Shown: positions 1 through 49,115 of the stretch, piece by piece
Layout: every line of letters begins with the position of its first letter
Numbering within the stretch: position 1 is the first letter of the stretch
NCBI GenBank assembly: GCA_011042225.1
Contig: DQXT01000079.1
Span: 1 to 49,115 of the forward strand
Direction: 5' to 3'
Origin: Deltaproteobacteria bacterium
GTDB taxonomy: Bacteria; Desulfobacterota; Dissulfuribacteria; Dissulfuribacterales; UBA3076
DNA: 49,115 nucleotides
Program-made: the position numbers and the translations under genes
The notes under the pieces: generated by a model
What the model was told of the DNA's origin: nothing
The model's input: the letters and a program-made list of their open reading frames with translations, nothing else
Database searches by the model: none

Positions 1-234
1 CAGCCTGTATGGGCTCTACAATAATGGCAGCGGGCTTCTCGAGTCCACTGGATGAATCCGCAAGGGCGTTCTACAGTTCCCGAATGTGGTCAATACCTCC
101 GCCCGGCCCGTTTTCAAAGGGAAGGTGGGGAACATATTCCATTGGCACCCCTGCAGCCCCTCGAAAATAAGCATTTGCCGTGCAGGCCAGAGCGCCCGGT
201 GTCATGCCGTGAAAGCCGCGAATGAAAGTCTTCG
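1..234 (-). pseudogene. Fragment of class III aminotransferase (diaminobutyrate/EctB-DoeD type), interrupted by TAG
   Basis: Read leftwards from about 232, a frame different from the adjoining amidohydrolase gives KTFIRGFHGMTPGAL, then NAYFRGAAGVPMEYVPHLPF, then IDHIREL, a TAG stop, and in the same frame ADSSSGLEKPAAIIVEPIQA at the window edge. Together these match the central part of PLP-dependent class III aminotransferases, and the SSGL-KPAA-IVE block is most like diaminobutyrate:2-oxoglutarate transaminases (EctB, or DoeD of ectoine breakdown). The N-terminal third, including the start, is absent because the amidohydrolase sequence is joined at about 223-232. The TAG at about 70-72 is a second lesion. 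The gene is therefore a remnant; whether more of it lies beyond base 1 cannot be seen. Confidence 0.72.
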
Positions 235-1217
235 GAAGCCATTACCGGAATGGCGATGGACCGGTTTTCCCATTCTTCGCCGAACTCGCGGCACAAGATT
301 TGTCGAAACCGCTCCGCTTCATCAGGATCATTCACAGTTGCCCCGTAGCGTGGAAAAATCTCCACATCAGCCTTAACTCCCCATGCCGGGGCAGTATCTG
401 TTGCAATCTGTGTGATAAGGTTGTTGACAATGTCCCGCATCTCATTGTCAGCGATTCGAATATTGCCTGCCAGAACAGCCTGTGAAGGCGTCACAGTTTC
501 AGCGCTGGGAGCAACAAAACTGGTCACGCTGACCACGACCGCCTGCTGAGGAGGCAGACGGCGGCTGACAATCTGCTGCAATGTCAGAACAATAGCTGAC
601 GCTGCAGCTACCGGGTCCCTGCACATTTCCGGCTGGCTGGCATGACCGCCTTTTCCGGTCACTGTGATACGGAATGTGCCGTTACCCGCCATCACCGAGC
701 CATCCGGGCAGACAGCCTGGCCGAACGGCAATGCTGGCCAGTTATGCCAGCCATAGATAGCATCCACGCTGTCAATGGACCCTTCTTCAATCATGCGAAG
801 AGCCCCGTGACCGCCTTCTTCCGCGGGCTGGAAAATCAGGGTCACTGGCCCCGGCAAATGCATCTCCTGCTGTTTAAGCCACAAGGCAGCCGCAATCAGG
901 GTGGCCGTATGGCCGTCATGTCCGCATGCATGCATGCATCCGTGTGTTTTCGATACCCAGGCCACACCCGTCTCCTCTTCGAGGGGCAAAGCATCAATAT
1001 CGGTCCGGAGCGCAATGGAACGGCCGGAAGCACCTTTAGCAAGCACGGCAATCGTTCCTGTGCGGGCAATCGGCCGCCAGGAGATTTCTGCCCGGGTCAA
1101 TTCCTTGCGAATCCGCGCAGACGTTTGAACCTCGGACCAGTTCAATTCCGGAATGCGATGTAGATCCTGCCTTAAACCAACGGCAGCGTTAATTATTTGT
1201 TTCCAGGGTTTTGTCAT
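114..1217 (-). pseudogene. M20-family amidohydrolase (DoeB2/hippurate-hydrolase-like), C-terminus lost
   Basis: This is a zinc-dependent M20 amidohydrolase that would deacylate an N-acyl amino acid. Visible motifs are HACGHDGHTATL (metal ligands), FQPAEEGGHGA (catalytic and metal Glu) and MASEDF (the late metal-ligand Glu). I chose the ATG at 1217 because family homology begins at TKPWKQII; upstream residues look like read-through. After ASEDF the expected last 50-60 residues are missing and the frame runs into an out-of-frame aminotransferase sequence, ending with an unrelated tail. The enzyme has probably lost function. The aminotransferase fragment and the LysE exporter beside it suggest a former module for acetyl-diaminobutyrate or ectoine catabolism, which is an inference. 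Confidence 0.75.
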
Positions 1218-1384
1218 ATCATTATCAGCTCGTAACCTGGGAAATATTGCCGCACTGATTCCCTGGTCCTCGGGGATTAAAAAATCATTATAGAAAATGT
1301 GTAAAGAAAAGGCGTAACCCAGGATGCCCGGGGCGGGGAAAACCGGACGCACCCGGCACGTGCAGGCCCGAATTGTCATTCGCC

Positions 1385-2002
1385 TTATAGAATTGACAAT
1401 AGTTTCAGCCCGTCATAAAAAAGGACGATTGCCAGTACACATAATGATAAACCAAGAAAACGCATTGTATATATATAAGCATTGCCTGCTAAAAATGATC
1501 TGGACTTACCAACCAATAAAGCTATCACAATTTTTGACCCGACAAGCAGGACATAAAAGCTGCCGATGAAGGCAAAAGGGGCCAGAATGCCATGTTCCAT
1601 TGCCCTGGCTACTGTTGGCGCCCCGACACCAAACCAGAATATATATGGATGGGGATTTAATACGTTGGCTATTATTCCTTTTGTCAATGAGTTGGGCCCG
1701 ATCTCCTGAGGGCTCACTTCCATGCCTTTTGTTCGTATACCCTGGCAGCCTAAATAGAAGACAAAAAAGCCGCCCATACACGAAATAATTCCCAACACAT
1801 TATGAAAACCGGACAGCTTTACCAGTATGAATAAAGTCAAAATGACAATTGGAAAATCAGTAATGAGCGGGGCGAGGGCGATCTTAAGGCCGGCTCTTAT
1901 ATTGTGCTGAAGGGTTTCAGAAATTACCAGGGCAAGCAGTGGTCCCGGGGCAAAACCTGATGACAGACCTAACAGAGATCCTATAACGAGGAAATTCAAC
2001 AT
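1385..2002 (-). CDS. LysE/RhtB-family amino-acid exporter
   Basis: A 205-residue inner-membrane protein that is hydrophobic almost throughout, with about six membrane segments. The N-terminal block GLSSGFAPGPLLALVI matches the signature G-x-x-x-x-x-x-PGP region of LysE/RhtB exporters, and the length is normal for the family. These proteins export basic or neutral amino acids or their analogues. It sits immediately upstream, on the same strand, of the broken amidohydrolase/aminotransferase pair, so it may once have exported an intermediate such as diaminobutyrate; the sequence does not reveal the substrate. The reading frame appears intact. The ribosome-binding site is weak. Confidence 0.85.
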   Translation of the reverse strand: MLNFLVIGSLLGLSSGFAPGPLLALVISETLQHNIRAGLKIALAPLITDFPIVILTLFILVKLSGFHNVLGIISCMGGFFVFYLGCQGIRTKGMEVSPQEIGPNSLTKGIIANVLNPHPYIFWFGVGAPTVARAMEHGILAPFAFIGSFYVLLVGSKIVIALLVGKSRSFLAGNAYIYTMRFLGLSLCVLAIVLFYDGLKLLSIL

Positions 2003-2066
2003 CTTATCTGGCTCTACAATCAGACGTCAATTCAGTAACTTACTATCATACTGTTTTGCAAATTCT

Positions 2067-2087
2067 TTATTCCGCCTGGCGGGATAA
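2067..2087. terminator. Short dyad downstream of dut
   Basis: TTAT-T-CCG pairs with CGG-G-ATAA around a five-base loop, just past the dut stop and before lysE. No clear U-tract follows on either strand, so termination is only a possibility. Confidence 0.25.
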
Positions 2088-2137
2088 AAATCAACGGCAT
2101 GAAGACCTTGCTGTCCTGTTTTCTGTTCAGTGTCCAG

Positions 2138-2644
2138 CTAAATCCCGCTGTGACCAAAACCGCCCTCACCCCTTTCAGTCGCGGGCAGTGAATCCACTTC
2201 CTGCCAGCTTGCCTGCCGGACTCTGGCAAGGATCATCTGGGCAATCCTTTGTCCTCTCTTGATGGTGACAGTCTCGGGTCCGAGATTAATAAGACCGACT
2301 TTTATCTCGCCGCGGTAGTCGGCATCAATAGTGCCGGGTGCGTTAATTACTGTAAGACCATGTTTGATGGCAAGCCCGCTTCGGGGCCTGATCTGGAATT
2401 CATAGCCGTATGGAAGAGCCACGGCAAGGCCTGTGGAAACAAGACCTATTTCCCCTGAATGCAGGTGTATATCGCATTGGATGGCTGCAACCAAATCCAT
2501 GCCTGCTGATTGTCTGGTTGCATATTTGGGGAGAGGCAGATCAACTGCATGGGACAGACGTTTTATCTGTACAACTACAGACAGTCCTTCCTGTAATCTG
2601 ATAGCCAGGGATTCTTTCACATATTGCTCAAGATCTACTTGCAA
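2138..2644 (-). CDS. dut: dUTP diphosphatase (dUTPase)
   Basis: Hydrolyses dUTP to dUMP and pyrophosphate, keeping uracil out of DNA and supplying dTMP synthesis; it acts as a cytosolic homotrimer. All five trimeric-dUTPase motifs are visible in order: [22 protein letters not shown] (uracil pocket and catalytic Asp), RGQRIAQMI and the glycine-rich C-terminal [10 protein letters not shown]. The start is uncertain. The listed TTG at 2644 overlaps the upstream peptidase gene by 17 bases and adds about 25 residues before the usual beginning at VQIKRL; an in-frame GTG lies a little downstream. It is the last gene of the long rimP-to-dut operon, in the same order seen in other delta-proteobacterial genomes. 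Confidence 0.93.
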
Positions 2645-3911
2645 AAAAACTTGCAGGCTCTACATAACTTCCGGTCTCTCCATCCGGGACCGGCCCCAGA
2701 CATACCATGGCAGAGCCTCCGCTCAAACACCGTGTTGCCATCTGCTTTATGTCTTCAGGGGTGACCGCATTAATTTTGCAGATTACCTCATCATAAGAGA
2801 CAAATTTCCCTAGATTTATTTCACTTTTTGCCAAACGCGTCATACGGCTGTCTGTGCTTTCAGCAGAGAGCAACAAACCACCTTTGATGTGATCTCTGGC
2901 AGCATCCAGTTCATCATTGTCAATAGACTTATCTGAGAGCTTTTTTAACTCTCTTTGCATTAGCTCCACTGTCTTGGAAAACTGTTCTTCAGCGATGCCC
3001 GCATAAATCCCCAGCATCCCGGTATCCCGAAACGAAGAGAAAAAGGAATAGACTGAGTAAGCGAAACCCCGTTTTTCCCTTATCTCCTGAAACAGCCGGG
3101 AACTCATAGATCCACCCAGAATGACGTTAAGCAACAGGGCCGGATAGCGTTGAGGGCCCGAGGAACATGGCCCTTCATAACCCATCAGTACGTGAAGCTG
3201 CTCCAGATCTCTTTTGATAAATTGTGCCCCAAGATGAGGTACAGGCCTGGAATAAGACGAATGACCATTGATAGATGCCAGACCTCCAAAAAGTTCATTG
3301 ATTTTGTCAACAAAGGCCTCATGTTCCAGATTCCCCGCCGCAGCGATTAAAACCTTTGGACCTACATAGGCCTTAGCTATAAACTCCTTCAAGGTCTGTG
3401 AATTTATTGTGCTGACGTTTTCCACGGTGCCGAGAATGGACTGTCCAAGGTTGTTTCCAGGCCAGTAAAACTGGTTAAAAAGCTCATGTATCAATTCATC
3501 AGGGGAGTCTTCAAGCATTTTTATTTCTTGCATTATGACCTGGCGTTCTCTGTCGACTTCCTTGTCATCAAATCTGGAATGGAGAAAAATATCAGAGAAT
3601 AAATCCAGTGCCCTATCTAGATGTATATCCAGCACCTTTGCATGGAAACACGTGATTTCTTTGGAAGTAAAGGCATTGGAAAAGCCACCCATCTGGTCAA
3701 AGGCCTTGGCAATATCCAGGGCAGTACGACGTTCAGTACCCTTAAAAATCATATGCTCGATAAAGTGGGAAATACCTCTGTTGCCGGCATCTTCGTCCCT
3801 GGCGCCTATAGTGACCCATAGACCTATTGATACCGATCGGACATTGGGTATGTGCTCGGTGAGCACACGAATGCCGTTTGAAAGGACAGACTTGTTGTAT
3901 TGTTGGTCCAC
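2628..3911 (-). CDS. M16-family zinc peptidase (processing-peptidase/YmxG-like)
   Basis: A 427-residue, two-lobed M16 (pitrilysin/insulinase) peptidase. The inverted zinc motif HFIEH lies at residues 49-53 in a block ending MIFKGT, and the third zinc-ligand Glu is probably E129 within [13 protein letters not shown]. The second lobe carries the usual inactive half with [17 protein letters not shown], matching the R/Y substrate-binding region. No signal peptide is seen, so it is probably cytosolic. Like Bacillus YmxG/MlpA it lies directly downstream of pnp (13-base gap). The substrate is unknown. The family and probable peptidase activity are secure because all metal ligands are present. Confidence 0.93.
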
Positions 3912-3924
3912 TTTTGAACAACTC

Positions 3925-6006
3925 CTAATCGTCGTTCATGGCAGCCTTGCGGCTGAGCTTGATCCTGCCTTGTTGATCTATACCTATGACTTTTACACGG
4001 ACTTCATCACCTTCGGCAAGTACGTCCTTTACATTTTTCACATGCCTGTTTTCCAGTTGGGAAATATGTACCAAGCCATCGGTACCCGGTAGTATCTCAA
4101 CAAACGCACCGAAGTCCATTATCTTTTTTACAGTCCCAAGGTAGATCTCCCCGACCTCGGCCTCTTTTGTGAGATCTTTGATTCTCTTGATAGCATCTTC
4201 TGCTGCTGTCGCTGAAGAGGAGAAGATGTTTACCTCACCTAAATCATTGACGTCTATCTTTACGCCGGTTTCTGCTATTATGCCGCGTATATTCTTCCCT
4301 CCGGGACCGATAAGATCCCGGATCTTTTCTGGATTTATGTTGAGAGTAATGATCTTGGGGGCATACTGCGAAAGGTCTTTTCTGGGATGATCTATCACCT
4401 CTTTCATCTTGGACAAGATAAAGCGTCTTGCATCTTTCGCCTGCATAAGCGCCTTGCCTAAAATATCCCGGCTGATCCCTGGAATCTTGATATCCATCTG
4501 GAGCGCGGCAATACCTTCCTGGGTCCCTGCTACCTTGAAGTCCATATCACCCATGTGGTCTTCATCGCCCAGGATATCCGAGAGTATGATGATGTCGTCA
4601 TTCTCCTTTATAAGACCCATTGCAACCCCTGCCACCATATCACGAATGGGGATGCCTGCATCCATCATGGCAAGTGATCCTCCACAAACAGTAGCCATCG
4701 AGGATGAGCCGTTTGATTCCAAAACATCCGCAACAATACGAATAGTATATGAAAAATCGTCTGCGGGAGGTATTACTCCGGCCAGTGCCCGTTCTGCCAG
4801 TACACCGTGACCGATATCTCTTCGCGCCGGGCCTCTCAACGGCCTGACCTCGCCTACACTGTAAGGGGTAAAATTATAGTGCAGCATAAAGTGTTTATAT
4901 TGTTGTCCTGCCGGGGACTCGATCCTCTGCTCATCTTCAGAGCTGCCGAGAGTCGCCACTGCCAGTACCTGGGTCTCTCCACGCGTAAAGACCGCGGAAC
5001 CGTGAGTGCGGGGAAGTTCTCCCACAGAGCACGAAATCGGCCTGACTTCTTCAAAAGTCCTGCCGTCAATCCGACGCTTTTCGGTGGTAATCAAAGTACG
5101 CATAAGATCTTTTTCAAGGCCCTTCATGCACTCTGATATTTCCTGCTCACGTCCGGGATACTCTGCAGCCAATGCCTCCCATACTTCTGTCTTTAGGCGT
5201 CTTATTCCTTCGCTTCTTTCAACTTTGGAGGGTATCTGTATGGCTACAAGCATCTTCTCCCTGGCAATTTCCCTGATCTTGTTTGTAAAATCAATATCCA
5301 AAACAGGTTCGGGAACAGTTATCTTGGGCTTACCCGACTTTTCAACAAGTTCATCCTGAAGATCGAGTAAAGGCGTCAGAGATTCCTGTCCGAAAAAGAT
5401 GGCATCCAGTACTTCCTGCTCTGAAAGCACCGCGCTCCAGCCCTCTACCATAATTATCGTATTTCTCGTACCGGCAATAATTATATTTAGATCGGAATTC
5501 AACAACTGGGTCCTGGTAGGATTAGCTATGAATCCGCCTTCTACTCTTCCCACTCTAACTCCGGCGATAGGACCTTCAAATGGTATATCTGAGATACAAA
5601 GAGCTGCGGATGCCGCGGTAATGGCAACCACATCAGGATCAACCTCGGCATCCTCAGAAAGCACCGTTGCTATTATCTGGGTATCGAAGGCATATCCCTC
5701 AGGAAATCTGGGCCGAAGGGGACGATCTATAAGTCTTGAAGTCAGAGTTTCTTTCTCACTGGGTCTCCCGATCTCCCTGCGGAAATAATTTCCTGGAATA
5801 CGGCCTGATCCATAAAACCTCTCCTGGTAATCTACCATTAGCGGCAAGTAGTCTATTCCTTCTCTGGTTTTGCCGGAGGTTACTGCTGTCACAAGGACTA
5901 CGGTTTCTCCCAGGCTGGCCAAAACGGCACCGTTGGACTGTTTGGCCAAGCGTCCGGTTTCAAAGGATAAGGCCATGTCATTTATCTGTGTTTTTAATTT
6001 TATCAT
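3925..6006 (-). CDS. pnp: Polyribonucleotide nucleotidyltransferase (PNPase)
   Basis: A phosphorolytic 3'-to-5' exoribonuclease central to mRNA decay. The 693 residues are the usual length. In order they show the first RNase PH core, the all-helical linker, the second (catalytic) PH core with RRDIGHG and the Asp-rich GDEDHMGDMDFKVAG, a KH domain (INPEKIRDLIGPGGKNIRGI) and a C-terminal S1 domain (GTVKKIMDFGAFVEI). It follows rpsO after a 174-base spacer holding a strong AU-rich hairpin, as E. coli rpsO-pnp carries an RNase III-cut hairpin through which PNPase autoregulates. Similar control here is an inference. Confidence 0.98.
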   Translation of the reverse strand: MIKLKTQINDMALSFETGRLAKQSNGAVLASLGETVVLVTAVTSGKTREGIDYLPLMVDYQERFYGSGRIPGNYFRREIGRPSEKETLTSRLIDRPLRPRFPEGYAFDTQIIATVLSEDAEVDPDVVAITAASAALCISDIPFEGPIAGVRVGRVEGGFIANPTRTQLLNSDLNIIIAGTRNTIIMVEGWSAVLSEQEVLDAIFFGQESLTPLLDLQDELVEKSGKPKITVPEPVLDIDFTNKIREIAREKMLVAIQIPSKVERSEGIRRLKTEVWEALAAEYPGREQEISECMKGLEKDLMRTLITTEKRRIDGRTFEEVRPISCSVGELPRTHGSAVFTRGETQVLAVATLGSSEDEQRIESPAGQQYKHFMLHYNFTPYSVGEVRPLRGPARRDIGHGVLAERALAGVIPPADDFSYTIRIVADVLESNGSSSMATVCGGSLAMMDAGIPIRDMVAGVAMGLIKENDDIIILSDILGDEDHMGDMDFKVAGTQEGIAALQMDIKIPGISRDILGKALMQAKDARRFILSKMKEVIDHPRKDLSQYAPKIITLNINPEKIRDLIGPGGKNIRGIIAETGVKIDVNDLGEVNIFSSSATAAEDAIKRIKDLTKEAEVGEIYLGTVKKIMDFGAFVEILPGTDGLVHISQLENRHVKNVKDVLAEGDEVRVKVIGIDQQGRIKLSRKAAMNDD

Positions 6007-6087
6007 GTCTTTTGAAGTCCTGTATCATAAAAAAATCAAAGGTATTATGATTCGGTTAAAAATTTCCGGTTTGAGATGCTGTTTCAA

Positions 6088-6115
6088 TTTTCTAAAATAG
6101 CAAAATTTTAGAAAA
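6088..6115 (-). promoter_or_regulatory. Perfect AU-rich hairpin in the rpsO-pnp spacer
   Basis: TTTTCTAAAAT and ATTTTAGAAAA form an 11-base-pair perfect stem around a six-base loop. In the minus-strand transcript it sits between the rpsO stop and the pnp start, where E. coli has its RNase III/PNPase regulatory hairpin. No clean U-tract follows, so an RNA-processing or attenuating role fits at least as well as termination. Confidence 0.55.
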
Positions 6116-6180
6116 ACCTCGCAACTCCTATTCAGGATATCGAGAATAATTTTATAGGGAACCTTAATAGGCTCATCATG

Positions 6181-6450
6181 TCACTTGCGGATTCCAAGCT
6201 CCTTTATAATTTTCCTATACCGCCCCATATCCTGGTTTTTGAGGTAGTCGAGCAGCCTCCTTCTTTGGCCGACAAGTTTTAACAGGCCTCGCCTTGAGCC
6301 ATGATCCTTTTTGTGGATCTTGAAGTGCTCGGTTAGATAAACAATACGGGAACTCAACAGGGCTATTTGAACCTCAGGGGACCCGGTATCGTTCCCGTGG
6401 GTTTTGAAGCTCTCTATAATTTCTTTCTTGCGTTCTGGATCCAAAGCCAC
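6181..6450 (-). CDS. rpsO: 30S ribosomal protein S15
   Basis: An 89-residue S15, the standard length, binding the central domain of 16S rRNA early in 30S assembly. It is recognised by the family pattern [16 protein letters not shown], then the [18 protein letters not shown] helix. Translation starts at GTG (6450), nine bases after a full AAGGAGG Shine-Dalgarno sequence. It lies between truB and pnp, the order shared by most proteobacteria. Confidence 0.98.
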
Positions 6451-6496
6451 CTATTTTTTCCTCCTTAAATATAACTGCGATTTGATATTTCTTATT

Positions 6497-7486
6497 TTAA
6501 TTTGTAATAGTACATTCCTTTGGCCAAATCTTTATGGGATGAAGTGTTTTATGGCTATCCGACTCCGTCGCCGAGGGCCATGCCACCACTGAAACCAAAT
6601 CTTTTCCCTGCCGGTCTGAACCATTTTTTATGTAAGGCAGTCTGCAAATAAGACGCAGATAAGGTAACTCCATGTCTGATTCATGCAATTGCGATTCCAC
6701 CAACTCCTTGAGCCTGTTTACCAAAATTGGATGTCCATTTCTCAACTCTGCTGCCATATCATTATCTATATCAACGGCGGGTATGTGTGCCAGTGCCTTC
6801 TCAACCGGAACAAGGACATCTAAAAGCCTTTTACTTTTAACAATTTCTTCCAGAGTTTCCATCTTCATGGCATTTTCTATGTTGAAGGGTCCGCTTTTAG
6901 TCCTTCGCAGTCTAGTCACATGACCGCCGCAACCCAGACTTGACCCCAGGTCATGTACTAGTGATCTCACATAAGTACCTTTTGAGCAGTGTACCCTGAA
7001 GTCTACTTCGGGTAACCTCACTTCAAGGATCTCAAAGGAAAATACCTGCACCGGCCTGGATTCCTTTTGGACCATTATTCCTTGACGTGCGAATTTATAA
7101 AGTGGTTTCCCTTTATGCTTTACCGCCGAAAAAGGGGGCGGCGGCTGAAAGAGCCTGCCCGTAAATTCTTTGGCCGCCTTTTGTAAAAAGAGCTGGTCAA
7201 GACTGGGAGGTAAAGCCTTCTGTTCCGTGACTTTGCCGGCTGCATCATAGGTATCGGTGGCTACCCCAAGGAGCATGGTACCTTGATATATCTTGTGCCC
7301 CGACATGATAAACCGGACGATCTTGGTCGCGCGTCCCAGACAAATAGGCAGTACACCCGTGGCAAGTGGATCAAGGGTGCCTGCATGTCCGACTTTTTTG
7401 ACCTTAAGCCTTTCGCGGACTTTCTGAACTATCTGGAAGGACGTTGGTCCGAACGCCTTATCCATTACCAGGATACCATCAAGCAT
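6497..7486 (-). CDS. truB: tRNA pseudouridine(55) synthase
   Basis: Makes the invariant pseudouridine 55 in the T-arm of tRNAs. The catalytic Asp lies in the HAGTLDPLATGVLP motif; further family blocks are the Tyr-containing IYQGTM region, PPPFSAVKHKGKPLY and the GTYVRSLVHDLG segment. The C-terminus is somewhat long and degenerates into a less conserved tail. I prefer ATG 7486 (MLDGILVMDK), where family homology begins, over a start seven codons further upstream; this leaves an eight-base overlap with nrnA. It belongs to the translation operon. Confidence 0.96.
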   Translation of the reverse strand: MLDGILVMDKAFGPTSFQIVQKVRERLKVKKVGHAGTLDPLATGVLPICLGRATKIVRFIMSGHKIYQGTMLLGVATDTYDAAGKVTEQKALPPSLDQLFLQKAAKEFTGRLFQPPPPFSAVKHKGKPLYKFARQGIMVQKESRPVQVFSFEILEVRLPEVDFRVHCSKGTYVRSLVHDLGSSLGCGGHVTRLRRTKSGPFNIENAMKMETLEEIVKSKRLLDVLVPVEKALAHIPAVDIDNDMAAELRNGHPILVNRLKELVESQLHESDMELPYLRLICRLPYIKNGSDRQGKDLVSVVAWPSATESDSHKTLHPIKIWPKECTITN

Positions 7487-8534
7487 CGGCTGTTTCCGAA
7501 CCCTCAAAATTGATCTTTATTTTATCCAGCAGGATTTCTTTAACCTCAGCTGCTGATCCGGTCTTTCGGAAACCTGCTGCATTAAAATGCCCACCGCCTC
7601 CAAATTCTTTTGCCAGCTTTGCCACATTAAAGAATGATTTTGACCTCAGACTGACAGATACCTGCCCGGGATAGACCTCCTTTATGAAAACTGCAACTTC
7701 TACTGTATCTATACACCTAACATGCGCTACAAAGTCATCTGTGTCGTGCTCTGTCGCTCCGCTGATGCGAAACATATCAGGTGTGGCCTGAAGCAGACCT
7801 ATCTTGCCACGCCCCCTTACCTCAATGGTCCTCAATACAAGTCCTAGAAGGTGTTGCCTGCATAAAGAATAATTTTGATAAAGTTGATTCGCAACGGCAT
7901 AGGGATTTGCACCATTTGCTACAAGCTCCCCGGCCATCCGGAAAGCTGTCTCGTTCGTATTACTGTGACGGAAGCATCCGGTGTCCGACAATATGGCAGC
8001 ATAGAGGTTTGTGGCGATATCTTCTGTTATGGGCCATCCCAGTCTTTTGATTACCCAAAGGACTATGGCCCCCGCAGCAAAAATGTCCGGGAATATACAG
8101 TTTATACAATGAGGATATTTTATCCCCTGCTTTTGATCACAGAACGGGACCTGGCTCAAGTGATGATCCAGAATCACAATAAGTGAAGCCTGCTCTATCA
8201 ACCTTTGTGCATGCCTTCCGATCCTGTGAGGTTCATTGCAGTCAAGTATCACCAGAGTAGTTTTTTCAGACAGCGGGTTGGCCACTTCATCTACCAGATA
8301 ATGAGAACCAGGAAGAAATCGAAGTGTATCCGGCACTGGATCTTCCGTGAAAAGGGTCACGTCCCTCCCTGCTTCTTTAAGGGCAAGTCCCAAGCCCAGC
8401 AAAGAGCCCAGGGCATCCCCATCCGGCTTGACATGACATGTTAAAAGGAGAGGGTCGGCTTCGTTAATGGCCTTTACCGCGGCCTTCAGCATCTTAGCTT
8501 GTTCAGGCGAAATTTCACTCACAAGGTCTCTCAA
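7479..8534 (-). CDS. nrnA: DHH-family oligoribonuclease/pAp phosphatase
   Basis: A 351-residue DHH/DHHA1 phosphoesterase that degrades short RNA oligonucleotides and/or 3'-phosphoadenosine 5'-phosphate. Metal-binding motifs appear in order: CHVKPDGDALGS, VILDCNEPHRIG and ILDHH in the DHH domain, and the glycine-rich GGGGHFNAAG in the C-terminal DHHA1 domain. It overlaps rbfA by four bases (ATGA), indicating translational coupling. The nanoRNase role fits an operon devoted to RNA metabolism. The exact substrate preference cannot be read from sequence. Confidence 0.93.
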   Translation of the reverse strand: MRDLVSEISPEQAKMLKAAVKAINEADPLLLTCHVKPDGDALGSLLGLGLALKEAGRDVTLFTEDPVPDTLRFLPGSHYLVDEVANPLSEKTTLVILDCNEPHRIGRHAQRLIEQASLIVILDHHLSQVPFCDQKQGIKYPHCINCIFPDIFAAGAIVLWVIKRLGWPITEDIATNLYAAILSDTGCFRHSNTNETAFRMAGELVANGANPYAVANQLYQNYSLCRQHLLGLVLRTIEVRGRGKIGLLQATPDMFRISGATEHDTDDFVAHVRCIDTVEVAVFIKEVYPGQVSVSLRSKSFFNVAKLAKEFGGGGHFNAAGFRKTGSAAEVKEILLDKIKINFEGSETADA

Positions 8535-8899
8535 CTCTCTGTCTGCTGGCCGTCTTTCACACTGGCGAGGAGCCTTTCTATCTTTTCCTGGTCATCCAGA
8601 CTCCGGTCCAGCTGAAAGTGCAGTTCAGGTATCCGCCTGAGGTCAAGACGGTGTCCCAATGTTCTGCGTATGAAGCCTTTGGCCTTATTCAACCCCTCCA
8701 GCACGGATTTTCCCTCAGATTCACTTCCAAGAACCGAAACAAAAAATCTTGCGTGGCAGAGGTCTTCTGAGACCTTCACCTGCATTATGGTCACCAGCCC
8801 CTGAATTCTTGGATCCTTGATCTCTACAAGCAGCATGTCTGCCATTTCTTTCCTGAGGAGATCCTCTATCCGTCTGGAACGAGGAAACATATGGGGCAT
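8531..8899 (-). CDS. rbfA: Ribosome-binding factor A
   Basis: A small KH-like cold-shock factor that binds the 30S subunit and helps mature the 5' end of 16S rRNA. It begins MPHMFPRSRRIEDLLRKEMADMLL and has the family pattern KDPRIQGLVTI and the ARFFVSVLG strand. I chose ATG 8899 because family homology begins there; a start at 8950 would overlap the DUF503 gene. With this start it is about 122 residues, normal for the family, lies 10 bases after the DUF503 stop and overlaps nrnA by four bases. Confidence 0.95.
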   Translation of the reverse strand: MPHMFPRSRRIEDLLRKEMADMLLVEIKDPRIQGLVTIMQVKVSEDLCHARFFVSVLGSESEGKSVLEGLNKAKGFIRRTLGHRLDLRRIPELHFQLDRSLDDQEKIERLLASVKDGQQTES

Positions 8900-8909
8900 G
8901 ACTGCTTTC

Positions 8910-9203
8910 CTACTTTCCCATGTGAATGATTTCGATTTCTGTATCAACAATTTCTACCAGATACGTCCTTTCAATGAATTCCATAATCTTATCCAGGACG
9001 GAGTTCATTATCGGCTGGCTATTTCCTATTGTGGATATCCCTATCTCCGCCCTCTGCCACACATCGTTCAGTGCTATTTCTGATATAGCTACATTGAAAC
9101 GGCTCCGCACCTGCCCGATTAAACTCTTGACAACACGCCGTTTTCCTTTTAGCGAATGGTTTCCAGGCAGTTTTACTCTGAGCCTGATTATCCCCACGAT
9201 CAT
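8910..9203 (-). CDS. DUF503 (YlxP-like) protein
   Basis: A 97-residue protein of the DUF503/YlxP family, recognised by the conserved start of a ferredoxin-like fold (MIVGIIRLRVKLPGNHSLKGKR), the RSRFNVAISEI strand and the DVWQRAEIG block. YlxP is encoded between infB and rbfA in many bacteria, exactly the position here. Its molecular function is not established; ribosome or translation-linked roles are suggested only by position. Confidence 0.93.
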   Translation of the reverse strand: MIVGIIRLRVKLPGNHSLKGKRRVVKSLIGQVRSRFNVAISEIALNDVWQRAEIGISTIGNSQPIMNSVLDKIMEFIERTYLVEIVDTEIEIIHMGK

Positions 9204-9306
9204 TCATCGTCATCCTTCATTCGCCTGTTAGCACTTTCCTTAAAAAAGCACACTATCGACTTGAATAAGGACGCTGAAACTTGAAAAACAAAATTAGGCA
9301 ACACAT

Positions 9307-12060
9307 CTACATTTTTTTGTTTTTCCCGGTTTCACTTTCCACGGCGGCGGATAGAGGCTCTCCAAGGACCGGAGCCTCTTCTTTGATTATAAAGGCCTCT
9401 ATTATGTCCCCCATCTTTATGTCATTGAACCTTACAAGTCCTATTCCGCATTCATAGCCGGACTGGACTTCTTTTGCATCCTCTTTAAAGCGACGAAGAG
9501 ACGCTATCTTGCCATTGTAAACCACAACATTGTCTCTTAAGAGCCTGGCATGAGCATTTCTCTGTATTGACCCCTCCAGTACATAGCTACCCGCTACCGT
9601 ACCGACTTTGGCAATATGAAAGACGTCACGCACTTCAGCGCGTCCCAAGGTCTTTTCCTTGTAAACAGGCTCTAATAGACCAACCATGGCGTTTTTAATT
9701 TCCTCCATGGCATGATAAATGACATCGTAAAAGCGGATATCCACATGTTCCTGCTCGGCCAAAGTCTTTGCCTGTGGACTGGGCTTTACATTAAAGCCTA
9801 TGATGATTGCGTCTGAAGCAGATGCCAGCAAAACATCGGACTCGGTAATGGCTCCGATACCGCTCCTTACAAAATTCACTTTTATCTCTTGGGTACTGAG
9901 CTTGCTTAGTGCATCTGAAAGGGCCTCTACAGATCCCTGAACATCTGTCTTGAGGATTATATTGAGCTCCTTGAGTTCTTCCTCCCGAAGCTTTTCAAAA
10001 ACATTTTCCAGACTCACCTTGCTGCTCTGGGCCAATTCTAGCTCTCTACTCTTGCCTTGACGATACTCAGATACCTCTCGGGCCTTTTTGTCATCAGAAA
10101 GTACTATGAATTCGTTTCCCGCCTCCGGCACTCCTGATAGACCCTGGATCTCTACAGGCATAGAAGGTCCGGCTGCCTTTATCCTCTTACCTTTGTCGTC
10201 AAACATGGCCCTTACTCTGCCATGGTGTATACCACAGACCAGGGCGTCACCAGTGTGCAATGTCCCCTCAGAGATCATCAGGGTCGCCATGGAACCACGC
10301 CCCCTATCCAGTCTCGCCTCTATTGCATGACCTCTGGCGGGAATATTGGGATCTGCCTTAAGCTCCATCACTTCGGCCTGCAGGGCCATCATCTCAAGCA
10401 ATTCTTCTATACCTGTTTTTTCTTTGGCTGAGATGTTGATGCAAATGGTCTCTCCACCCCAATCTTCGGGAATCAATCCGATTTCAGCAAGCTCCCCTTT
10501 TACCTTTTCCGGATTCGCGCCTGGCTTGTCAATCTTGTTGATTGCCACAATGATAGGTACTTCGGCTGCCCGAGCGTGATCTATGGCCTCACGTGTCTGA
10601 GCCATCACGCCGTCATCCGCTGCTACCAACAGGATCACTATATCAGTAACCCTGGCCCCGCGAGACCTCATAGCTGTGAATGCTTCATGGCCCGGGGTGT
10701 CTAGAAAGACTACCTCCTGGCCGGATGGAAGTGCCACATGATATGCGCCTATGTGCTGGGTTATGCCCCCAGCTTCCTTCGTGGCTACATCCGCTTTGCG
10801 AATGGCATCCAGAAGTGAAGTCTTCCCATGATCTACATGTCCCATGATTGTGACCACAGGAGGTCTTGGCACAGGCTTGCCTCCTTTGGCATCCGCCACG
10901 TGTATCAAGTCTTCAGCCACGGACTTCTTCTCCAGTTCATAATCAAATCCGGATGCCACAATGCTGGCTACGTCGTAATCAATGTACTGATTTACCGTAG
11001 CCATTACGCCAAGCCCCATGAGCTTCTTTATAACATCACCCGCCTTGATGCCCATCCGTTTGGCAAGCTCACCCACTTGAATAGTGTCATATATAGAAAA
11101 CTTTCGTTTGCTTGCCTTGGGAGGCGCGGTGCCGGACTTATGGACATGCTCTTTCTTTTGTCCTGAATCGTCAGGGGCCAACGGAACACCTGTCTTTTTC
11201 CGGTCGGATACTATAATATCGGTCTCTTCTGCAAGAATTTTGCCTATATATTTCTTTTTTCCCTCTCGTTTGGGAGAAACCCGACGCTTTTTGACCGGTT
11301 CTCCCAAATCAGACATCTGGACTATTCTCTTGCCTTTTTTTCTGGCCTTTTTCCCGGGAACTACAGAAACATCAATTAAAGGAATGGACGATTCCGCAGC
11401 AGGCAACTCCTTATGAGAAGGGTGTTGATCTTGAGGAGCCGGACTCTCAGATCCACTGTCCGGCTGCTGAAAGATTTCAATCTTCGGACGGTCAAGAATC
11501 TTTACAAAACTTTTGGGTTTAGCGGCTTTAGCCTTTTTTACGGTCTTGGGTTTAGGAGCAGTCTCCGGCAGACCGGGCTGTTCCTCGGGCCGGGACTCTT
11601 CCGTCATTGCCGTTGGAATCTCAGTCGCTTCTTGCCCTGATTCGCTTTCTACCTGTTTTTCCTTGGTAACGGGAGTTTCCCCCTCTGGCTTGGCATCCTC
11701 CTCTTCCTTGACAACAGGGATAACCTCTTCAGCCTTTTCTTCCCTTACACCAGCCCTTTCCACAGGCACCCCAGCAACGTCTTTCTCTTCAGGTTCAGCT
11801 TCAGTTGGAGGAACGATCTTTTTGAGAGTAATTTTGCGATGCCTGAGACGCACCGTGGTTCTGGGCTCTGCCTCTTGTTCTTTCCTTTCTGCTGCCATCG
11901 TTTCGTCCCTGAGCTTACGGCGGATATCCTGGGCCTCATAGTCTTCAAGCGTACTCATATAGTTCTTGATATTATAGCCAATATCCATAATCTTGGTCGC
12001 CATCTCTTTGCTGGCTATTCCAAATTCCTTGGCCAACTCATGGACTCTAATTTTAGTCAT
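9307..12060 (-). CDS. infB: Translation initiation factor IF-2
   Basis: A GTPase that brings initiator fMet-tRNA to the 30S subunit and promotes subunit joining. It starts with an IF2_N module (residues 1-50), followed by a long charged Glu/Lys/Pro-rich linker (about 60-310), a second IF2_N module near 325-375 and the G domain with GHVDHGKT (407-414), DTPGH (454-458) and NKID (508-511). Domains II-IV follow. At 917 residues it is the long form. It lies about 130 bases after nusA in the standard rimP-nusA-infB order. Confidence 0.98.
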
Positions 12061-12190
12061 GCCTGTCTTTAACCCCCGGCAACATAACTCTTATTTAAAA
12101 AGCCGATTAGGCCCTCATATATTATTACACTCTCAATTGGCCTATTCATTTTTTTGTCGTTGCTTATATTCATTTTATAATTTTATAACT

Positions 12191-13570
12191 CTATTTTGTG
12201 TTCAAAACATCTTTAAGAGCCTCAGATCCTTGGTCTTCTGCCTTACTTTCCGTCCCAGACAACACATCTTTTTCGATCCCTGTCTCTTCACCAGCATGTA
12301 CTCCTTCAGCCGGGACACCATCTTTCTCAATTTCCTTTTTCTCTATCAGCTTTTTGGCCTCTTCCACCAATGAGCCTATCAACTCTGTACTCAAATTAGT
12401 CCCCTGCGAAAGTTCATCGGGATCAGCCCGGGCCAAAAGTTCAAGTGAGGTGACTCCCAAATCATAGATCTTGTCCGCAATATTCTCTGACATAAAAGAT
12501 ATCTCTAATAATGTATAATAGTCAGGGTCCTGATAATGTCGATAACGGGTCTCACTTCGCACATCTATTCTCCAACCCATGAGCTTGGCGGCAAGACGCA
12601 CGTTTTGCCCCTGGCGTCCGATGGCAAGAGAGAGCTGATCATCCGGCACGATAACTTCCAGTGCCTGATTGGAATCATCTACTATAACTCTGGAACATTC
12701 GGCAGGGGCTAAGGCATTGTAAATATACTTTGCCGGATCAGGGCTCCAAGGCACTATATCTATTTTCTCGCCCCTAAGTTCCTGAACTACTGCCTGGACC
12801 CTTGACCCTCGCATCCCCACACAGGCCCCCACAGGATCCACATCAGACTCCCTGGAGCTAACAGCGATCTTGGATCTGCTCCCAGGCTCTCTGCTCACCC
12901 CCATAATCTGGACTATTCCATCGGAGATCTCCGGCACCTCCAGCTCAAAAAGCTTGATCAAGAAATCCGGATGAGTCCTGGATAAAATGATCTGGTGCTC
13001 CCTTTGTGTATCTTTCACTTCAATGATGTAGGCACGGATCCGGTCACCACGACGATAGCTTTCACTTGAAATTTGCTCGGATGTAGGCAGTATAGCCTCT
13101 GTACGTCCGAGATTGATTATGACATTGCCCCTTTCATAGCGCTGGATAATACCATTTACAACTTCGCCTTTGCGCTCTTTAAATTCCTCATAAATAAGAT
13201 CCCTTTCGGCGGTCTTCATCTTCTGAATGATGACCTGTCTTGCTGACTGAGCCGCTATTCGCCCCAGGGCTGAAATATCCATCTTGGTGCCGATGCAATC
13301 CTCCAATTCACATTTGGAGTCAAGCCCTCTAGCCTCTTCAAGAGAAATTTCTGTTTCCTTGTCATGGACATCTTCCACTACCGTACGATACTGGAATACC
13401 TCGATTTCGCCCTGAGCGCTGTTAAAATCGACTTCCAGATCAAGATGTATACCGTAGCGCTTTTTGACGGCCGACTTGATTGCCTCCTCAAGGGCGGCAA
13501 TAAGAACATCACGATCCAACCCCTTTTCCCTGCTTACCTGATCTATGATCATCTTGAGTTCCGAACTCAT
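12191..13570 (-). CDS. nusA: Transcription termination/antitermination factor NusA
   Basis: Binds RNA polymerase and nascent RNA to modulate pausing, termination and antitermination. The 459 residues show the N-terminal RNAP-binding domain (from MSSELKMIIDQVSREKGLDR), an S1 domain (GEVVNGIIQRYERGNVIINL) and tandem KH domains with VGACVGMRGSRVQAVVQEL and LSLAIGRQGQNVRLAAKL. A helix-hairpin-type segment (about 380-430) and an acidic tail form the C-terminus. This is longer than the minimal Firmicute form and shorter than E. coli NusA with two acidic repeats. It lies 77 bases after rimP. Confidence 0.98.
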   Translation of the reverse strand: MSSELKMIIDQVSREKGLDRDVLIAALEEAIKSAVKKRYGIHLDLEVDFNSAQGEIEVFQYRTVVEDVHDKETEISLEEARGLDSKCELEDCIGTKMDISALGRIAAQSARQVIIQKMKTAERDLIYEEFKERKGEVVNGIIQRYERGNVIINLGRTEAILPTSEQISSESYRRGDRIRAYIIEVKDTQREHQIILSRTHPDFLIKLFELEVPEISDGIVQIMGVSREPGSRSKIAVSSRESDVDPVGACVGMRGSRVQAVVQELRGEKIDIVPWSPDPAKYIYNALAPAECSRVIVDDSNQALEVIVPDDQLSLAIGRQGQNVRLAAKLMGWRIDVRSETRYRHYQDPDYYTLLEISFMSENIADKIYDLGVTSLELLARADPDELSQGTNLSTELIGSLVEEAKKLIEKKEIEKDGVPAEGVHAGEETGIEKDVLSGTESKAEDQGSEALKDVLNTK

Positions 13571-13647
13571 ATTTTATTCCTTAATATCTGATTAGGAATG
13601 GAGCAATTAAAATAAATAGAATAACCTCTAGTTCCTGAATCAATGCA

Positions 13648-14121
13648 CTAAATTATGTCCAGCCGTGCCTTGACCACTAACTCAAAAGGAATGGTAAAGA
13701 CCATTTCCCCCGAGGAAATTAATATTAAATCATCTCTTATCCCGTTTAAAATGCCTCTAAAATTTCTGCGACCGTCTATTAATTCTCTGCTTTTGATTAA
13801 GACTTTCTGACCAGCAAAACGTGCAAAATCATCCTTCTTTTTAAGCGGTCGATTAATCCCCGGAGATGACACCTCCAGATTGTATGACTCTGGTATACAA
13901 TCCTTTGCGTCCAGCAAATCGCCTACCAGATGACTGATGTCGGAGCAATCATCAATTGTCACCCCGCCTGACTTGTCTATAATAAGTCTCAGGATTACTC
14001 CCGAAGGCTCTCGCCTATATTCCACGTCTATCAATTCCATACCAGCATACATCAACACCGGTTCAACAAGAGCCCTTACGGCCTCTATTTGTTGTCCCTT
14101 ACTGTTTTTGTTAAGTACCAT
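13648..14121 (-). CDS. rimP: Ribosome maturation factor RimP
   Basis: A 157-residue RimP (formerly YhbC), needed for late 30S subunit assembly. Family signatures are the N-terminal LVEPVLMYAGMELIDVEYRR, IDDCSDISHLVGDLLD and LEVSSPGINRPLKKKDDF, followed by a small SH3-like C-terminal domain. It is the first protein gene of the operon, preceded on the same strand by tRNA-Gly(CCC), about 155 bases away, with no promoter obvious between them. Confidence 0.96.
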   Translation of the reverse strand: MVLNKNSKGQQIEAVRALVEPVLMYAGMELIDVEYRREPSGVILRLIIDKSGGVTIDDCSDISHLVGDLLDAKDCIPESYNLEVSSPGINRPLKKKDDFARFAGQKVLIKSRELIDGRRNFRGILNGIRDDLILISSGEMVFTIPFELVVKARLDII

Positions 14122-14276
14122 AAAAAAATAAAGTGGGCTTAGCCCACTCCATTAGCAGAGTATTATTGATATTTATACCTTACCACCAAAATACCAAAAA
14201 ACCCCCGCTAATTGAAGTAAACATCTGTCTCAGCCGACTCAATATCGACATGAACAGGCACAACCTCAAAAAGGGT

Positions 14277-14352
14277 TGGAGCGGGCGACGGGGTTTGAAC
14301 CCGCGACCCCAAGCTTGGGAAGCTTGTACTCTACCAGCTGAGCTACACCCGC
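14277..14352 (-). tRNA. tRNA-Gly (anticodon CCC), CCA encoded
   Basis: On the minus strand the cloverleaf reads: acceptor GCGGGTG pairing with CGCCCGC; D-arm GCTC/GAGT; anticodon stem CAAGC/GCTTG with loop TTCCCAA (anticodon CCC, reading GGG); and T-arm GCGGG/CCCGT around TTCAAAC. The discriminator base is T, usual for bacterial tRNA-Gly, and the terminal CCA is encoded at 14279-14277. It lies directly upstream of rimP on the same strand, in the position of metY in E. coli. Confidence 0.95.
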
Positions 14353-14367
14353 TTGTAATCTGAACTC

Positions 14368-14395
14368 ATATTAAGAATATAATAGAAAATGTCAA
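14368..14395 (-). promoter_or_regulatory. Sigma70-type promoter of the tRNA-Gly/rimP operon
   Basis: On the minus strand a perfect -35 TTGACA (14395-14390) is followed, after 16 bases, by TAATAT (14373-14368), and 15 bases later by the tRNA 5' end (14352). The spacing and closeness to consensus suggest a strong housekeeping promoter that probably serves the tRNA and reads on into rimP-nusA-infB. In the remaining bases of the 14353-14634 gap I see no gene. Confidence 0.75.
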
Positions 14396-14634
14396 GAATT
14401 TCGAGAAGGTATCAGCGCTGAAGCATAGTCAAACTTATAGAAACATACACACTGTTATTGGTATCTTTTTATTTTATCTTGGTCAACGTTTAGGAAATCA
14501 CACTAAAAATCAAATGCTTCTCCTTGCTTTTACTAAAGATCTTACATCTACATACATGCTGTGTGCCCAAAATACAATATCCATGACAATTCTTCTTATC
14601 CACTCAAAATAATATATTACCATACTAACTTTCT

Positions 14635-15540
14635 TTAAAGGCCACCATGACCCAAATTATGAGTAAAGCCGCTTCCGTCACCTTCTTTACCTGCATTGAG
14701 CAACCCTATAATCCGTTCCAGATCCTGAATAGAACGATAACGTATTTCCAGCCTGCCGCCCCTTTTAGTTTGTACTATTTTTATCTTATAACCAAGCCTG
14801 CGAGTCAGATCTTCGCAAAGATTTCTGATGTCCGGGTCTTCCCTTTGACCTCTTGCACCCAGACTTTTTCCTTTAGCTAATCTACGGGCCAAGTCCTCTG
14901 CCTGCCGTACAGAAAGATCTCTTTTTATTATAAGGTCTCTTAACTCCTTCTGGCCGGCAGGATCTTCCAACATCAAGAGGGCCCTGGCCTGGCCCATGCT
15001 GAGACGGCCATAAAGCAGGTCCGCTTTAGCATAGTCTGGTAATTGGAGAAGCCTCAAAAAATTGGCCACGGTAGGCCTTTCCCTTCCAACCCTTGAGGCC
15101 ACTTGTGACTGTGTAAGCCCAAGTTCATTAATAAGTCTGCTATAGGCCATGGCCTCTTCCAGGGGATTCAAATCCTCTCTCTGGATATTCTCTATCAGTG
15201 CTAACTCAAGCAGCTCATCGGGGCTCAAGTCTTTTATTACAACAGGGACTGCCTTAAGCCCGGCCTTTTGGGCTGCCTTCCATCGCCTTTCGCCAACTAT
15301 CAACTCATAAACCCCGTCAACCTCCCAAACCACCAAGGGCTGAAGGATACCCTTCTCCTTGATGGATCTGGCCAAGCCCTCAAGGGAATCCTGATCCATA
15401 TGCTTGCGTGGCTGATCAGGATTCGGCCGTATCTTTTCTATGGGACAAAGAAAAAACCCTGGACTTCCTAAATCATATATGTCTTCTGTGGAAAGAAGGG
15501 CGCCAAGACCTCTACCTAATCCTCCCTTGAGCTTCATCAT
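14635..15540 (-). CDS. parB: Chromosome-partitioning protein ParB
   Basis: A CTP-dependent, parS-binding centromere protein of 301 residues. Landmarks are the N-terminal ParA-activating region KGGLGRGLGALL, the PDQPRK segment, the CTP/ParB-box region LIVGERRWKAAQKAGL, the second box ALIENIQREDLNPLEEA, the HTH near LTQSQVASRVGRERPTVANFLRL, and a C-terminal dimerisation domain. It overlaps parA by four bases (ATGA). I found no consensus parS site in the window, so the sites must lie elsewhere or be divergent. Confidence 0.96.
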   Translation of the reverse strand: MMKLKGGLGRGLGALLSTEDIYDLGSPGFFLCPIEKIRPNPDQPRKHMDQDSLEGLARSIKEKGILQPLVVWEVDGVYELIVGERRWKAAQKAGLKAVPVVIKDLSPDELLELALIENIQREDLNPLEEAMAYSRLINELGLTQSQVASRVGRERPTVANFLRLLQLPDYAKADLLYGRLSMGQARALLMLEDPAGQKELRDLIIKRDLSVRQAEDLARRLAKGKSLGARGQREDPDIRNLCEDLTRRLGYKIKIVQTKRGGRLEIRYRSIQDLERIIGLLNAGKEGDGSGFTHNLGHGGL

Positions 15541-16325
15541 GACCTCCTCTGGCAGTACAGGAACTCACGGGCCAGAGCCAAGTAACTCTCTGCCCCTTTG
15601 GATCTCGGTTCATATGAAAATATCGGCTTCCCGTGACTCGGACTCTCGCCCAGTCTTACATTCCTGGGAATGGTCGTCTTATAAACAAGGTCCCCGAAAT
15701 GTGTCCGCACCTCACGCGCGACATGAAATGCGAGACGAATGCGATAATCGTACATGGTAAGCAATAGTCCTTCAATGTGGAGCCTGGGATTGAAATTGTG
15801 TTTCACAAGCCTTATAATCTTAACCAGCTGACTCAGACCCTCAAGTGCATAATATTCACATTGCATCGGAATAATTACAGAACTGGAAGCACTCAGGGCA
15901 TTTATGGTTATCAGCCCCAGAGAAGGGGGACAGTCTAATATTATATAATCAAAGGAATTCAAAGGAGCTAAAAGTTCCTTCAGTATCCCCTCTCTGTTTT
16001 TACGTCCTGCCAGATCCACCTCTATTCCTACTAGATCCATATTTGAAGGAATAATAGAAAGATTGGCAATTGACGTAGGCTGAATCACTTCGGCTATACC
16101 GGCCAAGCCAAGGATGGCGTGATAAAGGTGCCTAGCTAGCCCCTTTTGGGCAAATCCAAGGCCGCTGGAAGCATTTCCCTGGGCATCACAATCTACGAGC
16201 AAGATAGACCTGTTGAGAATGGAAAGGCCTGCTGCCAGATTAACTGCGGTTGTGGTTTTGCCCACGCCACCCTTTTGGTTGGCTATACATATTATCTTGG
16301 TCTTTTGTAACGATGCTTTTGTCAT
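15537..16325 (-). CDS. parA: Chromosome-partitioning ATPase ParA (Soj)
   Basis: A MinD/ParA-type ATPase of 262 residues that drives origin segregation with ParB. It shows the deviant Walker A motif KGGVGKTTTAVNLAAGL near the N-terminus, the A' motif LLVDCDAQGNASSGLG and Walker B DYIILDCPPSLGLITINAL. No N-terminal HTH extension is present, as in chromosomal Soj-type rather than plasmid ParA. It is first of the parAB pair; a short palindrome TTTGTACAAA lies just upstream (16333-16342) and could be coincidental. Confidence 0.97.
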   Translation of the reverse strand: MTKASLQKTKIICIANQKGGVGKTTTAVNLAAGLSILNRSILLVDCDAQGNASSGLGFAQKGLARHLYHAILGLAGIAEVIQPTSIANLSIIPSNMDLVGIEVDLAGRKNREGILKELLAPLNSFDYIILDCPPSLGLITINALSASSSVIIPMQCEYYALEGLSQLVKIIRLVKHNFNPRLHIEGLLLTMYDYRIRLAFHVAREVRTHFGDLVYKTTIPRNVRLGESPSHGKPIFSYEPRSKGAESYLALAREFLYCQRRS

Positions 16326-16489
16326 TATTATGTTTGTACAAAACCAACGGCATCCTTGAACGACGAATCAAATTTTGAATTCATAGTCTCAACATCTGCA
16401 TTCACAGCGATAATGCACGCCTTATGGAAAAAATGTAAACTGTTGAATGAAAGACACCAAACTAACTTTAAAATACTATAATCGATTTC

Positions 16490-16506
16490 AGGAGAATTAA
16501 GCCATA
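16490..16506 (+). promoter_or_regulatory. Shine-Dalgarno and apparent AUA start of hflX
   Basis: AGGAG at 16490-16494 is nine bases upstream of an ATA codon at 16504, an ideal spacing. From this ATA the frame reads AKIFGNIHSLTHSERRG, which agrees with the conserved beginning of delta-proteobacterial HflX. No ATG, GTG or TTG lies in frame between the upstream TAA (16498) and this point. Confidence 0.5.
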
Positions 16507-18159
16507 GCAAAAATTTTTGGAAACATCCATAGCTTGACACATTCAGAGCGCCGGGGCCTTGAGCGTCTCTTCCGCAGAAAAATACCCCCCAATAAGTTAT
16601 TAACCCCTGAATTAGCAAGGACCTTAACCGAGATTTCGGGCTCTATGGCCAGGCAAGTAGGGGTCATAGTAAACCGAAAAGGTATAATACGCCACGTCAT
16701 ACTGGGTAATCATCACAATATAGTAATACCAGATATAAGCTTCTACCGCAGGGGGCACGGCCGTTTAAAGGGTCTGCGGTGTATTCATACCCATTTTAAT
16801 AAAAACGAAGGAATAAACACTGAGGACCTCTCTGATCTTGCACTTCTGAGACTGGATGCAATGATCACTGTCGAGGTCAGAGAAAATCTGCCGGGCCAAG
16901 TGTGCTTTGCCCACCTTCTGCCCCCTAACCACGAAAACAGGCATTGGGAAATACTTAACTTCAGACATCCCAGCGCAATCGACTTACATTTCTTGGAATT
17001 CATTCAAGAACTTGAGGAGGAAATAAAGAGGTCACAGGATAGATTGTCTCCCAGGAAGAGAGAGGAACGTGCGATTCTGGTACATGCAAGTCAACGTCCT
17101 CGCTTTGAAGCGGAGATATCTCTTGCGGAACTTGCGGAACTTGCCCGCTCATCTGATATAGAAGTGCTGGAAAAAATCTGGCAACGTGTTTCTCGCTATA
17201 ATCCCGCGCACCTGCTCGGCAAAGGAAAGCTGCGGGAGATCCTGATAAAGGGCCTTTATCTGGGAGCCACCATGGTGATCTTTGACCAGGACCTCGGGGC
17301 CATACAGCTAAGCAATATTGCCAAAATGGTAGATCTCAAAGTCATAGACCGCACCCAATTAATCCTTGATATCTTTGCAAGAAGGGCCCAAAGCAAAGAG
17401 GGGAAAATCCAAGTGGAACTGGCTCAACTCCGCTACCTGCTCCCCAGGCTCATGGGTCGAGGTACTGCCATGTCAAGACTTATGGGAGGTATTGGAGGAA
17501 GAGGTCCTGGTGAGACCAAACTGGAAGAGGATCGCAGGAGGGTAAAGCAGCGTATCAGTTCTCTTGAGCGTGAATTAAAGAGCCTTTCCAGGGGAAGAAG
17601 AGAGAGAAGAAAGCGCAGGACAGCAAAGGGGACACTGCCTGTAATTTCAATTATAGGCTACACAAGCGCAGGCAAATCCACACTTCTTAATCGACTCACA
17701 GGCAGCAAAGTCCTGGCTGAAGATCGACTCTTTGCAACACTCGATCCAATAACACGACGGCTTGTCCTGCCGGATACGAGAGATGTGTTGCTGGCAGATA
17801 CCGTCGGCTTTATTCGACATATGCCAAAAGATCTTAGAGTAGCATTTAAGGCCACCATGGAAGAGCTGGAAGATGCCCATCTTTTCTTGCATGTGATTGA
17901 CGCAACCAGCCCATATAGAAAGGGAGAGATAATAGCAGTCGAACAGATTCTGGAAGAAATGGACCTGTTAGCAACTCCAAGGATACTGGTCTACAATAAA
18001 ATAGACCTGTTGAAAAGAGATACTCCTGCTGCCGGTCCCGAAACGGTTTATATATCCGCAGTAACCAAAGAGGGTATTGACGAGCTTATTAAGATGTTGA
18101 CCAAACGATTACCTCAAAAGGCACAAGAAGAATTTACCTCTACCCCAGATGTGGCCTAA
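16504..18159 (+). CDS. hflX: GTPase HflX, long N-terminal form
   Basis: A ribosome-associated GTPase that splits or rescues stalled 70S ribosomes. It carries an N-terminal extension of about 180 residues (block VGVIVNRKG, then LKGLRCIHTHFNKNEG) seen in delta-proteobacterial and other long HflX proteins. The HflX domain contains GKGKLREI, LRYLLPRLMGRG and GRGPGETKLEEDRRR; the G domain has GYTSAGKSTL, DTVGFIRHMP and YNKIDLL. Homology extends upstream of the first conventional start (TTG 16534) to an ATA at 16504 with a well-spaced Shine-Dalgarno, so I begin there; 16534 is the conservative alternative. It is divergent from parAB. Confidence 0.95.
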   Translation: MAKIFGNIHSLTHSERRGLERLFRRKIPPNKLLTPELARTLTEISGSMARQVGVIVNRKGIIRHVILGNHHNIVIPDISFYRRGHGRLKGLRCIHTHFNKNEGINTEDLSDLALLRLDAMITVEVRENLPGQVCFAHLLPPNHENRHWEILNFRHPSAIDLHFLEFIQELEEEIKRSQDRLSPRKREERAILVHASQRPRFEAEISLAELAELARSSDIEVLEKIWQRVSRYNPAHLLGKGKLREILIKGLYLGATMVIFDQDLGAIQLSNIAKMVDLKVIDRTQLILDIFARRAQSKEGKIQVELAQLRYLLPRLMGRGTAMSRLMGGIGGRGPGETKLEEDRRRVKQRISSLERELKSLSRGRRERRKRRTAKGTLPVISIIGYTSAGKSTLLNRLTGSKVLAEDRLFATLDPITRRLVLPDTRDVLLADTVGFIRHMPKDLRVAFKATMEELEDAHLFLHVIDATSPYRKGEIIAVEQILEEMDLLATPRILVYNKIDLLKRDTPAAGPETVYISAVTKEGIDELIKMLTKRLPQKAQEEFTSTPDVA

Positions 18160-18573
18160 ATTTAACGCACACCATTGTGACAGAGAACCTGCTCAACCTC
18201 GGCGGCGTTTACTGTGAACGGTGGCAGAAAACCGCCAAGTGGCAATTGTATAATATCGAATGAAATGGGTAACGAATTGAGTAACGTTCCGGCTCGCAGC
18301 AAGGGGGTGTGCTGCAACTGCGGGGATTCAGACTCGGTGTTCGCAGCCCTCCCCTGCTGATTCCCTGTCCCCTGTTTTTTTTGAATACGGCTATTTAACA
18401 CCCCGGTTATGCGGCTATGATCAGGGGTGTTGTTACACTGATAATCGGTGCTAGGATTCTTCCCCGGCATGGGGTATGGTATTGGCCTTTTTTATTCAGC
18501 TAAATGAAGGCGCAGGCACATTTGGGTATTGAAATGATTAGTAACCTTATAATAACAAGGAGATTTTCAATAA
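18160..18573. other. Gene-poor spacer before the Ca2+-ATPase
   Basis: No convincing gene is seen. A minus-strand frame of 102 codons (18470-18162) has low-complexity composition and no recognisable domain, so I do not call it. The stretch is richer in G+C than the hflX flank and could mark the edge of an acquired segment. Confidence 0.4.
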
Positions 18574-18600
18574 ATGGCCGCTATAGAAGGATATAATTAA
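18574..18600 (+). CDS. Possible eight-codon leader peptide upstream of Ca2+-ATPase
   Basis: The mini-frame MAAIEGYN then TAA begins 11 bases after AAGGAG and ends four bases before the ATPase ATG. The only Shine-Dalgarno-like sequence for the ATPase (AAGGA) lies inside this mini-frame, so translation of the two could be coupled. It is too short to judge by homology. Confidence 0.25.
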   Translation: MAAIEGYN

Positions 18601-18604
18601 AACC

Positions 18605-21289
18605 ATGAGTACAGAGGTAAACAAATCAGTCAACTGGCACGGACTTGATTCCAGGGAAGTGCTGGAGAAGTTGCATTCGTCGGACAAGGGCCTTGCTTCA
18701 AAGGAGGCCCAAAACCGCTTGGAGCGATACGGTCCCAACGAACTGATCGAAAAAAAACGAAAATCTTTGTGGATGATGTTTCTGGACCAGTTCAAAGATT
18801 TCATGATCATGGTGCTTATCGCCGCCGCCGTGGTGGCCGGGATAATCGGCGAGCCTGCAGATACCATCGCCATTGCCGTAATTGTGCTCTTGAATGCGGT
18901 GCTGGGGTTTGTCCAGGAATACCGTGCCGAAAAGGCAATGGCTGCCCTGAAAATGATGGCTGCACCTTCCGCGACCGTCATTCGAGACGGGCAGGCCGAA
19001 ACCATCCCTGCGCAAAGGCTGGTTCCAGGCGATCTGGTGATCCTGGAGGCCGGCAACGTGGTGCCGGCTGACATGCGTCTGATGGAAGCGGTCCAGCTTC
19101 GAATCGATGAAGCGGCCCTGACCGGGGAGTCCGTGCCGGTGGAAAAAGATACCGCATGCCTCCGCGAACCTGACCTGTGCATAGGGGACCGCAGAAACAT
19201 GGCCTATAAAGGCACCCTGGTCACTTACGGCAGGGGGCAGGGGGTAATAGCGGCCACCGGAATGAAGACTGAACTTGGGCGGATCGCTGCCATGCTGCAG
19301 GACCAGGATGAAGGGCGGACCCCGCTACAGAAAAGGCTGACCTCTTTCGGGCAGAAACTTGCTTACGCGGTCCTGGCCATTTGTGTCATTGTTTTCCTGT
19401 CAGGTCTGCTCCGAGGAGAGCCTCCTCTGCTGATGCTGCTCACAGCCATCGCCTTGGCGGTGGCAGCCATTCCGGAAGCCCTTCCCGCTGTCATTACGAT
19501 CTCACTGGCTGTGGGGGCCAAAAAGCTGGTCAGGCAACAGGCATTGATTCGAAAACTGCCGGCAGTGGAGACCCTTGGATCGGTTACCTATATCTGTTCT
19601 GACAAGACCGGGACCCTGACGCTGAACCGCATGACCGTGGAAAAGGTCTATGCAGGCGGTCGGCTGCAACCGTCAGACGACCTCAGGCCCTCAGACCATG
19701 AGCAGGCCGCAGGAGATCCTGCATCCTGCAATACACCCTGCAATTTACTGTTGAATGCCCTGGCCCTCTGCAATGACGCCCGTTTGGATGCATCAGGAGC
19801 CCTTATCGGTGATCCCACGGAAACGGCCCTGTTCGACCTGGCCCTGAAAAAAGGCCTTCTTCGCGAGCACCTTGATCAAAAATTTCCCAGACTGGCCGAA
19901 ATCCCCTTTGACTCGGACCGAAAACTCATGACTACTTTCCATCCCTGGGAAAACGGGCGGATCGTTTCTTTCACCAAGGGAGCGGTTGAGGAAATCACGG
20001 CCCGGTCTGAAAAGGCCCTGATGCCTCAAGGTCAGGAAGCGATAGATAATTTGAAAATCATGGAAATCTCCGAACGAATTGCAGGTGAAGGCCTGAGGAC
20101 TTTAGGGTTTGGCATGCGGGTATGGGACGCGCTTCCCGATTCGCTGACGTCGGAAAAAGCAGAAACAGGTCTGGTCCTGCTCGGCGTCGTCGGAATGATG
20201 GACCCACCCCGGCCCGAGGCGGCGGAGTCGGTCGGCGTGTGTCGTTCCGCGGGCATTTGGCCGGTGATGATTACAGGGGACCACCCTTTGACAGCAGAGG
20301 TGATCGCCAGACGGGTCGGTATCATCCCCAGACAGGGCGACGGCGTCATGACCGGCCGGGAACTCGCGCAGCTCCCCCTGGAGGAGTTCGAAGACAAGGT
20401 GGAAAAGATAAGGGTCTACGCACGGGTCGCCCCGGAGCAAAAGCTCAAGATCGTAAAGGCCCTGCAGGATAAGGGGCATTTTGTGGCCATGACCGGGGAC
20501 GGAGTCAACGATGCCCCGTCTTTGAAACGGGCGGATATCGGAGTGGCCATGGGCATCACCGGCACCGATGTCGCTAAAGAGGCCTCCCATATGATACTGC
20601 TGGACGACAATTTTGCCACCATTGTCAAAGCCGTCAGGGAAGGCCGCCGTATTTTCGACAACATCCGCAAATTCATCAAATACACCATGACCAGCAATTC
20701 AGGCGAGATCTGCACCATTTTTCTGGCGCCTTTCATCGGTCTGCCGATTCCCCTGCTGCCGATCCACATACTGTGGATCAACCTGGTCACCGACGGTGTC
20801 CCCGGCTTGGCCCTAGCCGCCGAGCCGGGTGAGAAAGACATCATGAACCGCCCACCCAGAGACCCGAAGGAAAGCATCTTTGCCCACGGCCTGGGCATCC
20901 ATATCATTTGGGTCGGGCTGCTGATGGGCGCCGTTTCCATCATGACCCAGGCCTGGTTCATCAACGGCAGCCAGACTCACTGGCAGACCATGGTCTTCAC
21001 CGTCCTGTGCCTGAGCCAAATGGGACATGTGCTGGCCGTCAGATCTGAGCAGGAATCCTTTTTCAGGCAAGGTGCCTTATCCAACAAACCACTCCTGGGG
21101 GCCGTCTTAGTAACCTTCGTTCTTCAGATGGCCACTATCTATGTACCGTTTCTGAACCCCGTTTTCAAGACCGCGCCGCTCAGTGCATGGGAGCTTGTGA
21201 TAACGCTTTTGCTTTCAAGTGTAGTATTTCTGGCGGTGGAAGTGGAAAAGGCGATAAAACGGTCGCGAAACAACGGGTTAAAGGTTTGA
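18605..21289 (+). CDS. Cation-transporting P-type ATPase, Ca2+ (PMCA/SERCA) type
   Basis: An 894-residue P2A ATPase. It has the N-terminal cation-ATPase domain (about 10-75), actuator loop TGES (173-176), M4 ion-site motif PEALP (290-294), phosphorylated Asp in DKTGTLT (D333), hinge TGDGVNDAPSLK, M5 SNSGE and M6 INLVTDG. M4, M5 and M6 all keep the Ca2+-coordinating residues known from SERCA, so Ca2+ export is likely; Mn2+ is possible. About ten membrane segments are present and length is normal. Much of the gene looks more G+C-rich than the mreB side of the window, and it follows a gene-poor spacer, which together hint at acquisition. It splits an otherwise classic origin-proximal gene set. 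Confidence 0.95.
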   Translation: MSTEVNKSVNWHGLDSREVLEKLHSSDKGLASKEAQNRLERYGPNELIEKKRKSLWMMFLDQFKDFMIMVLIAAAVVAGIIGEPADTIAIAVIVLLNAVLGFVQEYRAEKAMAALKMMAAPSATVIRDGQAETIPAQRLVPGDLVILEAGNVVPADMRLMEAVQLRIDEAALTGESVPVEKDTACLREPDLCIGDRRNMAYKGTLVTYGRGQGVIAATGMKTELGRIAAMLQDQDEGRTPLQKRLTSFGQKLAYAVLAICVIVFLSGLLRGEPPLLMLLTAIALAVAAIPEALPAVITISLAVGAKKLVRQQALIRKLPAVETLGSVTYICSDKTGTLTLNRMTVEKVYAGGRLQPSDDLRPSDHEQAAGDPASCNTPCNLLLNALALCNDARLDASGALIGDPTETALFDLALKKGLLREHLDQKFPRLAEIPFDSDRKLMTTFHPWENGRIVSFTKGAVEEITARSEKALMPQGQEAIDNLKIMEISERIAGEGLRTLGFGMRVWDALPDSLTSEKAETGLVLLGVVGMMDPPRPEAAESVGVCRSAGIWPVMITGDHPLTAEVIARRVGIIPRQGDGVMTGRELAQLPLEEFEDKVEKIRVYARVAPEQKLKIVKALQDKGHFVAMTGDGVNDAPSLKRADIGVAMGITGTDVAKEASHMILLDDNFATIVKAVREGRRIFDNIRKFIKYTMTSNSGEICTIFLAPFIGLPIPLLPIHILWINLVTDGVPGLALAAEPGEKDIMNRPPRDPKESIFAHGLGIHIIWVGLLMGAVSIMTQAWFINGSQTHWQTMVFTVLCLSQMGHVLAVRSEQESFFRQGALSNKPLLGAVLVTFVLQMATIYVPFLNPVFKTAPLSAWELVITLLLSSVVFLAVEVEKAIKRSRNNGLKV

Positions 21290-24580
<3,291 letters not shown>

Positions 24581-24583
24581 CCT

Positions 24584-26014
24584 CTATTTGCCAAGGCAGA
24601 AATGGCTGAAGATGTGATCCAGCACTTCGTCAGTGATGCTGTCTCCTGTGATTTCTCCCAGGGCATTCATCGCCTCTCTTAAGTCAATAGAAATCAGATC
24701 GGGGCTGATACCCTGAGAGATGTTGCCGATTGCCCTGTTCACAACTTTACCGGCCGTCTCCAAGACCTCTTTTTGTCTTAGATTAGGGACTATATCGGGT
24801 GGCTCTGCCGGTGCTTCATCCAATAAATTATTTATTAGAAGCCTTGACAAGTTCTCAAGCCCCTCCCCTGTAATCGCAGAGACACCTACCCACTTGCCGC
24901 CGGCCATCTCCTGCAGACGGCTGGAGATATCTATTGCTCTTTTTTCAGCCAAGGATTTCCAGACAGAAATCTTGTCTATCTTGTTAAATACAATAAGAAC
25001 TTTTCTCCATTTTTTAATTGCATACAGTGTCTCCAGCACCCCGAAATCCTCCGGGCATAAAGGCTCGCTCAGGTCCAAGATCCAGAGAGCGGCCTGTGCG
25101 AATTCTGCTCTTTGTCGAACTCTTGCGATACCAATTTGCTCTATTGGATCAGGGTCCGACCGAATCCCGGCTGTATCTATCAATCTGACCAATATCCCCT
25201 TGATGTTAAGAACCGCTTCTATTGTGTCCCGGGTGGTCCCGGGAATAGATGTTACAATGGCTCTCTCCTCACAGGCCAGGGCATTAAGCAGGCTGGATTT
25301 CCCCACATTCGGCCTTCCGACAATCAGGACTTCCGCTCCCTCCTTATAGATCTTTCCCCTGTCAAATGCATCGATCATGGCATTAAGCGGGTTTTGAGCC
25401 CCGGTAATTAGAAATTCTGCGAGCTGGGTCTCTGTTAAAATTTCTACCTCTTCATCCGGATAATCTATGGCGACTTCAAGGGTGGCTATGGATTCTTTGA
25501 TGGTGTCTCGAATATCTTTGATCCCTTTAGATAAATATCCCCGCAACTGCTTGACGGCAAGCTGTCCCGCGGTGTCCCCGCAAGCCCGGGTAAGGTCAAG
25601 TACCGCCTCCGCCTGGGCAAGGTCGATTCTTCCGTTCAGAAAGGCCCTTTTTGTGAATTCACCGGGATCTGCCAGGCGGGCGCCCTGTGCAATCAGGCTC
25701 TCAATAATACGACGCAAGATTGCGGATCCGCTGTGGCACTGGATTTCCATGACATCCTCTTTTGTATAGCTGTGAGGGGCCTTCATAAGTACGGTCAAAA
25801 CCTCATCTATAACGGTGTCATCCCTTGGATCACAGGCCCAGCCATAGTAGAGTCGATGGGATTGTATTGTTTTAATTGGTTTTACGGGCCGGAATACAGA
25901 ACTGAAAAGTTGTGCCGAGAGGGGACCGCTTACTCGAACTATCCCTATACCGCCTGGCCCGGAAGGGGTCGCAAGGGCAGCTATTGTGTCTTCATCTCTA
26001 TAGATATCAGGCAC
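24584..26014 (-). CDS. mnmE: tRNA uridine-5-carboxymethylaminomethyl modification GTPase MnmE
   Basis: With MnmG it installs the (c)mnm5 group on wobble U34 of several tRNAs. The 476 residues show the N-terminal folate-binding domain (DTIAALATPSGPGGIGIVRVSG; DPGEFTKRAFLNGRIDLAQAEAV), a helical domain split by the G domain with GRPNVGKSS (233-241), DTAG (280-283) and NKID, and the catalytic C-terminal Cys motif FCLGK. It overlaps jag by eight bases. mnmG and rsmG, often next in this cluster, are not in the window. Confidence 0.97.
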   Translation of the reverse strand: MPDIYRDEDTIAALATPSGPGGIGIVRVSGPLSAQLFSSVFRPVKPIKTIQSHRLYYGWACDPRDDTVIDEVLTVLMKAPHSYTKEDVMEIQCHSGSAILRRIIESLIAQGARLADPGEFTKRAFLNGRIDLAQAEAVLDLTRACGDTAGQLAVKQLRGYLSKGIKDIRDTIKESIATLEVAIDYPDEEVEILTETQLAEFLITGAQNPLNAMIDAFDRGKIYKEGAEVLIVGRPNVGKSSLLNALACEERAIVTSIPGTTRDTIEAVLNIKGILVRLIDTAGIRSDPDPIEQIGIARVRQRAEFAQAALWILDLSEPLCPEDFGVLETLYAIKKWRKVLIVFNKIDKISVWKSLAEKRAIDISSRLQEMAGGKWVGVSAITGEGLENLSRLLINNLLDEAPAEPPDIVPNLRQKEVLETAGKVVNRAIGNISQGISPDLISIDLREAMNALGEITGDSITDEVLDHIFSHFCLGK

Positions 26015-26834
26015 TTTTGTCTTTTGTATTCCGATGCCTGGACCTGGAGGGGTTAATTACGACCTTGCGCATGACCCCTTCGCCTATACTGTGGGTACGT
26101 ATGCCCTTAACGGCCTTGAGGGTCAAGTGGACCAGTCTGCGCTCCCTTGCCCCCAATGGCTGAAGTGTCACCGGCCGGCCCGTCTTTTGGGCCTTTGTTG
26201 CCATGCGGTGGGCAAGGAGAGAGATAATCTTTTCCCTCTTTTCCCGATAGCCCTGTGCTTCCAGCTTAACTCCGGTAAAGTCTTTTAGCCTGTGCCGCAT
26301 AATACGGTTGACAATATATTCCAATGCATCAAGATTCTGACCTTCTTTCCCTATGATAAGGGAAAGGTCTTCCCCTGATATGTCCAAATACGGTCCTTCT
26401 TTGTCGTGTTTAATCTCTACTTCTCCGGGGAGACCGGCCTTACTCAAAAGTTCCTCGGTAATCTGCAGGGCCGAAGAGAGATCTTTAACCGGATCTTCCG
26501 GAACATCTTTACCGGATTTAATAAAATTCTCTCTCATTTCAGGTGATTCAAATACGCTGGAATCGGCTTCAGCCTTTACCTGTACCTGTACGTTTTCTTC
26601 TACTGATTCTTTTTCTTTAACTGAAAGAGTGACTCCTTTAAGAGCTGCCCTTATCTTGGCTTTGCGTCCTCCCAGCCCGAAGATTCCTGTAGAACCTCTG
26701 GTAAGTATGTTTATTTCAAGATCGTCAGGCTTTGCCTCAAAATATCTGCATGCAGCTTGTATGGCATAGTCTACGGTTTTGCCGTCAAATTCTTTTGATC
26801 CTCGTGTCAGTTCAGAAGATTCTTTCTGTGTCAT
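26007..26834 (-). CDS. jag: Jag/KhpB RNA-binding protein (Jag-N, KH, R3H)
   Basis: A 275-residue RNA-binding protein. It has the N-terminal Jag domain (residues about 13-60, ending GIFGLGGRKAKI), an acidic spacer, a KH domain with IIGKEGQNLDALEYIVNRI and a C-terminal R3H domain (QPLGARERRLVHLTLK). In Gram-positive bacteria KhpB acts with KhpA in small-RNA and cell-envelope control; its role in this lineage is less clear. It lies between yidC and mnmE, the usual order. Confidence 0.95.
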   Translation of the reverse strand: MTQKESSELTRGSKEFDGKTVDYAIQAACRYFEAKPDDLEINILTRGSTGIFGLGGRKAKIRAALKGVTLSVKEKESVEENVQVQVKAEADSSVFESPEMRENFIKSGKDVPEDPVKDLSSALQITEELLSKAGLPGEVEIKHDKEGPYLDISGEDLSLIIGKEGQNLDALEYIVNRIMRHRLKDFTGVKLEAQGYREKREKIISLLAHRMATKAQKTGRPVTLQPLGARERRLVHLTLKAVKGIRTHSIGEGVMRKVVINPSRSRHRNTKDKSA

Positions 26835-26913
26835 TATATTTCATTCCACCTGGTATTTTATATCAAAGTCTCAGATTCTCATACTTCGTCGGCCTGTATA
26901 AACGGCATGTAGA

Positions 26914-28602
26914 TTAGTCGGTGAATTTGTTCACATAGTGTTGCTGGCCGATGGAAAGCACATTGTTGATCAACCAGTAGAGCACCAATCCCGAAGGAAA
27001 ATTAATAAACATACAGGTAAATATTACGGGCAGAAATTGCATTATGCGGGCCTGAGCAGGATCAAGAGAAGAAGGGCTTAACTTCTGCTGTAAAAACATG
27101 GAAAGGCCCATCAGCAATGTAAGCACCGGTATGCCCCCCAGGTAAGGAATATTTACCCCTGGTATCATTAGACGGTCAGGAGCTGAAAGGTCGTTTATCC
27201 ACAATGCAAAAGGGGCATGACGCAGCTCTATTGACTGAAGTAATACCTTGTATAGAGCAAAAAATACTGGAATCTGGAGCAACATGGGCAGGCAACCGCC
27301 CATAGGATTCACCTTATAGGTTTTATAAAGCTGCATAAGCTCCTTGTTCATTTTTTCCTTATCTTTTCCATACTTTTCCTTAAGTTTAGCCATTTTGGGC
27401 TGCAATTTCTGCATGGTCTTCATGGACTTTGCGCTTTTCTGTGCCAAAGGCCAAAAGGCAATCTTGATCAATATGGTAACCACAATTATGGCCAGACCGT
27501 AATTGTGAATATATCGATAGAGAAATTTGAGGAAGTATAAAAGGGGTTTGGCAATTGGATCAAACCAGCCGAAATTTATGGCCCTGGAAAGATTATGTCC
27601 CAGATCGTTCAAGCGGTCGATATCTTTTGGTCCGAAATATATTCCCAGTTTTAACACCTCAGCACCTTGCTCTGAGGTTTCAGGAGACGGATTCAGAGCG
27701 GTCAGCCGGCTCTCGGTAAGACCGTCAGGCTCTTTCTTCTCAATCAATATTTTACAGGGCACCTCTTTAACAAACGGGATTAAAGCCGTAAGAAAATAGT
27801 CGTCGCCGTAACCCATCCAGTCAACAGGACCTGTATAGACATGTTTTTCTCCGACATCGTCCAGTTTTATTTCATGCAAATCGTTTTCGGCATAATAGGC
27901 AGGACCTGTAAACGTAAATGTACTGACTTTCGTGCCGGGTTTATTGTATAAAGACAACGTACAGGGGATGGTTCCCGCCCCGCTTAAATAAACAGACATA
28001 TCTATCCAGTAACTTCCCTGGTGAAATGTGTATGCCCTTGTAATTTTAATCCCGTTGGACATATTGTAGGTAAATTTCAATTGTGCTTTCTCACCAGGCT
28101 GGGTTAGTTTCAAATTTTCTTTGTCCGGCTCAAAGAACCGGGAAGACAGGTCTAACGGCGGCTGAGACTCAATTTGTATACCAAGAGTAAAATACGGGGG
28201 AGAGACATTTATCAGATCCACAGGAGGGGCGTCATCTGAAAGCTTTGCAAGGTATTGCTTTAAGAGGTATTTCTTAACTATGCCCCCTTTCTCTGAAAAA
28301 ACGAGTTGGTAAAGATCCGTTTCCACGGTTACATCTTTTGCCTTGCGAAGAAGTGCCTTTTGGTCAACCGAATTATCAGAAGTCTTTATAGCATTGAGGG
28401 AAGAAGTCTGTAAATTCCCATCAGCCATCATGCCTTTCCCATATTCATGGTCTGAGACTTGCTCTCTCTCGCCTGAAGCAGGTATGGTATCACCACTGGT
28501 TTGTTCATCAGGTGGTTTTGACACATCGCCGCCAAAAAAATATTGAAAAACAACCAGGACCGCTATAGACAAAACTAACGCCAATAATGTACGTGAATCC
28601 AT
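26914..28602 (-). CDS. yidC: Membrane protein insertase YidC
   Basis: Inserts and folds inner-membrane proteins with or without SecYEG. The 562 residues begin with a signal-anchor (LLALVLSIAVLVVFQYFFGG), followed by a large periplasmic beta domain of the Gram-negative form (about 60-350) and a C-terminal 60KD_IMP core of about five membrane segments. The core includes YGLAIIVVTILIKIAFWPL with its hydrophilic-groove Arg/Lys neighbourhood, NPMGGCLPMLLQIPVFFALY and FPSGLVLYWLINNVL. The long periplasmic domain supports a Gram-negative host. It is part of the rpmH-rnpA-yidD-yidC-jag-mnmE series. Confidence 0.97.
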   Translation of the reverse strand: MDSRTLLALVLSIAVLVVFQYFFGGDVSKPPDEQTSGDTIPASGEREQVSDHEYGKGMMADGNLQTSSLNAIKTSDNSVDQKALLRKAKDVTVETDLYQLVFSEKGGIVKKYLLKQYLAKLSDDAPPVDLINVSPPYFTLGIQIESQPPLDLSSRFFEPDKENLKLTQPGEKAQLKFTYNMSNGIKITRAYTFHQGSYWIDMSVYLSGAGTIPCTLSLYNKPGTKVSTFTFTGPAYYAENDLHEIKLDDVGEKHVYTGPVDWMGYGDDYFLTALIPFVKEVPCKILIEKKEPDGLTESRLTALNPSPETSEQGAEVLKLGIYFGPKDIDRLNDLGHNLSRAINFGWFDPIAKPLLYFLKFLYRYIHNYGLAIIVVTILIKIAFWPLAQKSAKSMKTMQKLQPKMAKLKEKYGKDKEKMNKELMQLYKTYKVNPMGGCLPMLLQIPVFFALYKVLLQSIELRHAPFALWINDLSAPDRLMIPGVNIPYLGGIPVLTLLMGLSMFLQQKLSPSSLDPAQARIMQFLPVIFTCMFINFPSGLVLYWLINNVLSIGQQHYVNKFTD

Positions 28603-28698
28603 TTTATTAAACCTTAACGATCAGGGCCTGCAAATTTTGCAGACGCCTATCAAGCAAATTTTTTTGCCGTAAAGGACCTTCTTAACGTAAACAGGCAA

Positions 28699-28926
28699 TC
28701 AGGGGACAGGGTCGTATCCGCCCGGAGTCCAAGGATGACACCTTAAGAGTCGCTTGGCAGTCAACACAATACCTATAACAGGACCGTGTTTAACAATGGC
28801 CTCCTCAGCGTATTGAGAGCAGCTTGGGAAGAAACGGCAAGACCTTGGTAAAATAGGAGAAAACAATAGTCTGTATATTTTAATGAAAAAGATTATGAAT
28901 GTGCTCAATATGAACTTGATATTCAA
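28699..28926 (-). CDS. yidD: YidD membrane-insertion efficiency factor
   Basis: A 75-residue YidD (DUF37) protein, recognised by YRLLFSPILPRSCRFFPSCSQYAEEAI and the C-terminal RCHPWTPGGYDPVP. It is peripheral to the inner membrane through its N-terminal amphipathic/hydrophobic helix and assists YidC-dependent insertion. It sits in the invariable place between rnpA and yidC. Confidence 0.96.
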   Translation of the reverse strand: MNIKFILSTFIIFFIKIYRLLFSPILPRSCRFFPSCSQYAEEAIVKHGPVIGIVLTAKRLLRCHPWTPGGYDPVP

Positions 28927-28941
28927 TTGTTAACGCCTTTT

Positions 28942-29298
28942 CTAGGCCTCAAATGCCTTGATAAGATTGCTCTTTAATTCATTAAAATCAAATTCAAGAA
29001 ACTCTCTGGATGGCACAAAAACCAGATCATGACCAGCAGGGAAAATCCCTTTGTTAGTGCGAAACAACTCCCTGATCAACCTTTTGGCCCTGTTTCTTTT
29101 GGCAGCTCCACCAATTCTTTTGCCGGCACTGATACCGAGTCTACAGTATGGCAAATAGTTCCTTGCAACTATGATAATAAGGCCGGGCAGCTTTATTCGT
29201 CTTCCCTTTTGATAAACCCTGATAAAATTTTCCGTACCTGTCAATCTCTCTTTTTTTGAGAAAGATTGGATGTGTAATGACTGCCTCATCTTAATCAT
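28942..29298 (-). CDS. rnpA: Ribonuclease P protein component
   Basis: The protein subunit of RNase P, which removes 5' leaders from pre-tRNAs with the RNA subunit. The signature is KRNRAKRLIRELFR, preceded by LGISAGKRIGGA. It is a basic protein of 118 residues from the ATG at 29298; a start at MRQSLH (29289) is equally plausible. It lies between rpmH and yidD. Confidence 0.94.
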   Translation of the reverse strand: MIKMRQSLHIQSFSKKERLTGTENFIRVYQKGRRIKLPGLIIIVARNYLPYCRLGISAGKRIGGAAKRNRAKRLIRELFRTNKGIFPAGHDLVFVPSREFLEFDFNELKSNLIKAFEA

Positions 29299-29345
29299 GA
29301 GGTGATTTTTGTTTTACGTTCAAAAGACCCGCCGCACAATAAGGC

Positions 29346-29480
29346 TTATGCCGACAAGCCTTGTCTCCCCTTTGCCCTTCGCCTGTTCAGTATTCTACGG
29401 CCTGCCTTTGTACTCATACGTTTACGAAATCCATGGGTCCTTTTTCTCTTTAAATTGCTTGGTTGAAAGGTCCTTTTCAT
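29346..29480 (-). CDS. rpmH: 50S ribosomal protein L34
   Basis: A 44-residue, strongly basic protein that begins [20 protein letters not shown], continues [18 protein letters not shown] and ends GRQGLSA. This is the invariant L34 sequence. It is too short to appear in many open-reading-frame lists. It is the first gene of the leftward rpmH-rnpA-yidD-yidC-jag-mnmE series and lies beside the large non-coding gap that is the oriC candidate. Confidence 0.97.
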
Positions 29481-30245
29481 ACTAATCAGCTCCTATGATC
29501 GGCCAACTTGCTATTATTGCCGAATTTTGAACAACCTTTTTAAGGCGGGATTATAGCAAACAGCCTATTATTCTGCTTCTGTTTTTTATCTCTTTTATCT
29601 AAATTATAAACAAATAAATTCTTTTTGGATACACTATAAAAAGTCTAAAACATGATTCCGTTGAAAAAATCGGGTATGCCGGACGCAAAATTTTCCAGAA
29701 ATGAAGAAATAATTATGGTATATCACCATGACCTGTCTGCGCACAGGGCAAAGGTGTACCGGACAATTTAGGCATCATTGCGGATTGGTTTTTCCAAAAG
29801 AAATCATGTCTGCTTTATACACATTCATATGGCAGGACTGTTAACATCCAAAAAGACATTTATCTAAAGATCTATACATAAAAAATTCTAGAAAAGTGTT
29901 ATTTTATTAGGATAAATGTCCAATAAGCTGTAAATTCATACCCACATGCTGAGTATATGTCAAGATAAGTTGCCGAGAACCGGCCGGCCGCTTGCAAAAA
30001 CCATATTTGGCCGGGATTGCCATTACCGGATCTATATTCTGACGGCTGAAATGCTAATCGCAATTTGCTCTTGAACAAAATTTGGGATTTAGCAAAAAAG
30101 TCTTATTTGATTATCATTTCTTGCTAACTGGAAATGCCTTTAGTAGGATTTAATCCCGGTAAAAAAATATTTTGTTTTTTTGGAAAAAGGCATAAATTGT
30201 AAATTAACTGTAATTAAAAGTCCAATATCAACTTAAGGTAATAAT
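29481..30245. other. Large AT-rich intergenic region between rpmH and mreB; oriC candidate
   Basis: A 765-base stretch with no gene, lying between leftward rpmH and rightward mreB so that transcription diverges from it on both sides. It contains one perfect DnaA box, TTATACACA (29815-29823), one near match TTATAAACA (29604-29612), AT-rich runs and a spaced 10-base inverted repeat. In many bacteria oriC lies next to rpmH and close to parAB and mnmE-yidC-rnpA. Few boxes and no dnaA gene weaken the call. It must also hold the promoters of rpmH and mreB. Confidence 0.4.
29855..29920. repeat. Spaced perfect 10-base inverted repeat
   Basis: GACATTTATC (29855-29864) and its exact reverse complement GATAAATGTC (29911-29920) are separated by 46 AT-rich bases. 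The spacing is too long for a simple intrinsic terminator; it could be a pair of protein-binding half sites or an origin element. Confidence 0.55.
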
Positions 30246-31277
30246 ATGTTTTTAGGCTTTCTTTTAGGGCGGTTCTCAAGCGATCTGGCGATTGACCTCG
30301 GAACTGCAAATACACTGGTATATGTTAAGGGTAAAGGTGTAGTCCTGCGCGAGCCGTCTGTAGTCGCAGTGCGCAAAGATGCCAGGGCAAACAGAGTCGT
30401 AGCTGTAGGCAAGGACGCCAAAATGATGCTGGGGAGAACACCTGGAAATATTGTGGCTATACGACCCATGAAGGATGGCGTAATTGCTGATTTCGAAGTT
30501 ACAGAGGCCATGCTGCGCTATTTTATAAGAAAAGTACACGATCGGCGGGCCCTGATTAGACCTCGAATAAACATAAGTGTGCCGTCCGGAATCACGCAGG
30601 TTGAGAAACGAGCGGTCCGGGAATCAGCCGAGTCCGCCGGTGCAAGAGAAGTTTACCTGATCGAAGAGCCTATGGCGGCCGCTATTGGTGCAGGATTGCC
30701 GATTACAGAACCCATTGCAAATATGATAGTGGATATGGGGGGAGGTACTACGGAGGTAGCTGTAATTTCTTTAGCCGGTATCGTCTACAGCAAGTCTGTT
30801 CGTGTAGCAGGCGACAAGATGGACAATGCTATTTTACAGTTCATTAAGAGAAAATTTAATCTGCTGATCGGAGAGCATTCGGCTGAAAAAATCAAGATAG
30901 CACTAGGCGACGTTATGCCGGAAGAACCTTATCAGGAAATGGAGATAAAAGGTAGAGATCTGGTATCAGGGGTACCCAAAACCATAACAATTAATTCGTC
31001 AGAAGTACGTTCAGCTATAGCGGAACAGATAGATACAATAGTCGACGCGGTAAAAAGCGTACTTGAGCAGACTCCTCCTGAGCTGGCTGCTGATATTGTC
31101 GATAAAGGTATTGTTTTAACAGGAGGTGTGGCATTGCTGAAGAATCTGGATAAGCTCTTGAGAGAGGAGACCGATCTTCCTATAATCATTACTGACGATC
31201 CTTTATCTTCTGTGGTCTTAGGTGCGGGTATGTCCCTGGATAATCTTGATATCTTGAAAGAAGTCATGATTAGTTAA
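30246..31277 (+). CDS. mreB: Rod-shape-determining actin MreB
   Basis: A bacterial actin of 343 residues that forms membrane-bound filaments directing lateral wall synthesis. Visible actin-fold ATP-binding motifs are IDLGTANTLVYVKGKGVV (phosphate 1), VDMGGGTTEVAVISL (phosphate 2) and the adenosine motif GIVLTGGVALLKNLD. An amphipathic N-terminus precedes it (MFLGFLLGRFS), as in membrane-binding MreB. First gene of mreB-mreC-mreD-mrdA-rodA, all plus strand. Confidence 0.98.
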   Translation: MFLGFLLGRFSSDLAIDLGTANTLVYVKGKGVVLREPSVVAVRKDARANRVVAVGKDAKMMLGRTPGNIVAIRPMKDGVIADFEVTEAMLRYFIRKVHDRRALIRPRINISVPSGITQVEKRAVRESAESAGAREVYLIEEPMAAAIGAGLPITEPIANMIVDMGGGTTEVAVISLAGIVYSKSVRVAGDKMDNAILQFIKRKFNLLIGEHSAEKIKIALGDVMPEEPYQEMEIKGRDLVSGVPKTITINSSEVRSAIAEQIDTIVDAVKSVLEQTPPELAADIVDKGIVLTGGVALLKNLDKLLREETDLPIIITDDPLSSVVLGAGMSLDNLDILKEVMIS

Positions 31278-31309
31278 TACAATCACATCTTTCCTGTTGC
31301 ATATCGATT

Positions 31310-32161
31310 GTGCCATTTCATACTGGAAATTCAAAAAACCGCATGACGGCATATTTAGTCCTGGCCGTTGTAGTCTTTTTGATCTTTGTAGTGGTGGGCC
31401 TGCGTTTCGGTTCGCCGGCCGTTGTATCTCCAGTTAAATATTTTTTTATGGACTTAACAGGCTATTTGCAGAAAGGCCTTTCAGGACCCCCTAGATGGAT
31501 AAAAAATTTTTGGCGATCATATCTGGCACTTCAGGAGGTGGAGTTAGAGAACAAGGCACTTCGTAAAGAAATAAATCAACTCGAAAAAGAAATCGGCCGG
31601 TACCGTGAGGCACTTATTGCCAATGTACGTTATAAGATGTTATTGGAAATAAAAGAGGATGCCGGCGGCAAGGTAATAGCAGCCAATGTAGTCGGTGTAG
31701 ATTTGGCTCCATGGTTAGCCACAATTACCGTGGATAAAGGTCGCAAAGAAGGTATAAAGCCTGGGATGGTGGTTATGTCCGGATCAGGTGTTGTCGGTCA
31801 GACATTGGAAACTTCCCTCCATTTTAGCAAGGTTTTATTGTTGTCTGACTATAACAGCGCTATAGCGGCTCTCATACAACGTAATCGAGCCAGGGGCATT
31901 ATAAAAGGCGCGGGGGATGGACTATGTCGCTTGGCCTATGTTGAAAAGGTAGTGGATGTTGAGGTTGGAGACAGAATTATTACATCAGGCACTGACGGAA
32001 TTTCCTCAAAGGGACTTTTAATAGGAAAGGTCTCTTCTGTAACCCGGGGCCCTATTTCTAATCTTTTTCAGAATATAATGGTGACACCCGCTGTTGATCT
32101 CAAAAGAATAGAAGAAGTGGTTATACTGGTAAAAAATCAGCCCTTTGTGGAGTCACACTGA
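31310..32161 (+). CDS. mreC: Rod-shape-determining protein MreC
   Basis: A 283-residue periplasmic scaffold with one N-terminal membrane anchor (TAYLVLAVVVFLIFVVVGLRF), a coiled coil (about 75-105, EVELENKALRKEINQLEKEI) and the beta-rich MreC domain with IAANVVGVDLAPWLATITVDKG and the late DRIITSGTDGISSKGLLIG. It links MreB to PBP2 and RodA outside the cytoplasm. The frame opens at GTG 31310; the ATG at 31343, just before the membrane anchor, is an alternative. Neither has a strong Shine-Dalgarno sequence. Confidence 0.95.
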   Translation: MPFHTGNSKNRMTAYLVLAVVVFLIFVVVGLRFGSPAVVSPVKYFFMDLTGYLQKGLSGPPRWIKNFWRSYLALQEVELENKALRKEINQLEKEIGRYREALIANVRYKMLLEIKEDAGGKVIAANVVGVDLAPWLATITVDKGRKEGIKPGMVVMSGSGVVGQTLETSLHFSKVLLLSDYNSAIAALIQRNRARGIIKGAGDGLCRLAYVEKVVDVEVGDRIITSGTDGISSKGLLIGKVSSVTRGPISNLFQNIMVTPAVDLKRIEEVVILVKNQPFVESH

Positions 32162-32320
32162 AGACTGCCGGTCCTTCAAAAGTCCATAGTATACCGAGGA
32201 TTTAAATCGTTGATTCGCGAGTTTTAAATGAAAAAGGCATAAGAACAGGATAATTTAAAAATTTAATAAGCATGACACTTATGAATTTCAGCGACAAAAT
32301 ACACTGTTGAAAATGCAAAA

Positions 32321-32854
32321 ATGGGTTTGATAAGTTATCCGGGACAGGACAATTCTGAACCGGTGAAAACTTATAAAAAGGCATTCCTGGTTATTTGTCT
32401 GGGATACATCCTACTTTTAATCGAGACAACCCTTGGCCTCTCATTTCATTTCGGACAAATCCGACTGGATGGTTTAGTGCCGCTTATAGCATGGTATGGA
32501 ATCCAACATCCTTTGCCCGGCGGTATACTTGCTGTATTGGGTTTAGGTATCCTCAGCGAGCAGATGTCGGCCATGCCGTATGGCCTTTATATTTTAGCAT
32601 ATGCCGGTGAATATTTGATGATTCGATATATTTTAAATCAAATAGTGTGTGCCGCGGCATGGCAACAGATGATGCTGGTTTCTTTTTTGAGTATTGAAGT
32701 CATAGCGGTCCTTTTGATAGGCAGTGGTGCTGTCGAACTTTTGTGGCCTTGGGGATTTGCCCAGGCCCTGCTCAACGGGATTATTGCGCCTTTCTGGTTT
32801 TTTGTCTTTGATAAGACAAATTGGTTAATTTTCAGTCAAGATATGCGATCTTGA
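32321..32854 (+). CDS. mreD: Rod-shape-determining protein MreD
   Basis: A 177-residue polytopic inner-membrane protein with five or six hydrophobic segments, located exactly where mreD belongs between mreC and mrdA. MreD is poorly conserved, so the call rests on topology, length and position. Segment FGQIRLDGLVPLIAWYGIQ followed by a glycine-rich membrane helix is typical. It lies about 160 bases after mreC and 12 before mrdA. Confidence 0.88.
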   Translation: MGLISYPGQDNSEPVKTYKKAFLVICLGYILLLIETTLGLSFHFGQIRLDGLVPLIAWYGIQHPLPGGILAVLGLGILSEQMSAMPYGLYILAYAGEYLMIRYILNQIVCAAAWQQMMLVSFLSIEVIAVLLIGSGAVELLWPWGFAQALLNGIIAPFWFFVFDKTNWLIFSQDMRS

Positions 32855-32866
32855 GCAAGAAAACAA

Positions 32867-34774
32867 ATGAAGTTTAAGATAGAGACAATTTGGAACGTCA
32901 AGCGCTTTCACCGGCTGGATCAGGAAGCAAACAAAAGGAGGTGTGATGTTGCAATTCTGATCATGTTTCTATGTCTGGTTACATTTTGTGCGCGCCTATG
33001 GCATCTGCAGGTTGTACAAGGTGAGCATTTCAGAAAAAGATCCGAGCAAAATCGGATAAGAGCTGTGCGTCTTCAGCCACCCCGAGGCAAAATCCTTGAC
33101 AGGACCGGCCGTCTCTTGGCAGGGATAAAGCCGTGTTTTAACGTATGCCTTATAAAAGAAGACATAAAAGATATGGAAGCACTACTGTCTAAACTTTCTC
33201 CCTTGTTAGGGGAGACAGAGGCGGATATCCGGACCCGTCTCGGTTCGGAACAAAAAGCACCTAAATACATACCCATAGTAATCAAGAGAGGAGCTGAATG
33301 GGAAATCCTTTCCAAGATCGAGTCTCGACTATTCAGCCTGCCCGGTGTATTTATCGAGGTAACTCCAGCCAGAGAATATCCTCATGGGAGTATTGCCCCT
33401 CATTTGCTCGGTTATCTTGGAGAAGTCAGCCGGGAAGACATCTTAAATAAACGTTATAGGTCTGCCCGTTCAGGTGATCTGGTAGGGAAATATGGGATAG
33501 AGAAAAAGTTTGAAAATGACCTGGCAGGGATAAAGGGACAACGCAGATTAGAGGTGGATGCCGAAGGACGTCTGGTAAGGGTGATAGACGAGAAACCACC
33601 TGTTCCGGGAAAAGATCTGTATCTAACTATTGATTTGGAGCTTCAGAAGGCCTCGGAAGATGCCATGGAGGGATATGTAGGCGCCCTTGTTGCAATGGAT
33701 CCTCAGACAGGACGGATACTAGCATTGGTAAGCACTCCGGCCTTTGATCTGAATGCGTTTGCCGCCGGCATTGATCATAAAGAGTGGGAAGAATTGAATG
33801 ATCCTGTTAAAAGGCCCTTGCAAAATAAGGCCCTTCAGGACAGATACGCCCCTGCCTCCACATTCAAAATTGTGTTGGAGGCAGCGGCTTTACAAGAGAA
33901 AGTAGTTACACAGAATACGTCATTTGAATGCACTGGTCATTTTCGTTTAGGCAACAGCCTTTTCAGATGCTGGTCATGGCGTGGACATGGACAAACCGAT
34001 TTATATAAGGCCCTCGTCGAGTCCTGTGACATCTATTTCTATCAGGTGGGACTTAAACTTGGGATTAAAAAAATAATAGAATACGCCAGGGATTTCGGGC
34101 TGGGCTCAAAGACCGGGATTGGACTTCCCGATGAGAACCCTGGATTTATTGCCACGCCGGAGTGGAAACTCAGAAAATATAATGAGCCGTGGCAGGAAGG
34201 AGAGACCCTCATCACATCAATAGGCCAGGGCTTTACTCTTGTAACTCCTCTGCAGATGGCCTGTATCATATCCGCCGTAGCCAATGGCGGCACTTTATAT
34301 AGACCTGTTTATTTGGAAAAACTGGCAGGACCAGATGGACATATCTTCACAAAATTTGAAAGTGATCCCAAAAATAGATTACCGATCTCCGAATCAAATT
34401 TAAGGATAATCAAAAGGGCCTTGGTTGGGGTTGTAAATGATAAAAAGGGTACAGGAAATAAATGCAGATTGACCGATGTTGTTGTGGCAGGAAAGACCGG
34501 TACAGCACAGGTTATCGGTCAGGATAAACGCTATCAGGATGAAGAATTAGACTGGAGACATAGAGATCATGCCTGGTTTATAGCTTATGCTCCGGCGGAT
34601 AAACCCGAATTGGCGGTAGCGGTATTATGTGAGCATGCTGGACATGGCGGATCCATCGCGGCACCTATTGCCAAAAAGGTTTTCAAGGCATGGTTTAAAA
34701 TTCAATCTCCTCGGCCCATACTAAGACCTTACAAGAATGCTTTCAATATAAACACTACAGACGAACATGTTTGA
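32867..34774 (+). CDS. mrdA: Penicillin-binding protein 2 (elongasome transpeptidase)
   Basis: A class B PBP that crosslinks lateral-wall peptidoglycan as the partner of RodA. After a single membrane anchor (about 27-45) come the PBP dimer/pedestal domain with PPRGKILDRTGRLLA (71-85) and the transpeptidase domain. Its active-site motifs are STFK (nucleophile S331, K334), SCD (386-388) and KTGTAQ (543-548). The total of 635 residues is normal. It overlaps rodA by eight bases. Confidence 0.97.
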   Translation: MKFKIETIWNVKRFHRLDQEANKRRCDVAILIMFLCLVTFCARLWHLQVVQGEHFRKRSEQNRIRAVRLQPPRGKILDRTGRLLAGIKPCFNVCLIKEDIKDMEALLSKLSPLLGETEADIRTRLGSEQKAPKYIPIVIKRGAEWEILSKIESRLFSLPGVFIEVTPAREYPHGSIAPHLLGYLGEVSREDILNKRYRSARSGDLVGKYGIEKKFENDLAGIKGQRRLEVDAEGRLVRVIDEKPPVPGKDLYLTIDLELQKASEDAMEGYVGALVAMDPQTGRILALVSTPAFDLNAFAAGIDHKEWEELNDPVKRPLQNKALQDRYAPASTFKIVLEAAALQEKVVTQNTSFECTGHFRLGNSLFRCWSWRGHGQTDLYKALVESCDIYFYQVGLKLGIKKIIEYARDFGLGSKTGIGLPDENPGFIATPEWKLRKYNEPWQEGETLITSIGQGFTLVTPLQMACIISAVANGGTLYRPVYLEKLAGPDGHIFTKFESDPKNRLPISESNLRIIKRALVGVVNDKKGTGNKCRLTDVVVAGKTGTAQVIGQDKRYQDEELDWRHRDHAWFIAYAPADKPELAVAVLCEHAGHGGSIAAPIAKKVFKAWFKIQSPRPILRPYKNAFNINTTDEHV

Positions 34775-35876
34775 TAGGCACTTTCTGGAACATTTTGACT
34801 GGTGGCTCTTTTTATCCGTTCTTCTGCTTATGGTTATAGGTTTTGTCAACTTGAACAGCGGCAGTGCAGCCACTGGATATCCATTTCAATGGAAACAGCT
34901 TCAGTGGTATATAGCAGGCAGTGCTTTGATGTTGAGTTTGGTAATATTTTTTGATTATCGTCTTCTTGCGGTTTATTCTGTCCATATATACTTGATTATG
35001 GTTTTTATGCTTATACTGATAGTTTTCCTGGGTAAGACCGTAGGCGGATCACAGCGATGGCTCTCTCTGGGATTTATTAATATTCAGCCGTCAGAGTTGG
35101 CCAAACTCGCAACGGTTATTGTAGTGAGCAGTTATTTCTATCATGATGATAAACCACAATACGGACTAATGGATTTATGGCGGCCCGCCCTTTTAATGCT
35201 TGTTCCAATTTTTCTGATTTATCAACAGCCGGATCTGGGAACAGCAATATTTTTGGTATTTATTTTTGCTTCTTTAGTGTATATGGCCCGTCTTAAGTGG
35301 ACATCTTTTCTGTTGCTCCTGGGCTCAGCGATTGCCGCTTTTCCCCTTGTATGGGAATTTCTAAAACCCTATCAAAGAAATAGAATTATGGAATATCTCT
35401 TTCCGGGAAAGGACCCACTCGGTGCAGGATACCATATATTACAATCCAAAATTGCCATAGGTTCAGGCCAGATCTTGGGTAAAGGTTATATGAAGGGAAG
35501 TCAGGCCCATTTAAATTTTCTCCCCGAGGTACATACAGATTTTGCCTTTTCTATCTGGGCGGAGGAATGGGGTTGGGTCGGAGCCGTATTTCTGATAGGG
35601 ATATTTTTCCTTATGCTATATCGTGGATTTTTAATAGCATCTCAATCAAGGGAACGTTTCGGTGCCTTTTTAGCCTTTGGGATAACAGCCATGTTTTTAT
35701 GGCAAATAGTGATAAATATAGGCATGGTAATGGGACTTATGCCTGTAGTTGGTATTCCCCTTCCACTTATCAGCTATGGGGGTTCATCGGTCTTTATTAC
35801 ACTGATGGGAGTGGGACTATTGCTCAATGTCAGATTGAGGCGCTTCATGTTTCAAAAGGGCACAAAGACCAGATAA
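34767..35876 (+). CDS. rodA: Peptidoglycan polymerase RodA (SEDS)
   Basis: A SEDS glycosyltransferase that polymerises lipid II during elongation. The 369 residues have about ten membrane segments; family blocks include GGSQRWLSLGFINIQPSELAK, the LLQ-type QPDLGTA region, FPGKDPLGAGYH and the C-terminal PLPLISYGGSSVF-type signature. Last gene of the mre operon; the convergent lytic transglycosylase gene ends five bases after it. Confidence 0.97.
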   Translation: MFDRHFLEHFDWWLFLSVLLLMVIGFVNLNSGSAATGYPFQWKQLQWYIAGSALMLSLVIFFDYRLLAVYSVHIYLIMVFMLILIVFLGKTVGGSQRWLSLGFINIQPSELAKLATVIVVSSYFYHDDKPQYGLMDLWRPALLMLVPIFLIYQQPDLGTAIFLVFIFASLVYMARLKWTSFLLLLGSAIAAFPLVWEFLKPYQRNRIMEYLFPGKDPLGAGYHILQSKIAIGSGQILGKGYMKGSQAHLNFLPEVHTDFAFSIWAEEWGWVGAVFLIGIFFLMLYRGFLIASQSRERFGAFLAFGITAMFLWQIVINIGMVMGLMPVVGIPLPLISYGGSSVFITLMGVGLLLNVRLRRFMFQKGTKTR

Positions 35877-35881
35877 AGGTT

Positions 35882-36496
35882 TCAATCAGATTTGTATTTT
35901 CGCCATTGTTTCAGTACCTTTCGGACATACCTTCTGGTTTCTGGATAAGGTGGAATCCCCTTGTATGTTTCAACCCTTTTCGGACCTGCGTTATAGGCCG
36001 CCAGAGCAAGGAGCAAATTGCCTCTGAATCGTTCAATCAACCAGCTGAGATATTTGGTGCCGCCCCGAATATTTGCTCTGGGATCAAGGGGATTTGAAAC
36101 CGCAAGATTTGAGGATGTTTCGGGCATAAGTTGCATCAGTCCAATGGCGCCTTTAGGTGAGCGGGCATCTGGAATCCAACCTGATTCTATCTGGATTATG
36201 GCCCTGATCAAGTCAGGATCCAGATCATATTGTATGGCTGTCTCGAATATAATTTTTTCAAATTCGGTGTAATTCCCTGCTACATATGGGGAAATGTGCC
36301 TGAATTGTTTTGCCGAACCATAATAATAACGTGGATCTGTAGGTACATTACTGAAGTGCCATCTACCGTGCTCATCCACAAAAGAATATATGCCTCCCGC
36401 GCTTGTCATTCCTGAATTGCAGAAAACAAGCAGTACGCAAATCAAAAACAGTTGTATTACAGAGACCGGCCATCTGAAAAGTTGTGTTGTCATCAT
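35882..36496 (-). CDS. DUF4124-lytic transglycosylase (SLT family 1)
   Basis: A secreted peptidoglycan-cleaving enzyme. It has an N-terminal hydrophobic signal (about 13-33), a short DUF4124-like segment GGIYSFVDEHGRWHFSNVP (34-52) and an SLT domain with the catalytic Glu in IIQIESGW (E104), then GAIGLMQLMPET and LAAYNAGPKRVE. At 204 residues it is a compact, common architecture in delta-proteobacteria. It converges on rodA and could assist wall remodelling, though it is on the opposite strand and probably separately controlled. It ends the mre region. Confidence 0.94.
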   Translation of the reverse strand: MMTTQLFRWPVSVIQLFLICVLLVFCNSGMTSAGGIYSFVDEHGRWHFSNVPTDPRYYYGSAKQFRHISPYVAGNYTEFEKIIFETAIQYDLDPDLIRAIIQIESGWIPDARSPKGAIGLMQLMPETSSNLAVSNPLDPRANIRGGTKYLSWLIERFRGNLLLALAAYNAGPKRVETYKGIPPYPETRRYVRKVLKQWRKYKSD

Positions 36497-36502
36497 TAAA
36501 CA

Positions 36503-37147
36503 TTATTTCGGCACCTTTTCCCAATCAGCTAAAAATTTTTCAAGGCCTATGTCAGTCAATGGATGATGGGCCAGCTGTGCTATCACCTTGTAGGGAATAG
36601 TTGCTATGTCGGCACCAATCTTTGCGGCTTCCAATACATGTATGGGATGTCGGATGCTCGCTACTATAATTTCCGTATCAAAGGCGTAATTGTCGAAAAT
36701 TTGAATTATATCCTCTACTAAATTCATTCCGTCATGTGAGATATCATCAAGCCTTCCTATGAAAGGGCTGACATAGCTTGCGCCGGCCTTTGCCGTCAGT
36801 AATGCCTGAAGCGGAGAGAATACTAAAGTTACATTGGTCTTTATACCCTCACCCGCCAATCTTTTCGTCGCCCTTAAACCATCGGTGGTCATGGGAATTT
36901 TTACAACTACATTAGGTGCAATTTCAGCCAATTTTCTGGCTTCCTCAACCATGTCATCAAAGTTGGTGCTGATAACCTCAGCACTTACAGGGCCATCGAC
37001 GATATGGCATATTTCTCTTATCCTGTCTTCAAAGGCACAACTTTCTTTAGCTATAAGAGAGGGATTTGTGGTCACCCCATCTGCCAGTCCCAGATTCGCT
37101 GCTTTACGGATTTCGTCCAAATTGGCAGTATCAATAAAAAATTTCAT
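36503..37147 (-). CDS. Transaldolase-like / fructose-6-phosphate aldolase family protein
   Basis: A 214-residue short-form transaldolase (TalC/FSA subfamily). It begins [16 protein letters not shown], has the substrate motif [12 protein letters not shown], and its Schiff-base Lys is K83 in VVVKIPMT. The C-terminal block [23 protein letters not shown] is typical. It catalyses either transaldolase or fructose-6-phosphate aldolase chemistry; the two cannot be told apart by these motifs alone. It lies six bases upstream of the lytic transglycosylase on the same strand, probably co-transcribed without functional link. Confidence 0.95.
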
Positions 37148-37438
37148 ATTTTATTACTCCTTTTCATCCTATTTTTTTAATAATAACGTACAGGTTGTAA
37201 AACTCAAGACTTTGTTATATGCCAAAGTATGGATAAATAACTGGTTACAAGGATTGGATATACTTTCGAAAACTGGAAATTGCGAATTTCGGGATTGGAT
37301 GTATTTTGAAGCATTAACGGATTACAGATTTATGAATTAAAGTTATTTTTAAAGATTCTGGATTGAGAAATTGAATAAAGTATATCGATTTTAATCCCTC
37401 AACTCTTCAATCGTAAATTCAAAAAAGGAGGTCTACAC

Positions 37439-37801
37439 ATGCCTTGGGTAAAACAAGCAAACTGTTCAGGCTGCGGGGACTGTATTGAGGAATGCCCAGT
37501 TGAAGCAATCTCTATGATAGATGAAAAGGCATATATCGACATGGAGAAGTGTATACGCTGTGCCATATGTCATAATATCTGTCAGGAAGAGGCCATAAGA
37601 CATGATAGCGAAACGATTAGCGCCGAGATAAAGGCAAACGTATTAAGGGCCAAAGAGTCAATGGAGATCTGTGCGAGCCATTTCGGTGATTATGAGGAAG
37701 CTCAAAAGTGTTTGAAGAGATGGATAAAGTATTATAATAAAGAAAAGACAATTGCTGAGAAAACTATGTCAGAACTTCAATCACTTCAAGAGACATCCTA
37801 A
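37439..37801 (+). CDS. 2[4Fe-4S] ferredoxin with helical C-terminus
   Basis: A 120-residue protein. Cluster motifs are C-x2-C-x2-C-x3-C-P (CSGCGDCIEECP) and C-x2-C-x2-C-x3-C (CIRCAICHNIC), followed by about 60 residues of charged helix with two further Cys. It starts at an ATG eight bases after AAAGGAGG, an excellent ribosome-binding site. It may carry electrons between cytosolic redox enzymes; no enzyme partner is adjacent, so its role is unknown. Confidence 0.93.
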   Translation: MPWVKQANCSGCGDCIEECPVEAISMIDEKAYIDMEKCIRCAICHNICQEEAIRHDSETISAEIKANVLRAKESMEICASHFGDYEEAQKCLKRWIKYYNKEKTIAEKTMSELQSLQETS

Positions 37802-37827
37802 GGAATGAGCCGTGCGGCTCCTCCTTA
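37799..37827. terminator. Bidirectional terminator whose base contains both stop codons
   Basis: TAAGGA pairs with TCCTTA, and inside it GAGCC pairs with GGCTC around loop GTGC, with a small internal bulge. The outer pair includes the TAA stop codons of both convergent genes (ferredoxin at 37799-37801 and the small protein at 37825-37827). U-tracts are short. Confidence 0.6.
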
Positions 37828-38073
37828 ATGGAGTCCCCTGTTTTTGATTGCCGGGCCCCTGTAATTTTTCGTGTCCTTCACATAACTCTCAAAGTCCTTT
37901 TCAAGAAGAAACTGAGAAATCATTTCATCGACCTTACCTGCGGTATCAATGCGATAAACCCCGTTTTGATCCGGCCCGGCACTTTTTTTAGCGTTTTCAA
38001 CAATGGTCTTAAGGGATACAGGGGTTATTTCCACATTAACGCGGACAGTAATAGTATCTTGCGATTCAGCCAT
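37825..38073 (-). CDS. Small protein of unknown function (82 residues)
   Basis: I do not recognise a family. The 82 residues are polar and charged with no membrane segment or signal. The first half (TITVRVNVEITPVSLKTIV) looks like beta strands followed by a helix. The start ATG (38073) is preceded by AAGGAGAGATAGATCTT, a strong ribosome-binding site, and the stop forms part of a shared terminator with the convergent ferredoxin gene; both support a real gene. Confidence 0.75.
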   Translation of the reverse strand: MAESQDTITVRVNVEITPVSLKTIVENAKKSAGPDQNGVYRIDTAGKVDEMISQFLLEKDFESYVKDTKNYRGPAIKNRGLH

Positions 38074-38665
38074 AAGATCTATCTCTCCTTTTTTCTTTTT
38101 GAAAATGACGACTATACCAATCTTTATTAGATGTCAATGTGTTCCTGCAAATATAAGTCCTGTATGCAGCCCTCTGATGCCTGAAAAAATTTTTTCTATC
38201 CTGAAAATTGAGTTTTTCATTCAAAAATAAGAGCCGGTATTAGTGACCCCTTGTCCTTAATCCATCAGATTTTTGCTGAATCACGATTCAGATGTCTCTA
38301 AGGTACGGTCTGAAAAATCCTTGGCAAAGGATAGGTATTGTGCTACATAAAAGGTCCAATTGATTTTTTATATCAAGGTAACTGTTTAAAAAGAATTTTT
38401 TAGTATGAATGATCCCGATGAAAAGATTTGACCTGTGACTTTGCCTTAATTCTCCAGTCGGTGCAATGTGTAGTTATTATAATTATGCTTTCATGTATGG
38501 GGGATTATGCGTGTCGCATGTGGGGCTTTTTGGGCTAATCAGGTATCGGACGTTTTACAGGGTAATAATGAATCTGTCTTCAGTAAGATGTGTGTAATTT
38601 TGGAATTCTCCAAAACTACCCAATAGTTTTTTAATTTACCGAAAATTCTTAAGGAGGATGTTAGA
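38074..38665. other. Long non-coding region upstream of ppaC
   Basis: A 592-base stretch without a supportable gene. It holds short dyads (for example GAATC..GATTC near 38280 and ATGCG-TGT-CGCAT near 38508-38520), but nothing I recognise as an RNA gene or riboswitch. The ribosome-binding site of ppaC (AAGGAGG) closes it. Confidence 0.4.
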
Positions 38666-39592
38666 ATGGCTGTTTATGTATTTGGACACAAGAGCCCGGA
38701 CACAGATGCTATAACTGCTGCCATTGCTTGGGCGGAATTGCAAAAGATGCTGGGGGTTGACGCTGTACCATGCAGGCAGGGAGAACTCAATCCTGAAACA
38801 GAACTGGTGCTTAAAAAATTTGGTTTTGATGTACCTGAACTTCGTACAGACGTGGCAGGTGAAAAATTTATGCTGGTAGATCACAGCGATCTCAAGCAAG
38901 CACCGGACAACTGCGACAAGGGTGAGTTATTGGCAATTGTTGATCATCACAAAATCGGAGATATTACCACTCCGAATCCGATTTTTGCCTGTGTAATGCC
39001 GGTCGGATGCACAGGTACTGTTCTCCATGTACTTTATAAAGATGTCTACAAAAAAGAAATCCCGCCAAATGTGGCCGGCATAATGATGTCGGCTATTCTG
39101 AGCGACACGGTGCTGTTTAAGTCGGCAACCTGTACCCCTGAAGACAAAGAGGCTGTTGAGGCCCTTGCAAAGATAGCCGGCATTGATAATCCAATGGACT
39201 GGGGTATGGAGATGGCCAAGGCCAAGAGTTCGGTGGAAGGTGTTCCTCCGAGGGATCTGGTGTTCCGTGACTACAAAGACTTCGATATGAGCGGCAACAA
39301 TGTAGGGATCGGCCAGCTGGAGCTGATATCGCTGGATCTGGTAGCCAACATGAGAGATGATCTCTATGCGGAGATTGAGAAGGTCAAGGCTGAAGGGAAT
39401 CGTCACAGCGTCTTTCTGATGCTCACTGATATTATGCAGGAAGGCACTGATCTTATGGCCGTATCCGATGATGTTGATGTTGTTAAAAAGGCCTTTGGCA
39501 AACCACTTGAAGGCCGGACTGTCTGGCTCCCCGGTGTAATGAGCCGGAAAAAGCAGATGGTTCCTAATCTGGAAAAGGCCTTTGCCTCATAG
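38666..39592 (+). CDS. ppaC: Manganese-dependent inorganic pyrophosphatase (family II)
   Basis: Hydrolyses cytosolic pyrophosphate and so drives sulfate activation and biosynthesis. The 308 residues show DHH-type metal motifs: GHKSPDTDA (H8, D12, D14), VDHSD (D72) and VDHHKIGD (D93-H95). The C-terminal DHHA2 domain ends with the family's SRKKQ substrate-binding motif near 293-297. A soluble family II pyrophosphatase is common in Desulfobacterota. It has a strong ribosome-binding site and its own terminator, so is probably monocistronic. Confidence 0.97.
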   Translation: MAVYVFGHKSPDTDAITAAIAWAELQKMLGVDAVPCRQGELNPETELVLKKFGFDVPELRTDVAGEKFMLVDHSDLKQAPDNCDKGELLAIVDHHKIGDITTPNPIFACVMPVGCTGTVLHVLYKDVYKKEIPPNVAGIMMSAILSDTVLFKSATCTPEDKEAVEALAKIAGIDNPMDWGMEMAKAKSSVEGVPPRDLVFRDYKDFDMSGNNVGIGQLELISLDLVANMRDDLYAEIEKVKAEGNRHSVFLMLTDIMQEGTDLMAVSDDVDVVKKAFGKPLEGRTVWLPGVMSRKKQMVPNLEKAFAS

Positions 39593-39616
39593 TTCCCAAA
39601 AACATTTATTTTAGTG

Positions 39617-39644
39617 GCCGGGGTATATCCCCGGCTTTTTTTTT
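39617..39644 (+). terminator. Intrinsic terminator of ppaC
   Basis: GCCGGGG (39617-39623) pairs with CCCCGGC (39629-39635) around TATAT, followed by a run of nine T. This is a textbook rho-independent terminator 25 bases after the ppaC stop. Confidence 0.92.
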
Positions 39645-39777
39645 GATGATTTTTAAGACCGGAATGTTTATGTTTTATTCGGACTTTTTGTTGATCTTCA
39701 GTATCGTTTTTTGCGGCAAAGGCATGAAATAATATGATAAACTATCTTAAAGGAAAAATACTTAAGGAGGAATACAG

Positions 39778-40218
39778 ATGAGGCAAGATTTAAAAGAGCG
39801 TTTCATAGATGGGCAGTTTAAATTTATGGATGAGGATTTTGAGGGTTGTATCGCCGTCTTTTCAGACATATTGGAGGAAGAACCCCGTTGCGCCAAGGTA
39901 TATCAGGCCAGGGCCATAGCATGTCTGAGGTTAAATGATAATGACGCGGCGATCAAGGACATAGACTCCGCGATAGAGTGTGATCCGGAAAATGCCCGGC
40001 TTTACTATCATAAAGGTGCTATTTTACTCAAGGCCCAGATCTTGGATGAGGCGCTGAAATGCCTGACCCATGCAATTGATCTTTCCCCCGAATATTTTCC
40101 TGCTTACGCATTGAGAGGGGAGGTCTATGAACGCCTGGGTGACAAAGACGCAGCGGGCTTGGATTTGAATAACGCCATGGTACTCAGGAAAGAATCGACA
40201 ACGGTCGTGGATTGGTAG
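39778..40218 (+). CDS. TPR-repeat protein
   Basis: A 146-residue soluble protein made of about three tetratricopeptide repeats; the pattern is clear at ARAIACLRLNDNDAAIKDID, YYHKGAILLKAQILDEALKC and YALRGEVYERLGDKDAAGLD. No signal peptide is seen. A strong AAGGAGG lies just upstream of the ATG. TPR proteins mediate protein contacts; the partner is unknown. It is convergent with, and nearly abuts, the TonB receptor gene. Confidence 0.9.
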   Translation: MRQDLKERFIDGQFKFMDEDFEGCIAVFSDILEEEPRCAKVYQARAIACLRLNDNDAAIKDIDSAIECDPENARLYYHKGAILLKAQILDEALKCLTHAIDLSPEYFPAYALRGEVYERLGDKDAAGLDLNNAMVLRKESTTVVDW

Positions 40219-40220
40219 CT

Positions 40221-42245
40221 TCAGTAGTGCCATTTGAGTCCCAGATAAGCCTCAAAGGGATCGGCCTCTATCGGACTGTAAGTACCCGGCACTTTATAAT
40301 TCTCGTCGATTACATTTTTCAGCGCCAATTGTATATCAAGATTTTGAATTAAAACATCGCTGACAGTAATAGTTGTATCCAAAAGCCATTGAGATGTATT
40401 GGAATAACGCAACTCACCCTGTTTGTAATATGAGGTCATAGAATTCGCATATTGCAGACGAGCGAAAAAATCTAATCGATCCGAAGGACTCCACAGGAGT
40501 CCAATATTGAACAAATTTTCAGGCCCTGTATCAAAAGGTGTTTCCCACGAAGAATAGTACTCTTCTTTCGTACCATCCGGTTTTATGAAGACAAAATCAA
40601 GGACCCTGTATTTCTCTTTATCCCCATTCTGGGATAACAAGGTTGTATTGGCCCAAAATCGCAGACTGGGGAATAACTGCCATGAGATATCGAGTTCTCC
40701 TCCATATATGTCTTCAGATCCAGGTTTTGAAAAACCGCCGTATGGTTCTTCCTGAATATGGTGACGGATCTCATTCCAGAAAATTGTGGCTGAAAGGGAA
40801 AATGATGCGTAAGGAGACCAGTTAAAGTTCATGCTGAGATTTTGTATCTGTTCCGGGTCAAGGCCTCTCCTGCCCACCAGTTCCTGATTATATGGTGTCC
40901 GATAGGCTGTACCATAGAGTAGCTTAAGATACCAAGACGGCCTTGGGAACCAATTGATCCCCATATTATGGCTTATTGTCTGATTATACTGGCTGTGGTT
41001 GTCCAGTCTGAGCCCCAGCCAAGCATCAAGATGGTTCCAGCGATATCGGAACTGGCCGAAAATTGACCAAAGTGAAGTGTTGAAATCTTCTTTCTCTATA
41101 AGCGGTGTAAAAAGCGTATTCTCAGGCTCAATGGAAATAGGATCTTTTCTTACTATGGAATCGGTAATTTTGTTGTATCTATAAGATGCCCCTGTTGTGA
41201 AGAGCCCCTTGTTATCCAGCAGTTCCCTGTCATACAGGATTTCTCCGAATGACACATGGCTTTTAGGTGTCCAGGATAAGTCGATCTCTTCTTCTTTGTA
41301 GTCCAGTTCGTTGTAATATGCATTGAACCTGAGGTCTGAATGGCCCATAGATCTCTCCATTTCCAGACGTACAAACCTGAATGGCGACTCCCTTTTCCCG
41401 GCCCAGCTGAGATCGGTTTCAGGCTCCTGCAAGACATAAGACCGCTCTGCATCAGACCACCTGCCTGATATGCGGAGCCAGTCCTGCCAGGAAAAGTTCA
41501 ATACCGCCTCCAGATATTTGGAATCATCCACTCTTGCAGAACTGGATTCATCTTCTACGAACCTTACTATATTATACCTGTCCTGCATGGGCTTAAGCCT
41601 TGTTGCACTGACCGACAGAAATGCCTCCCAGGGCCCTGCATTTCTCCCCCAATTTATATTGAAATCCGATCCATGGTCAGGAGTTCCTGCGCCTGAATTT
41701 AATTCTATCCCGTCAACATCTCTGCCCTGCCTGGGGACAATGTTTACTATTCCCGCAAAGGCATCCGGACCCCACAAAACCGAACCAGGCCCGCGTATTA
41801 CCTCTATACGTTCTATATGGTACAGAGAAAGTTCTTCGTCCAGGGGATTGATAGTCTTAGTATTGTCTGATGTTAAAGGGACCGAGTCATAAAGGAAAAG
41901 GATACTATTGGATACCCCTCTTAGATAAGGCTGAGTACCCCATTCCTTGGAAGACATGTAAAATCCAGGCAGCATGGACAGGGCCTCTCCGAGGGTCCGG
42001 ACCCCGCTACGATCGAGGTCTTCCTTTGTGATGATCTCAGCTACAGCAGGCGCCTTTTCTATAGGCTCCGCCCGCCTGGATGCAATAGTAAGCACTGACA
42101 GGTCTTCACCTACAAAGAGAAGGGATGTATCTATGGCCCTTGAGTTTTGAGCTTCGGCCAAAAGGAACAATATTATGACAATGACCTGCAGCAGAAATGT
42201 AGGCATGTTTTGATATACGGAATAGATCCGGTCGTCACTTGTCAA
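40221..42245 (-). CDS. TonB-dependent outer-membrane receptor
   Basis: A 674-residue outer-membrane receptor. An N-terminal hydrophobic signal (about 15-38) is followed by a possible TonB box region (SVLTIASRR), the plug domain with APAVAEIITKEDLDRSGVRTLGE-type start, LPGFYMS, and YHIERIEVIRGPGSVLWG, then a beta-barrel of alternating aromatic strands ending in LGLKWHY. The ligand is unknown. It overlaps the upstream sigma54 regulator by four bases (ATGA) and closes a unit with a kinase and a periplasmic binding protein, so its expression or the import of its ligand is probably sensed by that system. Confidence 0.94.
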   Translation of the reverse strand: MTSDDRIYSVYQNMPTFLLQVIVIILFLLAEAQNSRAIDTSLLFVGEDLSVLTIASRRAEPIEKAPAVAEIITKEDLDRSGVRTLGEALSMLPGFYMSSKEWGTQPYLRGVSNSILFLYDSVPLTSDNTKTINPLDEELSLYHIERIEVIRGPGSVLWGPDAFAGIVNIVPRQGRDVDGIELNSGAGTPDHGSDFNINWGRNAGPWEAFLSVSATRLKPMQDRYNIVRFVEDESSSARVDDSKYLEAVLNFSWQDWLRISGRWSDAERSYVLQEPETDLSWAGKRESPFRFVRLEMERSMGHSDLRFNAYYNELDYKEEEIDLSWTPKSHVSFGEILYDRELLDNKGLFTTGASYRYNKITDSIVRKDPISIEPENTLFTPLIEKEDFNTSLWSIFGQFRYRWNHLDAWLGLRLDNHSQYNQTISHNMGINWFPRPSWYLKLLYGTAYRTPYNQELVGRRGLDPEQIQNLSMNFNWSPYASFSLSATIFWNEIRHHIQEEPYGGFSKPGSEDIYGGELDISWQLFPSLRFWANTTLLSQNGDKEKYRVLDFVFIKPDGTKEEYYSSWETPFDTGPENLFNIGLLWSPSDRLDFFARLQYANSMTSYYKQGELRYSNTSQWLLDTTITVSDVLIQNLDIQLALKNVIDENYKVPGTYSPIEADPFEAYLGLKWHY

Positions 42246-43600
42246 CTGTATGCCTCCAGTTGCTTTACCCTGGTCCTGAGCTTTGAACGGGTAAGGCCTA
42301 ATAGTCTTGCAGCGGCACTTTGGTTGTTGTTGGTCATTTCCATTGCCTGTTGTATTAGATCACGTTCCAATTTTTCAAGGGCCAGACCGTCTGGAGGGAG
42401 TTTCAAGGCTTCAGCAGTTCCAGACTGTATCTTGCTGGTTCTCAAAAAAGACAGATGTTCTGTAGTTACAGGTTCTTCTCCGGCCAAGATAACAGCCCTC
42501 TCCACGGCATTTGCCAACTCTCTCACATTTCCAGGCCAGGTATGGTCCATGAGGATTCTCTTAGCCCCCTGGGTCAGGAGATTTTCTCCTGAAGGTCGTT
42601 CTCTGAATTTCCGGATGAAATGCTCTGCCAACGGCACTATGGCCTCTGTTCTCTCTCTTAATGGGGGAATGTGTAATGGAAAGACATCAATCCTGTAAAA
42701 GAGATCCGACCTGAATTCTCCCTGTTCAACTAAGGATTCAAGGTCCTGATTTGTAGCACAAATCACCCTGACATCCACTTCAATCGGCTCGTTTCCGCCA
42801 ATACGTTGAACGATTTTTTCCTGAAGTGCCCTTAGAAGCTTTGCCTGAGCCTCCAAGGGAAGATCTCCTATCTCGTCCAGAAAAAGGCTTCCTCCACTTG
42901 CATACTCAAAAAACCCCTGTTTGCGCCTGTCTGCCCCGGTGAAGGCCCCTTTTTCATGACCGAACAAAATGCTTTCTACCAAATTTGTTGTTATTGCTGC
43001 ACAATTGACCGTTACAAAACGCCCTTTTGTCCTCGGGCTGTTTTGATGGATGAATCTTGCTACTATCTCTTTGCCCGTACCGGATTCGCCGGTAATCAGG
43101 ACCGTTGTATCCGCCTTTGCAGCCACTTTCTGGGCCGTCTCCAGAAGATGCTCCATGGCACGGGATACGCATACCAGGTCGGCATCTCCAATAGATCTAT
43201 TCAGTTCCTCCTTGAGTTCTCTGTTCTCTGTCAGGATCTTCGATACACCCAGAGCCTTCTCTACCGCCAGTATTATGTTTAACTCGTCGAAGGGTTTGGT
43301 AATATAGTCCACGGCCCCTCTCTTCATCGCCTTAACAGCGGAGTCAATAGTTGCGTATGCAGTAATAACGATTACAGGACAGGGGACTTCCATCGACTGG
43401 ATATGATCCAGCAAAACGAGCCCATCCATCCCCGGCATCCGTATATCTGAAATAACCAAGTCATAGGGTCTGTCCCTGACCATTGCCAAGGCTGTTTCAC
43501 CGTCTTGAGCCTCTTCTATGTTATGCCCTTCGAGGCCCAGCATAATCTTCAGGATATGTCGCATTTTGGATTCATCATCAACTATCAATATTGAAGCCAT
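42242..43600 (-). CDS. Sigma54-dependent response regulator (NtrC/AtoC type)
   Basis: A 452-residue bacterial enhancer-binding protein. It has a receiver domain with acidic pocket VDDE and phosphoacceptor D52 in DIRMPG, an AAA+ domain with Walker A GESGTGKE (171-178) and the sigma54-contacting GAFTGA (218-223), and a C-terminal Fis-type HTH (NNQSAAARLLGLTRSKL). It activates sigma54 promoters when phosphorylated, presumably by the kinase encoded 53 bases upstream. I could not see a convincing -24/-12 promoter ahead of the unit. Confidence 0.96.
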   Translation of the reverse strand: MASILIVDDESKMRHILKIMLGLEGHNIEEAQDGETALAMVRDRPYDLVISDIRMPGMDGLVLLDHIQSMEVPCPVIVITAYATIDSAVKAMKRGAVDYITKPFDELNIILAVEKALGVSKILTENRELKEELNRSIGDADLVCVSRAMEHLLETAQKVAAKADTTVLITGESGTGKEIVARFIHQNSPRTKGRFVTVNCAAITTNLVESILFGHEKGAFTGADRRKQGFFEYASGGSLFLDEIGDLPLEAQAKLLRALQEKIVQRIGGNEPIEVDVRVICATNQDLESLVEQGEFRSDLFYRIDVFPLHIPPLRERTEAIVPLAEHFIRKFRERPSGENLLTQGAKRILMDHTWPGNVRELANAVERAVILAGEEPVTTEHLSFLRTSKIQSGTAEALKLPPDGLALEKLERDLIQQAMEMTNNNQSAAARLLGLTRSKLRTRVKQLEAYS

Positions 43601-43632
43601 AATTCCCTTAGCGTCTCCTTCTTCGAACTTCG

Positions 43633-43651
43633 AATCACCAAACCACCAAAT
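43633..43651. repeat. Dispersed AATCACCAAACCACCAAAT-type repeat
   Basis: Lies in the 53-base gap between kinase and regulator genes, next to duplicated CTTCGAA. The same motif family forms the coding linker of mpl-tgt at 23118-23160. Confidence 0.5.
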
Positions 43652-43653
43652 AG

Positions 43654-45036
43654 TTATTCTTTTCTACATTCAAGCCGTATTTCAAAAATGGTCCCTCGGG
43701 GGTGATTTTCACGGAAACTGATTTCACCTCCGTGGATCTCGATGACTCTGGCGGCATAGGCCAGCCCCAGACCAGTGCCCTGGGCCTTTGTAGTATAAAA
43801 AGGTTCAAGTGCCTTCTTCTGCGTCTCCTGATCCATACCCTTACCGGTATCTGCTATCTGGGTAATCCAATTATAATGAGAAATGCTGGTCTTTACGGAT
43901 ACATGACCTTCATTATCACATGCTTCACACGCATTCTTAATAACATTGAGCAGGGCCTGGGAAAGCATATCCGGATCTGCCTGTGACAGGCATTTTTCTT
44001 TGGAAATATCCATATCAATAACAACACCCTTTTCTTCCCATTCCAGCCTCAGACGTTGCAGCAAGTCTTTCATCAATGAGTTTAGCTCAACTTTTTCGAA
44101 TACGGGTTTACGGGGTCTGGAAAAGTCTAAAAAATCTTGAATAAGTCTATTCAACCTCCTTATCTCGTCATCAACATATTCGATCATGGTCGATTTAACC
44201 TCATGATCAATATCCTCTTTTTTAATTATATCTAAAGCGCCTTTAATGATTCCCAGAGGATTTTTGACCTCATGGGCCACTGTAAGGGCAAAATGGCCTA
44301 CCTCGGCCAGGGCCTTCTGCTGAATCATCTCCAGGTATGTCTGCTCAAGACTCTTACGACTCTCGTCCAGGGATGACAGCATGTGGTTAAATGCCTCGGC
44401 AAGTTCATTGGTCTCCGGTAAAGAGCCTGGCTTGACACGAGCGTTCAGATCCCCTCTGGCCACTATTCTTGAGGCCTTAACAAGTTCTTTCAAGGGTGCT
44501 ACCAGTGATCGGCTGAAGAAGAAAAATGCCAATAATCCAACGGCCGCAAGTCCAATAACGGCTACAGCATATCTTGTCCTGAGTTTATCCAGCAGTTCGT
44601 CAATTCCTGAGGCCGTATAGACTACATGCACTTTACCCAGTACTTGGTCCTGTGATGAAGAACCCCAAAAGGCCTCGTTTTCCTCCTGTTGTCTGAGCCT
44701 TATTTTGGCAACTGCCTCTTTCGAATCGGTGTAAACACCGGATTCCACCTTTACCAAAATTTTTCCGTCTTCATCTTCTATAAGGACCTGAACCACGTCT
44801 TTTTCCGACAGTAGATTATTTGCCAGACGCTCAAGCATCTTTTGATCACCAATGAGCACACCCAGTTCAGAATTAAGGGCCAGATATCTGGCCAGAAAGG
44901 CCATGCGGTCTTCAAACCGAATACGTAAAAACGTTTCACCCAGGTGGGTACCAACCATGCCCAGGGTAATTGTTGTCATGGCGAGTAAAAGTAATACCCC
45001 CAACAACAACCTCTTCTGAAAAGTTAAGGCCCTCAT
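43654..45036 (-). CDS. Membrane sensor histidine kinase (HAMP, HisKA, HATPase)
   Basis: A 460-residue inner-membrane kinase. Two membrane segments (about 8-28 and 155-175) bracket a periplasmic sensor domain of roughly 125 residues, then HAMP, the H-box VAHEVKNPLGII with the phosphorylated His, N-box NVIKNACEA, and G-boxes DTGKGM and GTGLGLAYAARVIEIHGG. Its start overlaps the binding-protein stop by four bases (ATGA). Coupling to that protein and to the downstream sigma54 regulator suggests a ligand-sensing chain: binding protein, kinase, regulator. Confidence 0.95.
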   Translation of the reverse strand: MRALTFQKRLLLGVLLLLAMTTITLGMVGTHLGETFLRIRFEDRMAFLARYLALNSELGVLIGDQKMLERLANNLLSEKDVVQVLIEDEDGKILVKVESGVYTDSKEAVAKIRLRQQEENEAFWGSSSQDQVLGKVHVVYTASGIDELLDKLRTRYAVAVIGLAAVGLLAFFFFSRSLVAPLKELVKASRIVARGDLNARVKPGSLPETNELAEAFNHMLSSLDESRKSLEQTYLEMIQQKALAEVGHFALTVAHEVKNPLGIIKGALDIIKKEDIDHEVKSTMIEYVDDEIRRLNRLIQDFLDFSRPRKPVFEKVELNSLMKDLLQRLRLEWEEKGVVIDMDISKEKCLSQADPDMLSQALLNVIKNACEACDNEGHVSVKTSISHYNWITQIADTGKGMDQETQKKALEPFYTTKAQGTGLGLAYAARVIEIHGGEISFRENHPRGTIFEIRLECRKE

Positions 45037-45968
45037 GGCACATCTCCCGAAGACCTGGACTTGAGACTGCCCGAGTAATCATTAATCGTCTTCCATACCT
45101 TTTCACTCCATTCTATGTGGAAAGGAGGCGGAGTAAGCCTGCATTTAGAACCGGACAGGACATCTCTTGCCAGTTCGGCACCTAAAATCCCGACTCTTTC
45201 ATAATCTATGTTAAAGGCCAGAACCGCACCTATTTCCATGAAGAAGTGGTTATAGCCCACAACAGCAATTCCATGGAGCAGAGCGTCTTTAACAAGATGT
45301 GACAGTAATGCCATTGAAATTACCGTAGAATCAGGAATAAAAAGTAGCGTGTCAATATCTTGATAGGCTGAAGAAAGGACCTTTGTAATCTCATGCCTGT
45401 TATGAACCCGCAAAGGTATGACACTGACCCCAAGATCAGAGCCATGTCTTCGCGCCTGCTCCACCCACCCCCTGTTTTCCATTGGATTGTAAAGGATTCC
45501 AATTTTTCTTCTGCCACCGAGCCGTTCTTTTATCAGTTTTATCTGTTCCTTAATGGGTATCCTCAGATCGACCCCGCATGGTTCTGGATCCTCCAATAGT
45601 TTCTGCTGGTCGAGTACCATAAGGGCAATCTTTTTGTCACCCGGATTTAGATTTGACCAGGCCAGTACAGACGCCTCCGGTCCTATAGCTATCAGCAGGT
45701 CATGGTGTTCCTGACTTAAATTATGTCGTATGAGTTCCGGGTTTAAATTCAGATAATATATCTTTAACGGCTGTTGGAGACTGGAACGCAGTCCTTCAAG
45801 GGCCATTACATAAGGTCTGATCTGCGAAGAAACTATTACTGCTACATCCGTGTTATGTTCCTCAGCATGCAGCAAGGCCGAAAATAATGACCACAAGAAA
45901 AATACCAGGATAGTCCCCTTAAATTTTTTAGGAGGAACTACAGCGTCTTTTCTCATCGTTGACCGCAT
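45033..45968 (-). CDS. Orphan ABC-type periplasmic binding protein
   Basis: A 311-residue exported protein. The N-terminal hydrophobic stretch (about 17-35, FKGTILVFFLWSLFSALLHA, then EE) looks like a signal peptide. The mature part follows the ABC_sub_bind (TrpX-like) fold: VAVIVSSQIRPYVMALEGLR, an IAIGPEA turn, RKIGILYNP, and a second lobe with TVISMALLSHLVKDAL and GVDLR-type hinges. No permease or ATPase gene is near, so it probably serves as a ligand sensor for the overlapping kinase gene rather than as part of a transporter. The ligand is not evident. Confidence 0.88.
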   Translation of the reverse strand: MRSTMRKDAVVPPKKFKGTILVFFLWSLFSALLHAEEHNTDVAVIVSSQIRPYVMALEGLRSSLQQPLKIYYLNLNPELIRHNLSQEHHDLLIAIGPEASVLAWSNLNPGDKKIALMVLDQQKLLEDPEPCGVDLRIPIKEQIKLIKERLGGRRKIGILYNPMENRGWVEQARRHGSDLGVSVIPLRVHNRHEITKVLSSAYQDIDTLLFIPDSTVISMALLSHLVKDALLHGIAVVGYNHFFMEIGAVLAFNIDYERVGILGAELARDVLSGSKCRLTPPPFHIEWSEKVWKTINDYSGSLKSRSSGDVP

Positions 45969-46116
45969 ATTAAACTGCGAAAGGCATGGAACGTGATACC
46001 GCTCAAAAAAACATGTATGAAAGGCGCAAAATTTTCCGAAGATGAAACGTACTTATCATACGTATCAGTAATTGCAAAATGTAAACAACGCTGCAGATAG
46101 GATGTTTTCAATAAAA

Positions 46117-46851
46117 TCATTGTCTGAAATATTTCTTGTTCTCAATGGCCCTTAGTATCTGTTGGCAGAAACTTCGTATTATTTTCACCTCCTTTGATCT
46201 GAGTTCCTGTCTTCCCAATAGTCGTCTCGTATTATCTACCCAGTATTCCGGATTTTGAGGATTAGTCAATTCAACCGCTATGAAGGCCCTTTTCAAATGT
46301 TTATACATCCCCTCAAGCTCCCTTGTAGTGGCGAGCTGTGGATAGACCTTTTCCCCATGGCCTTTGGCCATGAACAGTTCATAACACAATATCATAACAC
46401 TTTGGGCCAAATTGATGGATGAAAAAGTTGTCGTGGCTATATTAACAAGGGACTGGCACAGTCGTAACTGGGAATTCGTAAGGCCGCGATTTTCAGAGCC
46501 AAACAGCAGGGCAATGCGGTTTTCAGGGCCCAGTTCAATCAGCTTTCTTGCCATATCACGTGGAGTATGAGTGGGTAAGCGTTGCCGCCCGGTCCGGGCC
46601 GTGGTGCCGGCAACATGCTGGAAAGGGCCCAGGGCCTCTTCCAGATCGTCAAAAACGAGCATTGTTTCTATAAGGTTCGCCGCCTCATGTGTGGCCATCT
46701 TAAGCATCTTCTCCGAATCAAGCCGGCATGGGCGGACAAGGATCATCTGGGGGATACCCATGTTGCGACAGCACCTGGCGGCAGCCCCGATATTTTCCGG
46801 ATAGCGGGGTTCGTGAAGGACAACGCAGAAGTTATTCAAATCGGATTTCAT
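46117..46851 (-). CDS. SpoU/TrmJ-type tRNA/rRNA methyltransferase
   Basis: A SPOUT-class 2'-O-methyltransferase of 244 residues. It begins with VVLHEPRYPENIGAAARCCRNMG, a TrmJ/TrmH signature, has the second motif ALLFGSENRGLTN and the knot motif NLAQSVMILCYELFMA that binds S-adenosylmethionine. The helical C-terminal extension matches TrmJ, which methylates position 32 of the tRNA anticodon loop; related enzymes act on rRNA. It stands alone on the minus strand. Confidence 0.93.
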   Translation of the reverse strand: MKSDLNNFCVVLHEPRYPENIGAAARCCRNMGIPQMILVRPCRLDSEKMLKMATHEAANLIETMLVFDDLEEALGPFQHVAGTTARTGRQRLPTHTPRDMARKLIELGPENRIALLFGSENRGLTNSQLRLCQSLVNIATTTFSSINLAQSVMILCYELFMAKGHGEKVYPQLATTRELEGMYKHLKRAFIAVELTNPQNPEYWVDNTRRLLGRQELRSKEVKIIRSFCQQILRAIENKKYFRQ

Positions 46852-46956
46852 TTGGATATCCTGAATCCCTCAAGTAATTAATCTGATTTTACGGTATTTA
46901 ATCCCCCCTGAATTGAATACCCGCCGTATATTAACCAAAACTATCCTATCAGCAAA
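46852..46956. other. Spacer without recognised genes
   Basis: About 100 AT-rich bases upstream of the methyltransferase. Together with 46957-47227 this is a 375-base gap holding only a doubtful mini-frame and an inverted repeat. Confidence 0.3.
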
Positions 46957-47067
46957 ATGCCTGAATACAATGATCTCGCAAACGAATTCTCTAAAGAGAA
47001 GCTCAAAGGCCGTGGAAAGGCATTTGGCATGAGCTGCTATGCCCAGCAGGAAGCCCTCAACTTATAG
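46957..47067 (+). CDS. Doubtful 36-codon frame
   Basis: ATG to TAG, encoding a protein beginning MPEYNDLANEFSKEKLKGRG and containing KAFGMSCYAQQ. Its composition looks coding, but there is no ribosome-binding site and I recognise no family. It may be the end of a decayed gene or a small unknown protein. Confidence 0.25.
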   Translation: MPEYNDLANEFSKEKLKGRGKAFGMSCYAQQEALNL

Positions 47068-47148
47068 GCACTGAAATATTCAACTTTCTGTTTTTTAAAA
47101 AGAAATTATTCAGTTTGGCAGGATGAACACAGATTGTCCTTCAAATTC

Positions 47149-47199
47149 CCGAAATACACAAAATGGACTGATGGTTTTTTGCGTTTTTCGTGTATTTGG
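47149..47199. repeat. Imperfect inverted repeat (CCGAAATACACAAAA / TTTTTCGTGTATTTGG)
   Basis: The left arm at 47149-47163 is nearly the reverse complement of 47184-47199, with about 20 bases between. Such CGAAATACAC-type palindromes are commonly dispersed in intergenic DNA. It lies just downstream of the nucleotidyltransferase gene and could form a terminator-like stem. Confidence 0.55.
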
Positions 47200-47227
47200 T
47201 GGTCTGTTTTATCGAGACCCTCAATCC

Positions 47228-47815
47228 TCACTTCAGATTTTCCAGATCAGCCAGATCCTGATATCTGCTCGTAGCATGCTTGTTCTTTTTAAGGTTGGTA
47301 AGATCTATGAAATTCACGCTCACCCCATCAATTGAGACTGTGGTCCTTGTCTGGTAACATGATTCAAAATCAACGCCTTTGAGAGATGTGAGCAGGTCTA
47401 TCCGATTCGGCGGATATCCCAGTTGAATCACCTGGGAGGGCGTCAGAAAATCTTCCGGCGTCAGTTCCAGAGCGCCGAACCCGAATTGATGAAGCGCTTT
47501 TACGACCTGTTCAGCGTTTTTCAACGTCAACTCGAGCCATATGTCCATGTCCTTGGTATAACGGGGATGGCCGTGAAAAGCGACCGCATATCCGCCCACC
47601 ACCAGATAGCGGACCCGGTTATCGTTTAATGATGCAATAAATTCTTTGAAGTCCTTGTTCAGTATCATCTGATCCCCGTGGTATTCTCTTCGTATCTCTT
47701 CCAGTGCCGCCAGCCGTCTTTCATGCGGCTGCGTTTGCCAGTAGGCAAAATTTGTGGGTTGGCGACCGATATCAAATTTGCGGTAAACTTTCTCGATGCT
47801 GCGTGTTGAATCCAT
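47228..47815 (-). CDS. Nucleotidyltransferase (DUF6036/AbiEii-like) fused to a truncated partner protein
   Basis: The C-terminal part (from MILNKDFKEFIASLND) is a nucleotidyltransferase-fold protein with VVGGYAVAFHGHPRYTKDMDIW, holding the GG and D-x-D metal motif seen in AbiEii-type toxins and many small MNT proteins. The first 47 residues resemble the small protein often encoded just upstream of such genes (FAYWQTQPHERRLAALEEIR followed by REYHG), which here is cut short and joined in frame. I chose ATG 47815, preceded by GAAGG, over an upstream TTG at 47842. It may be part of a toxin-antitoxin-like pair. Neighbouring transposase genes suggest a mobile setting. Confidence 0.85.
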   Translation of the reverse strand: MDSTRSIEKVYRKFDIGRQPTNFAYWQTQPHERRLAALEEIRREYHGDQMILNKDFKEFIASLNDNRVRYLVVGGYAVAFHGHPRYTKDMDIWLELTLKNAEQVVKALHQFGFGALELTPEDFLTPSQVIQLGYPPNRIDLLTSLKGVDFESCYQTRTTVSIDGVSVNFIDLTNLKKNKHATSRYQDLADLENLK

Positions 47816-47864
47816 GAGTACCTTCTTTGTTAGTATCCACAAAAACGGTTTATGGTTTTTCCGC

Positions 47865-48972
47865 GGGGACGGGGACGGGGGAAGGGGACGAGTTAGTTTA
47901 GTAGCTTAATATCATTCTCTTTCCCAAATTTTTCACCTCTCTTGACGGCCTGAGAGACTGAAGGCCGGGACATACCGAAATACCGGGCCAATTCCTTCCC
48001 GTTAATACCAATCCGGCAGTACCCCAAATAACAAATCAAACCCTTGGCAGATGAAAGATCGTTGGCCCTGCCTTTCTTGTGCAAATCATCAGGATCAACC
48101 GAAAGCATGCGGCAAACTTCACTCACTAAACGATTCAGGTCCCAGCCTTGCCTTTTCAATTCCTCCTTATGGGTCAACTCATCTTCTGATAATTTTAAAA
48201 CTTCATTGACAAAATCACCATCACCTAATATTCGCTCATCCCCGCGCCAATATTCCTTTGCCCTCCTCAACTCAAAAATACCCTCCCAACCACCTGCGCT
48301 TCGTCTCAGACCACCACCAGTCAAATCTTCACGTCTCCCCATATTGAAACCATCTTCAATGAACTCCCTGTATTGCCTCACAGATTCCCTCTTCCTTAAA
48401 CCAAAATGGGAGAGTATTTCATCCCGGTCCTGCCAGATCCTTCGCCTGCGACCAACCAGAACACTGTGCCCTGACCACCGGTACCGGTCAAGCTCGCTGA
48501 TACTTTTCACCACAACGGCCCTGACCGGGTTCAGATGAATATACCTCACCAGCTCAAGGAGATATTCATCCTCCTGGCACAGTATTGATTTATATCGGTT
48601 CTGGTAGAGATAACCGTGCCGTGCATGCCGACGGTTAAAATAGATGGCATAACCGGTGAGAACTTTCCGCATCAGATCCCCAAGGGGTCTATTACTTGTA
48701 CGGATAAGCAGATGGAGATGATTGGACATCAGTACCCATGCATAACATCTGCAGCCAGTCAAAGAAAGATTCTTTTCAAGTCGATTAAGAAAGTCATTCC
48801 GGTCGCAGTCATCAAGAAAAATGGCCTGGTGATTCAAACCCCTTGTGATGACATGATGAATCGCACCGGGGATATTGAGTCGTCTGTGTCGAGGCATGCC
48901 GCTATGATAGCATGATAGCAATTCGCCAAATCCACGTCAATTAAATTATTAAACTAACTCCGTCCCCGTCCC
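47865..48972 (-). mobile_element. RAYT (REP-associated Y1 transposase) unit with GGGGAC-rich inverted ends
   Basis: The left end carries tandem GGGGAC copies followed by GAGTTAGTTTAGTAGCTTAA (47889-47908). The reverse complement of the right end (48972-48941) reads GGGACGGGGACG then GAGTTAGTTTAATAATTTAA. The ends therefore match as imperfect inverted repeats with three mismatches and one indel in this core. The element encloses a single transposase gene whose stop codon lies inside the left repeat. Confidence 0.7.
47893..48897 (-). CDS. Y1 (HUH) REP-associated tyrosine transposase with DnaA-like C-terminal HTH
   Basis: A single-strand DNA transposase of the IS200/RAYT type. It starts MPRHRRLNIPGAIHHVITRG, has the HUH metal motif in MSNHLHLLIRTS and the catalytic Tyr region YLYQNRYKSIL followed by YLLELVRYIHLNPVRA. 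The C-terminal 90 residues resemble the DnaA-type helix-turn-helix (CRMLSVDPDDLHKKGR, then ELARYFGMSRPSVSQAVKR), a common addition in this subfamily. I prefer ATG 48897 over an upstream ATG at 48921 that lies in a CTATCATG repeat. RAYTs are usually single copy and associated with REP palindromes rather than freely mobile. Confidence 0.92.
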   Translation of the reverse strand: MPRHRRLNIPGAIHHVITRGLNHQAIFLDDCDRNDFLNRLEKNLSLTGCRCYAWVLMSNHLHLLIRTSNRPLGDLMRKVLTGYAIYFNRRHARHGYLYQNRYKSILCQEDEYLLELVRYIHLNPVRAVVVKSISELDRYRWSGHSVLVGRRRRIWQDRDEILSHFGLRKRESVRQYREFIEDGFNMGRREDLTGGGLRRSAGGWEGIFELRRAKEYWRGDERILGDGDFVNEVLKLSEDELTHKEELKRQGWDLNRLVSEVCRMLSVDPDDLHKKGRANDLSSAKGLICYLGYCRIGINGKELARYFGMSRPSVSQAVKRGEKFGKENDIKLLN

Positions 48973-49115
48973 ATCCCAGTCCTGCATACTACAAGGAAGT
49001 AAAGCTGAAAGGTAAGGTGAGGCGTAGGTTCAAGTCAACTCCCATTGGTCGCAAGGCAGTGTTCATTATGTTGGTGGTGCAACGGGTCTTATGTCTGGCC
49101 TGTGGGGCTCTGAGG
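48973..49115 (+). pseudogene. 5'-truncated ISL3-type transposase, running off the window
   Basis: From 48981 the frame reads YYKEVKLKGKVRRRF, then STPIGRKAVFIMLVVQRVLC and LACGALR at the edge. This agrees with the N-terminal zinc-finger region of ISL3-family transposases, in which a second Cys pair (C-x2-C) follows VQRV-C. The first Cys pair and the start codon are missing; sequence identity stops at the right end of the RAYT unit, so the gene seems cut by it. Whether the rest is intact lies outside the window. Confidence 0.65.

Follow-up and report, generated by a model that had tools for sequence, protein, structure and literature searches.

The hflX gene of the window (the whole 49,115-nucleotide stretch of DNA analysed here) raises the question of which codon begins its translation, and whether that codon could have a part in controlling the protein. 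The window corresponds to contig C4 in a draft genome of 2.05 Mb and 153 contigs. Its hflX coding sequence occupies positions 16504..18159 on the plus strand (551 codons and a stop, with an ATA start), and a ParA-like gene, named by eye, lies divergently at 15537-16325. The encoded protein matches TIGR03156 and the Pfam families GTP-bdg_N, GTP-bdg_M and MMR_HSR1; it reaches 422.5 bits against TIGR03156, the general HflX model (cut-off 216.75), and 317.9 bits against NF008280, the E. coli-type HflX model, which has a cut-off of 441. The GTPase domain spans 17641..18018 on the same strand (residues about 380-505, from the TIGR03156 and Pfam matches), and the HflX proteins of aligned relatives are 53-89% identical to that of the window. 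Judged from its sequence, the protein is an HflX GTPase of a long type, for which ribosome splitting is predicted. What it shares with E. coli-type HflX is the HflX GTPase; the E. coli type has no counterpart of the N-terminal 185 residues, and it starts at ATG. In the window this N-terminal domain is encoded by 16504..17058 (plus strand, residues about 1-185, with an AlphaFold2 model of mean pLDDT 87), and Pfam matched nothing in the protein upstream of residue 206.

The fold of the N-terminal domain is a subject in itself. A PDB sequence-profile search with it gave nothing significant (best E 0.079), and Foldseek found no match to the model at E 0.001. The model resembles JAB1/MPN (JAMM) proteins, with Pyrococcus furiosus JAMM1 as the best structural match (Z 7.5 over 112 residues, rmsd 3.6), and a Z below 8 may reflect a common arrangement only. 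An H-T-H motif is widely kept among 236 sequences (H95 in 94%, H97 in 88%), as are D108 (98%) and D111 (97%). If the modelled likeness is true, a metal site in a GTPase that splits ribosomes would be a striking feature.

We use AUH for a start at AUA, AUU or AUC, and conventional for ATG, GTG or TTG. The ATA at 16504..16506 (plus strand) is preceded, nine nucleotides upstream, by the Shine-Dalgarno (SD) sequence AGGAG at 16490..16494 (plus strand), an SD of five bases only, which stands at the same place in all eight genomes of the genus. Between them, two codons 5' of the ATA, is an in-frame TAA (16498..16500, plus strand) that is likewise present in all eight genomes, so that no in-frame start further upstream is possible and such a start is ruled out. 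The codons that follow the ATA (GCA AAA ATT TTT GGA AAC) are in frame with HflX. The first conventional codon is a TTG at 16534..16536 on the plus strand, ten codons downstream. Being first is what speaks for translation from this TTG, with the residues before it never made; yet it has no SD, is CTG in seven of the eight genus genomes (in those seven the first conventional codon comes 16-40 codons in), and its use would delete Gly6, a residue upstream of it that all 236 relatives share. Residues 3-6, also upstream, form a strand in the structural model. The TTG was rejected as the start, and translation from it is very improbable.

The locus combines the absence of a usable conventional start with residues conserved from the ATA onward and a properly spaced SD, as expected of a non-standard start, and hflX translation almost certainly begins at AUA 16504. 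The initial annotation, which dealt with this one gene, had proposed an AUA start nine bases behind AGGAG and a first conventional codon ten codons further on; both proposals agree with what is found here. It had also taken ATA to be the sole codon able to serve, and this needs qualifying: the ATA stands, and the ATT at 16513 is an AUH codon too, but one that varies among relatives (ATT, GTT, ATC, ATA and others). An ATG in close relatives, it had warned, would point to a sequencing error. There is none in the eight genus genomes; across the order, four of 29 genes have ATG. A draft assembly of 153 contigs could in principle carry an ATG misread as ATA, but seven further genus members have the same ATA, as do other families of the order, so that error is refuted by independent genomes and can be given hardly any weight.

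ATA in eight of eight genus genomes is weak proof taken alone, because 11 of 31 internal columns that always encode isoleucine are likewise all ATA (seven sequences compared). The order is more informative. Its 29 non-redundant genes comprise 24 with ATA (one of which, L031, is doubtful, as its ATA has no SD by the start rule given below), one with ATC and four with ATG. Among the 23 sequences with an AUH codon exactly at the first alignment column, 22 have ATA, compared with 81 of 230 codons over ten internal always-isoleucine columns, none of which is invariant. Codon identity between pairs of sequences reaches 0.91 at the start and 0.31-0.64 at the internal isoleucine columns; the third base is therefore under constraint in the start codon, while at the internal columns it drifts.

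Conservation well beyond the order was surveyed with an N-terminal profile model in genomes of the window's own phylum, in those of the Nitrospirae and Acidobacteria phyla, and in the loci of a named genome scan; phylum names are taken from record titles. The samples from the own phylum, Nitrospirae and Acidobacteria consisted of the best 30 loci each of 187, 141 and 43 genomes with a match, supplemented by 43 loci, one per family, from the own-phylum matches listed and by 17 low-ranked loci of the Nitrospirae phylum. Of 264 loci scanned, six had no N-terminal match and 19 were removed as duplicates (same first 200 bases); a masked locus (L071) and one cut by a contig end (L098) were dropped, which left 237 genes, 236 of them in the tree. 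Starts were called as the codon with the best SD of at least four bases within codons -4..+3, failing that the nearest conventional codon, and failing that the nearest AUH codon, a rule that may err for single genes. An AUH start was called in 182 of the 237 genes (66 ATC, 60 ATA and 56 ATT, five of these calls being without an SD by the rule), a conventional one in 54 (43 ATG, 2 GTG and 9 TTG), and one gene was left uncalled; the sampling was biased towards high scorers against a model that was itself built mostly from AUH genes. AUH starts outnumber conventional ones in the order (25 to 4), in the named scan (39 to 31), in the best-scoring own-phylum genes (21 to 2), in the Nitrospirae phylum (25 to 1, and 16 to 1 in its low-ranked set) and in the Acidobacteria phylum (28 to 1), and less extremely in the one-per-family own-phylum set (28 to 14, with one uncalled). 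The UASB270 phylum, whose loci apart from L079 are outside the 237, has ATT in all four genomes examined. We consider it highly probable that a conserved AUH start is a trait of the long-HflX family across several phyla. Many of the conventional-start genes belong to genomes titled Desulfobacterales, Desulfobacteraceae or similar, and long HflX was unmatched in 60 of 247 own-phylum, 7 of 148 Nitrospirae and 106 of 149 Acidobacteria genomes. Since 54 of 237 hflX genes are conventional and many genomes are without long HflX, the AUH device is dispensable.

That the AUH codons are real starts is indicated by the distribution of SD sequences, counted as at least four bases at 4-13 nt. An SD accompanies 162 of 166 genes that have an AUH codon and no conventional codon nearby, and 9 of 53 genes with a conventional codon whose first column is not AUH, the other 44 having none; 18 genes that fit neither class were left out of this comparison. 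As a background, 1558 of 6683 internal ATH codons in the genome of the window are preceded by an SD. In 134 of 180 AUH hflX genes the stretch from the in-frame stop to the AUH codon is free of ATG, GTG and TTG, and the next conventional codon downstream is a median of 36 codons away. Directly after the start, the Gly6 codon has base-by-base identities of 1.0, 1.0 and 0.37 over 163 genes, and this third-base drift is of the coding type. The conventional-start genes (e.g., L049, L056, L060 and L072) are mostly without an SD, the reverse of the AUH genes, and this absence is possibly another means of keeping HflX low.

The age of the trait was assessed on a FastTree phylogeny of the N-terminal ~190 residues of 236 genes, built with the first six codons excluded and without support tests, on which change counts are parsimony minima. 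Changes between AUH and conventional starts number at least 19, against a mean of 48.7 and a minimum of 41 in 300 shuffles, and AUH is the root state by parsimony under three rootings, which suggests that the AUH start is ancestral. Interchanges among ATA, ATT and ATC number at least 53 in the 182 AUH genes (shuffled mean 85.9), and changes between AUH and ATG at least 14. AUG appears to be selected against, because all four codons would give fMet via the initiator tRNA and one transition suffices to turn ATA into ATG. On this phylogenetic evidence the AUH start would have arisen early in the long-HflX family and been maintained by selection.

A HAD-like ORF, named by eye, provides a contrast (minus strand; L348 from 706 in G000:C18, and L387-L394). 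Its start is ATA in G005 and, preceded by AGGAGG, in the window's genome, but ATG in six other genus genomes, a recent ATG/ATA difference that may have the look of an unselected change; AUA starts can therefore appear in this genus with no connection to IF3 biology. Other AUH starts were sought in 1,138,955 bases (about 56% of the genome), where 1011 ORFs gave 20 crude matches, the hflX ORF being among the few that looked credible by eye; the scan is incomplete, because it missed the infC of this genome, whose SD reads GGGGGTG. A mogA-like ORF, named by eye (minus strand; L272 from 879 in G000:C5, and L395-L402), was rejected as a conserved AUH start, the same codon being ATA in four, CTA in three and TTA in one of the eight genus genomes. 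In the window's genome this ORF has no conventional start ahead of its conserved GVLTVSDS segment, and six codons in it has GTA where seven relatives have GTG (six) or ATG (one). An acetyl-CoA-synthetase-like ORF, also named by eye (plus strand; L279 14848 in G000:C9), has ATC behind GGAGG and, four codons later, an ATG without an SD.

The leader of hflX appears to be very short. A probable -10 box, TATAAT, lies at 16477..16482 on the plus strand, 21 nt upstream of the ATA, and is conserved within the genus (as TATAAC in L006). An exact TATAAT occurs at -50..-14 in 34 of 178 AUH hflX genes, the members of the genus being part of the 34, whereas two control segments gave 2 of 178 and 0 of 177; for conventional-start genes the count is 2 of 54 versus 1 and 1 in controls. 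No good -35 element was found upstream of the TATAAT, a consensus promoter scan listed another site and did not have 16477-16482 among its sites, and Rfam gave no match at the gathering score in 16200-16700. The leader of the window's hflX probably measures about 15 nt and begins near the SD, with the transcription start inferred from the putative box. If the TATAAT is a -10 box, the shortness of the leader makes the start codon the obvious control point. Such a leader also bears on another route to the ATA, namely re-initiation after, or frameshifting from, an upstream mini-ORF whose stop overlaps it. A TAG does overlap the ATA (ATAG) in seven of the eight genus genomes and in many other relatives, but the overlap is not general, with other lineages reading ATTCC, ATCCC or ATAAA, a start for the mini-ORF is not evident in all, and the predicted leader is too short to hold one. 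This route was rejected as very improbable.

If the start is an AUA used directly, the gene most like hflX in this respect is infC, which encodes IF3. PMC5472188 gives ATT as the infC start of E. coli and ATC as that of Streptomyces; in S. aureus, infC and ccpN both start at AUA (PMC13009471). The infC starts were called by a wider rule (which admitted every codon after the in-frame stop, up to about 50 codons upstream) at loci from 30 of 57 relatives' genomes with a match, from 28 of 30 genomes behind the named-scan loci and from 25 of 26 genomes with conventional hflX. AUH starts were found in 82 of 83 loci: in 30 of 30 relatives (28 ATC, 2 ATA), in 27 of 28 named-scan genomes (20 ATA, 5 ATC and 2 ATT, with one GTG) and in 25 of 25 genomes with conventional hflX (23 ATA, 2 ATC). 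This result recovers known biology and thereby supports the method, and the AUH infC genes beside conventional hflX genes imply that in those 25 genomes a conventional start is a matter of hflX and not of infC. IF3 is encoded in the same genome as the hflX of the window, as an IF3-controlled gene would need, and by inspection the start of that infC is ATC. The two genes share the AUH class, an SD, a product that acts on ribosome subunits, retention over great distances and the genomes in which they occur; they are unlike in that the infC product feeds back on itself, whereas hflX would be a target.

IF3 is described as repressing non-standard starts, with infC autocontrolled through its start codon (PMC5472188). 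It is also described as binding free 30S subunits and keeping subunits apart, while stalled 70S ribosomes are split by HflX and heat shock raises the E. coli hflX transcript (PMC9067457). In a mechanism built on these activities, initiator tRNA would begin hflX at AUA 16504, held there by the AGGAG on a very short leader, and IF3 would destabilise 30S complexes with AUA, AUU or AUC in the P site. HflX would be made slowly when IF3 is ample and faster when IF3 is short relative to free 30S; once split 30S subunits exceed IF3, AUH initiation would rise and both IF3 and HflX would be made. Because IF3 holds subunits apart once they are split and HflX splits stalled 70S ribosomes, a single sensor, the stringency of initiation, would raise both activities. 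The initial annotation had suggested that such a start could bring regulation of the infC kind, dependent on IF3, and this accords with the retention of the AUH class over several phyla, with the strong SD and with AUH infC genes in the same genomes. By analogy with infC, IF3 control as the reason for the AUH start of hflX stands at about an even chance or slightly above.

The main rival accepts the AUH start as real and sees in it a fixed brake that keeps HflX scarce, with no useful response to the level of IF3. Non-standard starts in S. aureus are reported to give ~10% of the output of AUG reporters in poor medium (PMC13009471), and the scarcity of SDs at conventional-start hflX genes (9 of 53) would also keep translation low, an arrangement that fits a brake or IF3 control, because an AUH start and a missing SD may both keep HflX low. 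A brake, however, can be obtained in many ways, while here AUH with an SD has been kept through at least 53 third-base changes in the very arrangement of infC; and IF3 opposes non-standard starts generally, according to PMC5472188, so that some sensitivity to IF3 is expected. A fixed brake is a possible explanation, to which we give about one chance in three. The explanation that we consider best, with confidence somewhat past the midpoint, is an AUA start that belongs to an old, selected AUH trait and serves hflX as an IF3 device like that of infC.

Comparable cases are few, and according to PMC5472188 few bacterial genes with AUA, AUU or AUC starts are characterised. Streptomyces sigR resembles hflX as a stress-response gene with a strong SD and a non-standard start that is misannotated in genomes, but its start is GTC and not AUH, its product is a sigma factor, and its repression by IF3 is reported from experiment (PMC5472188). 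The ccpN (AUA) and cvfC1 (AUU) genes of S. aureus share conserved AUA/AUU starts and strong SDs with hflX, but are described for Staphylococci and have other functions (PMC13009471). E. coli pcnB has an AUU start that limits expression (Binns and Masters 2002, cited in PMC1780047), although its protein is unrelated to HflX. An AUU start was also proposed in 2007 for a translational GTPase, in two isolated cases (PMC1780047), a text in which the term HflX is absent. Among the open-access papers listed, as covered by titles, term counts and abstract openings, no report of a non-standard hflX start was found, and no paper in that library combined HflX, IF3 and AUU.

Gene callers that allow only ATG, GTG and TTG would shorten such HflX proteins, the next conventional codon being a median of 36 codons in, or misplace their start. 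The initial annotation treated the AUA start as a feature of one gene; it now appears as an old trait of a family. HflX thus joins the genes with a non-standard start, probably one discriminated by IF3, and is unusual in the breadth of its conservation and in the protein that would be controlled. It is an evenly balanced proposition that in at least four phyla infC and hflX form a small, ancient regulon under translational control by IF3, exerted through the start codon alone and often on a leader of little beyond the SD. That hflX, like infC, belongs to the ribosome cycle and retains an AUH start across phyla suggests IF3 as a candidate regulator of ribosome splitting.
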